Positions 1 through 64,000 of a DNA stretch of 64,000 nucleotides are shown here, piece after piece (position 1 is the first letter of the stretch; every line of letters begins with the position of its first letter). The DNA is taken from positions 1-64,000 of the forward strand of contig JACQBG010000020.1 in NCBI GenBank assembly GCA_016194585.1, read 5' to 3'. Source of the stretch: Gemmatimonadota bacterium. Its GTDB lineage: Bacteria > Gemmatimonadota > Gemmatimonadetes > Gemmatimonadales > Gemmatimonadaceae. The position numbers and the translations under genes are program-made. The notes under the pieces were generated by a model, which saw only the letters and a program-made list of their open reading frames with translations, made no database searches and was not told the DNA's origin.

Positions 1-57
1 GAGGTGTCGCCATACGATCTCTCCCGCGGGCGGATCACGTTCAGGCACAAGAACTGA
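1..57 (+). CDS. infA: Translation initiation factor IF-1, C-terminal end (partial)
   Basis: The window opens inside the last 18 codons of a gene ending in TGA at 55-57. The encoded tail EVSPYDLSRGRITFRHKN is the typical C-terminus of IF-1, the roughly 72-residue OB-fold protein that binds the 30S A site with IF-2 and IF-3 during initiation. The start and most of the fold lie outside the window. A hairpin-rich palindrome follows the stop and probably ends the transcript. The identification rests on the well-conserved PYDLSRGRI motif. Confidence 0.9.
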   Translation, partial: EVSPYDLSRGRITFRHKN

Positions 58-62
58 CGAGC

Positions 63-307
63 AGTGGGAGGGCAAGCGACCAGCGGGGGAGGTCGAGTGC
101 GAGTGGGAGCCTAGTGCGAGTGGGCCCCGAGTGGGCGTGGGAGTGGAGTGGAAGTGGGAGTGACCGCAAATGATGAAGGGAGCGCCCGGCGAAGCCGGCG
201 CTCCCTTTCCTTTGCGGTCCTCCCACTTCCCACTCCCACTCGGGTCCCACCCCCACTCTTCTCCCACTCCCACTCGACCTCCCCCGCTAGCGCCTTGCCC
301 TCCCACT
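63..307. repeat. Long imperfect inverted repeat (about 245 bp near-palindrome)
   Basis: The left arm (63-190) and right arm (194-307) are imperfect reverse complements. AGTGGGAGGGCAAG at 63-76 pairs with CTTGCCCTCCCACT at 294-307, and GCGGGGGAGGTCGAGTG in the left arm has its complement near 274-291. The arms are built from GAGTGGGAG-like units (CCCACTC on the right). The centre is the GC hairpin at 177-206. The element fills the gap between the convergent ends of infA and the hydroxylase gene. Confidence 0.8.
177..213. terminator. Rho-independent-type terminator at the palindrome centre
   Basis: AGGGAGCGCCCGGC (177-190) pairs with GCCGGCGCTCCCT (194-206) around a GAA loop with one bulged C, followed by TTCCTTT. 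Flanking CCGCAAA and TTTGCGG can extend the stem. It lies downstream of infA and of the convergent gene at 324-872, so it could act in both directions. Confidence 0.7.
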
Positions 308-323
308 CACTCCCACTCCCTTC

Positions 324-872
324 TCATTTCTTGAACTCCGTCCCGAAGACGCGATCCCACACCCTCATCGTCACCCCGAAATTCTTGTCCGGGATCGCAT
401 GATGGATGCGGTGCTGCGACTGCAGATGGCGGTACCAGGCGAAGGGGAGCTTGTAGTGGTGCAGCGAGTGGTGCACGAAGCTGTAGGCGATGAAGCCGAA
501 GAACCAACCGGCCAGGAAGCTCGAGAAGCCGCGCGCGCCGAAATAGTTCGCGACCAGCTGCTGCGGCGGCAGGAACAGCAGCGGCGTCACGAAGAACGGC
601 ATCGCGATCGTGCTCGTCGGCTCCTGATGGTGCTTCTCGTGCCCGTTCCGCGTCAGCTCCATGCCGTCGTGGTAGAACCAGCGATGGAACGCGTACTCGG
701 TCGGGGTCCACGCGAACGCGCCGGCCGCGAAGAGGAGCGTCATCCACAGCGGTGAGACGCCGAGTCGCGACGCGTCCCACGCCAGGAAGAAGAGCATGAG
801 CGTGAGGTCGACGACGTACGTCGCCCAGTAGTTCGTCTTCGATTCCGACACCCGCAGGATCCACTCGTTCAT
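324..872 (-). CDS. Fatty acid hydroxylase / sterol desaturase superfamily membrane protein
   Basis: This 182-residue integral membrane protein carries the histidine clusters of the di-iron fatty acid hydroxylase superfamily: HRWFYHD (63-69), HEKHH (78-82), HHSLHH (134-139) and HRIHH (154-158). The clusters flank hydrophobic segments near residues 20-38, 45-58, 93-105 and 118-133. Such enzymes hydroxylate or desaturate lipids or sterols using O2; the substrate here cannot be told from sequence. The start ATG at 872 was chosen because the His clusters align from there and upstream codons look non-coding. A one-gene unit convergent with infA; a small membrane gene lies upstream on the same strand. 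Confidence 0.85.
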   Translation of the reverse strand: MNEWILRVSESKTNYWATYVVDLTLMLFFLAWDASRLGVSPLWMTLLFAAGAFAWTPTEYAFHRWFYHDGMELTRNGHEKHHQEPTSTIAMPFFVTPLLFLPPQQLVANYFGARGFSSFLAGWFFGFIAYSFVHHSLHHYKLPFAWYRHLQSQHRIHHAIPDKNFGVTMRVWDRVFGTEFKK

Positions 873-976
873 CGCGCGTGCTCGTCGGTTTGGGGGGAAG
901 CGGGCGGTGACGCGTCGCCGGCTGGCGCGATGGCAGGCCGGCCGGCGCCGGAGTCCGCCATGGGATCCGTACGCAC

Positions 977-1129
977 CTAGTGGCGCGCTTCGACCGCGGT
1001 CTTGTCGGGCTTGAGGTACGTCGCCTTGTGGATCGTGTAGGCGGTCACGTTGGCGAGGATCGCCAAGCCGATGATGAACGCCGCGACGCCCCATCCCTGC
1101 GACGACGGATTGACCTTGTCACTGCTCAT
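977..1129 (-). CDS. Small single-pass membrane protein, 50 residues
   Basis: This short gene encodes MSSDKVNPSSQG followed by a hydrophobic helix (about residues 13-30, WGVAAFIIGLAILANVTAY) and a charged tail ending in VEARH. ATG at 1129 is preceded by GGAGCG at a suitable distance and by a good promoter at 1157-1185, so it is probably a real transcript. I do not recognise a family. Topology suggests an inner-membrane protein with a cytoplasmic or periplasmic basic tail. It is followed by the fatty acid hydroxylase on the same strand, about 100 bp away, and might be co-transcribed with it. Confidence 0.6.
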   Translation of the reverse strand: MSSDKVNPSSQGWGVAAFIIGLAILANVTAYTIHKATYLKPDKTAVEARH

Positions 1130-1156
1130 GCTGGACGCTCCATGGTATACCCGCGC

Positions 1157-1185
1157 ATTGTAACGGCGGCCGGGTCCTCCCGCAA
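1157..1185 (-). promoter_or_regulatory. Sigma-70-type promoter for the 50-residue membrane protein
   Basis: On the minus strand TTGCGG (1185-1180) and TACAAT (1162-1157) are separated by 17 bases. The predicted start of transcription is about 20 bases before the ATG at 1129. Both hexamers are close to consensus for such a GC-rich genome. Confidence 0.55.
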
Positions 1186-1245
1186 TCGCCTATTGGCCCG
1201 CCCAGGCGGCCCCGTGTTACTTGAAGCTCCCCTCATCGCCCCCTC

Positions 1246-1968
1246 GTGACCGACGCCTCGCCCCGCTTCGAATCGCTCGCCGTCCGCCGCACCGCCCGCC
1301 TCGCCGTGCGCGGCCCGCGGTCGGGGCCGGTGCGTGAACTCTGGATCGTGCTCCACGGCTACGGCCAACTCGCCGCGCCCTTCCTCGAGGGGCTCGCCGC
1401 CGTCGACGATGGCTCCCGCCTGCTCGTCGCGCCGGAGGCCCTCAGCCGGTTCTACGAGGGCTCGGTCGAGGAACGGGTCAAGCGGCAGGGTGAGCAGGTG
1501 GTCGGGGCGAGCTGGATGACCAAGGAGGCGCGGCTCGACGACATCGCCGACAACATCGCCTACCTCGACGCCGTGCACGGCTGGTGCCGCGACCGGCTGC
1601 GCGCCACGCGTGGCGGCGCGCCGCCGCTCACCGTCCTCGGCTTCTCGCAGGGCGCCGCCACCGCCGCCCGCTGGATCGCGGCCGGCTCCGCCGAAGTCGC
1701 TCGCCATCTGGTGTGGGGGAGCACGCTGCCTCCCGACGCCGACCTGTCGCCCGCCTCGCCGCTCCGCCGTCCCGCGACCTTCCTCGTCATCGGCGCGCGC
1801 GATCGCTTCGCCACCGAGAAGCTGGTCGCTGCGGAACACGCACGTCTCGACGCGGCCGGCTTCCCCTATCGGGCCGTGCGCTTCGACGGCGGGCACCGCC
1901 TCGACGACGACACGCTGCGCGCCATCGCGCACCTCGACGGCGACACCGACGCCACCGGCGCGCTCTGA
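1246..1968 (+). CDS. Alpha/beta-hydrolase, carboxylesterase/phospholipase-like
   Basis: A 240-residue cytoplasmic hydrolase of the small carboxylesterase type (YpfH/EstB-like). It has an oxyanion-loop LHGYG at 36-40, the nucleophile elbow GFSQG (132-136, Ser134), Asp186 in GARD and His217 in GGHR, giving a complete Ser-Asp-His triad in family order. There is no signal peptide. The start is GTG at 1246. It probably hydrolyses short-chain esters or lysophospholipids; the exact substrate is unknown. It is transcribed divergently from the small membrane gene and convergently with the S4-domain gene that follows. Confidence 0.85.
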   Translation: MTDASPRFESLAVRRTARLAVRGPRSGPVRELWIVLHGYGQLAAPFLEGLAAVDDGSRLLVAPEALSRFYEGSVEERVKRQGEQVVGASWMTKEARLDDIADNIAYLDAVHGWCRDRLRATRGGAPPLTVLGFSQGAATAARWIAAGSAEVARHLVWGSTLPPDADLSPASPLRRPATFLVIGARDRFATEKLVAAEHARLDAAGFPYRAVRFDGGHRLDDDTLRAIAHLDGDTDATGAL

Positions 1969-2011
1969 CCGGCGCGGCGCGCGCCGGTCGCGCGCCGGCC
2001 CGCGCCTCCGC

Positions 2012-2425
2012 TCACCAGTCGCGCAGCTTGTCGAGGTTCCGCCGGTCGCGCTTCGTCGGCCGCCCGGCGCCGCTGTCCACCGTCGGGGCCGCGTGCTTGA
2101 GCATCCACGCGTGCTTCTCCCGCGCCTCCCGCGACGCCGCCGTCTCCTCGTAGAGCGTCGCGGCCACCGATGCCGGTCCGCGGCGCTCCGACACGATGCG
2201 CACGACGACCGTATGTTCGTAGGGACCGAGCCGCAGCCAGACCCGGTCGCCCGGCTTCAGCTCGCGGGAGGGTTTGACGGCCTCGTCGTTCACCGCCACC
2301 TTCCCGCCCGTGATCGCTTCGACCGCGAGCGCGCGGCTCTTGAAGAAGCGCGCCGCGAACAACCACTTGTCCACGCGAACCGCCGTCGCGTGCTCCGCCC
2401 CGGACTCCCGTTCCCTGCGTGTCAT
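2012..2425 (-). CDS. hslR: S4-domain RNA-binding protein, Hsp15-like
   Basis: 137 residues with an S4 RNA-binding fold near residues 14-75 (VRVDKWLFAARFFKSRALA, then GGKVAVNDEAVKPSRELKPGD) followed by a basic C-terminus ending KRDRRNLDKLRDW. This is the layout of Hsp15, which in E. coli binds the 50S subunit carrying a stalled nascent chain. The start ATG at 2425 faces the start of the divergent lipoprotein gene at 2436, so both promoters must overlap coding sequence or be leaderless. The Hsp15 role is inferred from family; other short S4 proteins are possible. Confidence 0.85.
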   Translation of the reverse strand: MTRRERESGAEHATAVRVDKWLFAARFFKSRALAVEAITGGKVAVNDEAVKPSRELKPGDRVWLRLGPYEHTVVVRIVSERRGPASVAATLYEETAASREAREKHAWMLKHAAPTVDSGAGRPTKRDRRNLDKLRDW

Positions 2426-2435
2426 GACCTCTAAT

Positions 2436-2936
2436 ATGCGGGTGGCCCTCGCCGCCGTCATCGTCCTCGCCGCGTGCGACTCGCCCGAGCAACAGAAGGC
2501 GAAGGCGCAAGCGAAGGCGCGCACCGCGGTGTCCGCCGAATCGGCGAAGGCGTCGGCGGCCCGAACCGCCCCCGCCACCGGACGATGGGACGACGCGCAT
2601 CTCGTCGATCGCCTCGTGCGCGCCGGGCTCGCCACGCAGGCCGTGAAGGACGCCGCGCCGCCGCCGTACTGGGCCGCCCCGGTCGCCGTCGCGTACACGG
2701 TCGGGCAGGCGACGCTCTACGCGTACATCTACCCTGATTCCACGAGCCGCAAGCGCGCCACCGCCGCACTCGACACGGTCTCGCTCGCGCCCAAGGGCAC
2801 GGCGAGTCCGTACGCGGTGCCGCGCGTGCTCATCGAACAGAACAACCTCGCCGCCGTGCTCGTCGGCGGCAGCGACCGTCAACAGGAGCGCGTGCAGCTC
2901 GCGATCACGGCGGGGCTCCCCGTGGCCGCGCCGTGA
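2436..2936 (+). CDS. Lipoprotein of unknown function
   Basis: 166 residues. The N-terminus MRVALAAVIVLAAC is a lipoprotein signal with lipobox LAAC, lipidated at Cys14. An Ala/Lys-rich linker follows (QQKAKAQAKARTAVSAESAK), then a compact domain from about residue 48. I recognise no family. An in-frame ATG at 2424 would also work, but the signal peptide fits 2436. It is translationally coupled to the serine hydrolase downstream through a GTGA overlap, so the two may act together at the envelope. Confidence 0.7.
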   Translation: MRVALAAVIVLAACDSPEQQKAKAQAKARTAVSAESAKASAARTAPATGRWDDAHLVDRLVRAGLATQAVKDAAPPPYWAAPVAVAYTVGQATLYAYIYPDSTSRKRATAALDTVSLAPKGTASPYAVPRVLIEQNNLAAVLVGGSDRQQERVQLAITAGLPVAAP

Positions 2937-4429
2937 AGCGGGCCGGCCTTGGGACCGCGCGCCTCCTCGCCGCGCTCGCCGTCGCGTCGGTCGCGAGCGC
3001 GGCCCCCGGCGTCGTCGCACCGGCCGGCGCGCAGGGCGCCGCCGCGCGGGCCAGCGCGCAGGGTGCCGCTCCGCTCCCCGATTCCACCGTCCGCGCGATC
3101 GACGCGCTCTTCGCCGATCACGCGATGCCGGCCTCGCCCGGCTGCGCCGTGGGCGTCTACCGCGACGGCGCCGTCGTCTTCGCCAAGGGCTATGGCTCGG
3201 CGAACCTGAACTTCGCCGTGCCGATCACGCCGGAGACGCGGTTCACGGTCGGCTCGGTGAGCAAGCAGTTCACGGCGGCGAGCATCGCCCTGCTCGTGCG
3301 CGCGTGGCGCCTCTCCCTCGACGACGACGTGCGCCGGTTCATCCCCGAACTCCCCGACTACGGCACCCCCATCCGCGTGCGCCATCTCGTGCACCACACG
3401 AGCGGCCTGCGCGACTTCTGGGAGCTCGTCGTGCTCGCCGGGTGGCGCCCCGACGACGGATACACCACGCGCGACATGCTCGCGCTGGCCGCGGCGCAAC
3501 GCGCGCTCAACAACGCGCCCGGCGCGCGGTACCTGTACAGCAACACCGGCTATCTGCTCCTCGGCGAGATCGTGCGTCGCGTGACGGGACAGTCGCTCCG
3601 CGCGTTCGCCGACTCGGCGATCTTCCGCCCGCTCGGTATGCGGGACTCGTTCTTCCTCGACGATCACGACGAGGTCGTCCCCCGGCGCGCGACGGCGTAC
3701 TCGCCCGCCGGGCACGGCTGGACGGTGAACGTGTGGAACAACGATCTCGTGGGGCAGGGCGGCCTCGTCACGACGATCGCCGACCTGCAGAAGTGGGACG
3801 AGAATTTCTACACGGGCGCCGTGGGCGGTCCGGGCTTCCTCGCGTTGATGCGCACCGTCGAACCGTTGAACGACGGCGGCCGCAACGACTACGCCTTCGG
3901 TCTCGAACTCGGCGAGTATCGCGGCCTGCGGCTCGAGCGGCACACCGGAGCGACGGGCGGATATCGGGCCGCGATCGTCCGCGCTCCCGCCGTCCACACC
4001 TCGTTCGTGATGCTCTGCAACGCGGCCGACGCGCGCACCGCGTCGATCCCGTTGGCGATGGCCGACCTCGTCATCGGCGCGCCGCTCGGTGCGCGTGATG
4101 CGGCGCCGGCGGTCGCGGCGCCGCCTCCCCAGCCATCGGCTGCGGTCGCCGTCGCCGTGCCGCGCGCATTCACCGGTCGCTACGAGAGTGCGGAACTCCT
4201 GGGCACCACGTGGGATATCACCCCTGGGCCGCTGCCGTCGCAGCTGACCCTGCGGCGCGCGCGCGGCGCGTCGATCGTGCTCGAACAGCAGGCGCCGGGA
4301 ACGTTCACGTCGCGTAGTGCGGGCCTGACCGTGGTATTCGATGCGACCGACCGCGTCCCGTCCACCGGTCTGACCGTCACCTTCGGCGAGATGACCGGAT
4401 TGCGCTTCGTGCGCGTGGCGTCCCGCTAG
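2933..4429 (+). CDS. Exported serine hydrolase, beta-lactamase class C / PBP-like
   Basis: 498 residues with a signal peptide ending near AGAQG (residue 35). The catalytic motifs of the class C beta-lactamase/DD-peptidase family are all present: SVSK (Ser108, Lys111), YSN (202-204) and HTG (337-339, in the place of KTG). The last 100 residues form a separate beta-rich tail common in this family. Such enzymes are esterases, D-aminopeptidases or peptidases and only rarely true beta-lactamases. The GTG start overlaps the lipoprotein stop by four bases. Confidence 0.85.
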   Translation: MKRAGLGTARLLAALAVASVASAAPGVVAPAGAQGAAARASAQGAAPLPDSTVRAIDALFADHAMPASPGCAVGVYRDGAVVFAKGYGSANLNFAVPITPETRFTVGSVSKQFTAASIALLVRAWRLSLDDDVRRFIPELPDYGTPIRVRHLVHHTSGLRDFWELVVLAGWRPDDGYTTRDMLALAAAQRALNNAPGARYLYSNTGYLLLGEIVRRVTGQSLRAFADSAIFRPLGMRDSFFLDDHDEVVPRRATAYSPAGHGWTVNVWNNDLVGQGGLVTTIADLQKWDENFYTGAVGGPGFLALMRTVEPLNDGGRNDYAFGLELGEYRGLRLERHTGATGGYRAAIVRAPAVHTSFVMLCNAADARTASIPLAMADLVIGAPLGARDAAPAVAAPPPQPSAAVAVAVPRAFTGRYESAELLGTTWDITPGPLPSQLTLRRARGASIVLEQQAPGTFTSRSAGLTVVFDATDRVPSTGLTVTFGEMTGLRFVRVASR

Positions 4430-4491
4430 CGACGCGGCGATATTGCACGACGGGCCGCTCGCGGCCCCTTCCCGTATTCCCCGAGGTCTCG

Positions 4492-5256
4492 ATGCGTCGC
4501 GTTCGCGTTTCCACGTCGGCCCTGCTGGCCGCCGCACTCCTCGCCCTCGTCGCGATGCCCCGCGTGGCCGCGGCGCAGGCGCTCCCGTCGGCGAAGGAAC
4601 TCATGGACCGGCACGATGCCGCCGTGGGCGGGCGGGCCGCGCTCGACAAGCACAGTTCCATCCGCCGCGTCGGATCGATGAACATCGCCGCGATGGGGAT
4701 GCAGGGTCAGGTGGAGATGATGCAGGACAAGAGCGGACGCTACGTCCAGAAGATCCAGCTCGGCCCCGTCGGCGACGTGCAGCAGGGCTTCGACGGCAAG
4801 ACGGCGTGGGTCGTGCAGCCCGGCATGGGGCCGATGATCGTCGAGGGCGACCAGGCCAAGGAGATGCAGCGCCAGGGGGACTTCTTCGGCTCGCTGCACG
4901 ATCCGTCGAACTACGCGAGCGCCGAGACCGTCGAGCTCGCCGACTTCGAAGGACGCAAGTGCTACAAGGTGAAGCTCGTCCGCAAGGCGGGGGGCGAAGG
5001 GTACGAGTTCTTCGACGCCGCCACCGGTCTCACCGCCGGCGTCGTGCGCGACGTCGAGTCGCCGATGGGCAAGGTCACCTCGACGCAGGTCGTGAGCGAC
5101 TACAAGGATTTCGACGGCGTGAAGATGCCGACGAAGATCCTCGTCAAGAACGGCCAGTTCGACGTGCAGATGTCGTTCACCGACGTCGAGTTCGACAAGG
5201 TGGACTCGAACGCCTTCGCGCTCCCCGACGCCGTCAAGGCGCTGGTCAAGCCGTAG
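4492..5256 (+). CDS. Exported protein, LolA-like/outer-membrane lipoprotein-sorting type fold
   Basis: 254 residues with a signal peptide cleaved near VAAAQA (about residue 23). The mature part has alternating short beta strands (GSMNIAAMGMQGQVEMMQDKSGRYVQKIQL, read as two pieces) and paired DFEGRKCYKVKL and DFDGVKMPTKI segments, the repeated pattern of single-domain LolA/LppX-like folds that bind lipids. Function is not known. A GAGG stretch precedes the ATG. It lies in a run of exported proteins, just ahead of a metalloprotease gene, and is often found next to peptidases in related genomes, but that is context only. Confidence 0.65.
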   Translation: MRRVRVSTSALLAAALLALVAMPRVAAAQALPSAKELMDRHDAAVGGRAALDKHSSIRRVGSMNIAAMGMQGQVEMMQDKSGRYVQKIQLGPVGDVQQGFDGKTAWVVQPGMGPMIVEGDQAKEMQRQGDFFGSLHDPSNYASAETVELADFEGRKCYKVKLVRKAGGEGYEFFDAATGLTAGVVRDVESPMGKVTSTQVVSDYKDFDGVKMPTKILVKNGQFDVQMSFTDVEFDKVDSNAFALPDAVKALVKP

Positions 5257-5277
5257 TCCCGTGTCCGAACACCGCAC

Positions 5278-5314
5278 GCGGGCCCGCGACGACATCATGT
5301 CCGAGCGGGCCCGC
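5278..5314 (+). terminator. GC hairpin between exported protein and metalloprotease genes
   Basis: GCGGGCCCGC at 5278-5287 is repeated in complementary orientation at 5305-5314, forming a 10-bp stem around a 17-base loop. No T-run follows, so it may be a pause or mRNA-end structure and not a true intrinsic terminator. Confidence 0.3.
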
Positions 5315-5347
5315 CGTGTCATGTGGCCCTCCCACCCCCGCGAGACG

Positions 5348-7804
5348 ATGATGCGTCGACTGCCGCTGTTCGCCCTGTTCGCCCTTCCGCTCGCCGCGCA
5401 GCAACCCACCCCCGCGGCGCCGGCGGCGCCGGCCGCGACGACCATCGCCGCCCGCACCGCGGGGCTCGACCGGCGCGACGGCTTCATCCCCGTGTATCTC
5501 AACGATCGCACGGGCGCCGTCCTCCTCGAGATCCCGCGCGACTCGACCCGCGTGCTCTTCATGACGACGCTCGCCACGGGCTTCGGTTCGAACGCCCTCG
5601 GGCTCGACCGCGGCTCCGGCGGCGCCGTGCACGTCGCGCGCTTCCAGAAGGCGGGCGAGCGGATGCTCGTCGTCTTCGAGAACACGCAGTATCGGTCGAG
5701 CGGCACCGCCGACCATCAGCGCACCGTGGCCGAGGCGTTCTCGAACAGCACCGTCGCGTCGCTCCCCGTGCTCGCCGAGGAGGGCGGTCGCATCCTCGTC
5801 GACGCGACCGACCTCGTGATGCGCGACTGGTGCGACATCGCGCTCACCTTCTCGCGCGCCCGTCAGGGGAACTACGCCGTCGCCCGCGACCGGTCGCACG
5901 TCGACAGGCCGTACACGAAGGGCTTCCCCGAGAACACCGAGATCGACGTCGCGCTCACCTTCGCCGTCGCCGGTGAGCCGGCTGGCGGCATCGGGCGGAT
6001 CGTCCCCGACGCGCGCGCCATCGACTTCCGCCAGCACATCACGCTCCTCAAGCTCCCCGACGCGGCGTACCGTCCGCGTCCGTCCGATCCGCGCGTCGGA
6101 TTCTTCGGCGTCTCCTTCAAGGACTACAACGCCCCCATCCAGGGGCAGCTCGAGCAGACGTGGGCGGCGCGCCACCGCCTCGAGCGGGTCGACCCGAACG
6201 ACCCGAACAGCCCGATCAAGAATCCGATCATGTACTACGTCGACCGCGGCATCCCGGAGCCGCTGCGCACGGCAACGCTCCAGGGCGTCGCGTTCTGGAC
6301 CGAAGCCTTCGACCGCGCCGGACTCAAGGGCGGATTCAAGGTCCAGCTCCTCCCGGAGGGTGTCGACCCGATGGACGCCCGCTACAACGTGGTGCAGTGG
6401 GAGAACCGCAACGAGCGCGGCTGGAGCGTCGGCGGCGCGCTCACCGATCCGCGCACCGGCGAGATGATCAAGGGGATGGCCCGCATGGACTCCCACCGCA
6501 ACCGCACCGACTACAACATCTACGCCGCGCTCAAGGGTGCCGCGGCCGCGGCCGCCGACACCGCCTTCGTCCTCGCGCGCATCCGTCAGGTGAGCGCGCA
6601 CGAGGTGGGGCACACCCTGGGGCTGCAGCACAACTACATCGCGAGCACCTATGGGCGCGCCTCGGTGATGGACTACCCCGCGCCGCACATCGTCCTCGCG
6701 AACGGCGACGTCGACCTCAGCGCCGCCTACGCGAGCGGACCCGGCGCGTACGACGTCTGGGCGATCCACTGGGGCTACGGCGTCTTCCCGCCGGCGAGCG
6801 AGGCCGACTCGCTCAAGGCCATCGTCGCCGACGGACTGAAGAAGGGCTACCTCTATCTGAGCGACGGTGACGCGCGCCCCGAGGGCGCCGCCGACCCGCG
6901 CACCAACCTCTGGGACGACGCCGCCACCGCGGGCGAGTTCCTGAAGAACCAGTCCGACGTGCGCCGCGTGGCGATGCAGAAATTCGGGCTCCGCAACGTC
7001 CGCGACGGCGAGCCGCTCTCGATCCTCCAGGACCGCTTCCCCCTCCTCTACTTCTTCCACCGCTTCGCGCTCAACTCGCTCACCAAGACGCTCGGCGGCC
7101 TCGAATACGCGTACGCCGTGAAGGGCGACGGGCAGCAGGCCACGCGGGTCATCAGCCCGGCGCGCCAGCGCGAGGCGATGGCGCAGCTCGTCGCCGCGCT
7201 CGACCCCCGCGAGCTCGCCGTCCCCGACACCGTCCTCACCCTCTTCGCGCCGCGCCTCGACGCCGGTGGCAACGTCGAACTCCTCGGCGAGCGCACGGCG
7301 CCCGCGTTCGACGAGCTCGGCGCCGCGCGCACGCTCGCGCAGATGATCGTCGACGGCGTGCTGCAACGCGAGCGCGCCGCGCGCATGGTGCAGTACGCCG
7401 CGCGAACCCCGAACGGCTTCTCGCTCGAGGAGGCGATCGGCGCGCTCGTGAAGGGCACGTGGGACGCGCCGGCGTCGGCGAACGGCAAGCTCGCCGCGCT
7501 CCAGCGCGTCACCCAGCGCGCCGTCGCCGACCGCGTTGTGCTGCTCTCCGCCGACAAGGAGGCCTCCCCCGAGGTGCGCGCCATCGCCGAGTTCGAGGCG
7601 GCGCGGTTGCGCGCCGCGGCGAGCGCGAAGGCGGCCACTGCCGCGTCCGACGACGCCAAGGCGCACTGGCAGGCGATCGCCGCGATGATCGCCCGCTACG
7701 CCGAGAAGGGAGAGTTGCCGGCGCTCACGCCGGCGCTGCGACCGCCGCCGGGCGATCCGTTCGGCGAGCCGCCGTTCGCACCGTTCGGCATCGCGCCCCA
7801 GTGA
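5348..7804 (+). CDS. Exported zinc metalloprotease (DUF5117/DUF4953-type)
   Basis: About 818 residues with an N-terminal signal (MMRRLPLFALFALPLAAQQ). A zinc site HEVGHTLGLQH at residues 418-428 has the HExxHxxGxxH form of metzincins, with His418, His422 and His428 as ligands and Glu419 as base. A following VMDYPAP may serve as the Met-turn region. The N-terminal 300 residues are beta-rich and the C-terminal 300 helical, the layout of large secreted peptidases common in Bacteroidota and Gemmatimonadota. Start codons ATGATG at 5348/5351 were preferred over GTG 5261 because the signal peptide begins there. Confidence 0.85.
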   Translation: MMRRLPLFALFALPLAAQQPTPAAPAAPAATTIAARTAGLDRRDGFIPVYLNDRTGAVLLEIPRDSTRVLFMTTLATGFGSNALGLDRGSGGAVHVARFQKAGERMLVVFENTQYRSSGTADHQRTVAEAFSNSTVASLPVLAEEGGRILVDATDLVMRDWCDIALTFSRARQGNYAVARDRSHVDRPYTKGFPENTEIDVALTFAVAGEPAGGIGRIVPDARAIDFRQHITLLKLPDAAYRPRPSDPRVGFFGVSFKDYNAPIQGQLEQTWAARHRLERVDPNDPNSPIKNPIMYYVDRGIPEPLRTATLQGVAFWTEAFDRAGLKGGFKVQLLPEGVDPMDARYNVVQWENRNERGWSVGGALTDPRTGEMIKGMARMDSHRNRTDYNIYAALKGAAAAAADTAFVLARIRQVSAHEVGHTLGLQHNYIASTYGRASVMDYPAPHIVLANGDVDLSAAYASGPGAYDVWAIHWGYGVFPPASEADSLKAIVADGLKKGYLYLSDGDARPEGAADPRTNLWDDAATAGEFLKNQSDVRRVAMQKFGLRNVRDGEPLSILQDRFPLLYFFHRFALNSLTKTLGGLEYAYAVKGDGQQATRVISPARQREAMAQLVAALDPRELAVPDTVLTLFAPRLDAGGNVELLGERTAPAFDELGAARTLAQMIVDGVLQRERAARMVQYAARTPNGFSLEEAIGALVKGTWDAPASANGKLAALQRVTQRAVADRVVLLSADKEASPEVRAIAEFEAARLRAAASAKAATAASDDAKAHWQAIAAMIARYAEKGELPALTPALRPPPGDPFGEPPFAPFGIAPQ

Positions 7805-7835
7805 CCCACGACGGCCCACGGCCGGGCAGGGAACC

Positions 7836-8567
7836 ATGAACCGCACCATCCTCGCGCTCGCCGCCGTCGCCTGCTTCGCCGCGCCTGGCGCCGCGGCGGC
7901 GCAGCGCGACGGACGTACGGTCCACGCCAACGACGGCGCGTCGAACTTCGTGGGCGGCGACTTCGTGTACGCCCAGCCGCAGGGGGAATTCGGCAAGTAC
8001 GTGAACGGCGCCTTCGGCGTCGCCGGCCACTTCCTGCACGCGTTCGACCAGAACGGCGTCCTCGCCTTCCGCGCCGAGCTCGGCTACCTGATCTATGGCG
8101 AACGCACGGCGCGGCAGCCGCTCGGCGGCGGCGCGCTCGGGCTCATCGACGTCGACGTCACCACGTCGAACAGCATCCTCATCGGTGGCGCCGGGCTGCA
8201 GTTGATGGCGCCCACCGGCGTCGTGCGGCCGTATCTCACGGGCACGCTGGGCTTCTCGTACTTCGTCACGTCGTCGAGCGTCGCCGGGTCGAACTACGGC
8301 TCGAGCCCGTTCGCCGAGAGTGAGAACTTCAGTGACGGCGGCTTCACCACGGCGTGGGGCGGCGGCTTCTACATCCCGCTCTCGTTCGGCGCGCGCGCGA
8401 TCTCGCTCGACCTCGGCGTGCAGCAGCACAAGACCGGCGACGTGCAGTACCTCACGGCGAACAGCATCACCTTCAACGGCAGTAGCGCGCCGCCCACCGT
8501 CGCGCCCGTGCGTAGCTCGGCCGACTACCTGACGTACCGCCTTGGCGTGAGCGTGGCGCTGCGCTGA
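7836..8567 (+). CDS. Outer-membrane beta-barrel protein
   Basis: 243 residues with signal peptide MNRTILALAAVACFAAPGAAAAQ. The mature chain alternates hydrophobic and polar residues in strands about 10 residues long (FRAELGYLIYGE, PYLTGTLGFSYFV, YRLGVSVALR) and ends in an amphipathic strand, as expected for a small OmpW/OmpA-type barrel of about eight strands. No specific family was recognised. It follows the metalloprotease by 31 bases and is probably co-transcribed. It converges with the arfB-like gene, whose stop lies 5 bases beyond. Confidence 0.75.
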   Translation: MNRTILALAAVACFAAPGAAAAQRDGRTVHANDGASNFVGGDFVYAQPQGEFGKYVNGAFGVAGHFLHAFDQNGVLAFRAELGYLIYGERTARQPLGGGALGLIDVDVTTSNSILIGGAGLQLMAPTGVVRPYLTGTLGFSYFVTSSSVAGSNYGSSPFAESENFSDGGFTTAWGGGFYIPLSFGARAISLDLGVQQHKTGDVQYLTANSITFNGSSAPPTVAPVRSSADYLTYRLGVSVALR

Positions 8568-8572
8568 CGCCG

Positions 8573-9043
8573 TCAGTCGTCGCTGTCGCGACGCCGCTCG
8601 CGCTTCTTCCCCGATCGGTGGCGCTTCCCTTCGAGGCGCTTCTGCACCGACGAGTACGTGGGCTTGGTGCGCTTCCGCTTCTTCGGCACCGTGAGGGCAC
8701 TGCGCACCACGTCCGCGAGCCGCTGCTCCGCCAGCTCGCGGTTCTGGCGCTGGCTCCGGGTCTCGCTCGACACGATGCGCAGCGCCCCGGTCGAATCGAG
8801 CCGCGATGCGAGCTTCGCGAGCGCCCGCGCGCGCTGGTCCTCCGTGAGCACGCCGGAACTCCGCACGTTCCAGACGATCTCGACGCGGGTCGACGAGGTG
8901 TTCACGTGCTGGCCCCCCGGCCCGCCACTCCGTGTGGCACGCACCTCGAGCTCGCTGCGCGGGATCACGATCCCCGGCGGGGCGACGAGGACTCCCTTGA
9001 GCGACGGCTCCTCGCCGGGCGGCATGCCTGAAGGCAGATTCAT
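8573..9043 (-). CDS. arfB: Alternative ribosome-rescue factor, ArfB/YaeJ-like peptidyl-tRNA hydrolase
   Basis: 156 residues with the class I release-factor core: TRSGGPGGQHVN around the catalytic GGQ at residues 43-45, followed by TSSTRVEIVWNV. The tail is strongly basic (KKRKRTKPTYSSVQKRLEGK, then KRHRSGKKRERRRD), which in ArfB/ICT1 inserts into the empty mRNA channel of stalled ribosomes. Codon-recognition domains of RF1/RF2 are absent. ATG at 9043 fits this size. It is divergent from the histidine kinase gene; a 6-bp-arm palindrome lies between them. Confidence 0.9.
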   Translation of the reverse strand: MNLPSGMPPGEEPSLKGVLVAPPGIVIPRSELEVRATRSGGPGGQHVNTSSTRVEIVWNVRSSGVLTEDQRARALAKLASRLDSTGALRIVSSETRSQRQNRELAEQRLADVVRSALTVPKKRKRTKPTYSSVQKRLEGKRHRSGKKRERRRDSDD

Positions 9044-9052
9044 AAGGTTGCT

Positions 9053-9067
9053 CTTGCAATATGCAAG
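9053..9067. promoter_or_regulatory. Palindrome between arfB and pilS
   Basis: CTTGCA-ATA-TGCAAG is a perfect inverted repeat located 10 bases upstream of the arfB start and about 55 bases upstream of pilS. Its minus-strand CATATT could serve as a -10 for arfB. It may be an operator or simply a promoter; only the symmetry is seen. Confidence 0.3.
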
Positions 9068-9120
9068 GGATTTCACGACTATGTTACAGCCGCGTTCTGC
9101 AACACTCCCCCAGGGGACCC

Positions 9121-10794
9121 GTGCCTCCACGTCTTTCGCGCGCCGACATCCGCTGGCAGGCCGTCCTCGCGCCCCAGCGTTTCATCCGCTGGATCTACGT
9201 GGCGCGGCTCTCCGTCGCCTCGGCGATCTTCATCGCCGCCGTCAGCGAGTGGTTCACCGACTCCGAGAAGACCCTCATCGCGACGCTCACCTTCGTGGGC
9301 GCGCTGTTCTTCACGGGGTTCTCCTACTTCTGGACGGAAACTAAGCGACGGCGCCTCACCGAGACGTTCCTCTACACCCAGTTCATCGTCGACCTGCTCG
9401 TCGTCACGGCGGTCGTGCACCTCACGGAAGGGCCGAAGTCCGGGTTCGCCGCGCTCTACATCCTCGTCAACGCGGGCGCCGCGCTCCTCTTCCCGATGGG
9501 TGGCGCGCTCCTCATCGCGCTCCTCGGCATCGTCGTCTACCTCGCCGACGCCATCATCGTCTCGCAGGGGTTCCCCGGCCTCGATTTCTGGATGCAGGCC
9601 GCCGTCTTCTCGCTCGTCGCCATCATCACCGCGTACATCAGCGCGCGGCTGCGCGAGGCGGGGCAGGGGAGCGAGCGGCTCGCCGCCGAATTGCAGAGCG
9701 TGCGGCTGCGCGAGAAGGACATCCTCGCCAACATCCGCAGCGGCATCATCACCGTCGACGACGCCGGCACGCTCCTCTTCGCGAACCCGACGGCGTCGGA
9801 GCTGGTGGGGTTCGACCTCGAGCCGAGCATCGGCGCATCGGTGCTCGCTGCGGTGCGCGAGACCGCGCCCGGGCTCGCCGACGCGCTGCGGCTCGCCATC
9901 GAGACCCATTCGCCGACGACGCGCACGGAGGGGGTCGTCGAGCGGAACGGCCGCCGCTTCCCGCTCGGCGTCACCACCACCTCGTCCGACGGCGACGGGG
10001 TGCACGTGCCGCGCACGACGACGGCCATCTTCCAGGACATCTCCGACCAGAAGCGGCTCGAGCAGCTCAACCTGCGGGCGCAGCGGCTCGAGGCCGTCGC
10101 CGAGCTCTCGGCCTCGCTCGCGCACGAGATCAAGAACCCGCTCGCCTCCATCCGCAGCGCCGTCGAGCAGATGTCGCGGCGTCCGGCGGCGAACGACGAC
10201 GAGCGCACGCTCGGCAACCTCATCGTGCGGGAGAGTGACCGGCTTTCGCGCCTGCTCTCGGAGTTCCTCGACTTCGCGCGCGTGCGCGTCACGCGGCGCG
10301 AGCCGGTCGACGTCGGCGCCGTCGTGCGGGGCGCGGCCGCGATCGCCGCCAAGCATCCGGACTGCGCCGAGGGCGCGACGCTCGCCCTCTCGGTCGCCGC
10401 GCCGGCGCTCGTCGTCCTCGGCGACGACGACCTGCTGCATCGCGCGTTCTTCAACCTCGTGCTCAACGCGATGCAGGCGACGCGCCCGGGGAGCACGGTG
10501 CGCGTCACGGCGGGGGTCGCCACGCCGGCGCAGCTGCCGCGCGGCGTGCGCTTCGCCGACGGCGCCGCCGCCATCGAGATCGTCGACGAAGGGCCCGGCA
10601 TCGCCGAGGATGTCGCCGACCGGATGTTCGAGCCGTTCACCACCACCAAGACCGGGGGCACCGGCCTCGGTCTCGCCATCACCCACCGCGCCATCGAGGC
10701 GCACAAGGGCATCGTACTCGTCGACAGCGGGCCGCAGGGCACGCGCATGACGGTGTTCCTCCCTCTCGCCGCCACCGCCGGAGCCTCGCTGTGA
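9121..10794 (+). CDS. pilS: Membrane sensor histidine kinase, PilS-like
   Basis: 557 residues. Five to six transmembrane segments occupy residues 22-180, then a PAS domain (about 195-310), a HisKA dimerisation helix with LAHEIKNPL and His335, and an HATPase domain with FFNLVLNAM, DEGPGI and GGTGLGLAI. This matches PilS, the six-TM kinase that senses pilin in the membrane and phosphorylates PilR. GTG at 9121 is preceded by AGGGGA and preferred over the ATG at 9061, which lies in the divergent promoter region. The gene is coupled to pilR by GTGA. Confidence 0.88.
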   Translation: MPPRLSRADIRWQAVLAPQRFIRWIYVARLSVASAIFIAAVSEWFTDSEKTLIATLTFVGALFFTGFSYFWTETKRRRLTETFLYTQFIVDLLVVTAVVHLTEGPKSGFAALYILVNAGAALLFPMGGALLIALLGIVVYLADAIIVSQGFPGLDFWMQAAVFSLVAIITAYISARLREAGQGSERLAAELQSVRLREKDILANIRSGIITVDDAGTLLFANPTASELVGFDLEPSIGASVLAAVRETAPGLADALRLAIETHSPTTRTEGVVERNGRRFPLGVTTTSSDGDGVHVPRTTTAIFQDISDQKRLEQLNLRAQRLEAVAELSASLAHEIKNPLASIRSAVEQMSRRPAANDDERTLGNLIVRESDRLSRLLSEFLDFARVRVTRREPVDVGAVVRGAAAIAAKHPDCAEGATLALSVAAPALVVLGDDDLLHRAFFNLVLNAMQATRPGSTVRVTAGVATPAQLPRGVRFADGAAAIEIVDEGPGIAEDVADRMFEPFTTTKTGGTGLGLAITHRAIEAHKGIVLVDSGPQGTRMTVFLPLAATAGASL

Positions 10795-12173
10795 CCGACC
10801 ACTCCCCCGCGCCGCGCCCGACCGTGCTCGTCATCGACGACGAGTCCGGCATCCTCGAGACCCTCGAGATCCTCCTCCGCAACGAGGGGTTCACGCCGCA
10901 CGTCGCGCTCGGCGGACGCGCGGGGCTCGAGAAGATCGCCGCGCTCGCGCCCGACATCGTCCTCACCGACGTGCGGATGCCGCAGGTGGGTGGCGTCGAG
11001 GTGCTCGCCGCCGCCCGCGCCGCCGACCCCGACATCCCCGTCATCCTCATGACCGCGCAGGCCACGCTGCAGTCGGCCATGCAGGCGGTGAACGAGGGCG
11101 CCTTCTATTACATCCAGAAGCCGTTCCGCAACGACGAACTCATCGCCATCCTCCGGCGCGCCGCCGAGCATCGCACGTTGCGCGTCGAGAACACGTCGCT
11201 CAAGCGCGAGATCCGCAAGCGCGACCGCTCGACGACCGGCGCCCCCATCGGCAACAACCGCAAGTGGCTCGAAGTGCTCCGCCTCGCCGAGGCCGTCGCG
11301 CCCACCGAGAGCACGGTGCTCATCATGGGCGAGTCGGGGACGGGCAAGGAGGTCGTCGCGCGCTACGTGCACGACCTCTCGGCGCGCAGCGCGGGGCCCT
11401 TCCTCTCCATCAACTGCGGCGCGCTCCCCGAAGGGCTGCTCGAGAGCGAACTGTTCGGTCACGTGAAGGGCTCGTTCACCGGCGCCGTGCGCGACAAGAG
11501 CGGTCTCTTCACGGCGGCCGCCGGCGGGTCGTTCTTCCTCGACGAGATCGGCGAGACGACGCCCGCCACGCAGGTGAAGCTCCTCCGCGTGTTGCAGCAC
11601 CGCGAGGTGATCCCCGTCGGCGCCACCGACGCGCAGCCCATCGACACGCGCATCATCGCCGCCACCAACCGCGACCTCGAGGAGGAGATCCGGCGCGGTA
11701 ATTTCCGGCGCGACCTGTTCTACCGCCTCAACGTCATCGCCATCCACCTGCCGCCGCTCCGCCAGCGCGTCGACGACATCCCGATCCTCTGCGAGACCTT
11801 CCTCGACCGCTCGGCGGCGCAGCGCGGCGAGACGCCCAAGCGGTGCTCCGATTCGGCGATGGAGGCGCTGCAGGCGTACAACTGGCCGGGCAACGTGCGC
11901 GAACTCGAGAACGCGCTCGAGCGCGCGGTGATCCTCACGTCGAGCGACCGCATCGACCTCGCGTCGCTCCCCGAAAGCGTCACGGCGCGCAAGAGCGAGC
12001 CGCTCGTCTCCGACCGGGCCGCGCCCAACCCGACGCTCGAGACGATCGAGCGCGCGTACATCCTGTGGGTGCTGCAGAGCGAGCAGGGGAACAAGACGCG
12101 CGCCGCCGAGGTGCTCGGCATCGACCCGTCGACCCTCCATCGCAAGCTCTCGCGCTTCGGTGTCGAGACGTGA
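10791..12173 (+). CDS. pilR: Sigma-54 response regulator, PilR/NtrC family
   Basis: 460 residues: receiver domain with phospho-acceptor Asp60 (VLTDVRMP) and Lys110, AAA+ domain with Walker A GESGTGKE (180-187), the sigma-54 contact loop GSFTGA (227-232) and FFLDEIGE Walker B, and a C-terminal Fis-type helix-turn-helix (KTRAAEVLGIDPSTLHRKLS). It is the natural partner of the adjacent PilS. A matching -24/-12 promoter lies before pilA at 16584-16599. The GTG start overlaps pilS by four bases, and its own stop overlaps the next gene in the same way. Confidence 0.92.
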   Translation: MTDHSPAPRPTVLVIDDESGILETLEILLRNEGFTPHVALGGRAGLEKIAALAPDIVLTDVRMPQVGGVEVLAAARAADPDIPVILMTAQATLQSAMQAVNEGAFYYIQKPFRNDELIAILRRAAEHRTLRVENTSLKREIRKRDRSTTGAPIGNNRKWLEVLRLAEAVAPTESTVLIMGESGTGKEVVARYVHDLSARSAGPFLSINCGALPEGLLESELFGHVKGSFTGAVRDKSGLFTAAAGGSFFLDEIGETTPATQVKLLRVLQHREVIPVGATDAQPIDTRIIAATNRDLEEEIRRGNFRRDLFYRLNVIAIHLPPLRQRVDDIPILCETFLDRSAAQRGETPKRCSDSAMEALQAYNWPGNVRELENALERAVILTSSDRIDLASLPESVTARKSEPLVSDRAAPNPTLETIERAYILWVLQSEQGNKTRAAEVLGIDPSTLHRKLSRFGVET

Positions 12174-13852
12174 GTGACGGCGCGCGCGCGACGGCGCGCG
12201 CCCTTGCCCCGCCGCTCGGCGCCGCGATCGCCGTCGGCGCCGCCGCCCTCGCCACCGCCGGCCGCGCGATGCCGGGGGCGTTCTGGGACGACGGCGTCTA
12301 CGTCGCCACGGCGCGCGCCCTCGCCGGCGGTGCCGGGTATCGCTTCGTGCATCTCCCCGGCGCCCCCGCCGCCGTGCACTTCCCGCCGCTCTGGCCCGCG
12401 CTCCTCGCGCTCGTGCTGCGCGTCGCCCCGGCGTGGCCCGCGTCCATCGCCTGGCTCGCCCTGCTGAACCCGATCCTGCTCGCGCTCGCCGCGGCGCTCG
12501 CGACCTGGTGGGGCATCAAGCGGCTCGCCCTCCCGCCGCTCGTCGCCGCGGCCGTGTCCGTCGCCACCGCGGCGACCCTGCCGATGCTCGTCATCGCCCA
12601 CACGCTCTTCTCCGAGCCGCTCTTCCTCGCGCTGCTCTTCGCCGCGCTGCTCACCGCCGACCGCGCGGTCGACCGTGGCGGCGGGGCCGACGGTGCGCTC
12701 GCCGGCGTCGTGGCCGGCGGTGCGGTGCTCGCCCGCACGGCGGGCATCGCGCTCGTGCCGGCGCTCCTCCTCGCGCTCGTCGTCGCCCGGCGCGCTCGCG
12801 CCGCCGTCGCCGCTGCCGTCGCGGCGGCGCTCGTCGTCCTGCCGTGGCAGCTGTGGGCCGCCACGCACGCGCACGAGCTCGTCCCGTCGCTCCGCGGCAG
12901 TTACGGGCCCTATCTCGCGTGGGTCCTCGAACTCTACCAAGCGCGTGGCCTCGGCTTCGCCACCACCGTCGCCGGACAGAACGTCGTCTCCCTTTTTCGC
13001 ACCGCCGGCATCGCGCTCTTCCCCGCGGTGCCCGTCGCCGTGCGTCCCCTGCTCGTCGCGCTCGTGATCGTCGGGTTCGCGGTCGGCGGCATCGTGGCGC
13101 GGCGTCGTGCGGGCGCGGCCATCGCCTTCCTCCTGCTCTACGCGGCGATGGTGCTGCCGTGGCCGTACGCCCCCGAGCGCTTCCTCTGGGCGGTGTGGCC
13201 GCTCGTCGCGCTCGTCGCGGCACGTGGCGCCGTCGAATGCGTGCACCTCGCCACGAGAGCCGACGCCTTCCGGCCGGTGCGCGCGGCCACTGCCCTCTGT
13301 GCGACCGTGATGGCGGGTGCGCTCGCGGGCCACGCCTGGTACACGGCGCGCGGCCTCGACCGCCACTGGTGGGATTCCGCCGCGCGGCACAACGCGGAGG
13401 CGCTCGCCCCCGTCGTCGATTGGGTGAACGCGCATACCGCGCCCGGCGACGTCGTCGCGTGCGACGGCGAGCCGTTCGTCCATCTCGCCACCGGGCGCAC
13501 GGTCGTGCCCGTGCACATCCTCAGTCCCGACGAATACCTCGCCGGCACGCCGATCGAGCAGGCCGCCGCCGACCTGAGCGCGCTCATCCGTGAGAACCGC
13601 CCCCGCTGGGTCGTCCTCTCGGCGGCGGCCGGAGAACTCGACGCAGCGCGCCTCCTCGACGGCCGCGACGGTGCCCCACGGCTCTTGCCCGTCGCCGAGC
13701 TCCCCGGTGGCGGCGCGGCCTTCTCCGTCGACCCCGCCCGTCCCGGCGACCGCGATCCGGGGTTATCGTCACTGGACGCCGCGTCGTCCATCGACCGAAG
13801 CGCCGGTGCCGGCGCGGCCATCTTGTCCTCACCGAACGCCCGAGCCCGATGA
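12170..13852 (+). CDS. GT-C-fold membrane glycosyltransferase (PMT/ArnT-like)
   Basis: 560 residues with ten or more hydrophobic segments and an early acidic pair FWDD (Asp40-Asp41) in the first extracytoplasmic loop, the catalytic signature of GT-C transferases that use polyprenyl-phosphate sugars. A soluble tail (about 410-530) follows the membrane part. The GTG at 12170 overlaps the pilR stop, so translation is probably coupled. Together with the next two genes it suggests a lipid-linked sugar pathway, perhaps for pilin or another envelope protein; the acceptor is unknown. Confidence 0.8.
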   Translation: MSDGARATARALAPPLGAAIAVGAAALATAGRAMPGAFWDDGVYVATARALAGGAGYRFVHLPGAPAAVHFPPLWPALLALVLRVAPAWPASIAWLALLNPILLALAAALATWWGIKRLALPPLVAAAVSVATAATLPMLVIAHTLFSEPLFLALLFAALLTADRAVDRGGGADGALAGVVAGGAVLARTAGIALVPALLLALVVARRARAAVAAAVAAALVVLPWQLWAATHAHELVPSLRGSYGPYLAWVLELYQARGLGFATTVAGQNVVSLFRTAGIALFPAVPVAVRPLLVALVIVGFAVGGIVARRRAGAAIAFLLLYAAMVLPWPYAPERFLWAVWPLVALVAARGAVECVHLATRADAFRPVRAATALCATVMAGALAGHAWYTARGLDRHWWDSAARHNAEALAPVVDWVNAHTAPGDVVACDGEPFVHLATGRTVVPVHILSPDEYLAGTPIEQAAADLSALIRENRPRWVVLSAAAGELDAARLLDGRDGAPRLLPVAELPGGGAAFSVDPARPGDRDPGLSSLDAASSIDRSAGAGAAILSSPNARAR

Positions 13853-14625
13853 TGCCCACCGACCCGTTCGCCCCCACGCCCAACAGCATCGCGGCGCTCC
13901 CGCGCATGCGGGGCCGCACGCCGATGCCCTCCGAGTCGCTCCTGCTCTCGGTGCTCATCCCCGTGTACAACGAGCGGAACACCATCGAGGTGATCCTCGA
14001 CCAGGTGCGCCACGTGCCCGTCCGCATGGAGATCATCTGCGTCGACGATCGCTCCACCGACGGCACCCGCGACATCCTGCAGCGCCTCAAGGACGCCGGC
14101 CGCATCGACCGGCTCATCTTCCATGAAGTCAATCGCGGCAAGGGCGCGGCCATCCGCACCGCCCTCGCCGCGAGCACGGGCAACGTCGTCATCGTCCAGG
14201 ACGCCGACCTCGAGTACGACCCCGCCGACTGGCCCGCGCTCCTCGAGCCGATCGTCGACGGCCGCGCCGACGCCGTGTTCGGCTCCCGCTTCCTCGGCGG
14301 TCCGCACCGCGTGCTCTACTTCTGGCACTCCGTCGGCAACGCGCTCCTCACGCTGTTCAGCAACATGATGAGCGATCTGAACCTCACCGACATGGAGACG
14401 TGCTACAAGGCGATCCGCGGCGACCTCGCGCGCTCGCTGCACCTGACCACCGACCGCTTCGGCTTCGAGCCCGAGATCACGGCGCGGCTCGCGAAGGCCA
14501 ACGTGCGCATCTTCGAGGTGCCGATCTCCTACTCGGGCCGCACCTACGCCGAAGGGAAGAAGATCGGCTGGAAGGACGGCGTCGCCGCCATCTGGCACAT
14601 CACCCGTTTCAACCTCTTCGCGTGA
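13849..14625 (+). CDS. Family 2 glycosyltransferase, dolichyl/polyprenyl-phosphate hexose synthase-like
   Basis: 258 residues with a GT-A fold: PVYNE (38-42), VDDRSTDGT (65-73) and the metal-binding DAD (118-120). No membrane segments are evident. It resembles DPM1-type enzymes that load a hexose from a nucleotide sugar onto polyprenyl phosphate on the cytoplasmic face. Flanked and overlapped by two GT-C membrane enzymes that would use such a donor, so a three-step pathway is likely. ATGA overlap with the preceding gene. Confidence 0.88.
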   Translation: MMPTDPFAPTPNSIAALPRMRGRTPMPSESLLLSVLIPVYNERNTIEVILDQVRHVPVRMEIICVDDRSTDGTRDILQRLKDAGRIDRLIFHEVNRGKGAAIRTALAASTGNVVIVQDADLEYDPADWPALLEPIVDGRADAVFGSRFLGGPHRVLYFWHSVGNALLTLFSNMMSDLNLTDMETCYKAIRGDLARSLHLTTDRFGFEPEITARLAKANVRIFEVPISYSGRTYAEGKKIGWKDGVAAIWHITRFNLFA

Positions 14626-16388
14626 CCGTCGCCGCCCCCCTGACCGCCGCCGCCCCCGTCCGCACGCCGCCCCCGGCCGGCCCCGCCTCGCGCGCCGCGT
14701 CCGAGGCGCCGCACGACCTGCCGTGGCTGATGCTCACCATCGTCGCCCTCGCGCTCCTCGCGTCGGTGACCGGCATCCACAACGGCTTCGCGTACGACGA
14801 CCGCTGGATCATCCTCGAGAACAAGCGCGTGCATGCCCTGCACGAGGCGTGGCGCTTCTTCGGCGAGACGTACTGGCCCAACGCCCGCGGCGCGGCGCTC
14901 TACCGCCCGATCACCATCCTCCTGTACGCCATCCAATGGGTCGTCGGGGGCGGCAAGCCGTTGCTCTATCACGCCGTCAACATCGGCCTCTACGCCGTCG
15001 TCTCGGTGTTGGTGCTGCTCCTCGCGCTCGAGTGCCTGCCGCGCCGCGCCGCGTGGGTCGCCGCCGCGCTCTTCGCCGTGCATCCGGTGCACGTCGAGGC
15101 GGTCGGCAACGTCGTCGGACAGGCCGAGCTGTGGACCGCCGCCATCGTGATCGGCGCCGTGATCCTCTACCTGCGCGGCCGCCGCGACGGCGTCCCCCTC
15201 CCGCGCGAGACCGCGTTCGTCATCACGCTGCTCTACATCGTCGGCATGCTCGTCAAGGAGAACGCGATCGTCCTCCCGGCCCTGCTCGTCGTCGCCGAAG
15301 GCTTCGTCGTGCGCGACGAGGCGCCGTGGCGTGAACGATGGGACCGCCTCCTCACCCTGCTCCTGTGGATGGGACTGTTCGCCGCCGCGTTCCTCTGGTT
15401 GCGCAACTCCATCCTCGACGGCATCGGGGGCGACACGCCGCACCCGTCGCTCAACAACCGGTCGATGTACGAGCGCACGCTCGTGATGATCGGCATCGCG
15501 CCCGAGTTCGCCCGCCTCCTCCTCTGGCCCGCGCACCTCTACGCCGACTACTCGCCGCAGGCCGTGCACGTGCACACGACGTGGAGCCTCGAACACGCGC
15601 CGGGGCTCCTCCTCCTGCTGTGCGTGGCGATCCTCTTCGGCATCAGTCATCGCCGCGCGCCGGTCGTCTCGTTCGGCCTCTGGTGGTTCGTCATCGCCAT
15701 CGCGCCGGTCGCGAACATCCTGCTGCCCACCGGCATCCTGCTCGCCGAGCGCACGTTCCTGCTGCCGAGCGCCGGCGTGATGATCGCCGTCGCGTGGCTC
15801 GTGCCGTGGATCGAGCGGAGTCCCGCGTGGCAACGCCGCGACGTCCGTTTCGCGTCCGGCGTGGCGCTCGCCGTCGTCCTCACCCTCGGCTTCTCGAAGA
15901 GCGCCGAGCGGCAGTTCACCTGGAAGGACAACGCCTCCGTCTTCCACACGCTCACGACCGACGCCCCGCTCAACTTCAAGGCGCACTACACGGCAGGGGG
16001 CGAGTTCTTCGAGGAGAAGCGCCCCGTCGAGGGTGAGCGCGAATGGCGCATGGCCGTCGCGCTCTATCCGGAATACGCGGGCGTGTGGGTCGACCTCGCC
16101 CACAAGTACCGGGAAGCGCACGTCTGCCAGGCGGCGATCCCGACCTACCTCACCGCGTTCAAGTACGACTCCATCATCCCGCTCGCTCGGGCCGGACTGG
16201 TCGCCTGTTATCTCGAGCTCGGGCAGTGGCACATCGCGCGCTCGACGGCGCGCCGGGCCATCGCCGACGGCTTCTATCGACGCGCCTTCGAATACATGAT
16301 CGAGCGTGCCGACAGCGCACTCGCCGCCTCGGACAGTCTCGATCCCACGAATCGCTGGACGGGAAAAAGCCGGATTCTCAAGCCGTAG
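14622..16388 (+). CDS. TMTC-like membrane O-glycosyltransferase with TPR tail
   Basis: 588 residues. Many transmembrane segments span residues 34-430, with an early acidic pair AYDD (Asp59-Asp60), HPVHVEAVGNVVGQ and a central DUF1736-like part, as in eukaryotic TMTC O-mannosyltransferases. The C-terminal 150 residues are soluble helices of TPR style (AHYTAGGEFFEEKRP, LAHKYREAHVCQAAIPTYL) that could bind the protein acceptor. GTG at 14622 overlaps the previous stop. Transfer of a sugar to exported proteins is the best guess; its position just before pilA makes pilin a candidate substrate. Confidence 0.8.
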   Translation: MTVAAPLTAAAPVRTPPPAGPASRAASEAPHDLPWLMLTIVALALLASVTGIHNGFAYDDRWIILENKRVHALHEAWRFFGETYWPNARGAALYRPITILLYAIQWVVGGGKPLLYHAVNIGLYAVVSVLVLLLALECLPRRAAWVAAALFAVHPVHVEAVGNVVGQAELWTAAIVIGAVILYLRGRRDGVPLPRETAFVITLLYIVGMLVKENAIVLPALLVVAEGFVVRDEAPWRERWDRLLTLLLWMGLFAAAFLWLRNSILDGIGGDTPHPSLNNRSMYERTLVMIGIAPEFARLLLWPAHLYADYSPQAVHVHTTWSLEHAPGLLLLLCVAILFGISHRRAPVVSFGLWWFVIAIAPVANILLPTGILLAERTFLLPSAGVMIAVAWLVPWIERSPAWQRRDVRFASGVALAVVLTLGFSKSAERQFTWKDNASVFHTLTTDAPLNFKAHYTAGGEFFEEKRPVEGEREWRMAVALYPEYAGVWVDLAHKYREAHVCQAAIPTYLTAFKYDSIIPLARAGLVACYLELGQWHIARSTARRAIADGFYRRAFEYMIERADSALAASDSLDPTNRWTGKSRILKP

Positions 16389-16430
16389 GTCGTTGACTAA
16401 TAACGGCTTACACGACCGAGCCCGGCAATT

Positions 16431-16446
16431 CGGTCAATCTTGACCG
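16431..16446. promoter_or_regulatory. Candidate PilR/enhancer-binding palindrome
   Basis: CGGTCAATCTTGACCG is a perfect dyad with 7-bp arms and a 2-base centre. Its centre lies about 170 bases upstream of the transcription start predicted from the sigma-54 promoter, a usual distance for an NtrC-type activator. A further GACCG lies at 16414-16418. Confidence 0.5.
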
Positions 16447-16583
16447 TTTCTATATCGTTCCGCGTCACACGCGCCGCATTCTGCAAGCTCTCCAGCGAAC
16501 CACGGCGACGAACCCGGCCGGGCGAAATGCCCGAAGGTACCTAAGTGCATACGCGGCAGCGCATTTCGTGTCACCGGCGAGCG

Positions 16584-16599
16584 TGGCAAGAGCCTTGCA
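16584..16599 (+). promoter_or_regulatory. Sigma-54 (-24/-12) promoter of pilA
   Basis: TGGCAAGAGCCTTGCA has the invariant GG (16585-16586) and GC (16597-16598) separated by exactly 10 bases and closely follows the TGGCAC-N5-TTGCA consensus. Transcription would begin near 16610, leaving a leader of about 72 bases before the pilA ATG. The pilS-pilR pair upstream provides the regulator such a promoter needs. Confidence 0.85.
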
Positions 16600-16681
16600 T
16601 CGATTACTGGCTGTCGGGTCCGTCCGATTGCGAACGCAAAGCGTACGGGCCCCGCTTCACCCCCCCAAGGAGTTCGTCTCG

Positions 16682-17056
16682 ATGCTGAGCAACCGGAAGG
16701 GCTTCACCCTCATTGAGCTGCTGATCGTCGTCGTCATCATCGGCATCCTCGCCGCGATCGCGATCCCGAAGTTCGCGAACACCAAGGAAAAGGCGTACAT
16801 CGCCTCGATGAAGTCCGACCTGCGCAACCTCGTCACCGCGCAGGAAGCGTACTTCTCCGACTACAACAGCACGTACGCGGCGTCGACCACAGCGATGGGC
16901 ACGGCCTATCGGGCCTCCACGGGCGTCACGGTGACGCTCGGCAGCGTGTCGGCCACGGGCTGGAAGGCGACCGCCACGCACGGCTCCACCACCAAGACCT
17001 GCCAGATCACCCTCGGTGGTGGCTCGACGAACGAAGGCGAGCCCGTCTGTCAGTGA
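16682..17056 (+). CDS. pilA: Type IV major pilin, copy 1
   Basis: 124 residues. A short leader MLSNRKG is followed by F1-TLIE5, giving the prepilin peptidase site after Gly7 and the conserved Glu5, then a continuous hydrophobic helix. Cys107 and Cys123 probably close the C-terminal D-loop. AAGGAG at 16667-16672 is a good ribosome-binding site. Expression is probably driven by PilSR and sigma-54 from 16584-16599. The second copy at 17207 is identical in 112 of 124 residues; all differences but one lie after residue 60. Confidence 0.95.
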   Translation: MLSNRKGFTLIELLIVVVIIGILAAIAIPKFANTKEKAYIASMKSDLRNLVTAQEAYFSDYNSTYAASTTAMGTAYRASTGVTVTLGSVSATGWKATATHGSTTKTCQITLGGGSTNEGEPVCQ

Positions 17057-17067
17057 TGCAGGAAAGG

Positions 17068-17098
17068 AAGCCGGCCGGCGTACATCGCCGACCGGCTT
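17068..17098 (+). terminator. Hairpin between the two pilin genes
   Basis: AAGCCGGCCGGCG (17068-17080) pairs with CGCCGACCGGCTT (17086-17098) with one mismatch and a TACAT loop, followed by TCGTGTT. It may end or weaken transcription from the pilA promoter and so set different levels for the two pilins. Confidence 0.6.
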
Positions 17099-17112
17099 TC
17101 GTGTTCCACAAG

Positions 17113-17127
17113 TGGGCCTGGCGATGC
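17113..17127 (+). promoter_or_regulatory. Weak candidate sigma-54 promoter of the second pilin
   Basis: TGGGCCTGGCGATGC keeps GG and GC with 10 bases between them but otherwise fits the consensus poorly. Its GC-to-ATG distance (80 bases) is close to that of the first pilin (84 bases), which is the main reason to list it. Confidence 0.25.
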
Positions 17128-17206
17128 GGCTTGGCCTGTTCTCTCCCCAACGGGTCCCGTCCCGCGTGACGACGCCCGATCATTCCCTCTCCGGAGTACC
17201 CACCGC

Positions 17207-17581
17207 ATGATGTCCAACCGCAAGGGCTTCACCCTCATCGAGCTGCTCATCGTCGTCGTCATCATCGGCATCCTTGCCGCGATCGCGATCCCGAAGTTCG
17301 CGAACACCAAGGAAAAGGCGTACATCGCCTCGATGAAGTCCGACCTGCGCAACCTCGTCACCGCACAGGAAGCGTACTTCTCCGACAACAACAGCTCGTA
17401 CGCGGCCTCGACGACGGCGATGGGCACCGCCTATCGCTCCTCGACCGGCGTCACCGTGACGCTTGGCGCCGTGACGGCCACGGGCTGGAGCGCGACGGCC
17501 ACGCACGGCTCGACGACCAAGACGTGCACGATCGTGCTCGGCAGCGGCGCCACGAACGAAGGCGAACCGATCTGCCAGTAA
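17207..17581 (+). CDS. Type IV major pilin, copy 2
   Basis: 124 residues with leader MMSNRKG and mature N-terminus FTLIELLIVVVIIG, nearly identical to the copy 150 bp upstream. Twelve substitutions separate them: residue 2 and then 61, 64, 78, 88, 90, 95, 108, 110, 113, 115 and 122. They fall in the exposed C-terminal half, while the helix and both D-loop cysteines (107, 123) are unchanged. The start is ATG 17207 or 17210. It could be a second subunit, an antigenic variant or a minor component. A strong hairpin follows. Confidence 0.93.
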   Translation: MMSNRKGFTLIELLIVVVIIGILAAIAIPKFANTKEKAYIASMKSDLRNLVTAQEAYFSDNNSSYAASTTAMGTAYRSSTGVTVTLGAVTATGWSATATHGSTTKTCTIVLGSGATNEGEPICQ

Positions 17582-17605
17582 GCGCGCGGAAGGTGTGATA
17601 TCGAG

Positions 17606-17633
17606 GCGGGCCGGGCGAAATCGCCCGGCCCGC
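17606..17633 (+). terminator. Terminator hairpin after the second pilin
   Basis: GCGGGCCGGGC pairs perfectly with GCCCGGCCCGC around GAAATC, followed only by TTCGC. The stem is very stable, but the T-run is poor. Confidence 0.6.
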
Positions 17634-17686
17634 TTCGCATTCCGGCGCCATCGACGCGACACGTCACGGCCACGAAGCTGTGGCGC

Positions 17687-18028
17687 ATGACGACCCGTCG
17701 CGCGTTCACCCTCGTGGAAGTGCTCGTGGCGCTCACGGTCCTCGCCCTCGCCGTGGCGGCGCTCGCCAGCACGCTCACCGCCGGCCGCCGGCTGCGACTC
17801 ACCGCCCAGTCGCACGACGCCTTCGCAATCAACGTGCGCAATCGGGTCGAACGGTTGGCCGCGCGTTGTGGGGTGGGGGACATCAGCGGAGTCGCCTCGC
17901 GCGCCTGGGGAAGCGAGCGTTGGCGGAGCGTCGCCGGTGTCGACACGTGGTCGCTCGCCGATTCCCTGACCGCCCCATCCGGGCGCGTCGTGCTCGGTGT
18001 CGACGTGGTCGTCACATGCCGCCACTGA
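17687..18028 (+). CDS. Minor pilin/pseudopilin, PilV/GspI-like
   Basis: 113 residues with a class III prepilin start: MTTRRA then FTLVEVLVALTVLALAVAAL, with Glu at position 5 of the mature chain. The residue before the predicted cleavage site is Ala instead of the usual Gly, a tolerated but less common form. The VEVLVALTVLAL pattern is typical of PilV and GspI. The stop overlaps the start of the next minor pilin by 13 bases. With the next two genes it probably primes pilus assembly. Confidence 0.8.
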   Translation: MTTRRAFTLVEVLVALTVLALAVAALASTLTAGRRLRLTAQSHDAFAINVRNRVERLAARCGVGDISGVASRAWGSERWRSVAGVDTWSLADSLTAPSGRVVLGVDVVVTCRH

Positions 18029-18846
18029 CGCACCCGCGCCGTGGCGCGGGACTCGCCGAGTTGGTGGTCGCGCTCGCCCTGAGCGCGCTGCTGTCGATGG
18101 CCGGCGTGGCGGCGTTGATCGGCGTCGAACGGTACACGCGGCGCGCCGCCGTTGACGATGATGCGCAGCGCGTGCTGCGCGAGGTCGAATCGGTGCTCGC
18201 GGCCGAGCTGCGTGCGGCGGCCGCCGATTCCATCACGGTGCGCGGCGACACGGCGGTCGACCTCTTCACGGGCGTCGCGACGTCGGTCGTGTGCGCGGTC
18301 GCCGGCGCCGTGCTGGTGCTCCCTTCCGACCAGGCCGCCTCGGGGGTGCCGTATCTGCACGTGCGGACGACGCCCCTCGCCGGCGATGTGTTGGCCGCCT
18401 ACGACACCGCTGGTGCCTGGCACGCCGCGCGCGTCGACTCAGCGCAGTGGAACGCCGACGGCGCGGGATGCTCCACCGCGAGCGGTTTCCGCACGGCCGC
18501 CGACAGCGTCGCACGGCTGCGCGTGCTGCGTCTGCGGATCGCGACGGAGCTGACCGTCGGCGCCGGGGCGCCGGTGCGCCTGTTCCGGCGTGGCCGGTAC
18601 GCGCTCATCCGTGGCGGCGACGGCAGCTGGGGGCTGGGATGGCGGCGCTGTGACGAGCTGGGCGTGTGCGGTGCGTCGCAGCCGGTCGCCGGCCCGCTGG
18701 CTGCGCCGTCCGAAGGCGGGCTCGTCTTCCAGCTCGCCGCGGACGGCGGCTCGATCGAGGTGCGTGCGGCCACCTCGCCCGCCGGGGGGTACGGCGCGCG
18801 CCGCGAGTTCACCATCGCCCTGAGGCACCGTGAGACGGTCCCCTGA
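18016..18846 (+). CDS. Minor pilin-like protein, PilW-type
   Basis: 276 residues beginning MPPLTHPRRG then AGLAELVVALALSALLSMAG. Cleavage after Gly10 puts Glu at mature position 5. The large, beta-rich C-terminal part with scattered cysteines (VVCAVAG, DGAGCSTAS, RRCDELGVCG) fits PilW-size minor pilins, which form the pilus tip complex with PilV and PilX. It overlaps both neighbours, indicating a tight operon. The family call is by size, position and N-terminus only. Confidence 0.7.
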   Translation: MPPLTHPRRGAGLAELVVALALSALLSMAGVAALIGVERYTRRAAVDDDAQRVLREVESVLAAELRAAAADSITVRGDTAVDLFTGVATSVVCAVAGAVLVLPSDQAASGVPYLHVRTTPLAGDVLAAYDTAGAWHAARVDSAQWNADGAGCSTASGFRTAADSVARLRVLRLRIATELTVGAGAPVRLFRRGRYALIRGGDGSWGLGWRRCDELGVCGASQPVAGPLAAPSEGGLVFQLAADGGSIEVRAATSPAGGYGARREFTIALRHRETVP

Positions 18847-19300
18847 ACGGCTCCGCGAGCGCCGGGCGGGGGTGGCGCTTCCGATGGCCCTCCTGGTGCT
18901 CGTGGTGGTCGCACTCGGCGCGGCCCTGCTGCTCGACACCGCCCTGCAGGGGCTCCGGGTCGCCCGGGGCGGGGCGGCGTGGAGCCGGGCGCAGTCCGCG
19001 GTCGAGAGCGCCCTGGCCGCGACCCTGGCCTCGTCCGTCGACAGTGCCGGCGCCTCGCTGAACCCGGGGGTCGTGCGGGACAGCCTCTGGGGGGTGGCGG
19101 GCGACTCGACCTTCTTGCGGGTGCAGTCGCTGGGCGGGAGGCTGCGCCGGGTCGTGGTACGGTCGACGGTCGCGGGCGGAGGGGCCCGCGCGATCGCCGG
19201 CGCCGTGGCCTATCTGCGCGTCGAGGCCGATTCGACGCCCGCCGGCTGGCGTCGCCGGCTCCGGCCGGTCCCGGGCTGGTGGTGGGCACCCTTACCATAA
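18830..19300 (+). CDS. Minor pilin-like protein, PilX-type
   Basis: 156 residues starting at GTG 18830, overlapping the previous gene by 17 bases. The N-terminus ERRAGVALPMALLVLVVVAL resembles PilX proteins, which have a prepilin-like helix (GVALPMALLVLV) with an imperfect processing site; no Glu5 is present. The remainder has an Ala-rich helix (AQSAVESALAATLASS) and a short beta domain. It closes the minor-pilin group; pilM follows after 189 bases in which no gene is seen. Confidence 0.6.
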   Translation: MRRSPERLRERRAGVALPMALLVLVVVALGAALLLDTALQGLRVARGGAAWSRAQSAVESALAATLASSVDSAGASLNPGVVRDSLWGVAGDSTFLRVQSLGGRLRRVVVRSTVAGGGARAIAGAVAYLRVEADSTPAGWRRRLRPVPGWWWAPLP

Positions 19301-19489
19301 GGTCGCGCCCCCGCGACTGTTACTTCCGAGTGTCTCCGCTCGTGTCTTGGTGACGGCCCTTCCGCGCGCGCCGAAGTCGGCGTGTGCGGTGGGGGGCGTC
19401 AAGTGCTCGGAAGGTGCGGTTCGTCCGGTCGGTGCTGGGCGGCGCGATCGCGCGCCCCAGCGTCGTCCTCGTCCTCGCGGTGGCTTCGC

Positions 19490-20533
19490 ATGGCGCTATT
19501 TGGTCGCAAGAGGAGCACGGTAGGTCTCGACATCGGTTCCGGCCTCATCAAGGTGGCCGTGATCGATCATTCGAAGGCCGAGCCCGAGCTCACGAAGGTC
19601 GCGATTACTCCCCTGCTCGCCGATGCGATCGTCGAGGGGGAGATCATGGACCCTGCGATCGTGTCCGAGGCGATCACGGCGGCGCTCCAGGCCGCGGGCG
19701 TGACCTCCAAGGAAGTCGTGACCGCCGTCGGCGGCCGCGACGTCATCATCAAGAAGATCCAGATCGAGCGCGTCAAGGAGCAGCAGGCGCGCGAGCTCAT
19801 GCGGTGGGAAGCGGAGCAACATGTGCCCTTCGACATGGAATCCGTGGAGCTCGACTTCCAGATCCTCGACCCCGAGGCCGAGGGGATGGAGATGAACGTC
19901 CTCCTCGTGGCCGCGAAGCGCGAGCTCATCGAGGCGAAGCTGCGCGTGCTCGCCGAGGCGGGGCTGCACCCGGTCGTGGTGGACGTGGACGCGTTCGCGC
20001 TGCACAACGCGTTCGAGCTGAACTATCCGGACGCGATGCAGGGGGTGGTCGCGCTCGTGAACATCGGCCACGAAGTCACGAACATCAACATTCTCGACGA
20101 CGGGGTGCCGATCCTCACCCGCGACATCACGGTGGGCACGCGCCGGTTCCGCGAGGACCTGCAGCGCGAGCGCGGGTTGGGCCCGGACGAGGCGTCGTCG
20201 CTGATCGAAGGCTACGACCGGTCGCCGCACCTCGACGCGGTGATCGAGAGCCGCGGCGAGGAGATCGCGGTCGGCATCGAGCGCGCGGCGGCCTTCCTGG
20301 CCTCCAGTTCGCGGTCGGCCGGCAACATGCGCGCCGTCTACATCTGTGGCGGCGGGTCGCGCATCCCGGGACTCGGCGACGCGCTGGGGACCCGGCTGCG
20401 GATGCCCGTCGAGCACGCTAACCCGTTGGCGAACCTGAAGGTACGTGACGGCGCCCTCGAGTCACTCGTCACTGACGAGGTGGCTCCGCTCTTGATGCTG
20501 CCCATCGGTCTGGCGCTTCGCCAGCCCGCTTGA
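19490..20533 (+). CDS. pilM: Type IV pilus inner-membrane platform protein PilM
   Basis: 347 residues of the actin/FtsA-like ATPase fold. The phosphate-binding GLDIGSGLIKVAVID lies near the N-terminus, VNIGHEVTNINI and CGGGSRIPGLGDAL form the other nucleotide loops. PilM is cytoplasmic and binds the N-terminal INLLP tail of PilN, linking the assembly ATPase to the membrane. ATG at 19490 fits the family N-terminus (MALFGRKRSTVGLDIG). First gene of a complete pilMNOPQ set. Confidence 0.93.
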   Translation: MALFGRKRSTVGLDIGSGLIKVAVIDHSKAEPELTKVAITPLLADAIVEGEIMDPAIVSEAITAALQAAGVTSKEVVTAVGGRDVIIKKIQIERVKEQQARELMRWEAEQHVPFDMESVELDFQILDPEAEGMEMNVLLVAAKRELIEAKLRVLAEAGLHPVVVDVDAFALHNAFELNYPDAMQGVVALVNIGHEVTNINILDDGVPILTRDITVGTRRFREDLQRERGLGPDEASSLIEGYDRSPHLDAVIESRGEEIAVGIERAAAFLASSSRSAGNMRAVYICGGGSRIPGLGDALGTRLRMPVEHANPLANLKVRDGALESLVTDEVAPLLMLPIGLALRQPA

Positions 20534-20573
20534 CCGCTCGTTCACTCGTGGAATCGACGGTCACCTGCAGACT

Positions 20574-21341
20574 ATGATCGAAATCAATCTTCTGCCCGGC
20601 GCACGGAAGTCGAAGCGGAGTCGCACCGCGACGGTCGACGTGCGCGCGCTGTTCGGCGAGGTGCTCGCGAAGGTCAGGGATCCCTACCTGATCGGCGCGA
20701 TCGCCGGCGTCGCCATCGGCGTGCTCGCCACGGCCGGCATGTGGCTCTATCAGGGCCGCCAGCTGTCGGCGCTCGAGCAGCGCGAGCAGGTCGCGCTCCA
20801 GGACTCGACGACCTTCGCCGCCGTCATCGCGCAGCGCAACGCCGCCGAGGCGGCGCGTGACTCCATCCAGCGCCAGATCTTCGTCATCAAGGCGATCGAC
20901 GGCTCGCGCTACGTGTGGCCGCACATCATGGACGAGGTGAGCCGCGCGTTGCCGCCGTACACCTGGCTCAAGTCGATCAAGCAGACGAGCGCCGTGTCGA
21001 ACCTGAGTCCCGAGGTCGAGGCCGAGGTGGTGGCCGGCGGCGTCGGGCCGGGCGGGAAGCCGAAGAGCAAGCTGGCCGCGCAGGCCGATTCGGCCGCGCT
21101 CGCGGCGGCGACCACGCTCAGCTTCCGCATCGTCGGGCAGACCGTGGATTACCAGGCGCTGACGCGCTTCATGAAGCAGCTCGAGGCCTCGCCCTGGATC
21201 GAACGGGTGAACCTCACCAAGACCGAGCTCGTGATGGCGCAGCCGACGAACAAGGAAGCGACGGAGTTCACGCTCGACATGCAGCTCCAGAAGCCGGACT
21301 CGGCGGCGGTGCGCCGGGTGCCCATCAACGTGGTGAGATAG
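20574..21341 (+). CDS. pilN: Type IV pilus assembly protein PilN
   Basis: 255 residues. The N-terminal MIEINLLPGARKSKR holds the INLLP motif (4-8) that docks into PilM. One transmembrane helix lies near residues 40-60 (LIGAIAGVAIGVLATAGMWL), then a coiled coil and a periplasmic ferredoxin-like domain ending with TLDMQLQKPDS. An Ala/Lys/Gly-rich insert lies at about 145-180 (GPGGKPKSKLAAQADSAALA). It pairs with PilO in the membrane. Confidence 0.92.
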   Translation: MIEINLLPGARKSKRSRTATVDVRALFGEVLAKVRDPYLIGAIAGVAIGVLATAGMWLYQGRQLSALEQREQVALQDSTTFAAVIAQRNAAEAARDSIQRQIFVIKAIDGSRYVWPHIMDEVSRALPPYTWLKSIKQTSAVSNLSPEVEAEVVAGGVGPGGKPKSKLAAQADSAALAAATTLSFRIVGQTVDYQALTRFMKQLEASPWIERVNLTKTELVMAQPTNKEATEFTLDMQLQKPDSAAVRRVPINVVR

Positions 21342-21343
21342 CC

Positions 21344-21982
21344 ATGGCCATCGGCCCGCAGAACCAGCGCGACCAGTTGATGGTGGCGATCGCCGTCCTC
21401 GCCATCGCCGGCGCGGGCGCGTACTGGTACTTCGTGTACGACCCCAAGACGGCGGACGTGGCGAAGGTCGCCATGCACGTCGACTCGCTCGACATCGCGA
21501 ACCAAAAGGCGAAGGCGCAGATGGCCAAGGGCACGATCACGACGATCAAGGCCGAGGCCGACGCGTACCGCCAGAACCTCGACGTGATGCGCACGCTGGT
21601 GCCGGCGCAGAACGAGGTGCCGTCGTTGCTCGAGCAGGTGTCGACGGCGACCCGGCGCGTGAAGCTCGACATCGGTTCCGTCGAACCCGAGCCGCTCATC
21701 GAGGGCGAGATGTTCGACACCTACCGCTACAAGCTCAAGGTGACCGGCACCTTCGACCAGATCGGCAACGTGCTGACGAACATCGCCTCGCTGAACCGCG
21801 TCGTCGCGCCCATCAACCTGCAGCTCGACCTCCCGACCGCCGCCGTGAAGGCGGCGCCGGGCACGCAGCCGCTCGCGGCGACGTTCGAGATCCAGACGTA
21901 CGTCGTGCGCACGGCGCCCCCGGCGAAGAAGAAGGCGCCGGCCGGCGGCAAGCCCAAGCCTCCCGCGGCGGAGGGCCCGTGA
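21344..21982 (+). CDS. pilO: Type IV pilus assembly protein PilO
   Basis: 212 residues with a short cytoplasmic tail, one transmembrane helix (about 12-30, MVAIAVLAIAGAGAYWYFVY), a coiled coil and a periplasmic domain (YRYKLKVTGTFDQIGNVLTNIASL). The C-terminus is Lys/Pro/Ala-rich (PPAKKKAPAGGKPKPPAAEG). PilO forms a heterodimer with PilN and contacts PilP, aligning the inner membrane platform with the secretin. It starts two bases after the pilN stop codon. Confidence 0.92.
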   Translation: MAIGPQNQRDQLMVAIAVLAIAGAGAYWYFVYDPKTADVAKVAMHVDSLDIANQKAKAQMAKGTITTIKAEADAYRQNLDVMRTLVPAQNEVPSLLEQVSTATRRVKLDIGSVEPEPLIEGEMFDTYRYKLKVTGTFDQIGNVLTNIASLNRVVAPINLQLDLPTAAVKAAPGTQPLAATFEIQTYVVRTAPPAKKKAPAGGKPKPPAAEGP

Positions 21983-22635
21983 TGCGCCGCCTCGTGCTCG
22001 CCATCGTGTTCGTGCTCGCCGGCGCTCCGCGCGCCGGGGCGCAGTTGCCGCCGTCCATCGCCAAGCCCATCGACGCGGCGCGCAAGGCCGCCGCCAAGAC
22101 CGACGCCCAGACGAAGTCGCAGGACGCGATCCGGGCCGACGAAGCGAAGTCGCAACCCGCCGCGGCCGCCCAGGCGCCGAAGGGCGTCGCCGCGAAGGGC
22201 GCGACCGCGCTGCCGGCGAAGGCCGACGCGCAGGCGCCGAAGACCGGTGAGACGAAGAAGTTCGAGCTCAGCGCCGCCGCCAAGGCGGCGATGCAGTTCT
22301 CGCGTGAGGAATACAGTTGGAACGAGGAAGGCCGGCGCGACCCGTTCGTGTCGCTGCTCGCCACGAGCGAGATCCGCCCGCTCCTCGCCGACCTCGTGCT
22401 CATCGGCGTGATCTACGACCTGTCCGGGCGCAACTCGGTCGCGTCGCTGCTCGACGCGACGAGCAGCGAGATGTACCGGGTGAAGGTCGGCAACATCATC
22501 GGACGCATGAAGGTCGCGAAGATCGGGACCGAGAGCATCACGCTGCAACTCGACGAATTCGGGTTCAGTCGGCAGGAGACGCTCCTGCTCGACCGGAACC
22601 GGAAGGCCGGCAATGCACCGGGAAGGAGACCGTAA
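21982..22635 (+). CDS. pilP: Type IV pilus assembly protein PilP
   Basis: 217 residues with a signal peptide (RRLVLAIVFVLAGAPRAGAQ) that lacks a lipobox Cys, unlike classical lipoprotein PilP. A long Ala/Lys linker is followed by YSWNEEGRRDPFVSLL and a compact beta domain (VLIGVIYDLSGRNSVASLLD) as in PilP, which bridges PilNO and PilQ. ATG at 21982 overlaps the pilO stop by one base; GTG at 21979 is an alternative. Confidence 0.85.
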   Translation: MRRLVLAIVFVLAGAPRAGAQLPPSIAKPIDAARKAAAKTDAQTKSQDAIRADEAKSQPAAAAQAPKGVAAKGATALPAKADAQAPKTGETKKFELSAAAKAAMQFSREEYSWNEEGRRDPFVSLLATSEIRPLLADLVLIGVIYDLSGRNSVASLLDATSSEMYRVKVGNIIGRMKVAKIGTESITLQLDEFGFSRQETLLLDRNRKAGNAPGRRP

Positions 22636-24684
22636 ATGACGCGACGATCGTGGAGGGCCGCTCGCGCGGCCGCCGTGCTGATCCTGCTCGTGACCGGCGT
22701 GCGCGTGGCACGCGCGGCCGCCGCCTCGCACGAAGGCGCACCGACCGCCGTCACGTCGCTCAGCGTCGTGCCTGGCGCAGGTGCCGCGAACGTGGTGATC
22801 TCGGTCGCCGGTGACGTCGAGGTGACCGACTTCACCCTCGAGAACCCGCGCCGCATCGTGATCGACCTGCGCGGGGCGACGCTCGGCATGCCGGCGCGCC
22901 TCTACGACAAGGTCGCGCGCGGCGGCATCACCGACATCAAGTACGCGATGTTCAAGCCCGACGTCGTGCGCATCGTGCTCATCCTCGACGAGTCGCGCGA
23001 GTACACCGTCGTGCGCGGCGAGAAGGACGTCACGGTCGCCGTCACCGGGTCGGACGTCTTCGCGCTCTGGCACGTCGGCGCGAAGCTCCCCGCCACCAAG
23101 GCGACGGACGCCGCGGCGGCCGTCGCGCCGGCGCAGCCGGCGAAAGGCGCGTCCGCGTTCGCGCAGGCGCCGGCCAAGGCGGCCAGCGCCACGACGTTCG
23201 TGCAGAGCCCGCCGCCGACCGGCACGCCGTCCGCCCCGGCCGACGCGACGTCGGCCGCGCCCGCGGCCCGCAACATCCTGTCCAAGCCCGTCGCCAAGCC
23301 GGCGCCGCGACTCGAGTCGCCCGCCGAGGAGCCGCACATCACCGTCTCCTACCAGGAGACCAACATCCGCGACGTGATCACCGCGTTCGCGAAATTCAGC
23401 AACCGCACGATCATCATCGGCAAGCAGGTCGACGGCTTCTTCACCGGCGACATCATCGACAAGCCGTGGGACGTCGCCCTCCGCCAGATCCTCCAGTCGC
23501 AGGGGCTCGCCGCCCTCGAAGACAGCAGCAACGGCATCATCACCGTCGACAGCTATGCCAACCTCGCCGACCGCGAGAAGGTGGAGCCGCTCGTCACGAA
23601 GGTGATCCAGGTCAACTACGCCAAGGCCGACGCCATGGCCAAGACCGTCACGAGCCTCCTCACCGCTGGATGCGGCAGTGGCGGCGCCGCGCCGCCCGCC
23701 GGGGCCCCGCCGCAGGGTGGCGGCGCATCCGTCTCGGGTGGTGGCACCGCCGCGTGCTCGACGCGAGGCGCCGTGACCTCCGAAGAGAAGACCAACACGA
23801 TCATCGTCACCGAGACCGCGCAGCGCCTCGCCGACATCGAGAGCTACGTGCACGACCTCGACGTGCGCACGCCGCAGGTCTCGATCAAGGCCAAGATCAT
23901 CGGCGTCGACCGCACCGGCACCGAACAGCTCGGCCTCTCGTACGACTTCGGCAGCGCCAACGGGTTCAGCAACTCGCTCGTCCAGCGCTACGGTCCCGAC
24001 GGCACCACGCCGATCGTCGGTGACTACCGCGTGAATCTCGCCGGCGATGCCTTCGCGGCCGTCGCGGACGCCAGCCGTCCGTACAAGACCACGGCGTCGA
24101 CGACGCTCATCTACAACATGGTGCTCGGCGGCTTCAACCTCACCTCGTTCATCGACGCGCTCTCGCAGGAACAGCTGAGCGACGTGCAGGCCGAGCCGAG
24201 CACGACGACGGTCGACAACAAGGAAGCACGGCTCTTCGCCGGCTCCACGCTGTCGTTCCTCCTCACGCCGCCCGTGCCCGCCGGCCAGATCACCTCGGTC
24301 GCGCCGCAGATCTCCAGCAAGCAGATCGGCATCGAACTCCGCGTCACCCCGCACGTCACGGCGAACCGCCAGGTCTTGCTCGATGTGTACGCCAAGCAAG
24401 AGACGCTCCTCGGCGTCACGGCGGCCGGCCCCTCGACGAACCTGCGCGAGAGCACCAACCAGGTGCTGGTCGGCGACGGCGAATCGGCGGTCATCGGCGG
24501 GCTGACGCAGACGCAGGTCAGCAAGAACCGCGTCGGCATCCCGCTCCTCATGAACCTCCCGGGCATCGGCCGCTTCTTCTCCTCGGTCGACACCGTCGAA
24601 CGCAAGCAGGACCTGCTCATCCTCATCACGCCGCACATCGTCGACGACGGCGAGGTCGTGCGCCCGGCGACCGGCAAGCCCTGA
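22636..24684 (+). CDS. pilQ: Type IV pilus outer-membrane secretin PilQ
   Basis: 682 residues: signal peptide (1-28), one AMIN domain (about 40-135) that can bind peptidoglycan, a Pro/Ala linker, an STN/N0 domain (about 232-300, ISVSYQETN-like VSYQETNIRDVITAF), an N1-type domain with a Gly-rich insert (about 345-375, with Cys at both ends), and the C-terminal secretin barrel with NLRESTNQVLVGDGESAVIGG. It forms the pore through which the pilus leaves the cell. GGAAGGAG at 22621-22628 gives a strong ribosome-binding site. Confidence 0.95.
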   Translation: MTRRSWRAARAAAVLILLVTGVRVARAAAASHEGAPTAVTSLSVVPGAGAANVVISVAGDVEVTDFTLENPRRIVIDLRGATLGMPARLYDKVARGGITDIKYAMFKPDVVRIVLILDESREYTVVRGEKDVTVAVTGSDVFALWHVGAKLPATKATDAAAAVAPAQPAKGASAFAQAPAKAASATTFVQSPPPTGTPSAPADATSAAPAARNILSKPVAKPAPRLESPAEEPHITVSYQETNIRDVITAFAKFSNRTIIIGKQVDGFFTGDIIDKPWDVALRQILQSQGLAALEDSSNGIITVDSYANLADREKVEPLVTKVIQVNYAKADAMAKTVTSLLTAGCGSGGAAPPAGAPPQGGGASVSGGGTAACSTRGAVTSEEKTNTIIVTETAQRLADIESYVHDLDVRTPQVSIKAKIIGVDRTGTEQLGLSYDFGSANGFSNSLVQRYGPDGTTPIVGDYRVNLAGDAFAAVADASRPYKTTASTTLIYNMVLGGFNLTSFIDALSQEQLSDVQAEPSTTTVDNKEARLFAGSTLSFLLTPPVPAGQITSVAPQISSKQIGIELRVTPHVTANRQVLLDVYAKQETLLGVTAAGPSTNLRESTNQVLVGDGESAVIGGLTQTQVSKNRVGIPLLMNLPGIGRFFSSVDTVERKQDLLILITPHIVDDGEVVRPATGKP

Positions 24685-24710
24685 GCTACCGAACGATCGA
24701 TTAACTTGCA

Positions 24711-24735
24711 CGGGCCCGGCCGAAAGCCGGGCCCG
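24711..24735 (+). terminator. Terminator hairpin after pilQ
   Basis: CGGGCCCGGC and GCCGGGCCCG form a perfect 10-bp stem around CGAAA. No T-run follows, but the stem is strong and sits 27 bases after the pilQ stop. Confidence 0.6.
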
Positions 24736-24767
24736 CTGCGTTGAAGGAGCAGGGTAGGGAGCCTCTT

Positions 24768-24864
24768 CCCTGTCCCCTGTCCCCTGTCCCCTGTCCCCTC
24801 GGCCCTGACCCCTGTCCCCGGCCGTAGCCCCCTCCCCCTCCCCCTTTCCCTCCCCCTCCCCCTC
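24768..24864. repeat. Polypyrimidine repeat block before aroC
   Basis: Four tandem CCCTGTC units (24768-24799) are followed by a CCCCCTCCCCCTTTCCC-type tract reaching within one or two bases of the aroC GTG. The reverse complement of the same pattern occurs at 38674-38729. The purine strand could form G-quadruplexes or triplex DNA. No Shine-Dalgarno is present between it and aroC. Confidence 0.85.
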
Positions 24865-24865
24865 A

Positions 24866-26059
24866 GTGTTCAAATTCACGACCGCCGGCGAATCCCACGG
24901 CCCCGCCCTCGTCGCCATCGTCGAGGGCGCGCCCGCCGGGCTGCCCCTGCTCGCCGGCGACGTCGACCGCGAACTCGCCCGCCGCCAGCAGGGCTCCGGC
25001 CGCGGACGTCGCATGCAGATCGAGCAGGATCGCGTCGAGTTCCTCTCGGGGCTCCGCGCTGGCGAGACCCTCGGCTCGCCCATCGCGATGCTGATCCGCA
25101 ACCGCGACTGGAAGAACTGGGAAGCGATCATGGATCCGGCGCCGCGCCCCGAGGACGACACCGAAGGGCGCAAGCGCCAGGTGACCCGCGTGCGCCCCGG
25201 ACACGCCGACCTCACCGGCGTGCTCAAGTACGACCGTGATGACGCGCGCGACATCCTCGAACGCGCCTCGGCGCGCGAGACCACCGCGCGCGTCGCCGCT
25301 GGCGCCGTCGCCAAGCGACTCCTCGCGGAGCTGGGCATCACCGTCGGCTCGCACCTCGTGCACCTCGGCGGCGTCGACGCCGCGCGTCCCGAACCGTTCC
25401 CCACCGACATCAACGCCGCCGCGGATGCGTCACCCCTGCGCACCCTCGACCCTGCCGCCGAAGCGGAGATGATCGCCCGCATCGATGCCGCGAAGAAGGA
25501 CGGCAACACGCTCGGTGGCATCTGCGAGGTCGTCGTCGACGGACTCCCGGTTGGGCTCGGCTCGCACGTGAGCTGGGACCGCAAGCTCGACGGCCGCCTC
25601 GGTGCCGCCATCCTCTCCATCCCCGCGGTGAAGGGAGTCGAGATGGGGATCGGCTTCGAGGCCGCGCGCCGCACCGGCGCCGAGGTCCACGACGAGATCG
25701 AGATGGCCCCCGGACGCGCGCGCACGGGGAATGTGCGCCGCCGCACCAACCGCGCCGGCGGGCTCGAGGGCGGGATGACCACGGGGGAGCCGCTCGTGCT
25801 CCGCGTGGCCATGAAGCCCATCAGCACCCTCATGCGCCCGCTCGGCACCATCGACACGAAGACGGGGACGACGGCCGAGGCCGCCGCCGAGCGGAGCGAC
25901 GTGACCGCCGTGCCGGCGATGGGCGTCATCGCCGAGGCGATGACCGCCCTCGTGCTCGCCGACGCCGTGATGGAGAAGTTCGGCGGCGACTCGCTCGCGG
26001 AAATGCGTCGCAACCACGACGCGTACCTCGCCCATATCGTCGCCCGCCTGGGGAACTGA
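24866..26059 (+). CDS. aroC: Chorismate synthase
   Basis: 397 residues matching the FMNH2-dependent enzyme that converts EPSP to chorismate in the last step of the shikimate pathway. Family landmarks are TTAGESHG at the N-terminus, RQQGSGRGRRM (49-59), ERASARETTARV and TGEPLVLRVAMKPIST. The GTG at 24866 gives the usual MFKFTTAGESHG start. Its leader is entirely pyrimidine-rich with no Shine-Dalgarno, so initiation is unusual or leaderless. aroK follows within five bases. Confidence 0.95.
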   Translation: MFKFTTAGESHGPALVAIVEGAPAGLPLLAGDVDRELARRQQGSGRGRRMQIEQDRVEFLSGLRAGETLGSPIAMLIRNRDWKNWEAIMDPAPRPEDDTEGRKRQVTRVRPGHADLTGVLKYDRDDARDILERASARETTARVAAGAVAKRLLAELGITVGSHLVHLGGVDAARPEPFPTDINAAADASPLRTLDPAAEAEMIARIDAAKKDGNTLGGICEVVVDGLPVGLGSHVSWDRKLDGRLGAAILSIPAVKGVEMGIGFEAARRTGAEVHDEIEMAPGRARTGNVRRRTNRAGGLEGGMTTGEPLVLRVAMKPISTLMRPLGTIDTKTGTTAEAAAERSDVTAVPAMGVIAEAMTALVLADAVMEKFGGDSLAEMRRNHDAYLAHIVARLGN

Positions 26060-26063
26060 CCGG

Positions 26064-26585
26064 GTGAAGGGGCACATCATCCTCGTCGGGCTTCCCGGTT
26101 CCGGGAAGTCGACGGTGGGGGCCGCCCTGGCCGCTGCGATCGGACGGGCGTTCCTCGACTTCGACGAGGAGATCGCCCGCCGAGCGGGGCGCACTGTGGC
26201 CGAGATCTTCGCCGCCGACGGGGAAGCGCATTTCCGCGCCGCGGAGCGGGCGCTCACAGCCGAACTCCAGGGCGCCGAGCCGATGGTGCTCGCGCCCGGA
26301 GGAGGCTGGATCGCGACCCCCGGCAATCTCGAGCTCCTTCGCCCTCCCGGGACGGTGGTCTACCTGGCGGTTTCGCCCCTCACGGCGCTCGACCGAATGG
26401 GGTCCGAAGTGGTTACTCGCCCCCTTCTGGCAGCGACCGAACGAGCCGAAGCGCTGGAGGCGCTTCTGGAGCGGCGAAAACCACTCTATCTGCAAGCAAA
26501 TCATGTAGTTAGCACTGATTTGCTGGCGCCTGACGATGTGGTGCGTCGTATAGTTGCGCTTGCGGGGGTCGGAACGACGGACTAG
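26064..26585 (+). CDS. aroK: Shikimate kinase
   Basis: 173 residues of P-loop kinase fold: Walker A GLPGSGKS (9-16), shikimate-binding Asp32/Asp34 in DFDEE and Arg58 in HFRAAE, GGG at 79-81, and the LID region RPLLAATERAEAL. It phosphorylates shikimate using ATP in the pathway that aroC completes. GTG start, co-transcribed with aroC. The pilQ-aro neighbourhood recalls the pilMNOPQ-aroK-aroB order of gammaproteobacteria. Confidence 0.93.
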   Translation: MKGHIILVGLPGSGKSTVGAALAAAIGRAFLDFDEEIARRAGRTVAEIFAADGEAHFRAAERALTAELQGAEPMVLAPGGGWIATPGNLELLRPPGTVVYLAVSPLTALDRMGSEVVTRPLLAATERAEALEALLERRKPLYLQANHVVSTDLLAPDDVVRRIVALAGVGTTD

Positions 26586-26587
26586 GA

Positions 26588-26619
26588 TTTCACGTCGTTA
26601 TCGTCGTTACAACTATAGA
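26588..26619 (+). promoter_or_regulatory. Candidate promoter of topA
   Basis: A clear -10 hexamer TATAGA lies at 26614-26619 in an AT-richer stretch directly after aroK. The upstream TTTCAC/CACGTC is a poor -35 at non-ideal spacing. A direct repeat of CGTCGTTA lies between them. Confidence 0.35.
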
Positions 26620-26682
26620 GAGCTTCTCGAGCGGGCCGGGGCGACCATTCAGGCGCTTCCGGCCGCGAGTGTCAGAGGGATA

Positions 26683-29109
26683 ATGGCCACCAAGAAGAAG
26701 GCAGCGACCAAGACGGCGGCGAAGAAGTCGCCGGCGAAGAAGACCGCGACGAAGCGACGGGCGAGCACGCCCGTCGAGACGGACGCCGTCGCGGACATCG
26801 AAGTCGCCGGCATCGCGTCGGGTAAGGCGCTGGTGATCGTCGAGTCGCCGGCCAAGGCGAAGACGATCGGCAAGTATCTGGGGTCGACCTACGCCGTGAA
26901 GGCGACGGTCGGGCACATCCGCGACCTGCCGACGAAGACACTCGGCATCGATCTCGAGAACGGCTTCGAGCCGGACTACGTCACCATCCCGGGCAAGGAG
27001 AAGACGGTCGGCGAACTCAAGGCCGCGGCGAAGAGCGCGCGTGCCGTGTTCATCGCGACCGACCCTGACCGCGAGGGTGAGGCGATCGCCTGGCACGTGC
27101 AGAGCCAGATCAAGGGGCGTAACGCGCCGCCGATCAAGCGGGTGCTCTTCCACGAGATCACGAAGGAAGCGGTGAACCGCGCCATCGAGCGCGCGGGGGA
27201 CATCGACCAGCGCAAGGTCGACGCGCAGCAGGCGCGCCGCGTGCTCGACCGCCTCGTCGGCTACAAGGCGAGTCCGGTGCTGTGGAAGACGGTGAAGAAG
27301 GGACTCTCGGCGGGGCGCGTGCAGACGGTGGCACTGCGCCTGCTCGTCGAGCGCGAGCGTGAGATTCGCGCGTTCCGTCCCACGGAGTACTGGACCATCG
27401 CCGCGGCGCTCGAGCACGATGGGCAGCCGTTCACGGCGAAGCTGCACCATCTCGACGGCAACAAGCCGACGATCCCCGACGAGGCGGCCGCGAAGGCGAT
27501 CCTCGACGACCTCGCCGGACGCAAGACGTTCGACGTCACCGACATCAAGCGGCGCGAGCGGCGCAAGAATCCCGCCGAGCCGTTCAAGACGAGCACCTTG
27601 CAGCAGGAGGCCGCGAAGAAGCTCGGATTCGGCAGCAAGCGCACGATGCGGCTCGCGCAGAACCTCTATGAGGGCATCGAACTCGGGAAGGCCGAGGGCT
27701 CGGTGGGTCTCATCACGTACATGCGTACCGACTCGACGCGCGTCGCCGAGAGCGCGGTGGCGCAGGCGCGCGACTTCCTGCGGGCGCAGTACTCCGAGGC
27801 CTACCTCGCGAAGCAGCCGATGCTGTACGGCGCGGCCGGCGACGCGAACGCGCAGGACGCGCACGAGGGCATCCGCCCGACCGATCCGACGCGTTCGCCC
27901 GACGCGGTGCAGAAGTATCTCTCGCCCGAGCAGTTCAAGCTCTACCAGCTCATCTGGCAGCGCTTCATGGCGAGCCAGATGGCGCCGGCCGTGTTCGACA
28001 CGACGACGGTCGACTTCGACTTCGCCGGCAAGGCGCACCAGTACCTGTTCCGGGCCACCGGCTCGGTGATCAAGTTCCAGGGGTTCCTCTCGCTGTACAA
28101 GGAGTCGCGCGAGGAGGGCGAGGGGAAGGCGCTCGAGGACGAGCAGGCGCTGCCGGCGATCGAGCCGGGCGAACACGTGCCGGTGCGCGAGGTGAAGCCG
28201 ACGCAGCACTTCACGGAGCCGCCGCCGCGTTTCTCCGAGGCGTCGCTCGTGAAGGAGCTCGAGCGGCTCGGCATCGGCCGCCCGTCGACGTACGCGAGCA
28301 TCATTTCCACGCTCACCGAGCGGCACTACGCCGAGCTCGAGCAGCGGCGTTTCTTCCCGACGCCGCTCGGCGAGAGCGTCGAGAAGGTGATGGTGAAGCA
28401 GTTCCCGCACGAGTTCAATGTCGGCTTCACCGCGTCGATGGAGCGTGAGCTCGACAAGGTCGAGGAGGGCGCCATGCCGTGGCAGCGCGTCCTCAAGGAG
28501 TTCTATTCGCCGTTCGAGAAGGCGCTCTCGGCCGTGGACTACGAGGGGCTCATCCGCGAGGCGCACGACCTCACGGGGCTCGAGAACGAGAAGTGTCCGC
28601 AGTGCGGCGGCAAGCTGCTCGCGAAGGGCGGCTTCTTCGGACCGTTCGTCGCCTGCGAGAACCACCCGAAGACGTGCAAGTACACGCGGCCGCTCAAGGG
28701 GGAGAAGCAGCCCCCGGTGATGACCGACTATCCGTGCCCGCTGTGCGGCAAGCCGATGGTCGTGCGTCGCGGACGCAGCGGCGAGTTCCTCGGCTGCTCG
28801 ACGTTCCCCAAGTGCCGCGGCACGCGGTCGATGCCCACCGGGGTGAAGTGCCCGAAGGACGGCGGCGACATCGCGGCGCGTCGCTCGAAGAAGCGCGGCA
28901 AGGCGTTCTACGGCTGCGAGAACTACCCGACGTGCGACTTCGTGTGCTGGGACAAGCCGGTGGCGGAGACGTGCGCCGAGTGCGGCAACGTCGGCGCCGA
29001 GTCGAAGTCGAACAAGACGCGCGGGTCGTACCGCAAATGCCTGAAGTGCGGCAACGAGTGGAGCGTCGCCGAGCCGGCGGAGGCGGAGGCGGAACCCGCC
29101 GGTGCCTGA
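26683..29109 (+). CDS. topA: DNA topoisomerase I
   Basis: 808 residues. A TOPRIM domain (about 40-150, ALVIVESPAKAKTIGKYL and TDPDREGEAIAWH) precedes the type IA core with the active-site Tyr346 in ITYMRTDST. Four Cys-rich zinc-ribbon modules close the protein (CPQCGG, CPLCGK, CPKDGG, CAECGN with CLKCGN); the third lacks one of the usual Cys. An unusual Lys/Ala-rich tail (residues 2-26) resembles histone H1. It relaxes negative supercoils. ATG 26683 follows AGAGGGA. Confidence 0.95.
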   Translation: MATKKKAATKTAAKKSPAKKTATKRRASTPVETDAVADIEVAGIASGKALVIVESPAKAKTIGKYLGSTYAVKATVGHIRDLPTKTLGIDLENGFEPDYVTIPGKEKTVGELKAAAKSARAVFIATDPDREGEAIAWHVQSQIKGRNAPPIKRVLFHEITKEAVNRAIERAGDIDQRKVDAQQARRVLDRLVGYKASPVLWKTVKKGLSAGRVQTVALRLLVEREREIRAFRPTEYWTIAAALEHDGQPFTAKLHHLDGNKPTIPDEAAAKAILDDLAGRKTFDVTDIKRRERRKNPAEPFKTSTLQQEAAKKLGFGSKRTMRLAQNLYEGIELGKAEGSVGLITYMRTDSTRVAESAVAQARDFLRAQYSEAYLAKQPMLYGAAGDANAQDAHEGIRPTDPTRSPDAVQKYLSPEQFKLYQLIWQRFMASQMAPAVFDTTTVDFDFAGKAHQYLFRATGSVIKFQGFLSLYKESREEGEGKALEDEQALPAIEPGEHVPVREVKPTQHFTEPPPRFSEASLVKELERLGIGRPSTYASIISTLTERHYAELEQRRFFPTPLGESVEKVMVKQFPHEFNVGFTASMERELDKVEEGAMPWQRVLKEFYSPFEKALSAVDYEGLIREAHDLTGLENEKCPQCGGKLLAKGGFFGPFVACENHPKTCKYTRPLKGEKQPPVMTDYPCPLCGKPMVVRRGRSGEFLGCSTFPKCRGTRSMPTGVKCPKDGGDIAARRSKKRGKAFYGCENYPTCDFVCWDKPVAETCAECGNVGAESKSNKTRGSYRKCLKCGNEWSVAEPAEAEAEPAGA

Positions 29110-30493
29110 GGCGACCCGTCCGCCGGCGGTCACGGTCGTCGGCGGCGGCCTCGCGGGGAGCGAGGCGGCGTTCCAGCTCGCCGAGCGCGGGTACGAGGTC
29201 GTGCTGCGCGAGATGCGTCCCGTGCGCGGCACCCCGGCCCACAAGACCGACCGGCTCGCCGAGCTGGTGTGCTCGAACACGTTCAAGAGCACCGAGGTCA
29301 CCAACGCGCACGGGCTGCTGAAGGCCGAGATGCGCGCGCTGGGCTCGCTGCTCATGCGGGCGGCGGACGCGGCGCGGGTGCCCGCGGGGAGCGCGCTCGC
29401 CGTCGACCGCGACGTGTTCAGCGCCGCCGTGCACGAGCGCGTCGCCTCGCACCCGCGGGTGCGGATCGAGCGCGGCGAGGTGACGGCGTTGCCGTCGCCG
29501 GGGATCATCGCCACCGGACCGCTCACGAGCGACGCGCTCGCGCAGGCGATCGGCGCGCGCCTCGGCGTCGCCTCGCTCGCCTTCTACGACGCGATCGCGC
29601 CGATCGTGGCGGTGGAGAGCGTCGACGAGACGGTCGCGTTCCGCGCCGCCCGCTACGACAAGGAGACGATGTCGGGCGCGGGGGACGAGGGGGCGTACCT
29701 CAACTGTCCGATGGACCGCGCGCAGTACGAGGCGTTCCTCGACGCGCTCACCGCGGCCGACCAGCATCACGGCCACGAGTTCGACGCCGTGCCGTACTTC
29801 GAAGGGTGCATGCCCATCGAGGAGATGGCGAAGCGCGGGAGGGAGTCGCTCCGGTTCGGGCCGATGAAGCCGGTGGGCCTCGACGATCCGCGCACCGGAC
29901 GGTGGGCGTATGCCGTGGTGCAGTTGCGGCGCGAGGATCGCGCGGGCCGCATGTGGAACCTCGTCGGCTTCCAGACGCGGCTGCGCATCCCCGAGCAGCA
30001 GCGGGTGTTCCGCATGATCCCCGGACTCGAGCAGGCGGAGTTTCTCCGCTTCGGGAGCATCCACCGCAACTCGTACGTGAACTCGCCGGCCTCGCTCACG
30101 CCGCATCTCTCGCTGCGCGACGACCCGCGCGTGCTGTTCGCCGGCCAGCTGACGGGAGTCGAGGGGTACACCGAGAGCACGGCGACGGGGCTGCTCGCGG
30201 CGATCAACCTCGACCGCCTGCTGCGCGGACTCGAACCCGTCGTGCCGCCGCCGACGACCATGCTCGGCGCACTCTACCGCTACATGCGCGAGGCGGAACC
30301 GAAGCACTTCCAACCGATGAACGCGAACTTCGGCCTGCTCGAGGAACTCGCGACGGTGCCGCGCGACAAGGCGAAGAAGCGCGCGCTCTACGCCGAGCGG
30401 GCGCTGGCCGAGTTGGCGTCGTGGATGACGCGGCACGACGTGCAGCCGGTGGCGCTCGATGGCGCCGCCTCGCCGGCGGCCGATCGGGGCTAG
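29102..30493 (+). CDS. trmFO: Methylenetetrahydrofolate-tRNA-(uracil-5-)-methyltransferase TrmFO
   Basis: 463 residues with FAD-binding VVGGGLAGSEAA at the N-terminus, LVCSNTFKS (Cys57) and the catalytic-type NCPMDR with Cys202. It makes m5U54 in the T-loop of tRNA using methylene-THF and FADH2, the folate-dependent alternative to TrmA. The GTG start overlaps the topA end by eight bases. topA followed by trmFO (gid) is the Bacillus order. The 3' end overlaps the convergent kinase gene by four bases. Confidence 0.95.
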   Translation: MPEATRPPAVTVVGGGLAGSEAAFQLAERGYEVVLREMRPVRGTPAHKTDRLAELVCSNTFKSTEVTNAHGLLKAEMRALGSLLMRAADAARVPAGSALAVDRDVFSAAVHERVASHPRVRIERGEVTALPSPGIIATGPLTSDALAQAIGARLGVASLAFYDAIAPIVAVESVDETVAFRAARYDKETMSGAGDEGAYLNCPMDRAQYEAFLDALTAADQHHGHEFDAVPYFEGCMPIEEMAKRGRESLRFGPMKPVGLDDPRTGRWAYAVVQLRREDRAGRMWNLVGFQTRLRIPEQQRVFRMIPGLEQAEFLRFGSIHRNSYVNSPASLTPHLSLRDDPRVLFAGQLTGVEGYTESTATGLLAAINLDRLLRGLEPVVPPPTTMLGALYRYMREAEPKHFQPMNANFGLLEELATVPRDKAKKRALYAERALAELASWMTRHDVQPVALDGAASPAADRG

Positions 30494-31182
30494 CGCGGCT
30501 CCAGCGCGCCGCGCGCGCGGCGGTGCTCGGCCGGCCAGAGCTCCGTCTGCGGGATCTCCCCCTCGAGCTCGCGCCGCACGAGCGCCGCGATCTGCTCGGC
30601 CGCCGACGGGTCGGCGATGAGGTCGTAGTCGCGCACGTCGAGCTTCAGCAGGCGGCACTTCCGGAACGAGCCCACCCAGCGTTCGTAGCGCTCGTGGAGG
30701 GCGGCGAAGTAGGCCGGGTCGGCGTCGCGTTCCTTCGGGCGCCCGCGCGTCGCGATGCGCTCGAGGATCGTGTCGAGGGGGCCGTGAAGGTAGATCAGGA
30801 GGCGCGGCGGCCTGGCGGCGGGCGCGTGGAGCAGCTCGCCGTAGAGCCGCTGGTAGAGCTGCCACTCGTCGGGGCTCATGTAGCCCTGCTCGAAGAGCCC
30901 GCGCGCGAAGATCTCCGCGTCCTCGTACCAGGTGCGGTCGAGCACCCAGCTGCCGCCGATCCCCCGCATCTTGCGCATCGAGGCGAAGCGGGTGGCGAGG
31001 AAGTGAAGTTGGAGGTGGAGGCCGAAGGCCTTCATCCCCTCCGGACCCGCGTAGAACTTGCCGAGCCAGGGGTTCTCGTCGTCGACGCTCTCGAGCGCCA
31101 ACTGCATGCCGAACCGCTCGGCCAGCGCCCGTGACAGCGTGGTCTTCCCCGAGCCGATCATCCCCGCGACGCCGAGCAGCAT
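30490..31182 (-). CDS. Deoxynucleoside kinase (dGK/dCK family)
   Basis: 230 residues with P-loop GMIGSGKT (7-14), the substrate-binding LDRTWYEDAEIF motif and the arginine-rich LID RGRPKERDAD, the arrangement in bacterial deoxyguanosine/deoxyadenosine kinases. It phosphorylates salvaged deoxynucleosides. It sits on the minus strand inside an otherwise forward topA-hslU group and converges with trmFO, overlapping it by four bases, suggesting later insertion into the cluster. Confidence 0.88.
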   Translation of the reverse strand: MLLGVAGMIGSGKTTLSRALAERFGMQLALESVDDENPWLGKFYAGPEGMKAFGLHLQLHFLATRFASMRKMRGIGGSWVLDRTWYEDAEIFARGLFEQGYMSPDEWQLYQRLYGELLHAPAARPPRLLIYLHGPLDTILERIATRGRPKERDADPAYFAALHERYERWVGSFRKCRLLKLDVRDYDLIADPSAAEQIAALVRRELEGEIPQTELWPAEHRRARGALEPR

Positions 31183-31242
31183 TCGCGTAATCTACTGCGT
31201 ATTTTCCGGGTCGGCTGCGCCGTCGGGCTTCTCTCCTCCCCC

Positions 31243-31809
31243 ATGATGCATATCAACAAGACGCGTTTTTTCCGCCAATGGCACCGCTGGATCGGATGGG
31301 TCGCCGCGCTCTTCCTGACGTGGGCGGCGGGCACCGGCATCCTCGTCGCCGCCCGCGAGTTCTGGGGGGAGGACGAGGCGATCCGCGAGGCGACGCGCGA
31401 CCTCGTGAGCCCGGTGCTGACCACGTCGCCGGCCGCGGCGTTCGGCGACCCCGTGGGGCGTGCGATGGCGTCCGCGGCGAAGTCCGCGCCCGGCGCGCCC
31501 ATCGACAAGATCGAGGTGCAGTTCAAGGGGAAGCAGCCCACGGTGACGGTGTACACCGGCAAGCCCACCGGCGGCGAGGACCGCAAGCTCGTGTTCGACG
31601 CCAATACCGGCGCGCTGCTCCGCAACGAGGATTACGCCGACAAGCCGTTCCTCACGCGATTGCACAGCGGCGAGGCGTTCGGCGACGGCGGGCTCGTCGC
31701 GGGGATGCTCTGGGGCTTCGCGCTGCTCCTCATGAGCGTGAGCGGCACGGTGATCTACCTGCGGATGCACCGGCCCAACCGCACGGGACTCAAGAAGGTG
31801 TTCTGGTAG
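31243..31809 (+). CDS. PepSY-domain membrane protein
   Basis: 188 residues: N-terminal helix after RQWHRWIGWVAALFLTWAAG (the HRW signature of PepSY-associated TM proteins), an extracytoplasmic PepSY-like part (KIEVQFKGKQPTVTVYTG, LVFDANTGALL) and a C-terminal helix (AGMLWGFALLLMSVSGTVIY). Related proteins are often linked to iron or haem uptake and reduction, but nothing nearby supports that here. ATGATG start at 31243. The divergent spacing to the kinase gene is only 60 bp. Confidence 0.8.
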   Translation: MMHINKTRFFRQWHRWIGWVAALFLTWAAGTGILVAAREFWGEDEAIREATRDLVSPVLTTSPAAAFGDPVGRAMASAAKSAPGAPIDKIEVQFKGKQPTVTVYTGKPTGGEDRKLVFDANTGALLRNEDYADKPFLTRLHSGEAFGDGGLVAGMLWGFALLLMSVSGTVIYLRMHRPNRTGLKKVFW

Positions 31810-31838
31810 ATCGCGCCGGGCGCGGTATCATTCAGGTG

Positions 31839-32768
31839 ATGCCCGCGCCCGCCGCCCCCTTCGTCGCCGCCTTCCTCACGCACCTCGAGAAGGAGCGCGA
31901 CGTCGCGCCGAACACCGTCAAGGCGTACCGCCGCGACCTCGACGAGTTCTGCGCCTTCCTCGGCGCCCACTACGGCGCCGCGTCGTGGGACTGGGAGAAG
32001 GTCGACCGGCTGACGATGCGCGGGTTCCTGGCGCACCTCACGCGCCGCGGCCTCGCCAAACGCTCGATGGCGCGCGCTCTCTCCGCCGTGCGCACCTTCT
32101 ATGCGTTCCTGCATCGCAACGACCTCGTCGAGACGAACCCCGCGCGCGCCGTCGGCTCGCCGAAGCTCGAGAAGTACCTCCCGGGGCACCTCGACCGCCG
32201 CCAGGTGGAGACGCTCTTCGCCGCGGCCGCGACGCGCGCCGGGGAAGGGAAGTACACCGACGTGCGCGACCTCGCGATCCTCGAGCTGTTCTACTCGGCG
32301 GGACTGCGGCTTTCGGAATTGCGCGGCGTGAACCGCGCCGACCTCGACCTGCTTGCCGGGCTCGTGAAGGTGCGCGGCAAGGGGCGCAAGGAGCGGATCG
32401 TACCGGTGGGGAAGCACGCCCAGCTCGCGCTGCGCAACTACGAGCGGGTGCGTGACCTGCTCTGCAAGAAGCTCGGCTTGGCGGCCGACCGCACGGCGTT
32501 CTTCCTGAGCCAACGCGGCAAGCGGATGAGCGTGAAGGGCGTGCAGAACGCCGTGACGCACTGGCTCGCGCAGGTGGACGAGGGGGCCGGGCTCTCGACG
32601 CACGCGCTGCGCCACACGTTCGCGACGCACCTGCTCGACGCGGGCGCCGACCTGCGTGCCGTGCAGGAGCTGCTCGGCCACGCTTCGATCGCGACGACGC
32701 AGATCTACACGCACACAAGCGTCGAGCGGCTCCGCCAGGTGTACAAGACCGCGCATCCGAGGGCGTGA
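31839..32768 (+). CDS. xerC: Tyrosine recombinase XerC
   Basis: 309 residues. SAM-like core-binding domain (about 5-95) and catalytic domain with the full set of residues: Arg157 (AGLRLSE), Lys181 (GKGRKER), His255 and Arg258 (THALRHT), His281 (LGHAS) and nucleophile Tyr290 (TQIYTH). It resolves chromosome dimers at dif with XerD. Location between trmFO and hslVU as in Bacillus codV supports XerC over XerD. ATG 31839 (GTG 31836 also possible). Confidence 0.92.
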
Positions 32769-33286
32769 TGCGCGACTCTGTCCGCACGACCCGGTCGCTC
32801 GGCATCGTCGTCGTGGGCGCGCTCGTGGCGAACGTCACGGGCATCGGCTACTACGCCATGCTCCGCCCCGACGTGCGGGCGACCGTCGACGATCTGGCGA
32901 CGATCGCGTTCGTCTGGCGCGATTACGTCGTCTCGATCGCGATCGTCGTCGGCGTGTACGAGGCGCTCACCTGGGGACTCACCTGGCTGCCGCTGCGCCG
33001 ACGCGCCGACGCCGCGCACGAGCCCTCGCGCCGCCAGGCGTTCTTCGTCTTCGCGATGTCGTGGTTCGGCGCCGCCCTCTGGGCGTCGGCCCTCGCCGGG
33101 GCGATGGGCGGCAGCCTGGACAACGTGGGACTGGCGGTGATCCGCTGGGGATACTGGGGGTTCGCCGTCGGTGGCCCGGCGGCGCTGGTCGTGTGGTGGC
33201 TCGCGCACCGGCGCAACCTGCGGTTCATCCGGCACGGCGGTCACCGGCACGACCCCGATCAGTCGTTGCCGCCTCTCGTCCCTTAG
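32768..33286 (+). CDS. Four-helix membrane protein of unknown function
   Basis: 172 residues with hydrophobic segments near 11-32, 49-70, 90-112 and 120-145, short loops and a His-rich polar tail ([19 protein letters not shown]). ATG 32768 overlaps the xerC stop by one base, so it is translationally linked. I recognise no family. It could be a small integral membrane protein accompanying XerC in related species or an unrelated passenger. Confidence 0.65.
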
Positions 33287-33339
33287 GCGCCGCGACTCAC
33301 GTCGGCCGGCGCCCGAAGCGCGCCGGCCAGCGATTCGCG

Positions 33340-34308
33340 CTACGCACACACCGCCGCGCGCAGCCCAGCCTCGCTGAGATTCCCGCCGCAGAGCACGATC
33401 GCCACGCGCTGCCCCGCGAACTCGGCCGCGTGCGCCTTCAGCGCCGCGAGCCCCGCCGCGCCTGCGCCCTCGGCGATGTTGTGCGTGAGCCGGATGAGGT
33501 CGCGGATCCCCTCGTAGAGCGCCGCGTCGCTCACCTGGAAGAAACCGGCGAGTCCCGCCTTGAGCGCGTCGAACGTCATCGCGTACGCGGCGCCGGTGGC
33601 GATCCCCTCGGCCATCGTCTCCACCGGGAGCCCCGACAGCCGCTCGCCGCGCCGCCACGACTCGTATTGCGCGGGCGCGCCCTCCGAGCCCACGGCGTAC
33701 ACGCGCAACGATGGCTTGCGCGCCGCCGCGACCGTGAGCGCGCCCACCGCCTGCGAGCCGCCGCCGAGCGCGATGAGCACCGCGTCGAGCGCCGGCTGCT
33801 GCTCGAGCATCTCGAGGGTCATCGTGCCCGCGCCGGCGATCACATCGCGGTTGTTCGTCGAGTGCACCAGCGTCATCCCGCGCTCGGCGCAGATGCGCTG
33901 GCAGGCGGCCATCGTCTCGTCGTAGCGCGCGCCCACCTCGATAAGTTCGGCGCCCATGGCGCGGATCGCGGCGTTCTTCTCCGGGTTGTTCCCCACCGGC
34001 ACGCAGATCGCCGCCGGCACGCCGAGGAGTCGCGCGGCGTAGGCGACCCCCTGGCCGTGGTTCCCCGTGCTGGCGCCGATCACGCCGCGCGCCGCCTGCT
34101 CGGGCGAGAGCGCCAGGATGCTGTTCAGCCCGTTGCGGATCTTGAAGCTCTGCGTGGGCTGGTGGTTCTCGTTCTTCACCCACACTTCGATGCCGTGTCC
34201 GACGAGCGCGTCGAGCAGGGGATACTGGCGCAGCGGCGTCGGCGTGAGGTGCGCTGCGAGGCGGTCGCGTGCCGCGAGGACGTCGTCGAAGGTGATCGGG
34301 GAGGTCAT
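33340..34308 (-). CDS. PLP-dependent threonine/serine dehydratase-like enzyme
   Basis: 322 residues of the fold-type II PLP family: Schiff-base Lys56 in [27 protein letters not shown], phosphate-binding [10 protein letters not shown] and CGGNLS near the end. Size and the lack of a C-terminal ACT domain point to a catabolic-type threonine dehydratase, serine racemase or related beta-eliminase. The SQ in place of the usual GG after GGGS is a small deviation. Single gene on the minus strand, ahead of the ECF operon's end. Confidence 0.85.
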
Positions 34309-34317
34309 CCCCGAAGT

Positions 34318-34527
34318 CTACCGGCTTCGGGTCGTCCCGGCGACGGGAGCGACGCGCCCCGGCTCCACGAGGGCGCGCGTGCGGCCGGCGCGCATGATCG
34401 CGGTCGGCACGAGCGCCGCGTAGGCCACCACGAGCAGCACGGCGGCGACTGCGTCGTGTCCGGCGACGAGCGCCGCATAGCCGCCGGCGAGCACGAGCGC
34501 GGCGAGAAGCGCCGAGCCGAACGTCAC
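34318..34527 (-). CDS. Small two-helix membrane protein
   Basis: 69 residues starting at GTG 34527: two hydrophobic helices (about 4-22 and 26-44, [18 protein letters not shown] and [18 protein letters not shown]) and a basic tail. Its start overlaps the stop of the putative anti-sigma gene by GTGA, so it is the third gene of the ECF operon. Not recognised; the coupling argues it is real. Confidence 0.55.
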
Positions 34528-35069
34528 TGCGGGTTCACCAGGTCGAGCCGCGTCGCGCGGCGCCCGCCGGGGAGCGTATCGAGCGCCGGCGCGTCGGTCA
34601 CCCACCCGGTGTCGTCCACGACGTACGCGTACCGGTGCCGGCCACGCGCCATCGCGACGTCGGCGACCCATACGCCGTCGGCGCCGCGGGCGAGCGCCGT
34701 GCGCTGCGTGCCCCAGTCGTTGAAGTCGCCCACGAGCGCGACGCGCGCCGCCGCCGGCGCGGTGAAGGCGAACCGCACGAGCAGCAGGGTGTCGCGGATC
34801 GACGACCCGCGCGCGAGCACGTGCGCGCCGGGCGCGAGCGCGGCACCCTCGCCCCCGGCGCGCAGCCACACCCCGCCGGCCACGGCGATGGTGAGCGACG
34901 CCGCGAGCGCCGTGCCGAGCAGCGGTGAGATCCACCCGGCGCGCCGCGGACGCTGCGCCTCGCGACGCACCGCGCTCATCACGCGGGCACGGGCGATCGC
35001 CCCCAAGTGGGGGGTGCGCCGCATCTCGCGGTGCAGGGTATCGGGAAGTCGGTCGTCAGACGGCAGCAC
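34524..35069 (-). CDS. Membrane-anchored putative anti-sigma factor with CBM48-like E-set domain
   Basis: 181 residues. The N-terminal 45 residues are cytoplasmic and helical ([19 protein letters not shown]), followed by one transmembrane helix (48-69) and an extracytoplasmic immunoglobulin-like domain (95-155) with [12 protein letters not shown], the hallmark of CBM48/isoamylase N-terminal domains that bind glycogen-like glucans. It overlaps the ECF sigma gene by 14 bases, which makes an anti-sigma or sigma-regulating role likely. A classical zinc anti-sigma HxxxCxxC motif is not present. Confidence 0.7.
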
Positions 35070-35592
35070 GGGTCCCCTCCATCAGCATGCGCAGGCGATC
35101 CACGGCCCGCTTCACGCGCATCTTGAGTGCGGAGACGCCGGCGCCGGTGAGCGCCGCCATCTCGTCGAAACTGAGGTCCTCGCCGAAACGCAGCGCGAGC
35201 GCCTCGCGCTGGTCGTCGGGGAGTTGCGCCACGGCGCGCGCGAGTTCGTCGCGCGTCGCCAGTCGTTCGCTCACGTCCTCGCCGGGCTCGAACTCGAAGT
35301 CGGCGGCTTCGAGCGGCTCGAACGTGCGCCGCCGCGCTGCCGCCGTGCGGCACCGGTTCACGAGGATGCGCAGCAGCCAGGCGCTCATCTGCTCCCGCTC
35401 CTCGTATCGCGGCAACGCCCGGTACGCGCGCACGAACGTCTCCTGCACCACCTCTTCGGCGTCGGCGCGGTTCTGCAGCAGGTGCATCGCGTAGCGCATC
35501 AGGCGGTCGTGGTACCGATCCACCAGTACCGCGAACGCGTCGATGTCGCCGGCTTTCACCCGCTGGATGGCGTCGAGATCGGAGGCGGTCAC
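35056..35592 (-). CDS. ECF-type RNA polymerase sigma factor
   Basis: 178 residues with sigma region 2 ([20 protein letters not shown], then [19 protein letters not shown]) and region 4 ([20 protein letters not shown], then [20 protein letters not shown]). Regions 1 and 3 are absent, as in the extracytoplasmic-function class. GTG start at 35592; a TATCTTCG element immediately precedes it. It forms an operon with the E-set membrane protein and the 69-residue protein, so it is probably released by an envelope signal. Confidence 0.92.
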
Positions 35593-35702
35593 GAAGATAG
35601 AACCCCGGGGAGGGCGGTAAGGTCACAAGCGCTACGACCGTGCGCGGCATATCGTTCACCGCGCCCCGTGCGCAGTGGCCTGAGCCACCCGCAATCCGTT
35701 GC

Positions 35703-35736
35703 CGGTGAATGGTTTACGGTGGACCGTCCACCGTAC
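35703..35736. repeat. Dispersed GGTGAA/CCGTCCACCGT intergenic repeat, copy 1
   Basis: CGGTGAATGGTTTACGGTGG followed by ACCGTCCACCGTAC, made of overlapping GGT/ACC dyads. Related copies occur at 48391-48428 and 49592-49629. This one ends 40 bases before hslV. Confidence 0.75.
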
Positions 35737-35764
35737 CTGGTACCCTCGCGGTCGACGCTCGAGG

Positions 35765-35773
35765 TATCTTTCG
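35765..35773 (+). promoter_or_regulatory. TANCTTTCG element before hslV
   Basis: TATCTTTCG ends two bases before the hslV ATG. As a -10 element it would place transcription at or next to the start codon. Thirteen bases across the start (CTTTCGGCATGGC) are identical before hslU. Confidence 0.45.
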
Positions 35774-35775
35774 GC

Positions 35776-36321
35776 ATGGCACTCCCAACCATCCACGCCA
35801 CCACCATCCTCGCCGTGCGCCGCGGCGACACCGTCGCCATCGGTGGCGACGGTCAGGTGACGGTCGGCGACACCGTGATGAAGGCCAACGCCACGAAGGT
35901 GCGCGTGCTCAAGGGCGGCAAAGTGCTCGCCGGCTTCGCCGGCGCCGCGGCCGACGCCTTCACGCTCTTCGAGAAGTTCGAGGAGAAGCTCGAGCGCCAT
36001 CCCGACAACCTCCAGCGCGCCGCCGTCGAGCTCGCCAAGGACTGGCGGTCCGACCGCGTGCTGCGCCGGCTCGAGGCGCTGCTCGTCGTCGTCGACCGCC
36101 ACACGGGCTTCGTGCTGAGCGGCACGGGCGAGATCATCGAACCCGACGACGGCGTGTTCGCGATCGGGTCGGGCGGGCCGTACGCGCAGGCGGCCGCGCG
36201 AGCGCTGCTGCAGGAGACGGCGCTCGCGCCGCGCGAGATCGTCGAGAAGGCACTCGCCATCGCCGGCGACATCTGCATCTACACGAACCGCAACATCACG
36301 GTCGTCGAGCCGGCCAGCTGA
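35776..36321 (+). CDS. hslV: ATP-dependent protease subunit HslV
   Basis: 181 residues of the proteasome beta-type fold. The catalytic Thr is expected at residue 9 in [11 protein letters not shown] after removal of the short propeptide MALPTIHA, as in CodW/Clp[21 protein letters not shown] and [17 protein letters not shown] are family signatures, and [12 protein letters not shown] is near the end. HslV dodecamers degrade proteins unfolded by HslU. Unlike the usual arrangement, hslU is not adjacent but lies 900 bp on, past a reversed gene. Confidence 0.95.
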
Positions 36322-36342
36322 CCGGGCCCGCGCGGCGGGTCG

Positions 36343-37134
36343 TCACATCTTGATGTGCGACACGCTGGGTGTCTCGACGCGGTAATCCTTCGGCAGCAGC
36401 AGCGACGCGGCGTCGACCGCGCCCGGCGTGATGCGCGTGACCTCGTAACGGAGCCGCTCGCGGTCGCCGTCGCCGCTCTCGTACGTGACGTCGGCCTTGA
36501 GCAGGCCGCCACGCGCCAGGGCGCGGTTGGTGGCCTGCGAGGCGTCGCTGAACCGCTTGTCGCTCGACGCCATCGCGTACATCGCCGAGTGCACGATGTC
36601 GTACACCGGGTTCCGCATCAGCGGGAGCGTCGGATCGGTCCAGAACGTGGAGCTGGCGCGGCCACGCATCTCCTCCTCGACGATCCCCATCGCGCGCATC
36701 GTGAGCCGCCACTGCTCCTGGACGCCGCTGCGCTGGGTGCGGCGGCCGGCCACGAGCCCGCCGTCGCCGAGCCGCAGCGTGTCGATCGAGAACTCGCGCA
36801 TCGTGAACTGCACCACCGGCGAGGCCGCGCGCAGCCCGGTACCGACGATCGACGCGAACGCGTCGCCGTCATGACGCTCGGCGGTGCGGCGCTCCGGGTG
36901 CACCACGTACAGCGTGCGCCCGCCGTCGGCGAGCAGGAAGTACTCGGGGTCGTCCTTGCGGGAGTCGACGTCCACGCGCGCCCGGTCGCCGGACACGCGG
37001 ACGGTGCCGGTCGTGACCTCCCCGCCGCGTCCTTCCTCGAGCCGGAAGTCGTACGTGTACGCCTGCGGCAACTGCGCACGCGCCGCCGGAGCGGCGAACG
37101 CCACGAACACGAGTGCGGCGACGGCGAAACGCAT
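36343..37134 (-). CDS. Exported protein of unknown function
   Basis: 263 residues with signal peptide MRFAVAALVFVAFAAPAARA. The mature protein is beta-rich (YTYDFRLEEGRGGEVTTGTV, VDVDSRKDDPEYFLLADGG) and resembles lipid-binding or LolA-like periplasmic proteins, then becomes helical (VYDIVHSAMYAMASSDKRFS). No family recognised. GGAGG precedes ATG 37134. It lies reversed between hslV and hslU and shares its promoter region with hslU. Confidence 0.7.
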   Translation of the reverse strand: MRFAVAALVFVAFAAPAARAQLPQAYTYDFRLEEGRGGEVTTGTVRVSGDRARVDVDSRKDDPEYFLLADGGRTLYVVHPERRTAERHDGDAFASIVGTGLRAASPVVQFTMREFSIDTLRLGDGGLVAGRRTQRSGVQEQWRLTMRAMGIVEEEMRGRASSTFWTDPTLPLMRNPVYDIVHSAMYAMASSDKRFSDASQATNRALARGGLLKADVTYESGDGDRERLRYEVTRITPGAVDAASLLLPKDYRVETPSVSHIKM

Positions 37135-37211
37135 CGAGCCCTCCGGCGGGGTGAGGTGCATCCGGGAGTTAGTACGTGCCGGGGGGTCGTTGGGTTTCCT
37201 CGCGGGGCCGC

Positions 37212-37220
37212 TAGCTTTCG
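37212..37220 (+). promoter_or_regulatory. TANCTTTCG element before hslU
   Basis: TAGCTTTCG lies two bases before the hslU ATG, in the same position as in hslV. A TTGGGT 16 bases upstream may be the -35. The short distance suggests a leaderless or nearly leaderless mRNA. Confidence 0.45.
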
Positions 37221-37222
37221 GC

Positions 37223-38665
<1,443 letters not shown>

Positions 38666-38673
38666 ACCCTTAA

Positions 38674-38729
38674 GGGGGAGGGGGAGGGAAAGGGGGAGGG
38701 GGAGGGGAGGGAGGGGACAGGGGACAGGG
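38674..38729. repeat. Polypurine repeat block after hslU
   Basis: GGGGGAGGGGGAGGGAAAGG continuing to tandem GGGGACA units. It is the reverse complement of the pattern before aroC (24768-24864), so the two are copies of one dispersed element. Runs of four to five G make quadruplex formation likely. Confidence 0.85.
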
Positions 38730-38782
38730 CGCTTCTCCCCCGATTCAGCTACATTCCATCGCTCACCTCGCTCCCGTGAGCC

Positions 38783-39796
38783 ATGACCGACCGCCCGCAG
38801 CGCACGCATCGCGACTTCCTCGCGATCACCGACTTCTCGAAGCCCGAGCTCGACGCGCTCTTCGCGCTGGCCGAGCGGATGCGCACGGGGCGGTACCGCC
38901 GCACGCCGCTCGCGGGGAAGGCGCTGGCGATGATCTTCTTCAAGTCGAGCACGCGCACCCGCGTCTCCTTCGAGGTCGGCGCGTTCCAGCTCGGCGCGCA
39001 TCCGCTCATGCTCTCGCCGCGCGACATCCAGCTCTGCCGCGGTGAACCGATCGCCGACACGGCTCGCGTCCTCTCGCGCATGGTCGACGGCATCATGGTG
39101 CGCACGTACGCGCACGCCGAGGTCGAGGAGCTCGCGCTCCATGCCGACGTCCCCGTCATCAACGGGCTCACCAACCTGCACCACCCCTGCCAGATCCTCG
39201 CCGACCTGCTCACGGTCAACCAGCATCTCGGCAGCTATCAGGGGAAGCGCATCGCCTGGATCGGCGACGGCAACAACGTCGCCAACTCCTGGCTCGACGC
39301 GGCCTCGGTGCTCGGCTTCGAGCTCATGCTCGCGTGCCCCGAGGGCTACGACCCGGACGCCGCCTGCCTCGCGCGCGCACGCCGCGCTACCAAGGTGACG
39401 CTCACGCGCGACCCCGCCGAGGCGATCGCGGGCGCGCACGTCGTGAACACCGACGTCTGGGCGTCGATGGGGCAGGAGGAGGAGCAGCAGGCGCGCATCG
39501 AGGCGTTCCGCGGCTACACCGTGAACGCGGCGATGATGGGGCGCGCGCACCAGCGGGCGATCTTCCTGCACTGCCTCCCCGCGCACCGCGGCGAGGAAGT
39601 CACGACCGACGTGCTCGAAGGTCCGCAGAGCCGCGTGTGGGACGAAGCCGAGAACCGCCTGCATGCGCAGAAAGCGGTGATGGCGGTGCTGATGGGAGGC
39701 GAGACGCTCGCGCAACCGGCTGCCGCGAAGCGCCGGGCGAAGAAGTCGGCGAAGCCATCCTCCGCGACGTCACGATCGACGAAGAAGCGCCGCTAA
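38783..39796 (+). CDS. argF: Ornithine carbamoyltransferase
   Basis: 337 residues with carbamoyl-phosphate-binding SSTRTR (55-60), HPCQ (134-137), ornithine-loop DVWASMG (224-230) and HCLP (263-266). It condenses carbamoyl phosphate and ornithine to citrulline in arginine synthesis. The C-terminal 30 residues form a basic Lys/Arg/Ser tail (AKRRAKKSAKPSS) not found in typical enzymes. ATG 38783. No other arginine gene is adjacent. N-acetylornithine specificity is unlikely but not excluded by motifs alone. Confidence 0.92.
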   Translation: MTDRPQRTHRDFLAITDFSKPELDALFALAERMRTGRYRRTPLAGKALAMIFFKSSTRTRVSFEVGAFQLGAHPLMLSPRDIQLCRGEPIADTARVLSRMVDGIMVRTYAHAEVEELALHADVPVINGLTNLHHPCQILADLLTVNQHLGSYQGKRIAWIGDGNNVANSWLDAASVLGFELMLACPEGYDPDAACLARARRATKVTLTRDPAEAIAGAHVVNTDVWASMGQEEEQQARIEAFRGYTVNAAMMGRAHQRAIFLHCLPAHRGEEVTTDVLEGPQSRVWDEAENRLHAQKAVMAVLMGGETLAQPAAAKRRAKKSAKPSSATSRSTKKRR

Positions 39797-39830
39797 CCAG
39801 TCGCCCCCCCCCCGACGGATCATCCATCTC

Positions 39831-40301
39831 ATGCCACTGCCCAAGTTGGGCAAACCTGCCCCCGACTTCGAGCTCGAGACCGACGCCGGCGACCGTCTCG
39901 CGCTGCGGGACCTCCGCGGCCGCACCGTCGTCCTTTACTTCTATCCGAAGGACGACACCACCGGGTGCACGCAGGAGGCCTGCGAGTTCCGCGACCTGTT
40001 CCCACGCTTCGCGAAGGGGAAGGCGGTCGTCCTCGGCATCTCCCCCGATTCGGCGCGCAAGCACCGTAACTTCAAGAAGAAGTATGACCTTCCGTTCACC
40101 CTGCTCGTCGACGAGGGGCACAAGGTCGCCGAGGCGTGGGGACTCTGGGTCGAGAAGCTGTTCTGGGGCCGGAAGTACTGGGGCGTGGCGCGCACCACGT
40201 TCATCATCGACGGCACGGGCAGGATCGTCCGCATCTTCGAGAAGGTCGATCCGGCCGGACATGCCGCCGAGGTGGAAGCGGTGCTCAAGGCCATGCGTTA
40301 A
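39831..40301 (+). CDS. bcp: Thioredoxin-dependent thiol peroxidase (Bcp-type peroxiredoxin)
   Basis: 156 residues of thioredoxin fold with peroxidatic Cys46 and resolving Cys51 in TTGCTQEACEF, the atypical two-Cys spacing of Bcp/PrxQ. It reduces hydroperoxides using thioredoxin. FYPKDDT precedes the active site and ARTTFIIDGTGRI is the usual C-terminal strand. Cytoplasmic. ATG 39831, 34 bases after argF, so it may be read from the same transcript. Confidence 0.95.
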   Translation: MPLPKLGKPAPDFELETDAGDRLALRDLRGRTVVLYFYPKDDTTGCTQEACEFRDLFPRFAKGKAVVLGISPDSARKHRNFKKKYDLPFTLLVDEGHKVAEAWGLWVEKLFWGRKYWGVARTTFIIDGTGRIVRIFEKVDPAGHAAEVEAVLKAMR

Positions 40302-40421
40302 GCGCTCGTCGTCGCGAGCACCCGTAGCGCGACGGGGAGCGCGGCTCGATAGTTCGTGAAGGCAGGCTCACCGATCTCGCGGAACCGGCGAACGAGTACT
40401 CATCCCCGTGGCACAGCGACG

Positions 40422-43019
40422 ATGACAGTGGCGGCGCCTCCCGTAGTCGACGTCGAGCCGCGCGCCCAGCGGTGGGGCCGCTGGTTCGGCATCCTCCTCG
40501 GCGCGCTCGTGTTCGCCGTCGCGCTGTACGCGCTGCGCGAGCAGTTCGCGACGTACAACGTCCGGCAGATCCGCCACACGATCCGCAATCTCGACGCGGC
40601 GTTCATCGTGCAGGGCACGCTGTTCGCGGTGGCCGCCTACGCCGTGCTCGTGACGTACGACATCCTCGCGCTCCGGTACATCAAGCACGACCTCCCGGCG
40701 CCGCGGGTCGCGTTCATCTCCTTCATCGCGTTCTCGTTCTCGAACGCGCTCGGTTTCCCGCTGCTCCTCGGCGGCGGCCTCCGGTACCGGCTCTACAACG
40801 CGGCCGGACTCTCGAGCGCCGACATCGCGATGACGATCGCGTTCAACTCGGTGACGTTCTGGCTGGGTGTGCTGTCGGCGGGCGGCGGCGCGCTGCTGCT
40901 CGCGCCGAGCGGGTCGGCGGACGTGTTCGGCGTACCGCTGCTGGCGATGCGGCTCACCGGCGTGGGGCTGCTGCTCGTCGTCGTCGCGTATCAGGTGGCG
41001 TGTCTGTATCGCCGCTCGCCGCTGCGCATCCTCGGATGGGAGTTCCTGCCACCGTCGGGACGGATGGCGGCGGCGCAGATCGCGGTCGCTGCGTTCGACT
41101 GGGCGCTCGTCGCCGCCGTGCTCTGGGCGGTGATCCCGCAGCCGCCGCCGACGCTCGCCTTCGGGGTCGTGTTGGGCGCGTTCGTGATCGCGCAGGTCGC
41201 GTCGCTGGTGAGTCACGTGCCCGGCGGCCTCGGCGTGTTCGAGGTGACGTTCATCGCGCTGCTGCACGAGTACGTCGAGCCGACGCGGCTCCTCAGTGCG
41301 GTCATCATCTTCCGCATCATCTATTACCTGCTGCCGCTCGTGCTCGCGCTCGTGCTGCTCGCGGCGAACGAGTTGTCGCGCGGGCGGTCGCGGCTGGCGC
41401 GCGTCGCGCGGCTCGCGACGGGGTGGGTGCCGGTGGCCGCGCCCGCGCTCTTCTCGCTCACGACGTTCATCGGAGGCGCGATCCTCCTCTTCTCGGGCGC
41501 GACGCCGGAGATGCGCTCGCGGCTGCGGTTCATCGGCGACCTCATGCCACTCGCCGTCATCGAGTCGTCGCACTTCGTCGCGAGCCTCACCGGCGCGGCG
41601 CTGCTCGTGCTCGCGTATGGGCTCGGGCGACGGCTCGATGCGGCCTACTATCTCACGCTGTTCGCGCTGCCCATCGGCATCGTGACGTCGCTGCTCAAGG
41701 GGTGGAACTACGAGGAGGCGGCCGTCCTCACCGTCATCCTGCTCACGCTCATCCCCGCGCGGCGCCATTTCTACCGCCGCGCCCGGCTCACGGCGGAGTT
41801 CATGTCGTTCCCGTGGCTGCTCATGACGGGCACGGTGCTCGCCTTGAGCGGCTGGCTGGGCTTCTTCGCGTACAAGAACGTCCCGTACTCGAACGAGCTC
41901 TGGTGGCGGTTCGCGCTGCGCGCGGACGCTCCCCGCTTCCTGCGCTCGCTGGTCGGCGTCTCGGTGGGCGTGGCGCTCCTCGCGATGCACCGGCTGCTTC
42001 GTCCGGTGCGCATCAAGACCGTCGAGCCCGATCCGGCGACGCTCGACCGGGTGGAGTCGATCGTGCGCGCGTCACCCGACACGTTGTCGTACCTCGCGTT
42101 GCTCGGCGACAAGTCGTTGCTGTTCTCGGAGGACGGCACGGCGTTCGTGATGTATGGCGTCGAGGGGCAGAGCTTCGTCGCGATGGGCGATCCGGTGGGT
42201 CCGCCGCGTCATCGCAAGGACCTCGCGTGGGAGTTCCGCGCGTTGGCCGACCGCAACGGCGCGCACACCGTGTTCTACCAGGTGCGGATGCACAATCTGC
42301 CGCTCTATCTCGACATGGGGCTGTCGCTGCTCAAACTCGGCGAGGAGGGGCGCGTCCCCCTGCGCGACTTCACCCTCGACGGCGGCGCGCGACGGCGCCT
42401 GCGCCGCACCGTGCGCGTCGCCGAAGCGGAGGGTGGGCGCTTCGAGATCCTGCGGGGTGCCGCCGTCGATGCGATCCTGCCGCAGCTCCGCACCGTCTCC
42501 GACGAGTGGCTGGCGACGCGCGGCACGCGAGAGAAGGGCTTCTCGCTCGGCTACTGGAACGAGCGCTACCTGCGCAGCACGACGATCGCGGTCGTGCGGC
42601 GCGGCGACGAGATCGTCGCGTTCGCCAATCTGTGGGAGGGCGCGGAGCGGGAGGAGGTGACGGTCGACCTCATGCGCTACACGCCACGCGCCCCCGAAGG
42701 CGCGATGGAATACCTCTTCGTGCAGATGATGCTCTGGGGGCGTGACGAGGGCTTCGCGCACTTCAACCTCGGCATGGCGCCCCTCTCCGGACTCGAGAAC
42801 CGGCAGCTCGCGCCGATCTGGAACCGCGTCGGCTCGCTGCTCTTCAAGCACACGGAGAACTTCTACAACTTCCAGGGGCTGCGCGCGTTCAAGCAGAAGT
42901 TCGATCCCGTGTGGGAGCCGCGATACCTCGCGTCGCGCAGCGGACTCGCGCTCCCGGGGATCCTCACCAACGTGTCGACGCTCGTGTCGCGCGGCCTGCG
43001 GGGCGCGATCTCGAAGTAG
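40422..43019 (+). CDS. mprF: MprF-like bifunctional lipid flippase/lysyltransferase
   Basis: 865 residues. The N-terminal two thirds hold about 14 transmembrane segments of the UPF0104/MprF flippase type (VSHVPGGLGVFEVTFIALL is the typical motif). The C-terminal 300 residues are a GNAT-like DUF2156 domain (GDPVGPPRHRKDLAWEFRAL, ENFYNFQGLRAFKQKFDPVW). MprF adds an amino acid from tRNA to phosphatidylglycerol and flips the product, lowering surface charge and raising resistance to cationic peptides. The aminoacyl donor (Lys or Ala) is unknown. ATG 40422. Confidence 0.9.
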   Translation: MTVAAPPVVDVEPRAQRWGRWFGILLGALVFAVALYALREQFATYNVRQIRHTIRNLDAAFIVQGTLFAVAAYAVLVTYDILALRYIKHDLPAPRVAFISFIAFSFSNALGFPLLLGGGLRYRLYNAAGLSSADIAMTIAFNSVTFWLGVLSAGGGALLLAPSGSADVFGVPLLAMRLTGVGLLLVVVAYQVACLYRRSPLRILGWEFLPPSGRMAAAQIAVAAFDWALVAAVLWAVIPQPPPTLAFGVVLGAFVIAQVASLVSHVPGGLGVFEVTFIALLHEYVEPTRLLSAVIIFRIIYYLLPLVLALVLLAANELSRGRSRLARVARLATGWVPVAAPALFSLTTFIGGAILLFSGATPEMRSRLRFIGDLMPLAVIESSHFVASLTGAALLVLAYGLGRRLDAAYYLTLFALPIGIVTSLLKGWNYEEAAVLTVILLTLIPARRHFYRRARLTAEFMSFPWLLMTGTVLALSGWLGFFAYKNVPYSNELWWRFALRADAPRFLRSLVGVSVGVALLAMHRLLRPVRIKTVEPDPATLDRVESIVRASPDTLSYLALLGDKSLLFSEDGTAFVMYGVEGQSFVAMGDPVGPPRHRKDLAWEFRALADRNGAHTVFYQVRMHNLPLYLDMGLSLLKLGEEGRVPLRDFTLDGGARRRLRRTVRVAEAEGGRFEILRGAAVDAILPQLRTVSDEWLATRGTREKGFSLGYWNERYLRSTTIAVVRRGDEIVAFANLWEGAEREEVTVDLMRYTPRAPEGAMEYLFVQMMLWGRDEGFAHFNLGMAPLSGLENRQLAPIWNRVGSLLFKHTENFYNFQGLRAFKQKFDPVWEPRYLASRSGLALPGILTNVSTLVSRGLRGAISK

Positions 43020-43022
43020 CCG

Positions 43023-43835
43023 TCAGCGCGCGAGCGTCCACGCGAGTGCCCGCTCGACGAACGGCCCCGCGAGCAGGATGTTCGACATCGAGTGCCCGCC
43101 CCACGGCACCGACCACTTGTCGATGCGGCCCGCACCCGCCTTCAACAGCTCGCCGTCGATGGCGCGGAAGCGGTCGTCGGTGCCGCGCACGAGGGCCACG
43201 CGCACGCCGGCCGGCAGCGCGGCGATGTTGTCGGCCACCGAGTAGCTCCCGGGTTCCGAGGGCGCCGTGCGATTCGCGATGTCGGAGAGGGTCGCGCGCA
43301 GGTGCCCGCGGCCTCGCGTGCTGATCAGCAGCACGCCGGCGAGGCGCGGCGGCGGCGCATGCACCGCGATCCAGCTCGCGATCTCGGCGCCGAGCGAGTG
43401 ACCGCCGAGAACGACCGGCGTGGAGTCGGCGCCGAGTTCGTGCCGCGCGCGCTCGATCATCGCGCGCACGCTGTCGGCGAAGACGCGCGACCGCAGCGTG
43501 TCGTCATCGGGCAGCCGGCCGAAGTAGACCTTCACGTCGAGGCCCACGACGTCGTAGCCCGCACCGGCGAGCCGTTTCGACAGCTCCTGATGCGCACCCC
43601 AGAAACCGATGTCGTTGCCGACGAAGAAGACGAACGCCTTCGCCGGGGCCGTCGTATCGGCGGTGGGGTAGAAATACAGAGGGAGCGCGGCGAGCGACGG
43701 GTCGTGCGGCGTGTAGGGCGATGGCTCCGGACGGAAGCAGCCCGCGACGGTGCACAGCATCAGCGCGCCCGCGGCCGCGCGCCCCCAGCCGCCGCGCCAC
43801 GTGGCACGAGGTCGGTGGACGAGGTCGCGGCGCAT
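43023..43835 (-). CDS. Lipoprotein alpha/beta-hydrolase, VirJ/AcvB-like
   Basis: 270 residues. Lipobox VAGC with Cys33 after a hydrophobic stretch. The core carries VFFVGNDIGFWGAHQELSKR and the nucleophile elbow GHSLG (145-149, Ser147), with GTDD and WGGHS supplying a possible acid and histidine. The FxGxDGG-like opening and the size match the VirJ/AcvB domain, periplasmic proteins linked to lysyl-phosphatidylglycerol hydrolysis in Agrobacterium and Rhizobium. Its location directly beside the mprF-like gene (convergent, 3 bp apart) supports this. ATG 43835 overlaps the next gene's stop. Confidence 0.75.
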   Translation of the reverse strand: MRRDLVHRPRATWRGGWGRAAAGALMLCTVAGCFRPEPSPYTPHDPSLAALPLYFYPTADTTAPAKAFVFFVGNDIGFWGAHQELSKRLAGAGYDVVGLDVKVYFGRLPDDDTLRSRVFADSVRAMIERARHELGADSTPVVLGGHSLGAEIASWIAVHAPPPRLAGVLLISTRGRGHLRATLSDIANRTAPSEPGSYSVADNIAALPAGVRVALVRGTDDRFRAIDGELLKAGAGRIDKWSVPWGGHSMSNILLAGPFVERALAWTLAR

Positions 43836-44842
43836 CACTTGTGCGCGTGCCGGGTGAAGAACTGCCACATGAGCACCGACGCCTTGAGTTCGTTCATCGG
43901 CGGTTGGTTCCCTGGATCGACCGCGCCGCTGGGCCATCCGTGCGTGCCGCCCTCGATCGAGTAGAAATCGACCTCCGTCGACGCGCACGTCGTGAACCGC
44001 GTGCGGGTCACGTGCGCCGCCGCCGCGGTGCGCACCCCGCCGGTGCACTTGCCGAGCGCCGTCCAGAACTGCACGGCGGGCGGAAGCGTGTTCGCCAACG
44101 CCGGCACCGCGCCCGGCGGCGGCGTCGCCGCCACTTCGTCGTACGCGACTTCCGGGTCGTCCGTCCCGTGCACGGCGAAGAGCGGCATCGGGTACTTCGG
44201 CCGGCACGCGTCGTCGACGAGACTCCCGCTGATGACGCCGATCGCGGCGACCTTGTCGCTCAGCTGGCAGCCGAGGTGATACGCCATCCGGCCACCGGCG
44301 GAGAATCCCGCGACATACACCTTCTTCGCGTCCACCGGAACGTGCGTCGAGATCGCCTTGATCATCTCGGCGATGAACGCGACGTCGTCGACGTTGTCGC
44401 GGTTGGCGCCGCCGCAACAGATGCCGGCGTTCCAGTCCGACGGATACAGTGCGAAGTCGCCCCCCGTGCCGTTCGGGTAGGCGACGAGGAAGAGGTTCGC
44501 GTCGGCGAGCGAGTCCATCTTCGACATCGCCTCGATCGCGGCGGCGTCGCCCGAACTCCCGTGCAACACGATCACGAGCGGCCACGGCACGGGGAGCGAC
44601 GCACTCGCGAGCCGCTTCGGCGGCACGCGCACCACGTACGTCCGATTGCGCGTCGCGACGGTGATCGCGTGTGAAGCGCTCCCCCTCCTCCAACTGCCGC
44701 TCTCGCCGACGCCGGTGAGACTGTCGAGCGAGCACGACGCGGTGACGACCATCAACAGCACGAGCGTGAGCGCTGCCGCTCGCGCCGACGGACGTCGGGC
44801 GGCACGCAGCCATGCGCGAGCGGCCGCAAGGCGAGTGCTCAC
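43835..44842 (-). CDS. Lipoprotein esterase of the PHB-depolymerase/feruloyl-esterase family
   Basis: 335 residues. The lipoprotein signal ends in TASC (Cys37). The esterase D/LpqC-type core has VIVLHGSSGD, GFSAG (179-183, Ser181), HGTDDPEV and EGGTHGWP, giving a complete Ser-Asp-His triad. Similar enzymes act on polyhydroxybutyrate, feruloyl esters or acetylated sugars; substrate unknown. GTG start overlaps the upstream barrel gene by GTGA and its own stop overlaps the VirJ-like start, so the three form one operon. Confidence 0.85.
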   Translation of the reverse strand: MSTRLAAARAWLRAARRPSARAAALTLVLLMVVTASCSLDSLTGVGESGSWRRGSASHAITVATRNRTYVVRVPPKRLASASLPVPWPLVIVLHGSSGDAAAIEAMSKMDSLADANLFLVAYPNGTGGDFALYPSDWNAGICCGGANRDNVDDVAFIAEMIKAISTHVPVDAKKVYVAGFSAGGRMAYHLGCQLSDKVAAIGVISGSLVDDACRPKYPMPLFAVHGTDDPEVAYDEVAATPPPGAVPALANTLPPAVQFWTALGKCTGGVRTAAAAHVTRTRFTTCASTEVDFYSIEGGTHGWPSGAVDPGNQPPMNELKASVLMWQFFTRHAHK

Positions 44843-45606
44843 TTCCGGAGCCCCCCGTGCGTCCCGAACGCCCACGACACGGCGGTGCCGATCTGCATCG
44901 GTCCGCCCTGCAGCACGACGCGCTGCAACCCGAGGTTGATGCTGAGGCGCGACGTGACGCTCCACGCGACGGCGCCGCCGAGCATCGGCAGCACCGTCCC
45001 CTCGGCGGCGTCCGCACTCGTGATCTCTCCATACCCGAATCCGGGAATGAGCGCCAACGTGACGCGCGACTCCAATGGCACGGGGAGCGACACCTCGAGC
45101 GGCATCACGAGCGACGCCGACACCGCGGTCGGCGTGCCTTCCCCACGATAGCGCGCGAAACCGAGGCTGCCGCGGACCTCGACGCCCGCCGTGATCGGAC
45201 GCGGCGACGACGTCGCGAAGTCGCGGCTGTAGGCGGTCGACTGGAGGTCGACGCCGCCCATCGTCCACCCCGAGCACGTCGGGCACTCGACGAGTCCATA
45301 CGCCGCCGTGATTGCGAGCTGGGTGCGCGCGCGCCCGAAATGGTAGGTCCAGGTCACGCCGATGTTGTCGTGCACCGCGTCGTCGGCGTCGTAGCGCCAG
45401 CGTCCGTAACGCAACGACAGTTCTCGCGCGCCGGCAGCCACCTCCCCGGGGTCGTGCGCGACCGGCGTGAGTGCCCCCGCCGGCGACAGCATCAGCGCGT
45501 CCCATGCGCCGAGCTGGCTCGCGCTCTGCGCCGAGGAAGCGCGCGCGCCGAGCCCGAGGAGCAAACAGAGGGCCGCGCCGACGCGGGTTTTGCCTCGTGC
45601 GAACAT
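44839..45606 (-). CDS. Outer-membrane beta-barrel-like exported protein
   Basis: 255 residues with a signal peptide (AALCLLLGLGARASSAQS). Repeated amphipathic strands (IGVTWTYHFGRARTQLAIT, SRVTLALIPGFGYGEIT, RLSINLGLQRVVL) and a C-terminal strand ending WAFGTHGGLRK suggest a small barrel. No family recognised. First gene of the operon with the esterase and VirJ-like lipoproteins; it might supply their route or anchor. Confidence 0.65.
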   Translation of the reverse strand: MFARGKTRVGAALCLLLGLGARASSAQSASQLGAWDALMLSPAGALTPVAHDPGEVAAGARELSLRYGRWRYDADDAVHDNIGVTWTYHFGRARTQLAITAAYGLVECPTCSGWTMGGVDLQSTAYSRDFATSSPRPITAGVEVRGSLGFARYRGEGTPTAVSASLVMPLEVSLPVPLESRVTLALIPGFGYGEITSADAAEGTVLPMLGGAVAWSVTSRLSINLGLQRVVLQGGPMQIGTAVSWAFGTHGGLRK

Positions 45607-45637
45607 GGATCCGGTCTGGTTCAGGGCGTCCGCCGCC

Positions 45638-46288
45638 TCATGGCGTCATCGACCCGACGATCATGATGTGCGCCTTCGGTGTGCCGGGGAACATGATCCA
45701 CGGCTGATCGGGCAGCGGCACCGCCGACACCCCGACGCTCTCCGGGGTCGCGTAGGGGATGTACACCACGCTCAGCGGCCGCGCGCGGCTCAGCTTGTTC
45801 GTCGCGGCGTCGTAGTCCTCCTTCTTCCCCGTGAGCGTGTAGAGTGCGCCCACCGCCGGCATCTTGAGCTTGCCGCTCTTGATCTCGCGGAACCGCACGC
45901 TGTCGCGCTGCGGATCCTTCACGCCGGCCGCGGTCAGTTCGCGGCCGCGCGACATGAACGGCTCGAGCGACTTGTGGTAGCAGGCCACGTGGAAGTCGGG
46001 GCGCGTCACGTACAGCGCGAGACACGTCATCCCGTTCTTCCCTTGGCGGATGACCTCGAGCTTGTCCTTCGACCGGTAACCCATCACCGTCGCGCCGGCC
46101 TGCAGGTCCTTCGGCAAGGGGAGCACGGCGGCGGCGACCTGCTGTTCGACGCTCGGGAGCGCACTCCCTGGTGCCGTCGCGCCGGCGGTGGCCGCCGACT
46201 GCGCGGGAGCCAACCGCGGCGCAGCGGCCAAGGTGACCGCGGCGAGCGCCGCGACGATCGTGGTGGATGCTGGGGGGATGCTGCGCAT
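45638..46288 (-). other. Internal exported-protein module within the UbiB ORF
   Basis: Starting from ATG 46288, with GAGGG 7-10 bases upstream, the frame could yield a separate 216-residue protein: signal peptide to APAQS, then LPKDLQAGATVMGYRSKDKL and a beta-rich domain ending in MIVGSMTP. Such proteins with their own signal peptide would normally be separate genes. Listed to flag the alternative reading. Confidence 0.5.
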
Positions 46289-47689
46289 CGACGATGCCCT
46301 CGTTGGGAATTTGGCCCGTACGGATTCCAGCGAATCTACGACCCAGCGAGCCGCTTTGCCCAGCGTGTAACCGGCGACCGTCGCGATCTCCTCGGGGGTG
46401 GGCTGCGCCGCCTCCCCCACCGAGCGCAGGATCCGCGTGCGCATCCGCAGCACGACGGGGCTCGCGATGGGGATCGCCTGGAAGTACGGATCGTACTTCG
46501 TCCCCACGCCCTCGATGAGCGCGGCCGTGCGCGCGAAGTACACCATGTCGCGCGGCAACTGGATGGGGAAATCGTACAGGGTCTTCATCACCCGGTCGGC
46601 CAGCAGCGCATCGATGCGCTGTTGCGTCGTCGTCTTGCCGAACGCGTTCACGATGAGCAGCTCGGCGAGGCGGTGCACGACCTCGTCGCTCGTGCCGGGA
46701 ATGACGAGCCCCAGCGCCTGGAATCCGGCGGCCACGCCCTGCGGGTCGCGGCGGATGGCCGCGAGGACGGTGCGCGTGAGCACGCCGCGCGTCGCCTGCT
46801 CCACCCGCACCACCATGCCGAAATCGAGCAGCACGAGCCGTCCATCGTCGGTCACCATCAGGTTGCCCGGGTGCGGGTCGGCGTGGAACAGCCCGTCGAC
46901 GAGCATCATCTGCACGTACACGGCGACGAGCGTCTGCACGAGCCGCTTCACCTGCACCTGGTCGGGGCGCAGCTTGTCGATGCGCGTTCCCTCGATGAAG
47001 TCGAGCACGAGCACGCGCTGCCGCGTGAGCTCGTGCACGACGCGCGGGATCACCACGTCCCGGTTGCCGGCGAAGTTGCGTCCGATCTCCTCGGCGAACT
47101 CGGCCTCCAGCCGGAAATCGAGCTCCTCGTGGATGCGCGCCGAGAACTCCTCCACCACCGCGAGCAGCCCCATCGCGTGCGGATGCGTCCACCGCCGGTT
47201 CACCCAGCCGAGGATGCGTCGCGCCGCCGCGAGGTCGCGCTCGATGATGCGCTCGATCCCCGGACGGAGGATCTTCACCGCGACGTCGCGCCCCCGGTGG
47301 GTGGCGCGATGCACCTGCCCGAGCGAGGCCGCGGCCACCGGGATGCGGTTGAACGTCTCGAAGATCTGCTCGGGGCGCGCGCCGTCGTACGACTCGCTCA
47401 CGATGCGGTCGACCTCGGACACCGGGAACGGCGGCACGGCGTCGACGAGCACGCCGAGCTCGCCGAGGTAGGGCTCCGGGATGAGGTCGGCCCGCGAGGC
47501 GAAGACCTGCGCGAGCTTCACGAAGGTCGGCCCGAGCGCCGTGATGGCGGCCACGAGACCGCGCGCGCGCCGCGCGTGGAACGGCGGCGTCCGCACGACC
47601 GGAGCGCCCCACCAGAGCCACCGGCGGCGGTCACGGAAGAACGAGACGACGTAGGGCCCGAGGGCCAGGATGATCCGAAGAGTGCGCAC
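45638..47689 (-). CDS. ubiB: UbiB/ABC1-type atypical kinase fused in frame to an exported-type domain
   Basis: 683 residues. Residues 1-467 are a UbiB/ADCK kinase: ALGPTFVKLAQVFASR (the KxGQ motif appears as KLAQ), Ala-rich loop VAAASLGQVHRA, LFHADPHPGNL and LLDFGM. UbiB proteins support ubiquinone synthesis or lipid handling at the inner membrane. Residue 468 begins a typical signal peptide (MRSIPPASTTIVAALAAVTL), followed by about 190 residues of unknown fold. The frame is open across the junction, so this is a fusion, a lost stop, or a sequence error. The usual C-terminal UbiB membrane helices are missing. Confidence 0.8.
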   Translation of the reverse strand: MRTLRIILALGPYVVSFFRDRRRWLWWGAPVVRTPPFHARRARGLVAAITALGPTFVKLAQVFASRADLIPEPYLGELGVLVDAVPPFPVSEVDRIVSESYDGARPEQIFETFNRIPVAAASLGQVHRATHRGRDVAVKILRPGIERIIERDLAAARRILGWVNRRWTHPHAMGLLAVVEEFSARIHEELDFRLEAEFAEEIGRNFAGNRDVVIPRVVHELTRQRVLVLDFIEGTRIDKLRPDQVQVKRLVQTLVAVYVQMMLVDGLFHADPHPGNLMVTDDGRLVLLDFGMVVRVEQATRGVLTRTVLAAIRRDPQGVAAGFQALGLVIPGTSDEVVHRLAELLIVNAFGKTTTQQRIDALLADRVMKTLYDFPIQLPRDMVYFARTAALIEGVGTKYDPYFQAIPIASPVVLRMRTRILRSVGEAAQPTPEEIATVAGYTLGKAARWVVDSLESVRAKFPTRASSMRSIPPASTTIVAALAAVTLAAAPRLAPAQSAATAGATAPGSALPSVEQQVAAAVLPLPKDLQAGATVMGYRSKDKLEVIRQGKNGMTCLALYVTRPDFHVACYHKSLEPFMSRGRELTAAGVKDPQRDSVRFREIKSGKLKMPAVGALYTLTGKKEDYDAATNKLSRARPLSVVYIPYATPESVGVSAVPLPDQPWIMFPGTPKAHIMIVGSMTP

Positions 47690-47783
47690 GGTCCTTGAAC
47701 CTTAACGGAAGCCGTGAGCCGAAGTTCCGCCGTGCGGTCTCCGGCATGGCCGCGCGCACTTTCGGTGACGGCCAAGCCGAGCG

Positions 47784-47789
47784 TATAGT
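47784..47789 (+). promoter_or_regulatory. -10 element of the coiled-coil gene
   Basis: TATAGT lies about 35 bases before the GTG at 47824, with TTCGGT 17 bases upstream as a weak -35. This supports the GTG start over the ATG at 47695, which would lie upstream of the promoter. Confidence 0.4.
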
Positions 47790-47823
47790 GCAGGGTGCTG
47801 GCGAACATCCGCGGAGCGCGCCA

Positions 47824-48258
47824 GTGCCGGTCACCGCCAAGCTGTCGAAATTGTTCTACGATCGCCTCGGCGAGCAGGTCGCCAACGAACTCGTCACCTG
47901 GTTCAACGACGTGGACGCCACGTATCGCGCCGACCTTCGGGAGATGAACGAGCTCAACTTCGCGCGGTTCGACGCGAAGGTGGAGCAGCGTTTCGCCCAG
48001 GCCGACGCGAAGTGGGAGCAGCGGTTCGCTCAAGCGGACGCGAAGCTCGAGCAGCGATTCGCGGAGTACGACGCGAAGTGGGAGCGGCGCTTCGCCCAGT
48101 ACGAGGCGAAGTGGGAGCAGCGGTTCGCCCTCCTGGAGGTGCGCATGGCCGAACTCGAGACCCGGCTCGAGCGCCGCCTCGGGGAGCAGGCCCGCTGGAT
48201 GTTCGCCGCGTGGCTCAGCCTCATGATCCCGCTCATCGGACTCTGGCTGCGGCGCTAG
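47824..48258 (+). CDS. Hendecad coiled-coil protein with C-terminal membrane anchor
   Basis: 144 residues. A helical head (AKLSKLFYDRLGEQVANELV, then WFNDVDATYRADLREMNEL) leads into five exact 11-residue repeats of the form DAKxEQRFAQx, then LEVRMAELETRLERRLGEQA and one C-terminal transmembrane helix (WMFAAWLSLMIPLIGLWL). The order head, coiled coil, C-terminal anchor is like DUF1640/CCDC90-type proteins, but I claim no homology. Function unknown. GTG start chosen from the promoter position. Confidence 0.7.
   Translation: MPVTAKLSKLFYDRLGEQVANELVTWFNDVDATYRADLREMNELNFARFDAKVEQRFAQADAKWEQRFAQADAKLEQRFAEYDAKWERRFAQYEAKWEQRFALLEVRMAELETRLERRLGEQARWMFAAWLSLMIPLIGLWLRR
47971..48135 (+). repeat. 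Five 33-bp tandem repeats in the coiled-coil gene
   Basis: Units start at 47971, 48004, 48037, 48070 and 48103. Each begins GACGCGAAG or GAGGCGAAG, continues with GAGCAGCG or GAGCGGCG and TTCGC, and encodes 11 residues. Copy number could change by slippage without shifting the frame. Confidence 0.9.
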
Positions 48259-48264
48259 TTCCCG

Positions 48265-48281
48265 GTCGGCTCCCGGCCGAC
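48265..48281 (+). terminator. Short hairpin after the coiled-coil gene
   Basis: GTCGGC and GCCGAC flank a TCCCG loop seven bases after the stop codon. Weak; followed by TTCCG. Confidence 0.3.
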
Positions 48282-48347
48282 TTCCGCCCGGAATGGCAGG
48301 CACTCGCGCGGGGCCCAATAGCCCAACGCGCCTAGCCCACCCCCTGC

Positions 48348-48386
48348 CACTTCGGCATATTCCGAATCCCCCACCACGCCGAAGTG
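48348..48386 (+). promoter_or_regulatory. Alternative hairpins upstream of gcvT
   Basis: CACTTCGGC (48348-48356) can pair with GCCGAAGTG (48378-48386) or, through TTCGG, with CCGAA at 48362-48366. The two pairings exclude each other. The region is 55-90 bases before gcvT and does not resemble a glycine riboswitch. Confidence 0.35.
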
Positions 48387-48390
48387 CAGT

Positions 48391-48428
48391 CACCGTGAAC
48401 GGTTCACCGTTCACCGTCCACCGTCCAC
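48391..48428. repeat. Dispersed GGTGAA/CCGTCCACCGT intergenic repeat, copy 2
   Basis: CACCGTGAACGGTTCACCGT followed by TCACCGTCCACCGTCCAC. It ends 12 bases before the gcvT ATG. Confidence 0.75.
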
Positions 48429-48440
48429 AGGCCGTCAATA

Positions 48441-49538
48441 ATGTCTGACCTCAAGCGTACCCCGTTCTACGCCCAGCACGTCGCCCTGGGCGCCAAGATG
48501 GTCCCGTTCGCCGGCTACGAGATGCCGGTGCAGTACCCCACCGGCATCACCGCCGAGCACAACGCGGTGCGCCAGGCCTGCGGGCTGTTCGACGTGAGCC
48601 ACATGGGGGAGTTCAAGATCACGGGGCCGCAGGCGCTCGAGTTCGTGAACCACGTCACCTCGAACAACGTCGCCGCGCTCGCCCTCGGGCAGGTGCACTA
48701 CTCCGGCATCCTGAACGAGCGCGGCACGTTCGAGGACGACTGCCTCGTCTACCGCGGACCCGACCACATCATGATGGTGGTGAACGCCAGCAACAAGGAC
48801 AAGGACTTCGCCCACATCAGCAAGCAGCTCTCGAAGTTCGACTGCACGCTCGAGGACATCAGCGATCGCATCGCGCTGCTCGCCCTGCAGGGGCCCAAGG
48901 CGCAGGCGATCCTGCAGCCGCTCACCGACGTGAAGCTCGACGACATCAAGTACTACCACTTCGCCGAGGGGAAGGTGGCGGGGTGCGGGCCGATGGTCGT
49001 GAGCCGCACCGGCTATACGGGCGAGGACGGCTTCGAGCTCTACCACGACGTGAAGGATGCCGACAAGGTCTGGGCCGCCCTCATGGCGACGGGACAGGTG
49101 ACCCCCACCGGACTCGGCTGCCGCGACTCGCTCCGCCTCGAGATGGGGATGGCGCTCTACGGCAACGACATCGACGACACGGTCACGCCGTGGGAAGCGA
49201 ACCTCGGCTGGCTCGTGAAGATGAAGAAGGGCGACTTCACGGGCCGCGCCGCGCTCGAAGCGCAGAAGGCCGCCGGCATCCCGAAGCGGCTCGTCGGCTT
49301 CGAGATCGCCGAGAAGTCGTTCCCGCGCCACGGCTACCCCGTGTTCGTGAACGGGCAGCCCAGCGGCACGGTGTGCAGCGGCACGGCGAGCCCGAGCTGC
49401 GGCGTGGCGATCGGCACCTGCTACGTGCCGTTCGCCCACGCGAAGGTCGGCAACACGCTCGAGGTCGAGATCCGCGGCAAGCGGCTCGAGGCGAAGATCG
49501 TGGAGATGCCGTTCTTCAAGAACGCGTCGCACAAGTAG
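48441..49538 (+). CDS. gcvT: Aminomethyltransferase, glycine cleavage system T protein
   Basis: 365 residues matching the T protein that moves the aminomethyl group from lipoyl-H protein to THF. Landmarks: [47 protein letters not shown] and [11 protein letters not shown]. No gcvH or gcvP gene follows in the window, so the system is split. The leader contains the dispersed repeat just before the ATG and lacks a clear Shine-Dalgarno. Confidence 0.95.
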
Positions 49539-49591
49539 TCGTTCGTCCCGCGCGCCGGCTGAGCCGGCGCGCCGGGGCGTTCGCGGTCGTG

Positions 49592-49629
49592 CACGGTGAA
49601 CCGTTCACCGTGGACCGTCCACCGTACAC
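49592..49629. repeat. Dispersed GGTGAA/CCGTCCACCGT intergenic repeat, copy 3
   Basis: CACGGTGAACCGTTCACCGT followed by GGACCGTCCACCGTACAC. It ends 15 bases before the regulator's ATG. GGTGAACCGTTCACC is itself a dyad. Confidence 0.75.
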
Positions 49630-49644
49630 TCGCGCTCGCCGTCC

Positions 49645-51207
49645 ATGAAAGTCCTCATCACACTCACCGACGTCGAACCGGCCGTGCGGCTGAACGCCGC
49701 GCTCGAAGCCGCGGGGGTCCAGACGGCGATGGTCAGCCCGATGGACGACCTCGGCGCGTCCGTGCGCCGCGAACGTCCCGACGCCATCGTCATCACCGGC
49801 AACCTGCTCGACACGCAGACGCTGCAGCTCGTGCGGCAGCAGCTGTGGAGCGGCGCCGCGGTGCTGGGGCTCGCCGACGTGGGGGACCCGCAGCTCGAGG
49901 CGCGGCTGCGCGCGGTGGGATTCAACGAGGTGCTCGCCAAGCCGGTGCCCGCCGACGAATTGCTCGGCCGCGTGCAGGCGCTGCTCGCGCGGCGCACGCT
50001 CGCCGAGGAGACCGGGTTGTACGGCGAGAGCGAGGCGGTGCGCGAAGTGCTGGTGAAGGTGGAGCAGATGGCGCCGGTGAGCAGCACGGTGCTCATCGAA
50101 GGCGAGAGCGGCACCGGCAAGGAGCTCGTGGCGCGCGCCATCCACCGGTTGAGTCCGCGGCGGGCCAAGCCGTTCATCGCCGTGAACGTGGGCGCGCTCC
50201 CGGAGACGCTGCTCGAGAGCGAGCTGTTCGGCCACGAGAAGGGGTCGTTCACCGGCGCGGCGGAGCGGCGCATCGGGCGGTTCGAACTCGCCCATGGCGG
50301 CACGATCTTCCTCGACGAGATCGGCGACGTGCCGCAGAGCACGCAGGTCAAGCTGCTGCGCGTGCTCGAGGAGCGCGAAGTGACGCGCGTGGGCGGCACG
50401 CAGACGATCCCGGTGGACGTGCGGGTGGTGGCGGCGACGAACCGTCCGCTGCGCGACGCGGTGGAGCGCGGGCACTTCCGCAGCGACCTGTACTACCGGC
50501 TCAACGTGCTGAGCATCTACCTGCCGCCGCTGCGCGAGCGGCGTGACGACATCGTGCTGCTGGTGCGGCGGTTCGTGCAGGAGTTCTCGCAGCAGCACGA
50601 TCGCGAGTTCCGCGGCATCACGCCGGAGGCGCTGGCGGCGCTGGTGAGTTATGCGTGGCCGGGGAACGTGCGCGAGCTCAGGAACCTGGTGGAGAGCATG
50701 GTGGTGCTCGCGCACGGGCGCGAGATCGGGGTGGACGACATCCCGCCGCAGATCCGCGGCGCGAGCGGGGCGGGGCGGCTGTTGCCCGTGCACATCGGGC
50801 CCGTGATGCGCGAGGGGGAGCGGGCGGAGGGGCGGGAGCTGGAGTTCATCGTGCGGAGCCTGGTGGAGCTGAAGCTGCAGGTGGAGGAGCTCCGGCGCCG
50901 GGTGGACGACGATCGGACTCACCTCGCCAATCTGGCGGCGGTGGGCGTTGCGGGCGCGTCCGGAGGACTCGGCGCGCTGGTGGGGGGAGTGGAACCGCCG
51001 AGCGCGGCACCCGCCACGAACGTGGTGACGATCACTCCTGGGATGACGATGGCGCAGATCGAGCGGGCGGCGATCGAGAATGCGTTGCGGGAGACCCGTG
51101 GGAATCGTCGTAAAGCCGCAGAGATACTCGACATCGGGGAGCGGACGCTGTACCGGAAGTTGAAGGAGTACGGACTCCCGGTGACGGGTTTCGATTCGGA
51201 CAATTAG
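49645..51207 (+). CDS. Sigma-54-dependent regulator with degenerate receiver domain
   Basis: 520 residues. The N-terminal receiver-like domain (1-115) keeps Lys99 but has Thr51 at the phospho-acceptor position (PDAIVITG), so it should not accept phosphate from a kinase. The AAA+ domain has Walker A GESGTGKE (153-160), GSFTGA (200-205) and [10 protein letters not shown] long Ala/Gly/Pro linker precedes the Fis-type helix-turn-helix ([20 protein letters not shown]). Target genes unknown; no kinase gene is adjacent. Confidence 0.88.
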
Positions 51208-51215
51208 TCCGATGC

Positions 51216-51243
51216 TTGCTCTGATGGACAAAAGGTATACATA
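51216..51243 (+). promoter_or_regulatory. Candidate sigma-70-type promoter
   Basis: TTGCTC (51216-51221) and TACATA (51238-51243) are spaced by 16 bases in an AT-rich pocket just after the regulator. Transcription would start near 51250, about 100 bases before the next gene. Confidence 0.5.
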
Positions 51244-51353
51244 TTCGTCCTAAATGCGGTCGGTTCGAGTGTGAATCGGTCGAAAGCGGGTGATTGCGCG
51301 CGCGAATGTGCGGCGGATCACGTCGTGAACCGTGGGTGCACAGGGGATCGCGA

Positions 51354-52127
51354 GTGAATTCGAAGCCGAGCATGCCGTCGCCGATCGCGGGGAGTGTATT
51401 GCCGCTTCAGCGGGCGGAGGAGCTCATCGGATCGTTGGCGGGTGTGGTGAGCGCTCGGATCGTGGCGAGCGAGAACGGCACGGTGGAAGCGATCCACGTG
51501 CTGGTGCAGGGAGAGACGCAGCCGAAGCAGATGGTGCGCAACATCGAGAGCGCGTTGATGGCGGATCTCGGGATGCGGGTGGACCATCGGAAGGTGAGCG
51601 TGGCGACGACGACGCGCCGGAGCGGGGAAGTCGCGGTGACGCCGCCGCCTCAGCCGTCGGCGGCGGTCCCGGCGCCGGTGGGCGTGGCAGCGGCCATGCA
51701 GGAGCGTCAGGTGACAGTCGAGCCGGCGGAGGCATCCGGGCGGGCGTTGTATTTCGAGGACGTCGAAGTCCGGGGTTCGCGCGTGAAGGGAGTGACGTGC
51801 AAGGTCACGTTGCGACGCGGGAGCGAGCAGTACGTCGGCGAGGCGGAGGGGCAGGAGGCCGGGGACAAGGCGCGGGTGGAGCTGGCGGCGAGCGCGGCGG
51901 TGCATGCGATCGTGCTGGCGGAGGGGAATGGCCGCACGCTGAGTCTCGAGGGGGCGAAAGTGATCAGCGCGTTCGACCGTGAGCTGGTGTTGGTGGCGGT
52001 GGTGGCGCGTTCGGGGCGGCAGGCGCAGTTTCTGACCGGCTGCTGCGAGATGAAGGACAACAGCGAGACGGCGAGCGCGTTGGCGGTATTGAACGCGACG
52101 AACCGTTGGGTGGAGGGTGTGAAGTAG
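51354..52127 (+). CDS. Two-domain protein of unknown function
   Basis: 257 residues, cytoplasmic, no signal. Domain 1 (about 15-90: GSLAGVVSARIVASENGTVE, QMVRNIESALMADLGMRVDH) has an ACT-like alternation of strands and helices. A Pro/Ala linker follows. Domain 2 (about 125-250: LYFEDVEVRGSRVKGVTCKV, AVHAIVLAEGNGRTLSLEGA) is another alpha/beta unit. GTG 51354 follows AGGGGA; ATG 51372 is an alternative. Proteins of this look are known to me next to HD-GYP genes in other phyla, as here, but no function is established. The element at 52179-52395 lies directly downstream. Confidence 0.65.
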   Translation: MNSKPSMPSPIAGSVLPLQRAEELIGSLAGVVSARIVASENGTVEAIHVLVQGETQPKQMVRNIESALMADLGMRVDHRKVSVATTTRRSGEVAVTPPPQPSAAVPAPVGVAAAMQERQVTVEPAEASGRALYFEDVEVRGSRVKGVTCKVTLRRGSEQYVGEAEGQEAGDKARVELAASAAVHAIVLAEGNGRTLSLEGAKVISAFDRELVLVAVVARSGRQAQFLTGCCEMKDNSETASALAVLNATNRWVEGVK

Positions 52128-52261
52128 GAGCTGCGGCGCCACCGTGGCGCGGCGGTAACGCGGGACTACAGGAAACGACTGAGGAGAAAAAAACCCCCGA
52201 CTCCGGCAGAGCGAAGCTGAGCGGGCCAAAGGGCAGTACGAGCGGAGCCAACCTTGTTTAG

Positions 52262-52289
52262 CACGTCCGAATTGGGCGTGACTTTTTTT
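52262..52289 (+). terminator. Intrinsic terminator inside the inverted-repeat element
   Basis: CACGTCC (52262-52268) pairs with GGGCGTG (52274-52280) around GAATT, followed by AC and seven T (52283-52289). It lies four bases before the Shine-Dalgarno of the mini-ORF, with no room for a promoter between, so downstream expression needs read-through. Confidence 0.65.
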
Positions 52290-52309
52290 CCCAAGGGAGG
52301 TGACGCAAA

Positions 52310-52372
52310 ATGGCCGCGCTTGTGATGAGTCTCTTCTCGTTCGTGCTGGGCGATACGCTGGTTTGGAGGTAA
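52310..52372 (+). CDS. 20-residue leader-like peptide with strong Shine-Dalgarno
   Basis: MAALVMSLFSFVLGDTLVWR. AAGGGAGGTGA (52293-52303) is an almost perfect anti-SD match at ideal spacing from ATG 52310, far better than the site of any neighbour. The TAA at 52370-52372 abuts the right arm of the inverted repeat. The frame continues open after this single stop into the HD-GYP gene at 52412, so it may be a leader peptide, a small membrane-active or signal peptide, or the original N-terminus cut by a stop. Confidence 0.5.
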   Translation: MAALVMSLFSFVLGDTLVWR

Positions 52373-52411
52373 GCCGGAGTCGGGGGTTTCCTCAGGTCTC
52401 TTGGTGCAGCT

Positions 52412-53749
52412 ATGGTGGATCGGCAAACCAAACGATTCGTGGGATTGGTCGCGGCGGCCGCTTTGGTCGCGGCGGGCCTTTCCGCGCGTGTTGGTCTTGG
52501 TTTCGACGAGTACTCGCTGCAAGCGGCAGGGTTCTTCGCGCTTCTCGGAGCGCTGGCAAGCGTTCTCGCCTACAATCTCCCGCGCGATGCGGCCGGAAAC
52601 ATCTCGTTCATTCCGCTGCTGAGCGCGGCAGCAATTGCTCCGAGCTTGTCGGTCGTCCTGGCGTGCACTCTCGCGGTTACGCTCGCCGAAGTCATGCACC
52701 GGCGTGAGTTTGTGAAGGCTGTGTTCAACATCTCACAGACGTCACTCGCGATTGCTGTAGCAGTCTTGATCTATCACGCGTTGGGAGGCACGCCACTGTC
52801 TCCCTCCCAGAACCAGCCGATCTTCCCGTTCATGGTGGCGTTCACAGCGTTCTTCATAGTGAACACCGCGTGCGTGTCGGGCGTGATCGCGGTTAGTCAA
52901 CACCAACGATTCCTCGGCATCTGGTGGCAGAACACTCGGGGAGCATTGGTATATGACTTCTTCGCAATTCCGGCTGTGTATGGATTTGCGTTTGTGTATG
53001 CCAAGTTCGACGCCGGGTGGTGCGCGGCTCTTGCCCTGCCACTCTTCGGCTTGCGGCAGTTGTACAAAACGAATTGGCAGCTTGAGAGGATCAATGAGGA
53101 ATTGCTGCAAGTGATGGTGGCCGCAATCGAAGCACGCGACCCTTACACTTCAGGCCATTCTCAGCGCGTTGCCGAATACGCCGGAATAGTGGCACGGTCG
53201 GCCGGTGTGGGCGCTCGGTCGGTAGGCCGCCTCGCCATGGCCGGGCTCTTGCACGACATCGGCAAGATCTATGAAGAATTCGCCCCGATTCTCCGCAAGC
53301 CAGGACGACTGACGGCGGAGGAATTCGAAATCATGAAGACGCACTCGGAGAAGGGTGCGCGACTTGTTGCAAAAGTCTCACAACTTCGCGATCTCGTGGG
53401 TCCCATTCGGAGTCACCATGAAGCATGGGACGGCTCTGGTTACCCTGATGGCCTGCAAGGCTCGGCGATTCCGTTGTGGGCGCGAGTCATTGCATTCGCT
53501 GATACGATTGACGCGATGACGACCGACCGACCTTATCGCGAAGCTCTCGACGCAGATACGGTGCGCGCGGAGTTGGTGCGAGAGTCCGGGACGCAATTTG
53601 ATCCTGTGATTGCGCGTCGTCTAACGTCTGACGAGCACTGGTCCGAGATGGCCGTTGCGATTAGCCGCAATATCGCGTCTCGTCGTTCACCGACGCATGC
53701 GATTCCGGCGGTGCGGCTCGTCGGAGAACGAGCCCAGGCTCGCGCCTAG
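52412..53749 (+). CDS. Membrane HD-GYP domain protein, probable cyclic-dinucleotide phosphodiesterase
   Basis: 445 residues. Six hydrophobic segments form an N-terminal sensor (about 8-215), then an HD-GYP domain with LLHDIGK (His281-Asp282) and HHEAWDGSGYPDG (335-347). HD-GYP proteins of this type hydrolyse c-di-GMP. The ribosome-binding site is weak, in contrast to the mini-ORF upstream. Hand-counted lines give 52-58% G+C, well below the neighbours, which suggests recent acquisition. Its stop codon shares bases with that of the convergent regulator. Confidence 0.9.
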   Translation: MVDRQTKRFVGLVAAAALVAAGLSARVGLGFDEYSLQAAGFFALLGALASVLAYNLPRDAAGNISFIPLLSAAAIAPSLSVVLACTLAVTLAEVMHRREFVKAVFNISQTSLAIAVAVLIYHALGGTPLSPSQNQPIFPFMVAFTAFFIVNTACVSGVIAVSQHQRFLGIWWQNTRGALVYDFFAIPAVYGFAFVYAKFDAGWCAALALPLFGLRQLYKTNWQLERINEELLQVMVAAIEARDPYTSGHSQRVAEYAGIVARSAGVGARSVGRLAMAGLLHDIGKIYEEFAPILRKPGRLTAEEFEIMKTHSEKGARLVAKVSQLRDLVGPIRSHHEAWDGSGYPDGLQGSAIPLWARVIAFADTIDAMTTDRPYREALDADTVRAELVRESGTQFDPVIARRLTSDEHWSEMAVAISRNIASRRSPTHAIPAVRLVGERAQARA

Positions 53750-56700
53750 GCTGGCGCGGCAAAGGCGGCGCTTGGCGCCGTGACAGCCGACCGGAGAGAC
53801 GCGTAGCGATAGAGCGATTGCTTATCGTTTTGGCGCGCTGCCTCCAAGTACCATGGCTCCGGCTTCGAGCCATACCGCATTGATGCCGCGCTAAGTCGGA
53901 TCGCTGAATGCGGTCTTTCGACCTCCGGCCCCACGATCACGGTCGCAGACGACGCATAACCCAAGTCCATCCAACGAGCCGCGAGGGACGCTGACTCTAC
54001 GAGCGCAGTGTAAACGGTTGGAATGCTCTCGTTGAGCCTCCTGGCCACGAGAAAGTGCAAGATTGCGGCAAGATCCTCGGTGCGTCGACGCAAGTCGGGG
54101 TCTTGCAGCGCAACCTGACTGTAGCCAGTAACTTCGTCTGCGGATGTTAGCTGCGTACCGAAGTGAGCATCAAGCTTGATGCGTTGGTTGAGGATACTTC
54201 GAATGGCGAGTGCATCTCCCGTTCGGTCCGTGCTTGCGATTGCAGTGTAGATCCACTTTATGCTCTCGTCGGGCTCGCACCTGCGGAAGTAGAGGGCGCT
54301 CATGCGATCCGCGAGTCGCGCGGCTGCGGGCCAGAGTTGAATCTCGGCTGCCGCAGCGTACGCTTCCGCGATGTGGGCAATCGCTTCATCAAGCCTTCCG
54401 AGGCGAATGAGCGGTAAGGCGATGTCTCGATGTGCCCAGATAGCAGGAATGAACGCGTCGCGCTCTCGTTGCCTATCGAGCAGCATCTCGAAACCTACGA
54501 GTGCGTCTTCGAAGCGGCCGTCGGTGTAGGCGAGCACTGCCTCGGTCATCAAGAAGTCAGTGCTCTCTTTCGGTGTCTTCGCGAAGCGATGACCGAGAAG
54601 CGAGCGAAGACTATCGAGCGCGTGAGAGTCGCAACTGGTGTCCGCAGCCGTGGCGAGTGCTCGACATGCGCGAAGGAAGTGGCGATCCGACAAGTCCGGA
54701 CGACATAAGAGCCGGTTGAGGTCGGAAATCACATCGCGAGAGTCTGCTCCCTGCAGACGGCGAGTTTCGATCTGAAGCATCTCGAGCTCGATCGTGGAGC
54801 ACGTTCTGCGTGTGCCGGGCGATTGATCGGAGATGATTCCCTCCGTTGCCACCAGCTCTGCCTGCCCGTAGTTGCCTGCGTGGATGTGGGCTTTCGCGAG
54901 TCTCGCGGCTAAGTCGATTCTCGTCTCGCCTGGAGGCGCGAATTGAAGCGCTCGAGCGAACGTCGAAATGGCGTCGCTCCATTCTCCTCGGGCCACGAGG
55001 TGACTCCCGCACTGCCTCAACAGCCCCACCGCCCGCTCCTCCTCGCCCGCCGCGTGCAGATGCGCCGCCGCCGCCCAGGCGATCCGGGGCGACCAGGAAC
55101 TCACCGCCCGCGCCTCCAGACTCTGCCCGATCCGGAAGTGCAGCACACTGCCGTGCGCCGCGCTCATCGACTCGCGCACGACGTTCGCCGTGAGTTCGTG
55201 GATCTCGAGCGGATTCGCCGGATGCGTCGCCAGTAGATCGGACGCGTCGAGTTCCTCGATCGCCGTCAACGCGGACGCCATGTCGAGCTCGAGCACCTCG
55301 CCAAGCGTCGCGGGCGTCGCCAGCGGGCCGAGCAGGCAACACGCGTCGAGCGCCCGCCGCGCGTCCGTCGACAGCGACCGGAGTCGCTTCTGCATCGCAT
55401 CCCGGATCGGGTCGGGTACCGTCGGGATCGCCCCGTTCGCCTGCCACTCCCGCATCCACTCCTTCACGAACATGGGGTTGCCGCGCGTCGCGGCGAAGCA
55501 CCATGCCAACACCTTCGCCGCGTCGGCCGCGCCCGACTCCGGGAAGAACGTCGACGCCAGCGCGGCGCACTCGTCTCCCGTGAGGCCGCCGAGCCGCAGC
55601 AGCACCGGCGCGCCGGGGAGCGTGCTCAGCCACTCGATGCGGTCGAGCCCCTGTCCGCACAGCAGCCAGACGACGCGGCGCCCTTCAGGAGTCTCCATCA
55701 GGCCGCGCAGCAGGGCGAGCGACGTCCCGTCGAGATGGTGCGCGTCGTCCACCAGCACGACGAGCGGCGCCTCGTCGCACACCGCGCCGAGGATGTCGAC
55801 GATCGCCCGGCGGATGCGCTCGCGGATCACCGGCGCGTCGACCGCGAGCTCGGCGGCGCGCTCCGAGTCCTCCGGTCGAGTGAACTGCGTCAGGATGCGC
55901 ATCGAGGCCGGCGCGCACGCCGCGCCGCCGGGGAGCTGCAGCAGCGCGGGCACGAGTTCCGTGAACAGCGAGAGCGCGCGCTCCGCGTCGCGCGCCTCGA
56001 GGCGCATCGACGTCGTCGACAACCCGCGGAGCTTGGCCACCGACAACATCTCCTGCGCGAGCCGCGTCTTGCCGATCCCGGACGCCCCGGACACGAGACA
56101 CGTCGCCCCGCGGCCCGACGCCGCCTCGTCGATCACGGCGTGACAACGCGCCAGTTCCGCCGGACGGCCGACGAATCGCTGCCACGCCTGCGGCACGTTC
56201 CGGATGAACGTGAAATTCTCGGCGATCCGCTCGCGCAACACGCGCGCCGGGAGCGCGATCTCGCGCGACTGGTCGCCGACGTCCTCCACGTACGCGTCGA
56301 GCGTCCGCAGCGCGAACGACTTCGCGCCCGACATCGCCAGCGCCTCCGCCCTCGCCAGCGTCGCCTGTTCATTCAACGGGTCGATGGCCAGACACAGGCG
56401 CGACAGGTCCTCCACCCGCGACCAACGCCCTTCCCGACGAGCGACCGCGATGCGGTCGAGCAACGCCCGCCGCGCCGACGCCATGACCTGCGCACGCAGC
56501 CCGTCGATCCACTCGCGAAAGTCGGAGAGCGACAACAACGTGACGTCCTCGAGGAAGTGAGCCGCCCCGGCAAGGTCGTCGTCGCTCGCCCGCTCCCCCC
56601 AGGAGGGGTCGAGGGCCGCCACGAAATCGGCCTCCACCGCGTCGCGGCCCACCAGCAGGCTCTCGCCCGATTCCTCGAGCACGAGTCCGGCGCGCCGCAG

Positions 56701-56907
56701 ACGATAGAGCATCTGGCGCAGCGCATGGCGCGCCGTCTCGGCGTCCATGTGCGGCCAGAAGAGCTCGAGCAGACGCGCGCGTACCACCGGCGCCCCCGCG
56801 GTCGCCGCGAGATAGAGCGTCAACGCGAACTGCACGGCCGATGCCGGCTTGACCGTCGTCCGCCCCACGCGGACGCTGGTCGCCCCGAGCAACCGGATGC
56901 GAATCAT
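53746..56907 (-). CDS. Large BTAD/AAA-ATPase transcriptional regulator with TPR repeats
   Basis: 1053 residues. An N-terminal winged-helix of SARP type ([19 protein letters not shown]) and BTAD helical domain (about 90-225) precede a STAND-type ATPase with Walker A GASGIGKT (274-281) and [12 protein letters not shown] Walker B. The C-terminal half holds TPR-like helices. Such proteins activate transcription after binding a ligand. ATG 56907 follows GGAGGAGGG. The 3' third (before about 54960) has HD-GYP-like lower GC, the 5' part high GC, so the gene may be a recombinant. Confidence 0.88.
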
Positions 56908-57091
56908 CGGGCCCTCCTCCAAGAGGTCGCCACCGAGACACCGCACGCTGGCACACGAACGGGCCGCACCGTCACTTGGCTGTCACTCGACGCGCTGGTC
57001 GAGGCGCCGCTGCGGCATCATTAGATTCTCCCATCACGACCCTCGCGGCAAGACCATATCCGGACACCCTTCTGCGCCGGAGGAGAACGCA

Positions 57092-57490
57092 GTGCCCGTC
57101 GAACGCAGCCGTTATGCCAGCGGAACCCCCTGGGAACCGACCGTCGGCTACTCCCGCGCCGTGAAGGTCGGCAACACCATCTACGTCTCCGGCACCACGG
57201 CCACCAACGCCGACGGTGTCCTCGTCGGCCAGGGCGACGCCCACGCCCAGGCCGTCCAGACCATCCGCAACATCGACCGAGCCCTCGCCCACTTCCGCGC
57301 GTCGCTCGCCGATGTCGTCCGCACCCGCATGTTCGTCGTCGATATCCAGCGCGACGGCGACGCCGTCGGACGCGCCCACGGCGAGTTCTTCGGCGACATC
57401 CGCCCCGCCACCACCATGGTCGAGGTGCGCGCCCTCATCGACCCGGCCATGCTCGTCGAGATCGAAGCCGAAGCCATCGTCGACGAATAG
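57092..57490 (+). CDS. ridA: RidA family enamine/imine deaminase
   Basis: 132 residues of the YjgF/YER057c/UK114 family: [49 protein letters not shown] and [20 protein letters not shown] with the conserved Arg and Glu near the end. RidA hydrolyses reactive 2-aminoacrylate and related enamines. This longer [13 protein letters not shown] form belongs to a Rid subgroup. GTG 57092 follows GGAGGAG. Confidence 0.92.
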
Positions 57491-57508
57491 AAGCTCGCAC
57501 CTCGAAAA

Positions 57509-57544
57509 AAGAGCGGCGCGCCCCCTCGGGAGCGCGCCGCTCTT
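57509..57544. terminator. Bidirectional terminator between ridA and the MoxR gene
   Basis: AAGAGCGGCGCGC and GCGCGCCGCTCTT form a 13-bp perfect stem. The A-run before it becomes a T-run on the minus strand, so it can end both convergent transcripts. Confidence 0.75.
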
Positions 57545-57565
57545 CATTACATCCGCTGCGAAAGA

Positions 57566-58549
57566 CTAGAGCTGCAGGAAGTTCTCCACCCCAACGCCCT
57601 CCGCCTCGGCCTGGAAGTTCAGCGTCACGCGGTGCCCGAGCACCACGTACGCCACCGCCTTCACGTCGTCCAAGTCGGGCACGCTCCGCCCCTGCATCGC
57701 CGCCCGCGCCTTGGCGCCGAGCACGAGATACTGGCTCGCCCGCGGTCCCGCGCCGTAGCTCACGTACTTCTTCACCGCCGCGCTCGCCCCGGGCTCGCCG
57801 GGACGCGTGCTCCGCGCCAACCCCACCGCGTAGCTCACCACGCTCGGCGGCGCCGGAATACGGCGCACCAACTGCTGCATCTCGAGGATCTCCTCCCCCT
57901 TCAGCACCGGACGCACCGTCTTCGTCTTGTCGGTGGTCGTCGTGTTGACGATCCGCTCCTCCTCCTCGAGACTCGGATAGCCGACCTTCAGCTCGAACAT
58001 GAAGCGGTCGAGCTGCGCCTCGGGCAACGAGTAGGTGCCGTCGTGCTCGATGGGGTTCTGCGTGGCCAGCACGAAGAACGGCTCCGGCAACGGATAGGTC
58101 TTCCCCGCCGCCGTCACCCGGTGCTCCTGCATCGCCTCGAGCAGCGCCGCCTGCGTCTTCGGTGGGGCGCGGTTGATCTCGTCGGCCAACACGATGTTCC
58201 CGAAGATCGGCCCGGGCTGGAACTTGAAGCTCCGCTTGCCGGTGCCGTGATCCTCCTCGAGCAGCTCGGTGCCGGTGATGTCGCTCGGCATCAGGTCCGG
58301 CGTGAACTGCACCCGCGAGAACTTGAGGTCGAGCGCCTGCGCCAGGGTCTGGATGAGCAGCGTCTTGGCGAGGCCGGGCACGCCGATGAGGATGACGTGC
58401 CCGCCGGCGAGGATCGCGCCGACGAGGTTCTCGACGACGTCGGTCTGGCCGACGATGCGCTGGGCGATCTGCTCTCCGAGCGCGATGCGCGAGCGGGCGA
58501 GCTTGTCGAGCAGTTCGAGGTCGCGTTCGTCAGCGGCGGACTGGGCCAC
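57566..58549 (-). CDS. MoxR-type AAA+ ATPase
   Basis: 327 residues with Walker A GVPGLAKT (56-63), the MoxR insert VQFTPDLMPSDITGTELL, Walker B IVLADEINRAPPKTQAAL, sensor 1 VLATQNPIEHDGTYSLPEAQ and the C-terminal lid. MoxR ATPases act as chaperones in assembling metal enzymes or regulating with VWA partners; no VWA gene is adjacent, though the partner genes may lie elsewhere. GTG 58549 with GGAG upstream preferred over TTG 58579. Confidence 0.92.
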   Translation of the reverse strand: MAQSAADERDLELLDKLARSRIALGEQIAQRIVGQTDVVENLVGAILAGGHVILIGVPGLAKTLLIQTLAQALDLKFSRVQFTPDLMPSDITGTELLEEDHGTGKRSFKFQPGPIFGNIVLADEINRAPPKTQAALLEAMQEHRVTAAGKTYPLPEPFFVLATQNPIEHDGTYSLPEAQLDRFMFELKVGYPSLEEEERIVNTTTTDKTKTVRPVLKGEEILEMQQLVRRIPAPPSVVSYAVGLARSTRPGEPGASAAVKKYVSYGAGPRASQYLVLGAKARAAMQGRSVPDLDDVKAVAYVVLGHRVTLNFQAEAEGVGVENFLQL

Positions 58550-58714
58550 GCAGGGTTCTCCGAGGGTGGGCGGCGCCAAGGCCGCGGGGCGTTCAATCTA
58601 CCACAGGGGGTGGCGCCCGCCGAGCTGGGCGCGGGGCCGGGAGAAGTACGTGCGGCCCGAGGGTGGCGTTGCCCTCGCCACCGCCCGCTAACGCTCCAAC
58701 CGGGTGACGCGTAA

Positions 58715-58735
58715 GATTATGAATAAATCATGAAT
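58715..58735 (+). promoter_or_regulatory. AT-rich dyad upstream of the TonB-dependent receptor
   Basis: ATTATGA-ATAAA-TCATGAAT is an imperfect dyad in the only AT-rich stretch nearby, 30-47 bases before the receptor ATG. It recalls metal-regulator boxes (Fur-type) only loosely. Confidence 0.35.
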
Positions 58736-58761
58736 TGCACCCCGCACACCCGGGATATTCG

Positions 58762-61053
58762 ATGATCTGGAAGGCCCCGTCGCCGCTGCTGCGCCTCGCC
58801 CTGCTCGCCGTCACCGCCATCGCGCCCGGGCGCGCCGTGGCACAGTCGATCAGCGGGAGCGTGCGCAGTGCGGGCACTCCGGTGGTGGGGGCCACGGTGC
58901 GGCTGCTCGAGGGCGACCGCGTGCTGCGCACAGGCGCCGGCGGCGCCTTCGCCTTCCAGTCGGTGAGTGCGGGCCGCTACACGCTGTTCGTCGCGGCCAC
59001 GGGCTACGCCTCGACGAGCCGGCAGGTGACCGTGGGCACCGCGCCGGCGACGGTGCAGTTCGACCTCGTGCCGAGCGCGCTGCCGCTCAAGGAAGTCGTC
59101 GTCTCGGCGTCGCCCGTGGCGCGCACCTCGGACGACCAGGTGCAGTCGGTGGCCACCAAGGGGCTGCGCGAGTTGCAGGACAGTTGGGGGACGAGCTTCG
59201 CCGAGAAGCTCTCCGACGTGCCCGGGGTGACGGTGCGGGCCAACGGATCGGCGCCGAGCCGCCCGATATTGCGCGGACTGGGCGACAACGAGGTGCTGAT
59301 CCTCGAGAACGGGCTGCGCATGGGCGACATCGCCACATACGACCCCGCCCATGCCACGCCGCTCCTCGCGCTGGGCATCGCGCAGGCCGACGTGGTGCGC
59401 GGTCCGGCGACGATCCTTTATGGGCCGAGCACGATCGGCGGCGTGGTGAACGTGATCACCGACCTCGTGCCGGCCGTGGCCGACCGCCCGGTGAGCGGCA
59501 CGGCGAGCGTGGAGGCGAACAGTGTGAGCGACGAGTACGCGGCGCACGCGCGCACCGTGTTCAGCGGCGCGAACCAGGCGTTCTCGGTGAGCGGCGGCCT
59601 GCTGCGCGCGCACGAGACGCGCATCCCGTCGGGGATCTACACCGACCCCGGCACCGGCGCCCGGTTCGCGCTCGACCGCATGCCGCAGACGTTCGACCAG
59701 AGCAACGAAGTGGGCGCCGGCTACGCGGTGCAGGGAGCGTTCGGGTCGTTCGGGCTCGGGGTGAAGCACCATGACATGAACTACGGCATCCCCGGCGTGC
59801 CGCCGAACGCCGACTGGGCGAATGTGCCGCCGACGACGTCGCGCATCGCGCAGCGGCGCACGACGCTCGAGGCGCGCGGGCTGTTCAACGTGGGCGGGTC
59901 GTTCGTGCGCGCCGTGAAGCTGAACGCCAACTACAACGACTACACGCATTCGGAGTATCCCACCGCGCAGGACGCCACCGGGGTGAGCGACCCGCAGGCG
60001 AACCACTTCCACAAGCGGCAGTTCAACGGCGTGCTGCAGCTGCAGCAGCAGCCGGTGGGGGCGTGGTCGGGGACACTGGGGCTGTGGACGAACGTCGAGG
60101 ACCTCGCCATCGAGGGGGACCAACCGCTCGGGCCGAACTCGCTCACGACGGGGGTCGCGGCGTACGCGTACGAGGAGTACGCCGCGTCGAGCGCGACGCG
60201 GCTGCAGGGCGGGCTCAGGTTCGACTACAGCAAGATCCAGACGCGGCCGTACGCGCAGTCGACCGACTCGGTGTTCCAGTCGCTCGACGTATCGCGCGAG
60301 CACACCGCGTTCACGGCGTCGCTCGGCGCGGTGACGCAGTTCACCCCCGAGGTGACGGGGAGCTTCAGCGTGGCGCGGAGCTTCCGCGTGCCGACGGTGC
60401 AGGAGCTGTTCGCGAACGGACTCGACGCGGCGAGCGGCACGTACTCCGTGGGCACGGCGGGGCTCGGCCCCGAGCAGGGGTTCGGCATCGACGCATCGCT
60501 GAAGGGGAACTTCAAGCGCGTCGCGTTCGAAGTGTCGCCGTACGTGAACCTCATCCACGACTACATCTACGGCTTCCTGCGCGGCGACACGATCCAGGAC
60601 TTCCCGGTGCGGCAGTTCGCCGCCACCGACGCGCGGCTCGCCGGCTTCGAGGCGAGCGCCACGGTGCTGGCGACGCCGCTGTTCGCGATCCGCGCGAGCG
60701 CCGACTACGTGAACGCCGAGGACACGAAGCGGAACGAGCCGTTGCCGTTCACGCCGCCGCTGCGCGGGCTGCTGCGCGGCACGTATCAGGACCAGACGTG
60801 GATGGCGATGGCGGAGGTGCGCGCGGCGTCGAGCCAGACGCGGCTCGGCGAGGGCGACACGCCGACCGACGGCTACGCGGTGGTGAACGCCGGATTCGGC
60901 TGGCGGTACGTGCAGGGCGGGGTGGTGCACAACATCACGCTGCGCGTCGACAACGTGCTGAACGCGGTGTACCGCGACAACCTGAGCGTGATCAAGGACT
61001 TCCTGCCGCAGCCGGCGCGCGGCGTGCGGCTCAACTACCAGTTGTTGTACTGA
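58762..61053 (+). CDS. TonB-dependent outer-membrane receptor
   Basis: 763 residues: signal peptide to VAQS, carboxypeptidase-regulatory-like domain (about 29-105, ISGSVRSAGTPVVGATVRLL), plug domain (about 110-230, PVARTSDD, VPGVTVRANGSAPSRPILRG, VRGPATILYGPSTIGGVVNV) and a 22-strand-size barrel ending in RLNYQLLY, with Tyr last. Such receptors import siderophores, metals, vitamins or glycans. The plug resembles metal/zinc receptors (ZnuD-like), but the ligand is a guess. ATG 58762. Confidence 0.92.
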   Translation: MIWKAPSPLLRLALLAVTAIAPGRAVAQSISGSVRSAGTPVVGATVRLLEGDRVLRTGAGGAFAFQSVSAGRYTLFVAATGYASTSRQVTVGTAPATVQFDLVPSALPLKEVVVSASPVARTSDDQVQSVATKGLRELQDSWGTSFAEKLSDVPGVTVRANGSAPSRPILRGLGDNEVLILENGLRMGDIATYDPAHATPLLALGIAQADVVRGPATILYGPSTIGGVVNVITDLVPAVADRPVSGTASVEANSVSDEYAAHARTVFSGANQAFSVSGGLLRAHETRIPSGIYTDPGTGARFALDRMPQTFDQSNEVGAGYAVQGAFGSFGLGVKHHDMNYGIPGVPPNADWANVPPTTSRIAQRRTTLEARGLFNVGGSFVRAVKLNANYNDYTHSEYPTAQDATGVSDPQANHFHKRQFNGVLQLQQQPVGAWSGTLGLWTNVEDLAIEGDQPLGPNSLTTGVAAYAYEEYAASSATRLQGGLRFDYSKIQTRPYAQSTDSVFQSLDVSREHTAFTASLGAVTQFTPEVTGSFSVARSFRVPTVQELFANGLDAASGTYSVGTAGLGPEQGFGIDASLKGNFKRVAFEVSPYVNLIHDYIYGFLRGDTIQDFPVRQFAATDARLAGFEASATVLATPLFAIRASADYVNAEDTKRNEPLPFTPPLRGLLRGTYQDQTWMAMAEVRAASSQTRLGEGDTPTDGYAVVNAGFGWRYVQGGVVHNITLRVDNVLNAVYRDNLSVIKDFLPQPARGVRLNYQLLY

Positions 61054-61111
61054 ACGCGAGAGGCGTTGCCGGGTTCACGGTGGCGCGGCCCCGTGGGGGG
61101 GGAGCGCTGAA

Positions 61112-61576
61112 CTACCGAACCGTGAACTCGGCGCGCTGCTCGACGGGGAAGTTGCCGCTCGCGAGGCTGGCGATCGCGACGTACTTGCCGCGCGGCGCGC
61201 CTTCCCACTTCGCGTCCCAGTCGAGCGCGTCGGCGGAGCGGAGCACGCGATTCTGCAGCGACTGCGTGAAGAACTGCCCGCGGCTCCAGCGCCACACCTC
61301 GTGGCCCGCTTCGTTGACGACGACGAGCTCGTGCGTCTTTCCGCTCGGGAAATTCACTTCGACCTTCTTGTCGCCGGTGTTGGTGACGCGGAAGTCGAAG
61401 CGCACGCCGTCCGTCACATCCACATCGAGCGTCGGCGTGAGGAGCGCTTCGCGGTTGCCGTTCGCGCGCGCGTGCGGCGCATGCGCGGTCTCATTGGTGC
61501 GCGGCCGCGGGCCGCAGGCGAATGCGGTGACGAGCGCGGCGGCAGACAGCGTGGCGAACAGGACTTGTCCGTTCAT
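61112..61576 (-). CDS. Lipoprotein with BsuPI-like domain
   Basis: 154 residues. Lipoprotein signal MNGQVLFATLSAAALVTAFA with Cys at 21. The mature chain has RFDFRVTNTGDKKVEVNFPS and VWRWSRGQFFTQSLQNRVLR, the layout of the BsuPI intracellular-proteinase-inhibitor domain, an all-beta fold also found in many lipoproteins of unknown role. Convergent with the receptor gene. Confidence 0.75.
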   Translation of the reverse strand: MNGQVLFATLSAAALVTAFACGPRPRTNETAHAPHARANGNREALLTPTLDVDVTDGVRFDFRVTNTGDKKVEVNFPSGKTHELVVVNEAGHEVWRWSRGQFFTQSLQNRVLRSADALDWDAKWEGAPRGKYVAIASLASGNFPVEQRAEFTVR

Positions 61577-61964
61577 CGAGGCGGGGACACGATGCCGGTG
61601 GGGATGCGCGCGCGATGGTGTTTGCGATATCACAAATATCACAGCGGAGCGCGGCGAGCGTTCAAGTTATCAACATCATGACGATTCGTCAAATGGGTGG
61701 TAACGGTAAGTGCCGAGTGCCGTTGAGGTTGGGGAGGGGACCAAATGACCGGGGTGCTGGAATGGCAGAGAATGGACCGTGTGGGAGGTTAGAGACAGAG
61801 GGGGGGCGAAGGGGTGGTGCGGTCCGGATGACCGGGCGGGGCGCCGAGGGGGCGTGAGGGGGGCGCGTGAGGGGTGGGGCGGCGGGCAACGGCGAGTTCT
61901 GAGTGGGAGTGGGGAGGGGCTCTCGGGTGATCCTGGGGGCCCGTTTTCATTGGGGGGAGTTCGC
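61577..61964. other. G-rich non-coding region before the atp operon
   Basis: About 390 bases without a supported gene. 61620-61680 is AT-rich with GATATCACAAATATCAC. 61690-61960 is extremely G-rich (runs such as GAGGGGGGC and GAGTGGGAGTGGGGAGGGG) and recalls the GAGTGGG units near infA. Quadruplex formation is plausible. I see no ORF with a convincing codon pattern or ribosome site. Confidence 0.6.
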
Positions 61965-61993
61965 TTGCGCTTTTTTTCACAAGCTCATAACTT
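61965..61993 (+). promoter_or_regulatory. Promoter of the ATP synthase operon
   Basis: TTGCGC (61965-61970), 17-base spacer with a T-run, and TAACTT (61988-61993), continuing as TAACTTTCG. Transcription would begin about 62000, at or within a few bases of the GTG at 62002, implying a leaderless or nearly leaderless mRNA. Confidence 0.55.
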
Positions 61994-62001
61994 TCGTGGC
62001 T

Positions 62002-62337
62002 GTGACGGGTTCGGAAACACCCCCATCCGACGACCCCACCGGCCAGGCTGAGCGGGAGGTCGCGCGCCGCCGCGATGAGCTGCTCGCGCAAGCGCGGGGG
62101 GAAGGTCCGAAACCGGGGGATGGCGGGCAGCGGTTGATGGGGCTGGGGATCCAGTTCGTCGTCGCGATCCTGCTCTTCCTGTATCTGGGGATGTGGCTCG
62201 ACCGGAAGCTCGGCACGGCGCCCTGGTTCATGCTGGTGGGGATGCTGGTGGGTGCGGGGGGCGGGTTCTACTCGCTCTACCGGGCGATGGTGAGCGAGAA
62301 CAAGCGGCTCGACGACGAGGAGCGGCGCGGCAAGTGA
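62002..62337 (+). CDS. atpI: AtpZ/AtpI-family membrane protein
   Basis: 111 residues with two transmembrane helices (IQFVVAILLFLYLGMWLDRK, WFMLVGMLVGAGGGFYSLYR) typical of AtpZ/AtpI proteins encoded ahead of F0F1 genes, thought to aid c-ring assembly or Mg2+/Ca2+ transport. The N-terminal 50 residues are charged and helical. GTG 62002 was chosen from the promoter position; GTG 61996 is also in frame. Overlaps the next gene by GTGA. Confidence 0.8.
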   Translation: MTGSETPPSDDPTGQAEREVARRRDELLAQARGEGPKPGDGGQRLMGLGIQFVVAILLFLYLGMWLDRKLGTAPWFMLVGMLVGAGGGFYSLYRAMVSENKRLDDEERRGK

Positions 62338-62681
62338 AGAGGCTCCTGGCGTTCGCGGCGCTGTTGGGGGTGGTCTGCCTGGGCGGGGCGGCGCTGGTCG
62401 TCCGGTTGGTGCCCGGGGCGGAGGCCGCGCGCGCGGTGTGGATGAGCGCGTGGATCGCGGTGGTGGTGCAGGGCGTGGGGTTCGGCTTCGCCTGGTCGTT
62501 GCGCAAGGACCATGTGATGCTCGGGTGGGGGGCGGGGATGATGCTCCGTTTCGTCTCGCTCGCGATCTACGCGCTGGTGGTGGTGCGGGCGCTGGGGCTG
62601 AGCATCGCGCCGGCGCTGTTGAGTCTGGCCGGGTTCTTCTTCGTCACGACGCTGTTCGAACCGATACTGCTGAAGCCATGA
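62334..62681 (+). CDS. Second small membrane protein of the atp operon (AtpI-like)
   Basis: 115 residues with four hydrophobic helices (about 3-22, 35-52, 60-85, 90-112). Size, position before atpB and overlap on both sides (GTGA in, ATGA out) fit the loosely conserved ATP synthase protein I group, but no motif confirms it. Could be involved in F0 assembly. Confidence 0.65.
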   Translation: MKRLLAFAALLGVVCLGGAALVVRLVPGAEAARAVWMSAWIAVVVQGVGFGFAWSLRKDHVMLGWGAGMMLRFVSLAIYALVVVRALGLSIAPALLSLAGFFFVTTLFEPILLKP

Positions 62682-63694
62682 GATTCCGTTCGTTCGTGCT
62701 CGCGCTGACCGCCGTCTGGTTCGCGGGCGCCATCCGTACCGTCGGGGCGCAGGAGCCCCAGCCCGCTGCCGCGGGCGCCCCGGTCGCGACGGCCGCGACG
62801 GCCCCCGCGAGCGCCGCGCCGGTGGCGCAGGGCGCGGCGCCGGAGGCGGCGAAGGTCGACATCATCACGCCGCACATCACCGACGCGCACTTCATCGAAG
62901 TGCCGTGCCTCTCGTTCGCGCACGGGTTCGCCTGCGAGGTGGAGCTGCCGCGGTGGGCGCCGGTGCACGTCGGGCCGGTGGCGATCGACCTCTCGCCGAC
63001 GAAGCACGTGGTGATGCTGCTCATCGTGGCGCTGCTCGTGTGCGTGGTGCTGATCACGGCGGCGCGCAGCCAGGCGGCGCAGGCGCGGTCGGGGAAGCCG
63101 CCGCGCGGCTTCGCCAACGGCGTCGAGGCGATGGTGCTCTACCTCCGCAACGAAGTGATCCTGCCGAACGTCGGGCATCACGGCGACGCGTTCGTGCCGT
63201 ACCTGCTGACGCTCTTCTTCTTCATCCTCTTCGCCAACCTGCTGGGGCTCGTGCCCTACATGAGCACGGCGACGGGGAACATCGCCGTGACGGCGACGCT
63301 GGCCATCATCACGTTCTTCGTGATCGAGATCGCCGGCATGAAGGCGCTCGGCAAGGGATACATCAACACGATCATCTACTGGCCGCACGACATGCCGCTG
63401 GCGATGCGGATCCCGATGTCGCTGATCCTCTCGCCGGTGGAGCTGCTCGGCAAGTTCACGAAGCCGTTCGCGCTGACGATCCGTCTGTTCGCCAACATGA
63501 CGGCGGGGCACATCGTGGTGCTGGCGTTCGTGGGGATGATCTTCACGTTCCAGAGCTATTACGTGGCGCCGGCGCCGCTGGCGATGGCGATCGCGATCAT
63601 GTTCCTCGAGATGATCGTGGCGCTGATCCAGGCGTTCATCTTCACGCTGCTCAGCTCGGTGTTCATCGGGCTGGTGCGGGAGTCGCACCACTAG
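62678..63694 (+). CDS. atpB: ATP synthase F0 subunit a
   Basis: 338 residues. Residues 1-25 form a signal peptide (MRFRSFVLALTAVWFAGAIR to VGAQ) followed by a long Ala/Pro periplasmic segment, an extension seen in Bacteroidota and some related phyla but not E. coli. The membrane core has PYLLTLFFFILFANLLGLVP and the essential Arg in TIRLFANMTAGH, with LIQAFIFTLLSSVFIGL at the end. It forms the proton half-channels beside the c-ring. Confidence 0.95.
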   Translation: MRFRSFVLALTAVWFAGAIRTVGAQEPQPAAAGAPVATAATAPASAAPVAQGAAPEAAKVDIITPHITDAHFIEVPCLSFAHGFACEVELPRWAPVHVGPVAIDLSPTKHVVMLLIVALLVCVVLITAARSQAAQARSGKPPRGFANGVEAMVLYLRNEVILPNVGHHGDAFVPYLLTLFFFILFANLLGLVPYMSTATGNIAVTATLAIITFFVIEIAGMKALGKGYINTIIYWPHDMPLAMRIPMSLILSPVELLGKFTKPFALTIRLFANMTAGHIVVLAFVGMIFTFQSYYVAPAPLAMAIAIMFLEMIVALIQAFIFTLLSSVFIGLVRESHH

Positions 63695-63892
63695 ACCTGC
63701 TACCGACGTTCACGGCTCACTCGCTGTTGCAGTTGTAGTCCGCGGTTCGGGGTCCGCTCACCCGCACCGTGCGTAGCCAGGCGAAGGCCTGGTGAATCCC
63801 CTTGGGCCCCGGGGCTCGTCGAGGGGAAACGGCCAGCCGGACCGGCCGCGTGGCGGCAAGGCAGTCCTACCGAATCACCATTGGAGATGGCA
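63695..63892 (+). other. Structured leader between atpB and atpE
   Basis: About 200 bases without a gene. Several hairpins can form: CCAGGCGAAGGCCTGG near 63778-63793, CCCCTTGG with CGAGGGG around 63800-63823, and GGCCAGCCGGACCGGCC near 63832-63848. TTGGAG at 63881-63886 is the ribosome-binding site. It may raise atpE translation, as the c subunit is needed in excess. Confidence 0.4.
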
Positions 63893-64000
63893 ATGACGAT
63901 GTATCCGCTTCTGCAGGCCGCGGCCGAGTACAACAAGTTCTATCAGGGTGGGTGGGCGATGATGGGTGCCGGCATCGGCGCCGGTCTCGCGATCATCGGC
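63893..64000 (+). CDS. atpE: ATP synthase F0 subunit c, N-terminal part (partial)
   Basis: 36 codons before the window ends: MTMYPLLQAAAEYNKFYQGG then WAMMGAGIGAGLAIIG. The GAGIGAGLA glycine pattern is the first helix of subunit c. The Asp/Glu-bearing second helix is outside the window. Part of the atp operon after atpB. Confidence 0.85.
   Translation, partial: MTMYPLLQAAAEYNKFYQGGWAMMGAGIGAGLAIIG

Follow-up and report, generated by a model that had tools for sequence, protein, structure and literature searches.

A Structured Leader RNA With an Embedded Small ORF Ahead of a MASE9-HD-GYP Gene in Gemmatimonadota: A Candidate Translational Switch

Layout and distribution of the element

Ahead of an HD-GYP gene in a genome of the Gemmatimonadaceae lies an inverted repeat that encloses a hairpin and a 20-codon ORF, raising the question of whether this arrangement is a mobile element, a terminator, or an RNA that regulates the gene following it. 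The window, meaning the whole stretch of DNA analyzed, comprises 64,000 nucleotides of contig JACQBG010000020.1 (assembly GCA_016194585.1); the family name is taken from the matching public records, which mostly carry it. Gemmatimonadota are common in soil and freshwater, and to our knowledge their signaling has been little studied. The gene at 52412..53749 (+ strand; ATG at 52412) is assigned, on its domain matches and predicted model, as a c-di-GMP phosphodiesterase of the HD-GYP type with a MASE9 sensor domain. Its product matches PF20972 (MASE9) with 36.7 bits against a cutoff of 24.3 and also matches PF13487, the HD and HHE..DG.GYP residues are kept in 20 homologs, and the best fold matches of the predicted model are HD-GYP structures. 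The upstream neighbor (51294..52127, + strand) encodes a conserved protein for which no Pfam or NCBIfam family scored above cutoff. Directly past its stop codon, a GC-rich hairpin (GCGCCAC/GTGGCGC) is present within 52128-52180.

All of the features that the initial annotation listed between these two genes were found in the sequence where it had placed them. The conserved unit is larger than was described there, and the window element, extending over 52179-52395, is one member of a wider RNA family. The element is closed by a long-range helix, P1, in which the 5′ strand (52191..52207, + strand) and the 3′ strand (52373..52389, + strand) form a perfect 17-bp inverted repeat. On sequence alone, P1 is extended outward by a 6-bp match between CTGAGG (52179..52184, + strand) and CCTCAG (52390-52395). 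The P1 3′ strand holds a G-run (52382-52386), and the inner part of the 5′ strand is able to pair locally with the segment that carries the first GAGNNRAG motif and AGCGGG (52208..52225, + strand), giving a hairpin, P2, that is alternative to P1 or partly coexists with it. The near-invariant core follows as the 5′ strand of P3 (52240..52256, + strand; GAGCGGAGCCAACCUUG), whose GA and AA face GA and GA in the 3′ strand (52292..52306, + strand; CAAGG-GA-GGU-GA-CGC). This 3′ strand includes the Shine-Dalgarno (SD) sequence of the small ORF, GGGAGGTGA (52295-52303). Between the P3 strands stands the P4 hairpin (52260..52283, + strand; CACGTCC-GAATT-GGGCGTG in the window), which has a conserved bulged A at 52281 and is followed by a run of seven T (52283..52289, + strand). 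The small ORF itself (52310..52372 including TAA, + strand) encodes a hydrophobic peptide of 20 codons, MAALVMSLFSFVLGDTLVWR, ending in [DEG]xxxW. Folded as a single strand, 52160-52420 reaches -113.2 kcal/mol versus -93.8 ± 5.2 kcal/mol for shuffled sequences (z -3.75).

Among 60 relatives searched at the DNA level, several congeners contain 52181-52393 with 70-80% identity, and other genera contain the core. Aligned loci share a constant order consisting of a C-rich arm, a GAGCGRAG motif, AGCGG(G), GAGCGGAGCC(A/G)ACC, a GAC-ending hairpin, GGGAGGTGACGC, a short ORF, and a G-rich arm, after which the MASE9-HD-GYP gene comes next in nearly all. Of 395 genomes from the phylum, 119 are matched by a covariance model built on the arm-to-start part of the element, with P1 outside the model; almost every match falls within two families of one order, and the matches are essentially single-copy per genome. 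Within the Gemmatimonadaceae, the element is present in most of the genomes examined. Two further families of the class contributed one match each, both with the complete layout including the HD-GYP gene when inspected by eye, and four additional genomes of the f2 family carry an element that the covariance model missed. When 84,980 GTDB species genomes were scanned with a pattern, the matches with high model scores came from records of Gemmatimonadota or from contigs in bins under other labels; the latter contigs are probably mis-binned. A weak match in L200 lacks the element layout.

Many of the sampled genomes are metagenome-assembled. The contigs of L086, L092, L094, L107, L121, L146, L150, and others stop inside the element or no more than about 200 nt from it, and some genomes carry the element on two contig ends, perhaps through disturbance of assembly by the inverted repeat. 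Second copies seen in some genomes are mostly at contig ends and resemble assembly duplicates. At L209:2819-3143, two tandem model matches lie beside an N run, as a duplication or a scaffolding artefact.

Covarying helices and the small ORF

P1, P3, and P4 covary across homologous loci. In an alignment of 100 loci that was fitted to the model, 82.8% of cells are paired, 300 cells carry double changes versus 119 ± 9 after shuffling, and the covariation score is 0.334, with no slid control above 0.091. The unfitted MAFFT alignment of the seeds contains 45 double-change cells versus 22 ± 4 in shuffled alignments. P4 covaries strongly, with 90% of cells paired and both-side changes at eight of its nine pairs over the 100 loci. 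P3 is formed by GCG-GA-GCC-AA-CC with GG-GA-GGU-GA-CGC, and GA is retained on both strands in 92 of the 100 loci. The small-ORF SD constitutes one P3 strand in all seeds of the window's own family, so that covarying stems involve the ribosome binding site (RBS) of the upstream ORF (uORF), as tested for a structured uORF element. The f2 family possesses a variant P3 (GAGCGUC/GACGCUC) plus an extra hairpin.

Since P1 lies outside the covariance model, it was tested apart from the rest. Its inner register is 73% paired versus 36-50% when slid, with 0 of 500 shuffles at most positions, these being bases that adjoin the C- and G-runs, and cognate P1 arms bind with -31.6 kcal/mol versus -23.1 kcal/mol for non-cognate arms. 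A plain alignment that includes the small ORF gave no useful consensus fold, since variation in the ORF throws the arms out of register. It had been suggested that the left arm pairs either locally or with the distant right arm. The distant pairing is borne out by P1 covariation, whereas local pairing as P2, though plausible and in certain clades strong, does not covary significantly overall, and P2 was thus rejected as a proven switch. Of the supposed terminator, the hairpin, P4, is conserved but a run of at least five T follows it in only 10 of 100 loci. With the stem kept and the T-run of the window not kept in homologs, the claim of a regulated internal terminator that requires read-through is not supported. 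Sequences 5′ of the element show no enrichment for sigma-70 promoters.

In 26 close pairs, the small ORF has a dN/dS of 0.35 in frame; in the off-frame controls on the same pairs, pS equals pN at +1 and pN exceeds pS at +2. This substitution pattern indicates purifying selection on the small ORF. Trp occurs among the final four residues in 109 of 115 distinct peptides, usually at the penultimate position, and in most it is preceded at a distance of four residues by D, E, or G, so that the peptide end is nearly always [D/E/G]xxxW plus zero or one residue. The remainder is hydrophobic, with a median peptide length of 22 residues (range 14-39), and the distance from SD to start codon is fixed in most loci. 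The uORF thus has a conserved start, a conserved stop, and protein-level selection ahead of one main ORF. The retention of its amino-acid sequence hints at an activity of the peptide itself, which might work as a nascent chain on reaching the stop codon or as a small peptide in the membrane. A leader peptide that senses an amino acid such as Trp is not indicated, as there is usually a single Trp near the C-terminus, no codon run, and an HD-GYP gene downstream. The small ORF is in frame with the HD-GYP gene in the window, as had been pointed out, but among homologs the frames are split 36/24/23 and the shared frame is coincidental. The lone in-frame TAA therefore carries no meaning as a site of read-through or fusion with HD-GYP. 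The broader proposal of a cis-acting RNA at HD-GYP loci was to be checked by seeking a conserved short ORF and covarying stems in homologous loci, and both were found.

Linkage to the HD-GYP gene and the proposed switch

Judged by gene content and order, the element is near-obligately linked to a single MASE9-HD-GYP gene. This gene lies 3′ of the element in 87 of 100 loci, the remainder being mostly contig ends or divergent genes, and a homolog of the upstream gene lies 5′ of it in 96 of 100. Both element and HD-GYP gene occur in 24 of the 37 family genomes, the element only in one, the gene only in one, and neither in 11 (Fisher p about 2e-7); the sole gene-only genome was scored by the model, and an element-like stretch is visible there by eye. 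The HD-GYP gene has been lost in L007, where element and small ORF are intact, and in L079, whose small ORF additionally carries a frameshift, which suggests coupled decay in the latter.

It is proposed, with middling confidence and on comparative grounds, that this structured intercistronic leader RNA with its embedded micropeptide gene acts as a translational switch for the MASE9-HD-GYP phosphodiesterase. In the folded state, P3 would hide the SD of the small ORF and P1 would hide the G-rich stretch ahead of the HD-GYP start. P3 would open on a signal, which may be ligand binding, a protein, or the supply of ribosomes, and ribosomes would then make the peptide and come to a halt at the base of P1 or slightly short of it. 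A ribosome halted there would open P1, allowing HD-GYP to be translated by coupling. Apart from the G-run in the P1 3′ strand, the HD-GYP start usually has no purine-rich SD, and in most homologs no other stretch 5′ of the start matches the anti-SD better. The distance from G-run to start is mostly 9-16 nt across homologs and 25 nt in the window, so that hiding of the RBS by P1 is less clear there than in most homologs. The partition function gives the G-run an unpaired probability of 0.05 in the folded state, 0.16 when a ribosome occupies the stop codon of the small ORF, and 0.41 without the 5′ arm. On average, a terminating ribosome is predicted to free the G-run to a modest degree; in the window the value goes from 0.00 to 0.53. 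Placement of the G-run and these estimates together favor a translational switch with coupling to the small ORF.

The micropeptide may further be the sensor or effector of an RNA-peptide-enzyme module, with the closing helix coupling it to synthesis of the c-di-GMP phosphodiesterase; this extension is tentative, and its probability is put rather low. The peptide would in that case be read out as a nascent chain when its stop codon is reached, or would lie in the membrane and act on a MASE9 domain resembling ECF S-components. In the predicted model of the whole protein, within which MASE9 was modeled, residues about 28-204 align to the ECF-transporter S-components RibU, FolT, and ThiT at Z 10-13, a range in which helical folds can match by general shape. 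This hints that the MASE9 domain could be a small-molecule-binding sensor.

Several other explanations bear on the same observations. The RNA could chiefly control output of the peptide, with a functional small membrane peptide working on or with the MASE9 sensor in an operon of peptide and sensor enzyme. Purifying selection on the peptide, its hydrophobic core with the conserved D/E/G and terminal Trp, the joint decay in L079, and the likeness of MASE9 to membrane S-components that bind small molecules all agree with this explanation, which is possible but somewhat improbable. Peptide length varies widely, a chain of about 20 residues is still within the ribosome at termination and fits a cis-acting leader too, a membrane peptide does not need the close tie between stop codon and P1, and L007 retains the intact small ORF though its HD-GYP gene is gone. 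Less probable, and in our estimate unlikely, is a ligand-binding riboswitch of a new aptamer class with the small ORF as part of its expression platform. It could account for the near-invariant purine-rich core, the GA/GA mismatches, the two GAGNNRAG motifs, and the exclusive link to one signaling gene, and resemblance of the MASE9 model to vitamin-binding ECF S-components makes a cue shared by RNA and enzyme conceivable. No known riboswitch matches the element, however, and conservation of the small ORF as protein is not required of an expression platform.

Transcription attenuation, in which P1 and a pyrimidine tract would terminate unless small-ORF translation or local P2 pairing prevents it, is given little probability. 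The P1 5′ strand can indeed pair locally, and T-rich tracts past P1 occur in 16 of 92 loci and reach T8 in one genus, making termination at P1 possible in some clades. Most loci lack such a tract, the span of P1 (roughly 150-200 nt) is unusual for a terminator hairpin, and a conserved stem with a U-tract was found at neither P4 nor P1. The initial annotation had also offered a MITE adopted as a switch, to which the terminal inverted repeat in the window would be suited. A MITE requires multiple dispersed copies, whereas the window's genome contains one, in the synteny seen in 96 of 100 loci; class-wide conservation with covariation argues equally against chance structure, and both are considered scarcely credible.

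Relation to known RNA families

The element had been called undescribed, which agrees with the searches made. No Rfam family matches the window at gathering score, none of the c-di-GMP riboswitch families matches around the element up to E 10, and no family matches 20 homologous loci at E 0.05. The open-access literature searched yielded nothing similar and no papers on the element RNA, MASE9, or Gemmatimonadota HD-GYP leaders. The c-di-GMP riboswitches are likewise structured RNAs tied to c-di-GMP signaling, with no sequence or structure match to the element at the tested thresholds. Staphylococcal RNAIII is a regulatory RNA with an embedded delta-haemolysin ORF that acts in trans on other mRNAs; the likeness lies in a short hydrophobic-peptide ORF within a fold, and no homology is claimed.

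By all indications, the element represents a new RNA family of a known general kind, the structured uORF leaders. An undescribed family is thereby added, and the findings suggest that c-di-GMP turnover may be controlled by an RNA that encodes a micropeptide. As one defined RNA and peptide locus with a single c-di-GMP phosphodiesterase and conservation across families, the system is directly testable.

The ykoW motif (WRC-65-2) of Thioalkalivibrio, a three-stem junction in one genus, is similarly an orphan structured RNA before a gene of the c-di-GMP-hydrolysis type, EAL in that case, and the part of the source describing it mentions no uORF (PMC11109978). The ilvB-II uORF attenuator of Corynebacterium was first considered a riboswitch candidate and works through regulatory codons and a terminator (PMC10272879). 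Like ilvB-II, the Gemmatimonadota element is an RNA motif with a leader peptide before an enzyme gene; unlike it, the element contains no codon run or conserved terminator. The closest counterpart in type is odc1 (uORF-25-1), a motif of alpha-proteobacteria and likewise a structured RNA in which a short conserved uORF precedes the main ORF; its RBS lies in stem P1, and a functional role has been proposed for the 11-residue peptide (PMC8632094). By anything tested here, neither odc1 nor ykoW appears related to the element. Gene, phylum, and fold are unrelated to those of odc1; the Gemmatimonadota peptide is hydrophobic and longer, a long-range helix closes around its ORF, and its SD forms part of a helix that contains mismatched purines.
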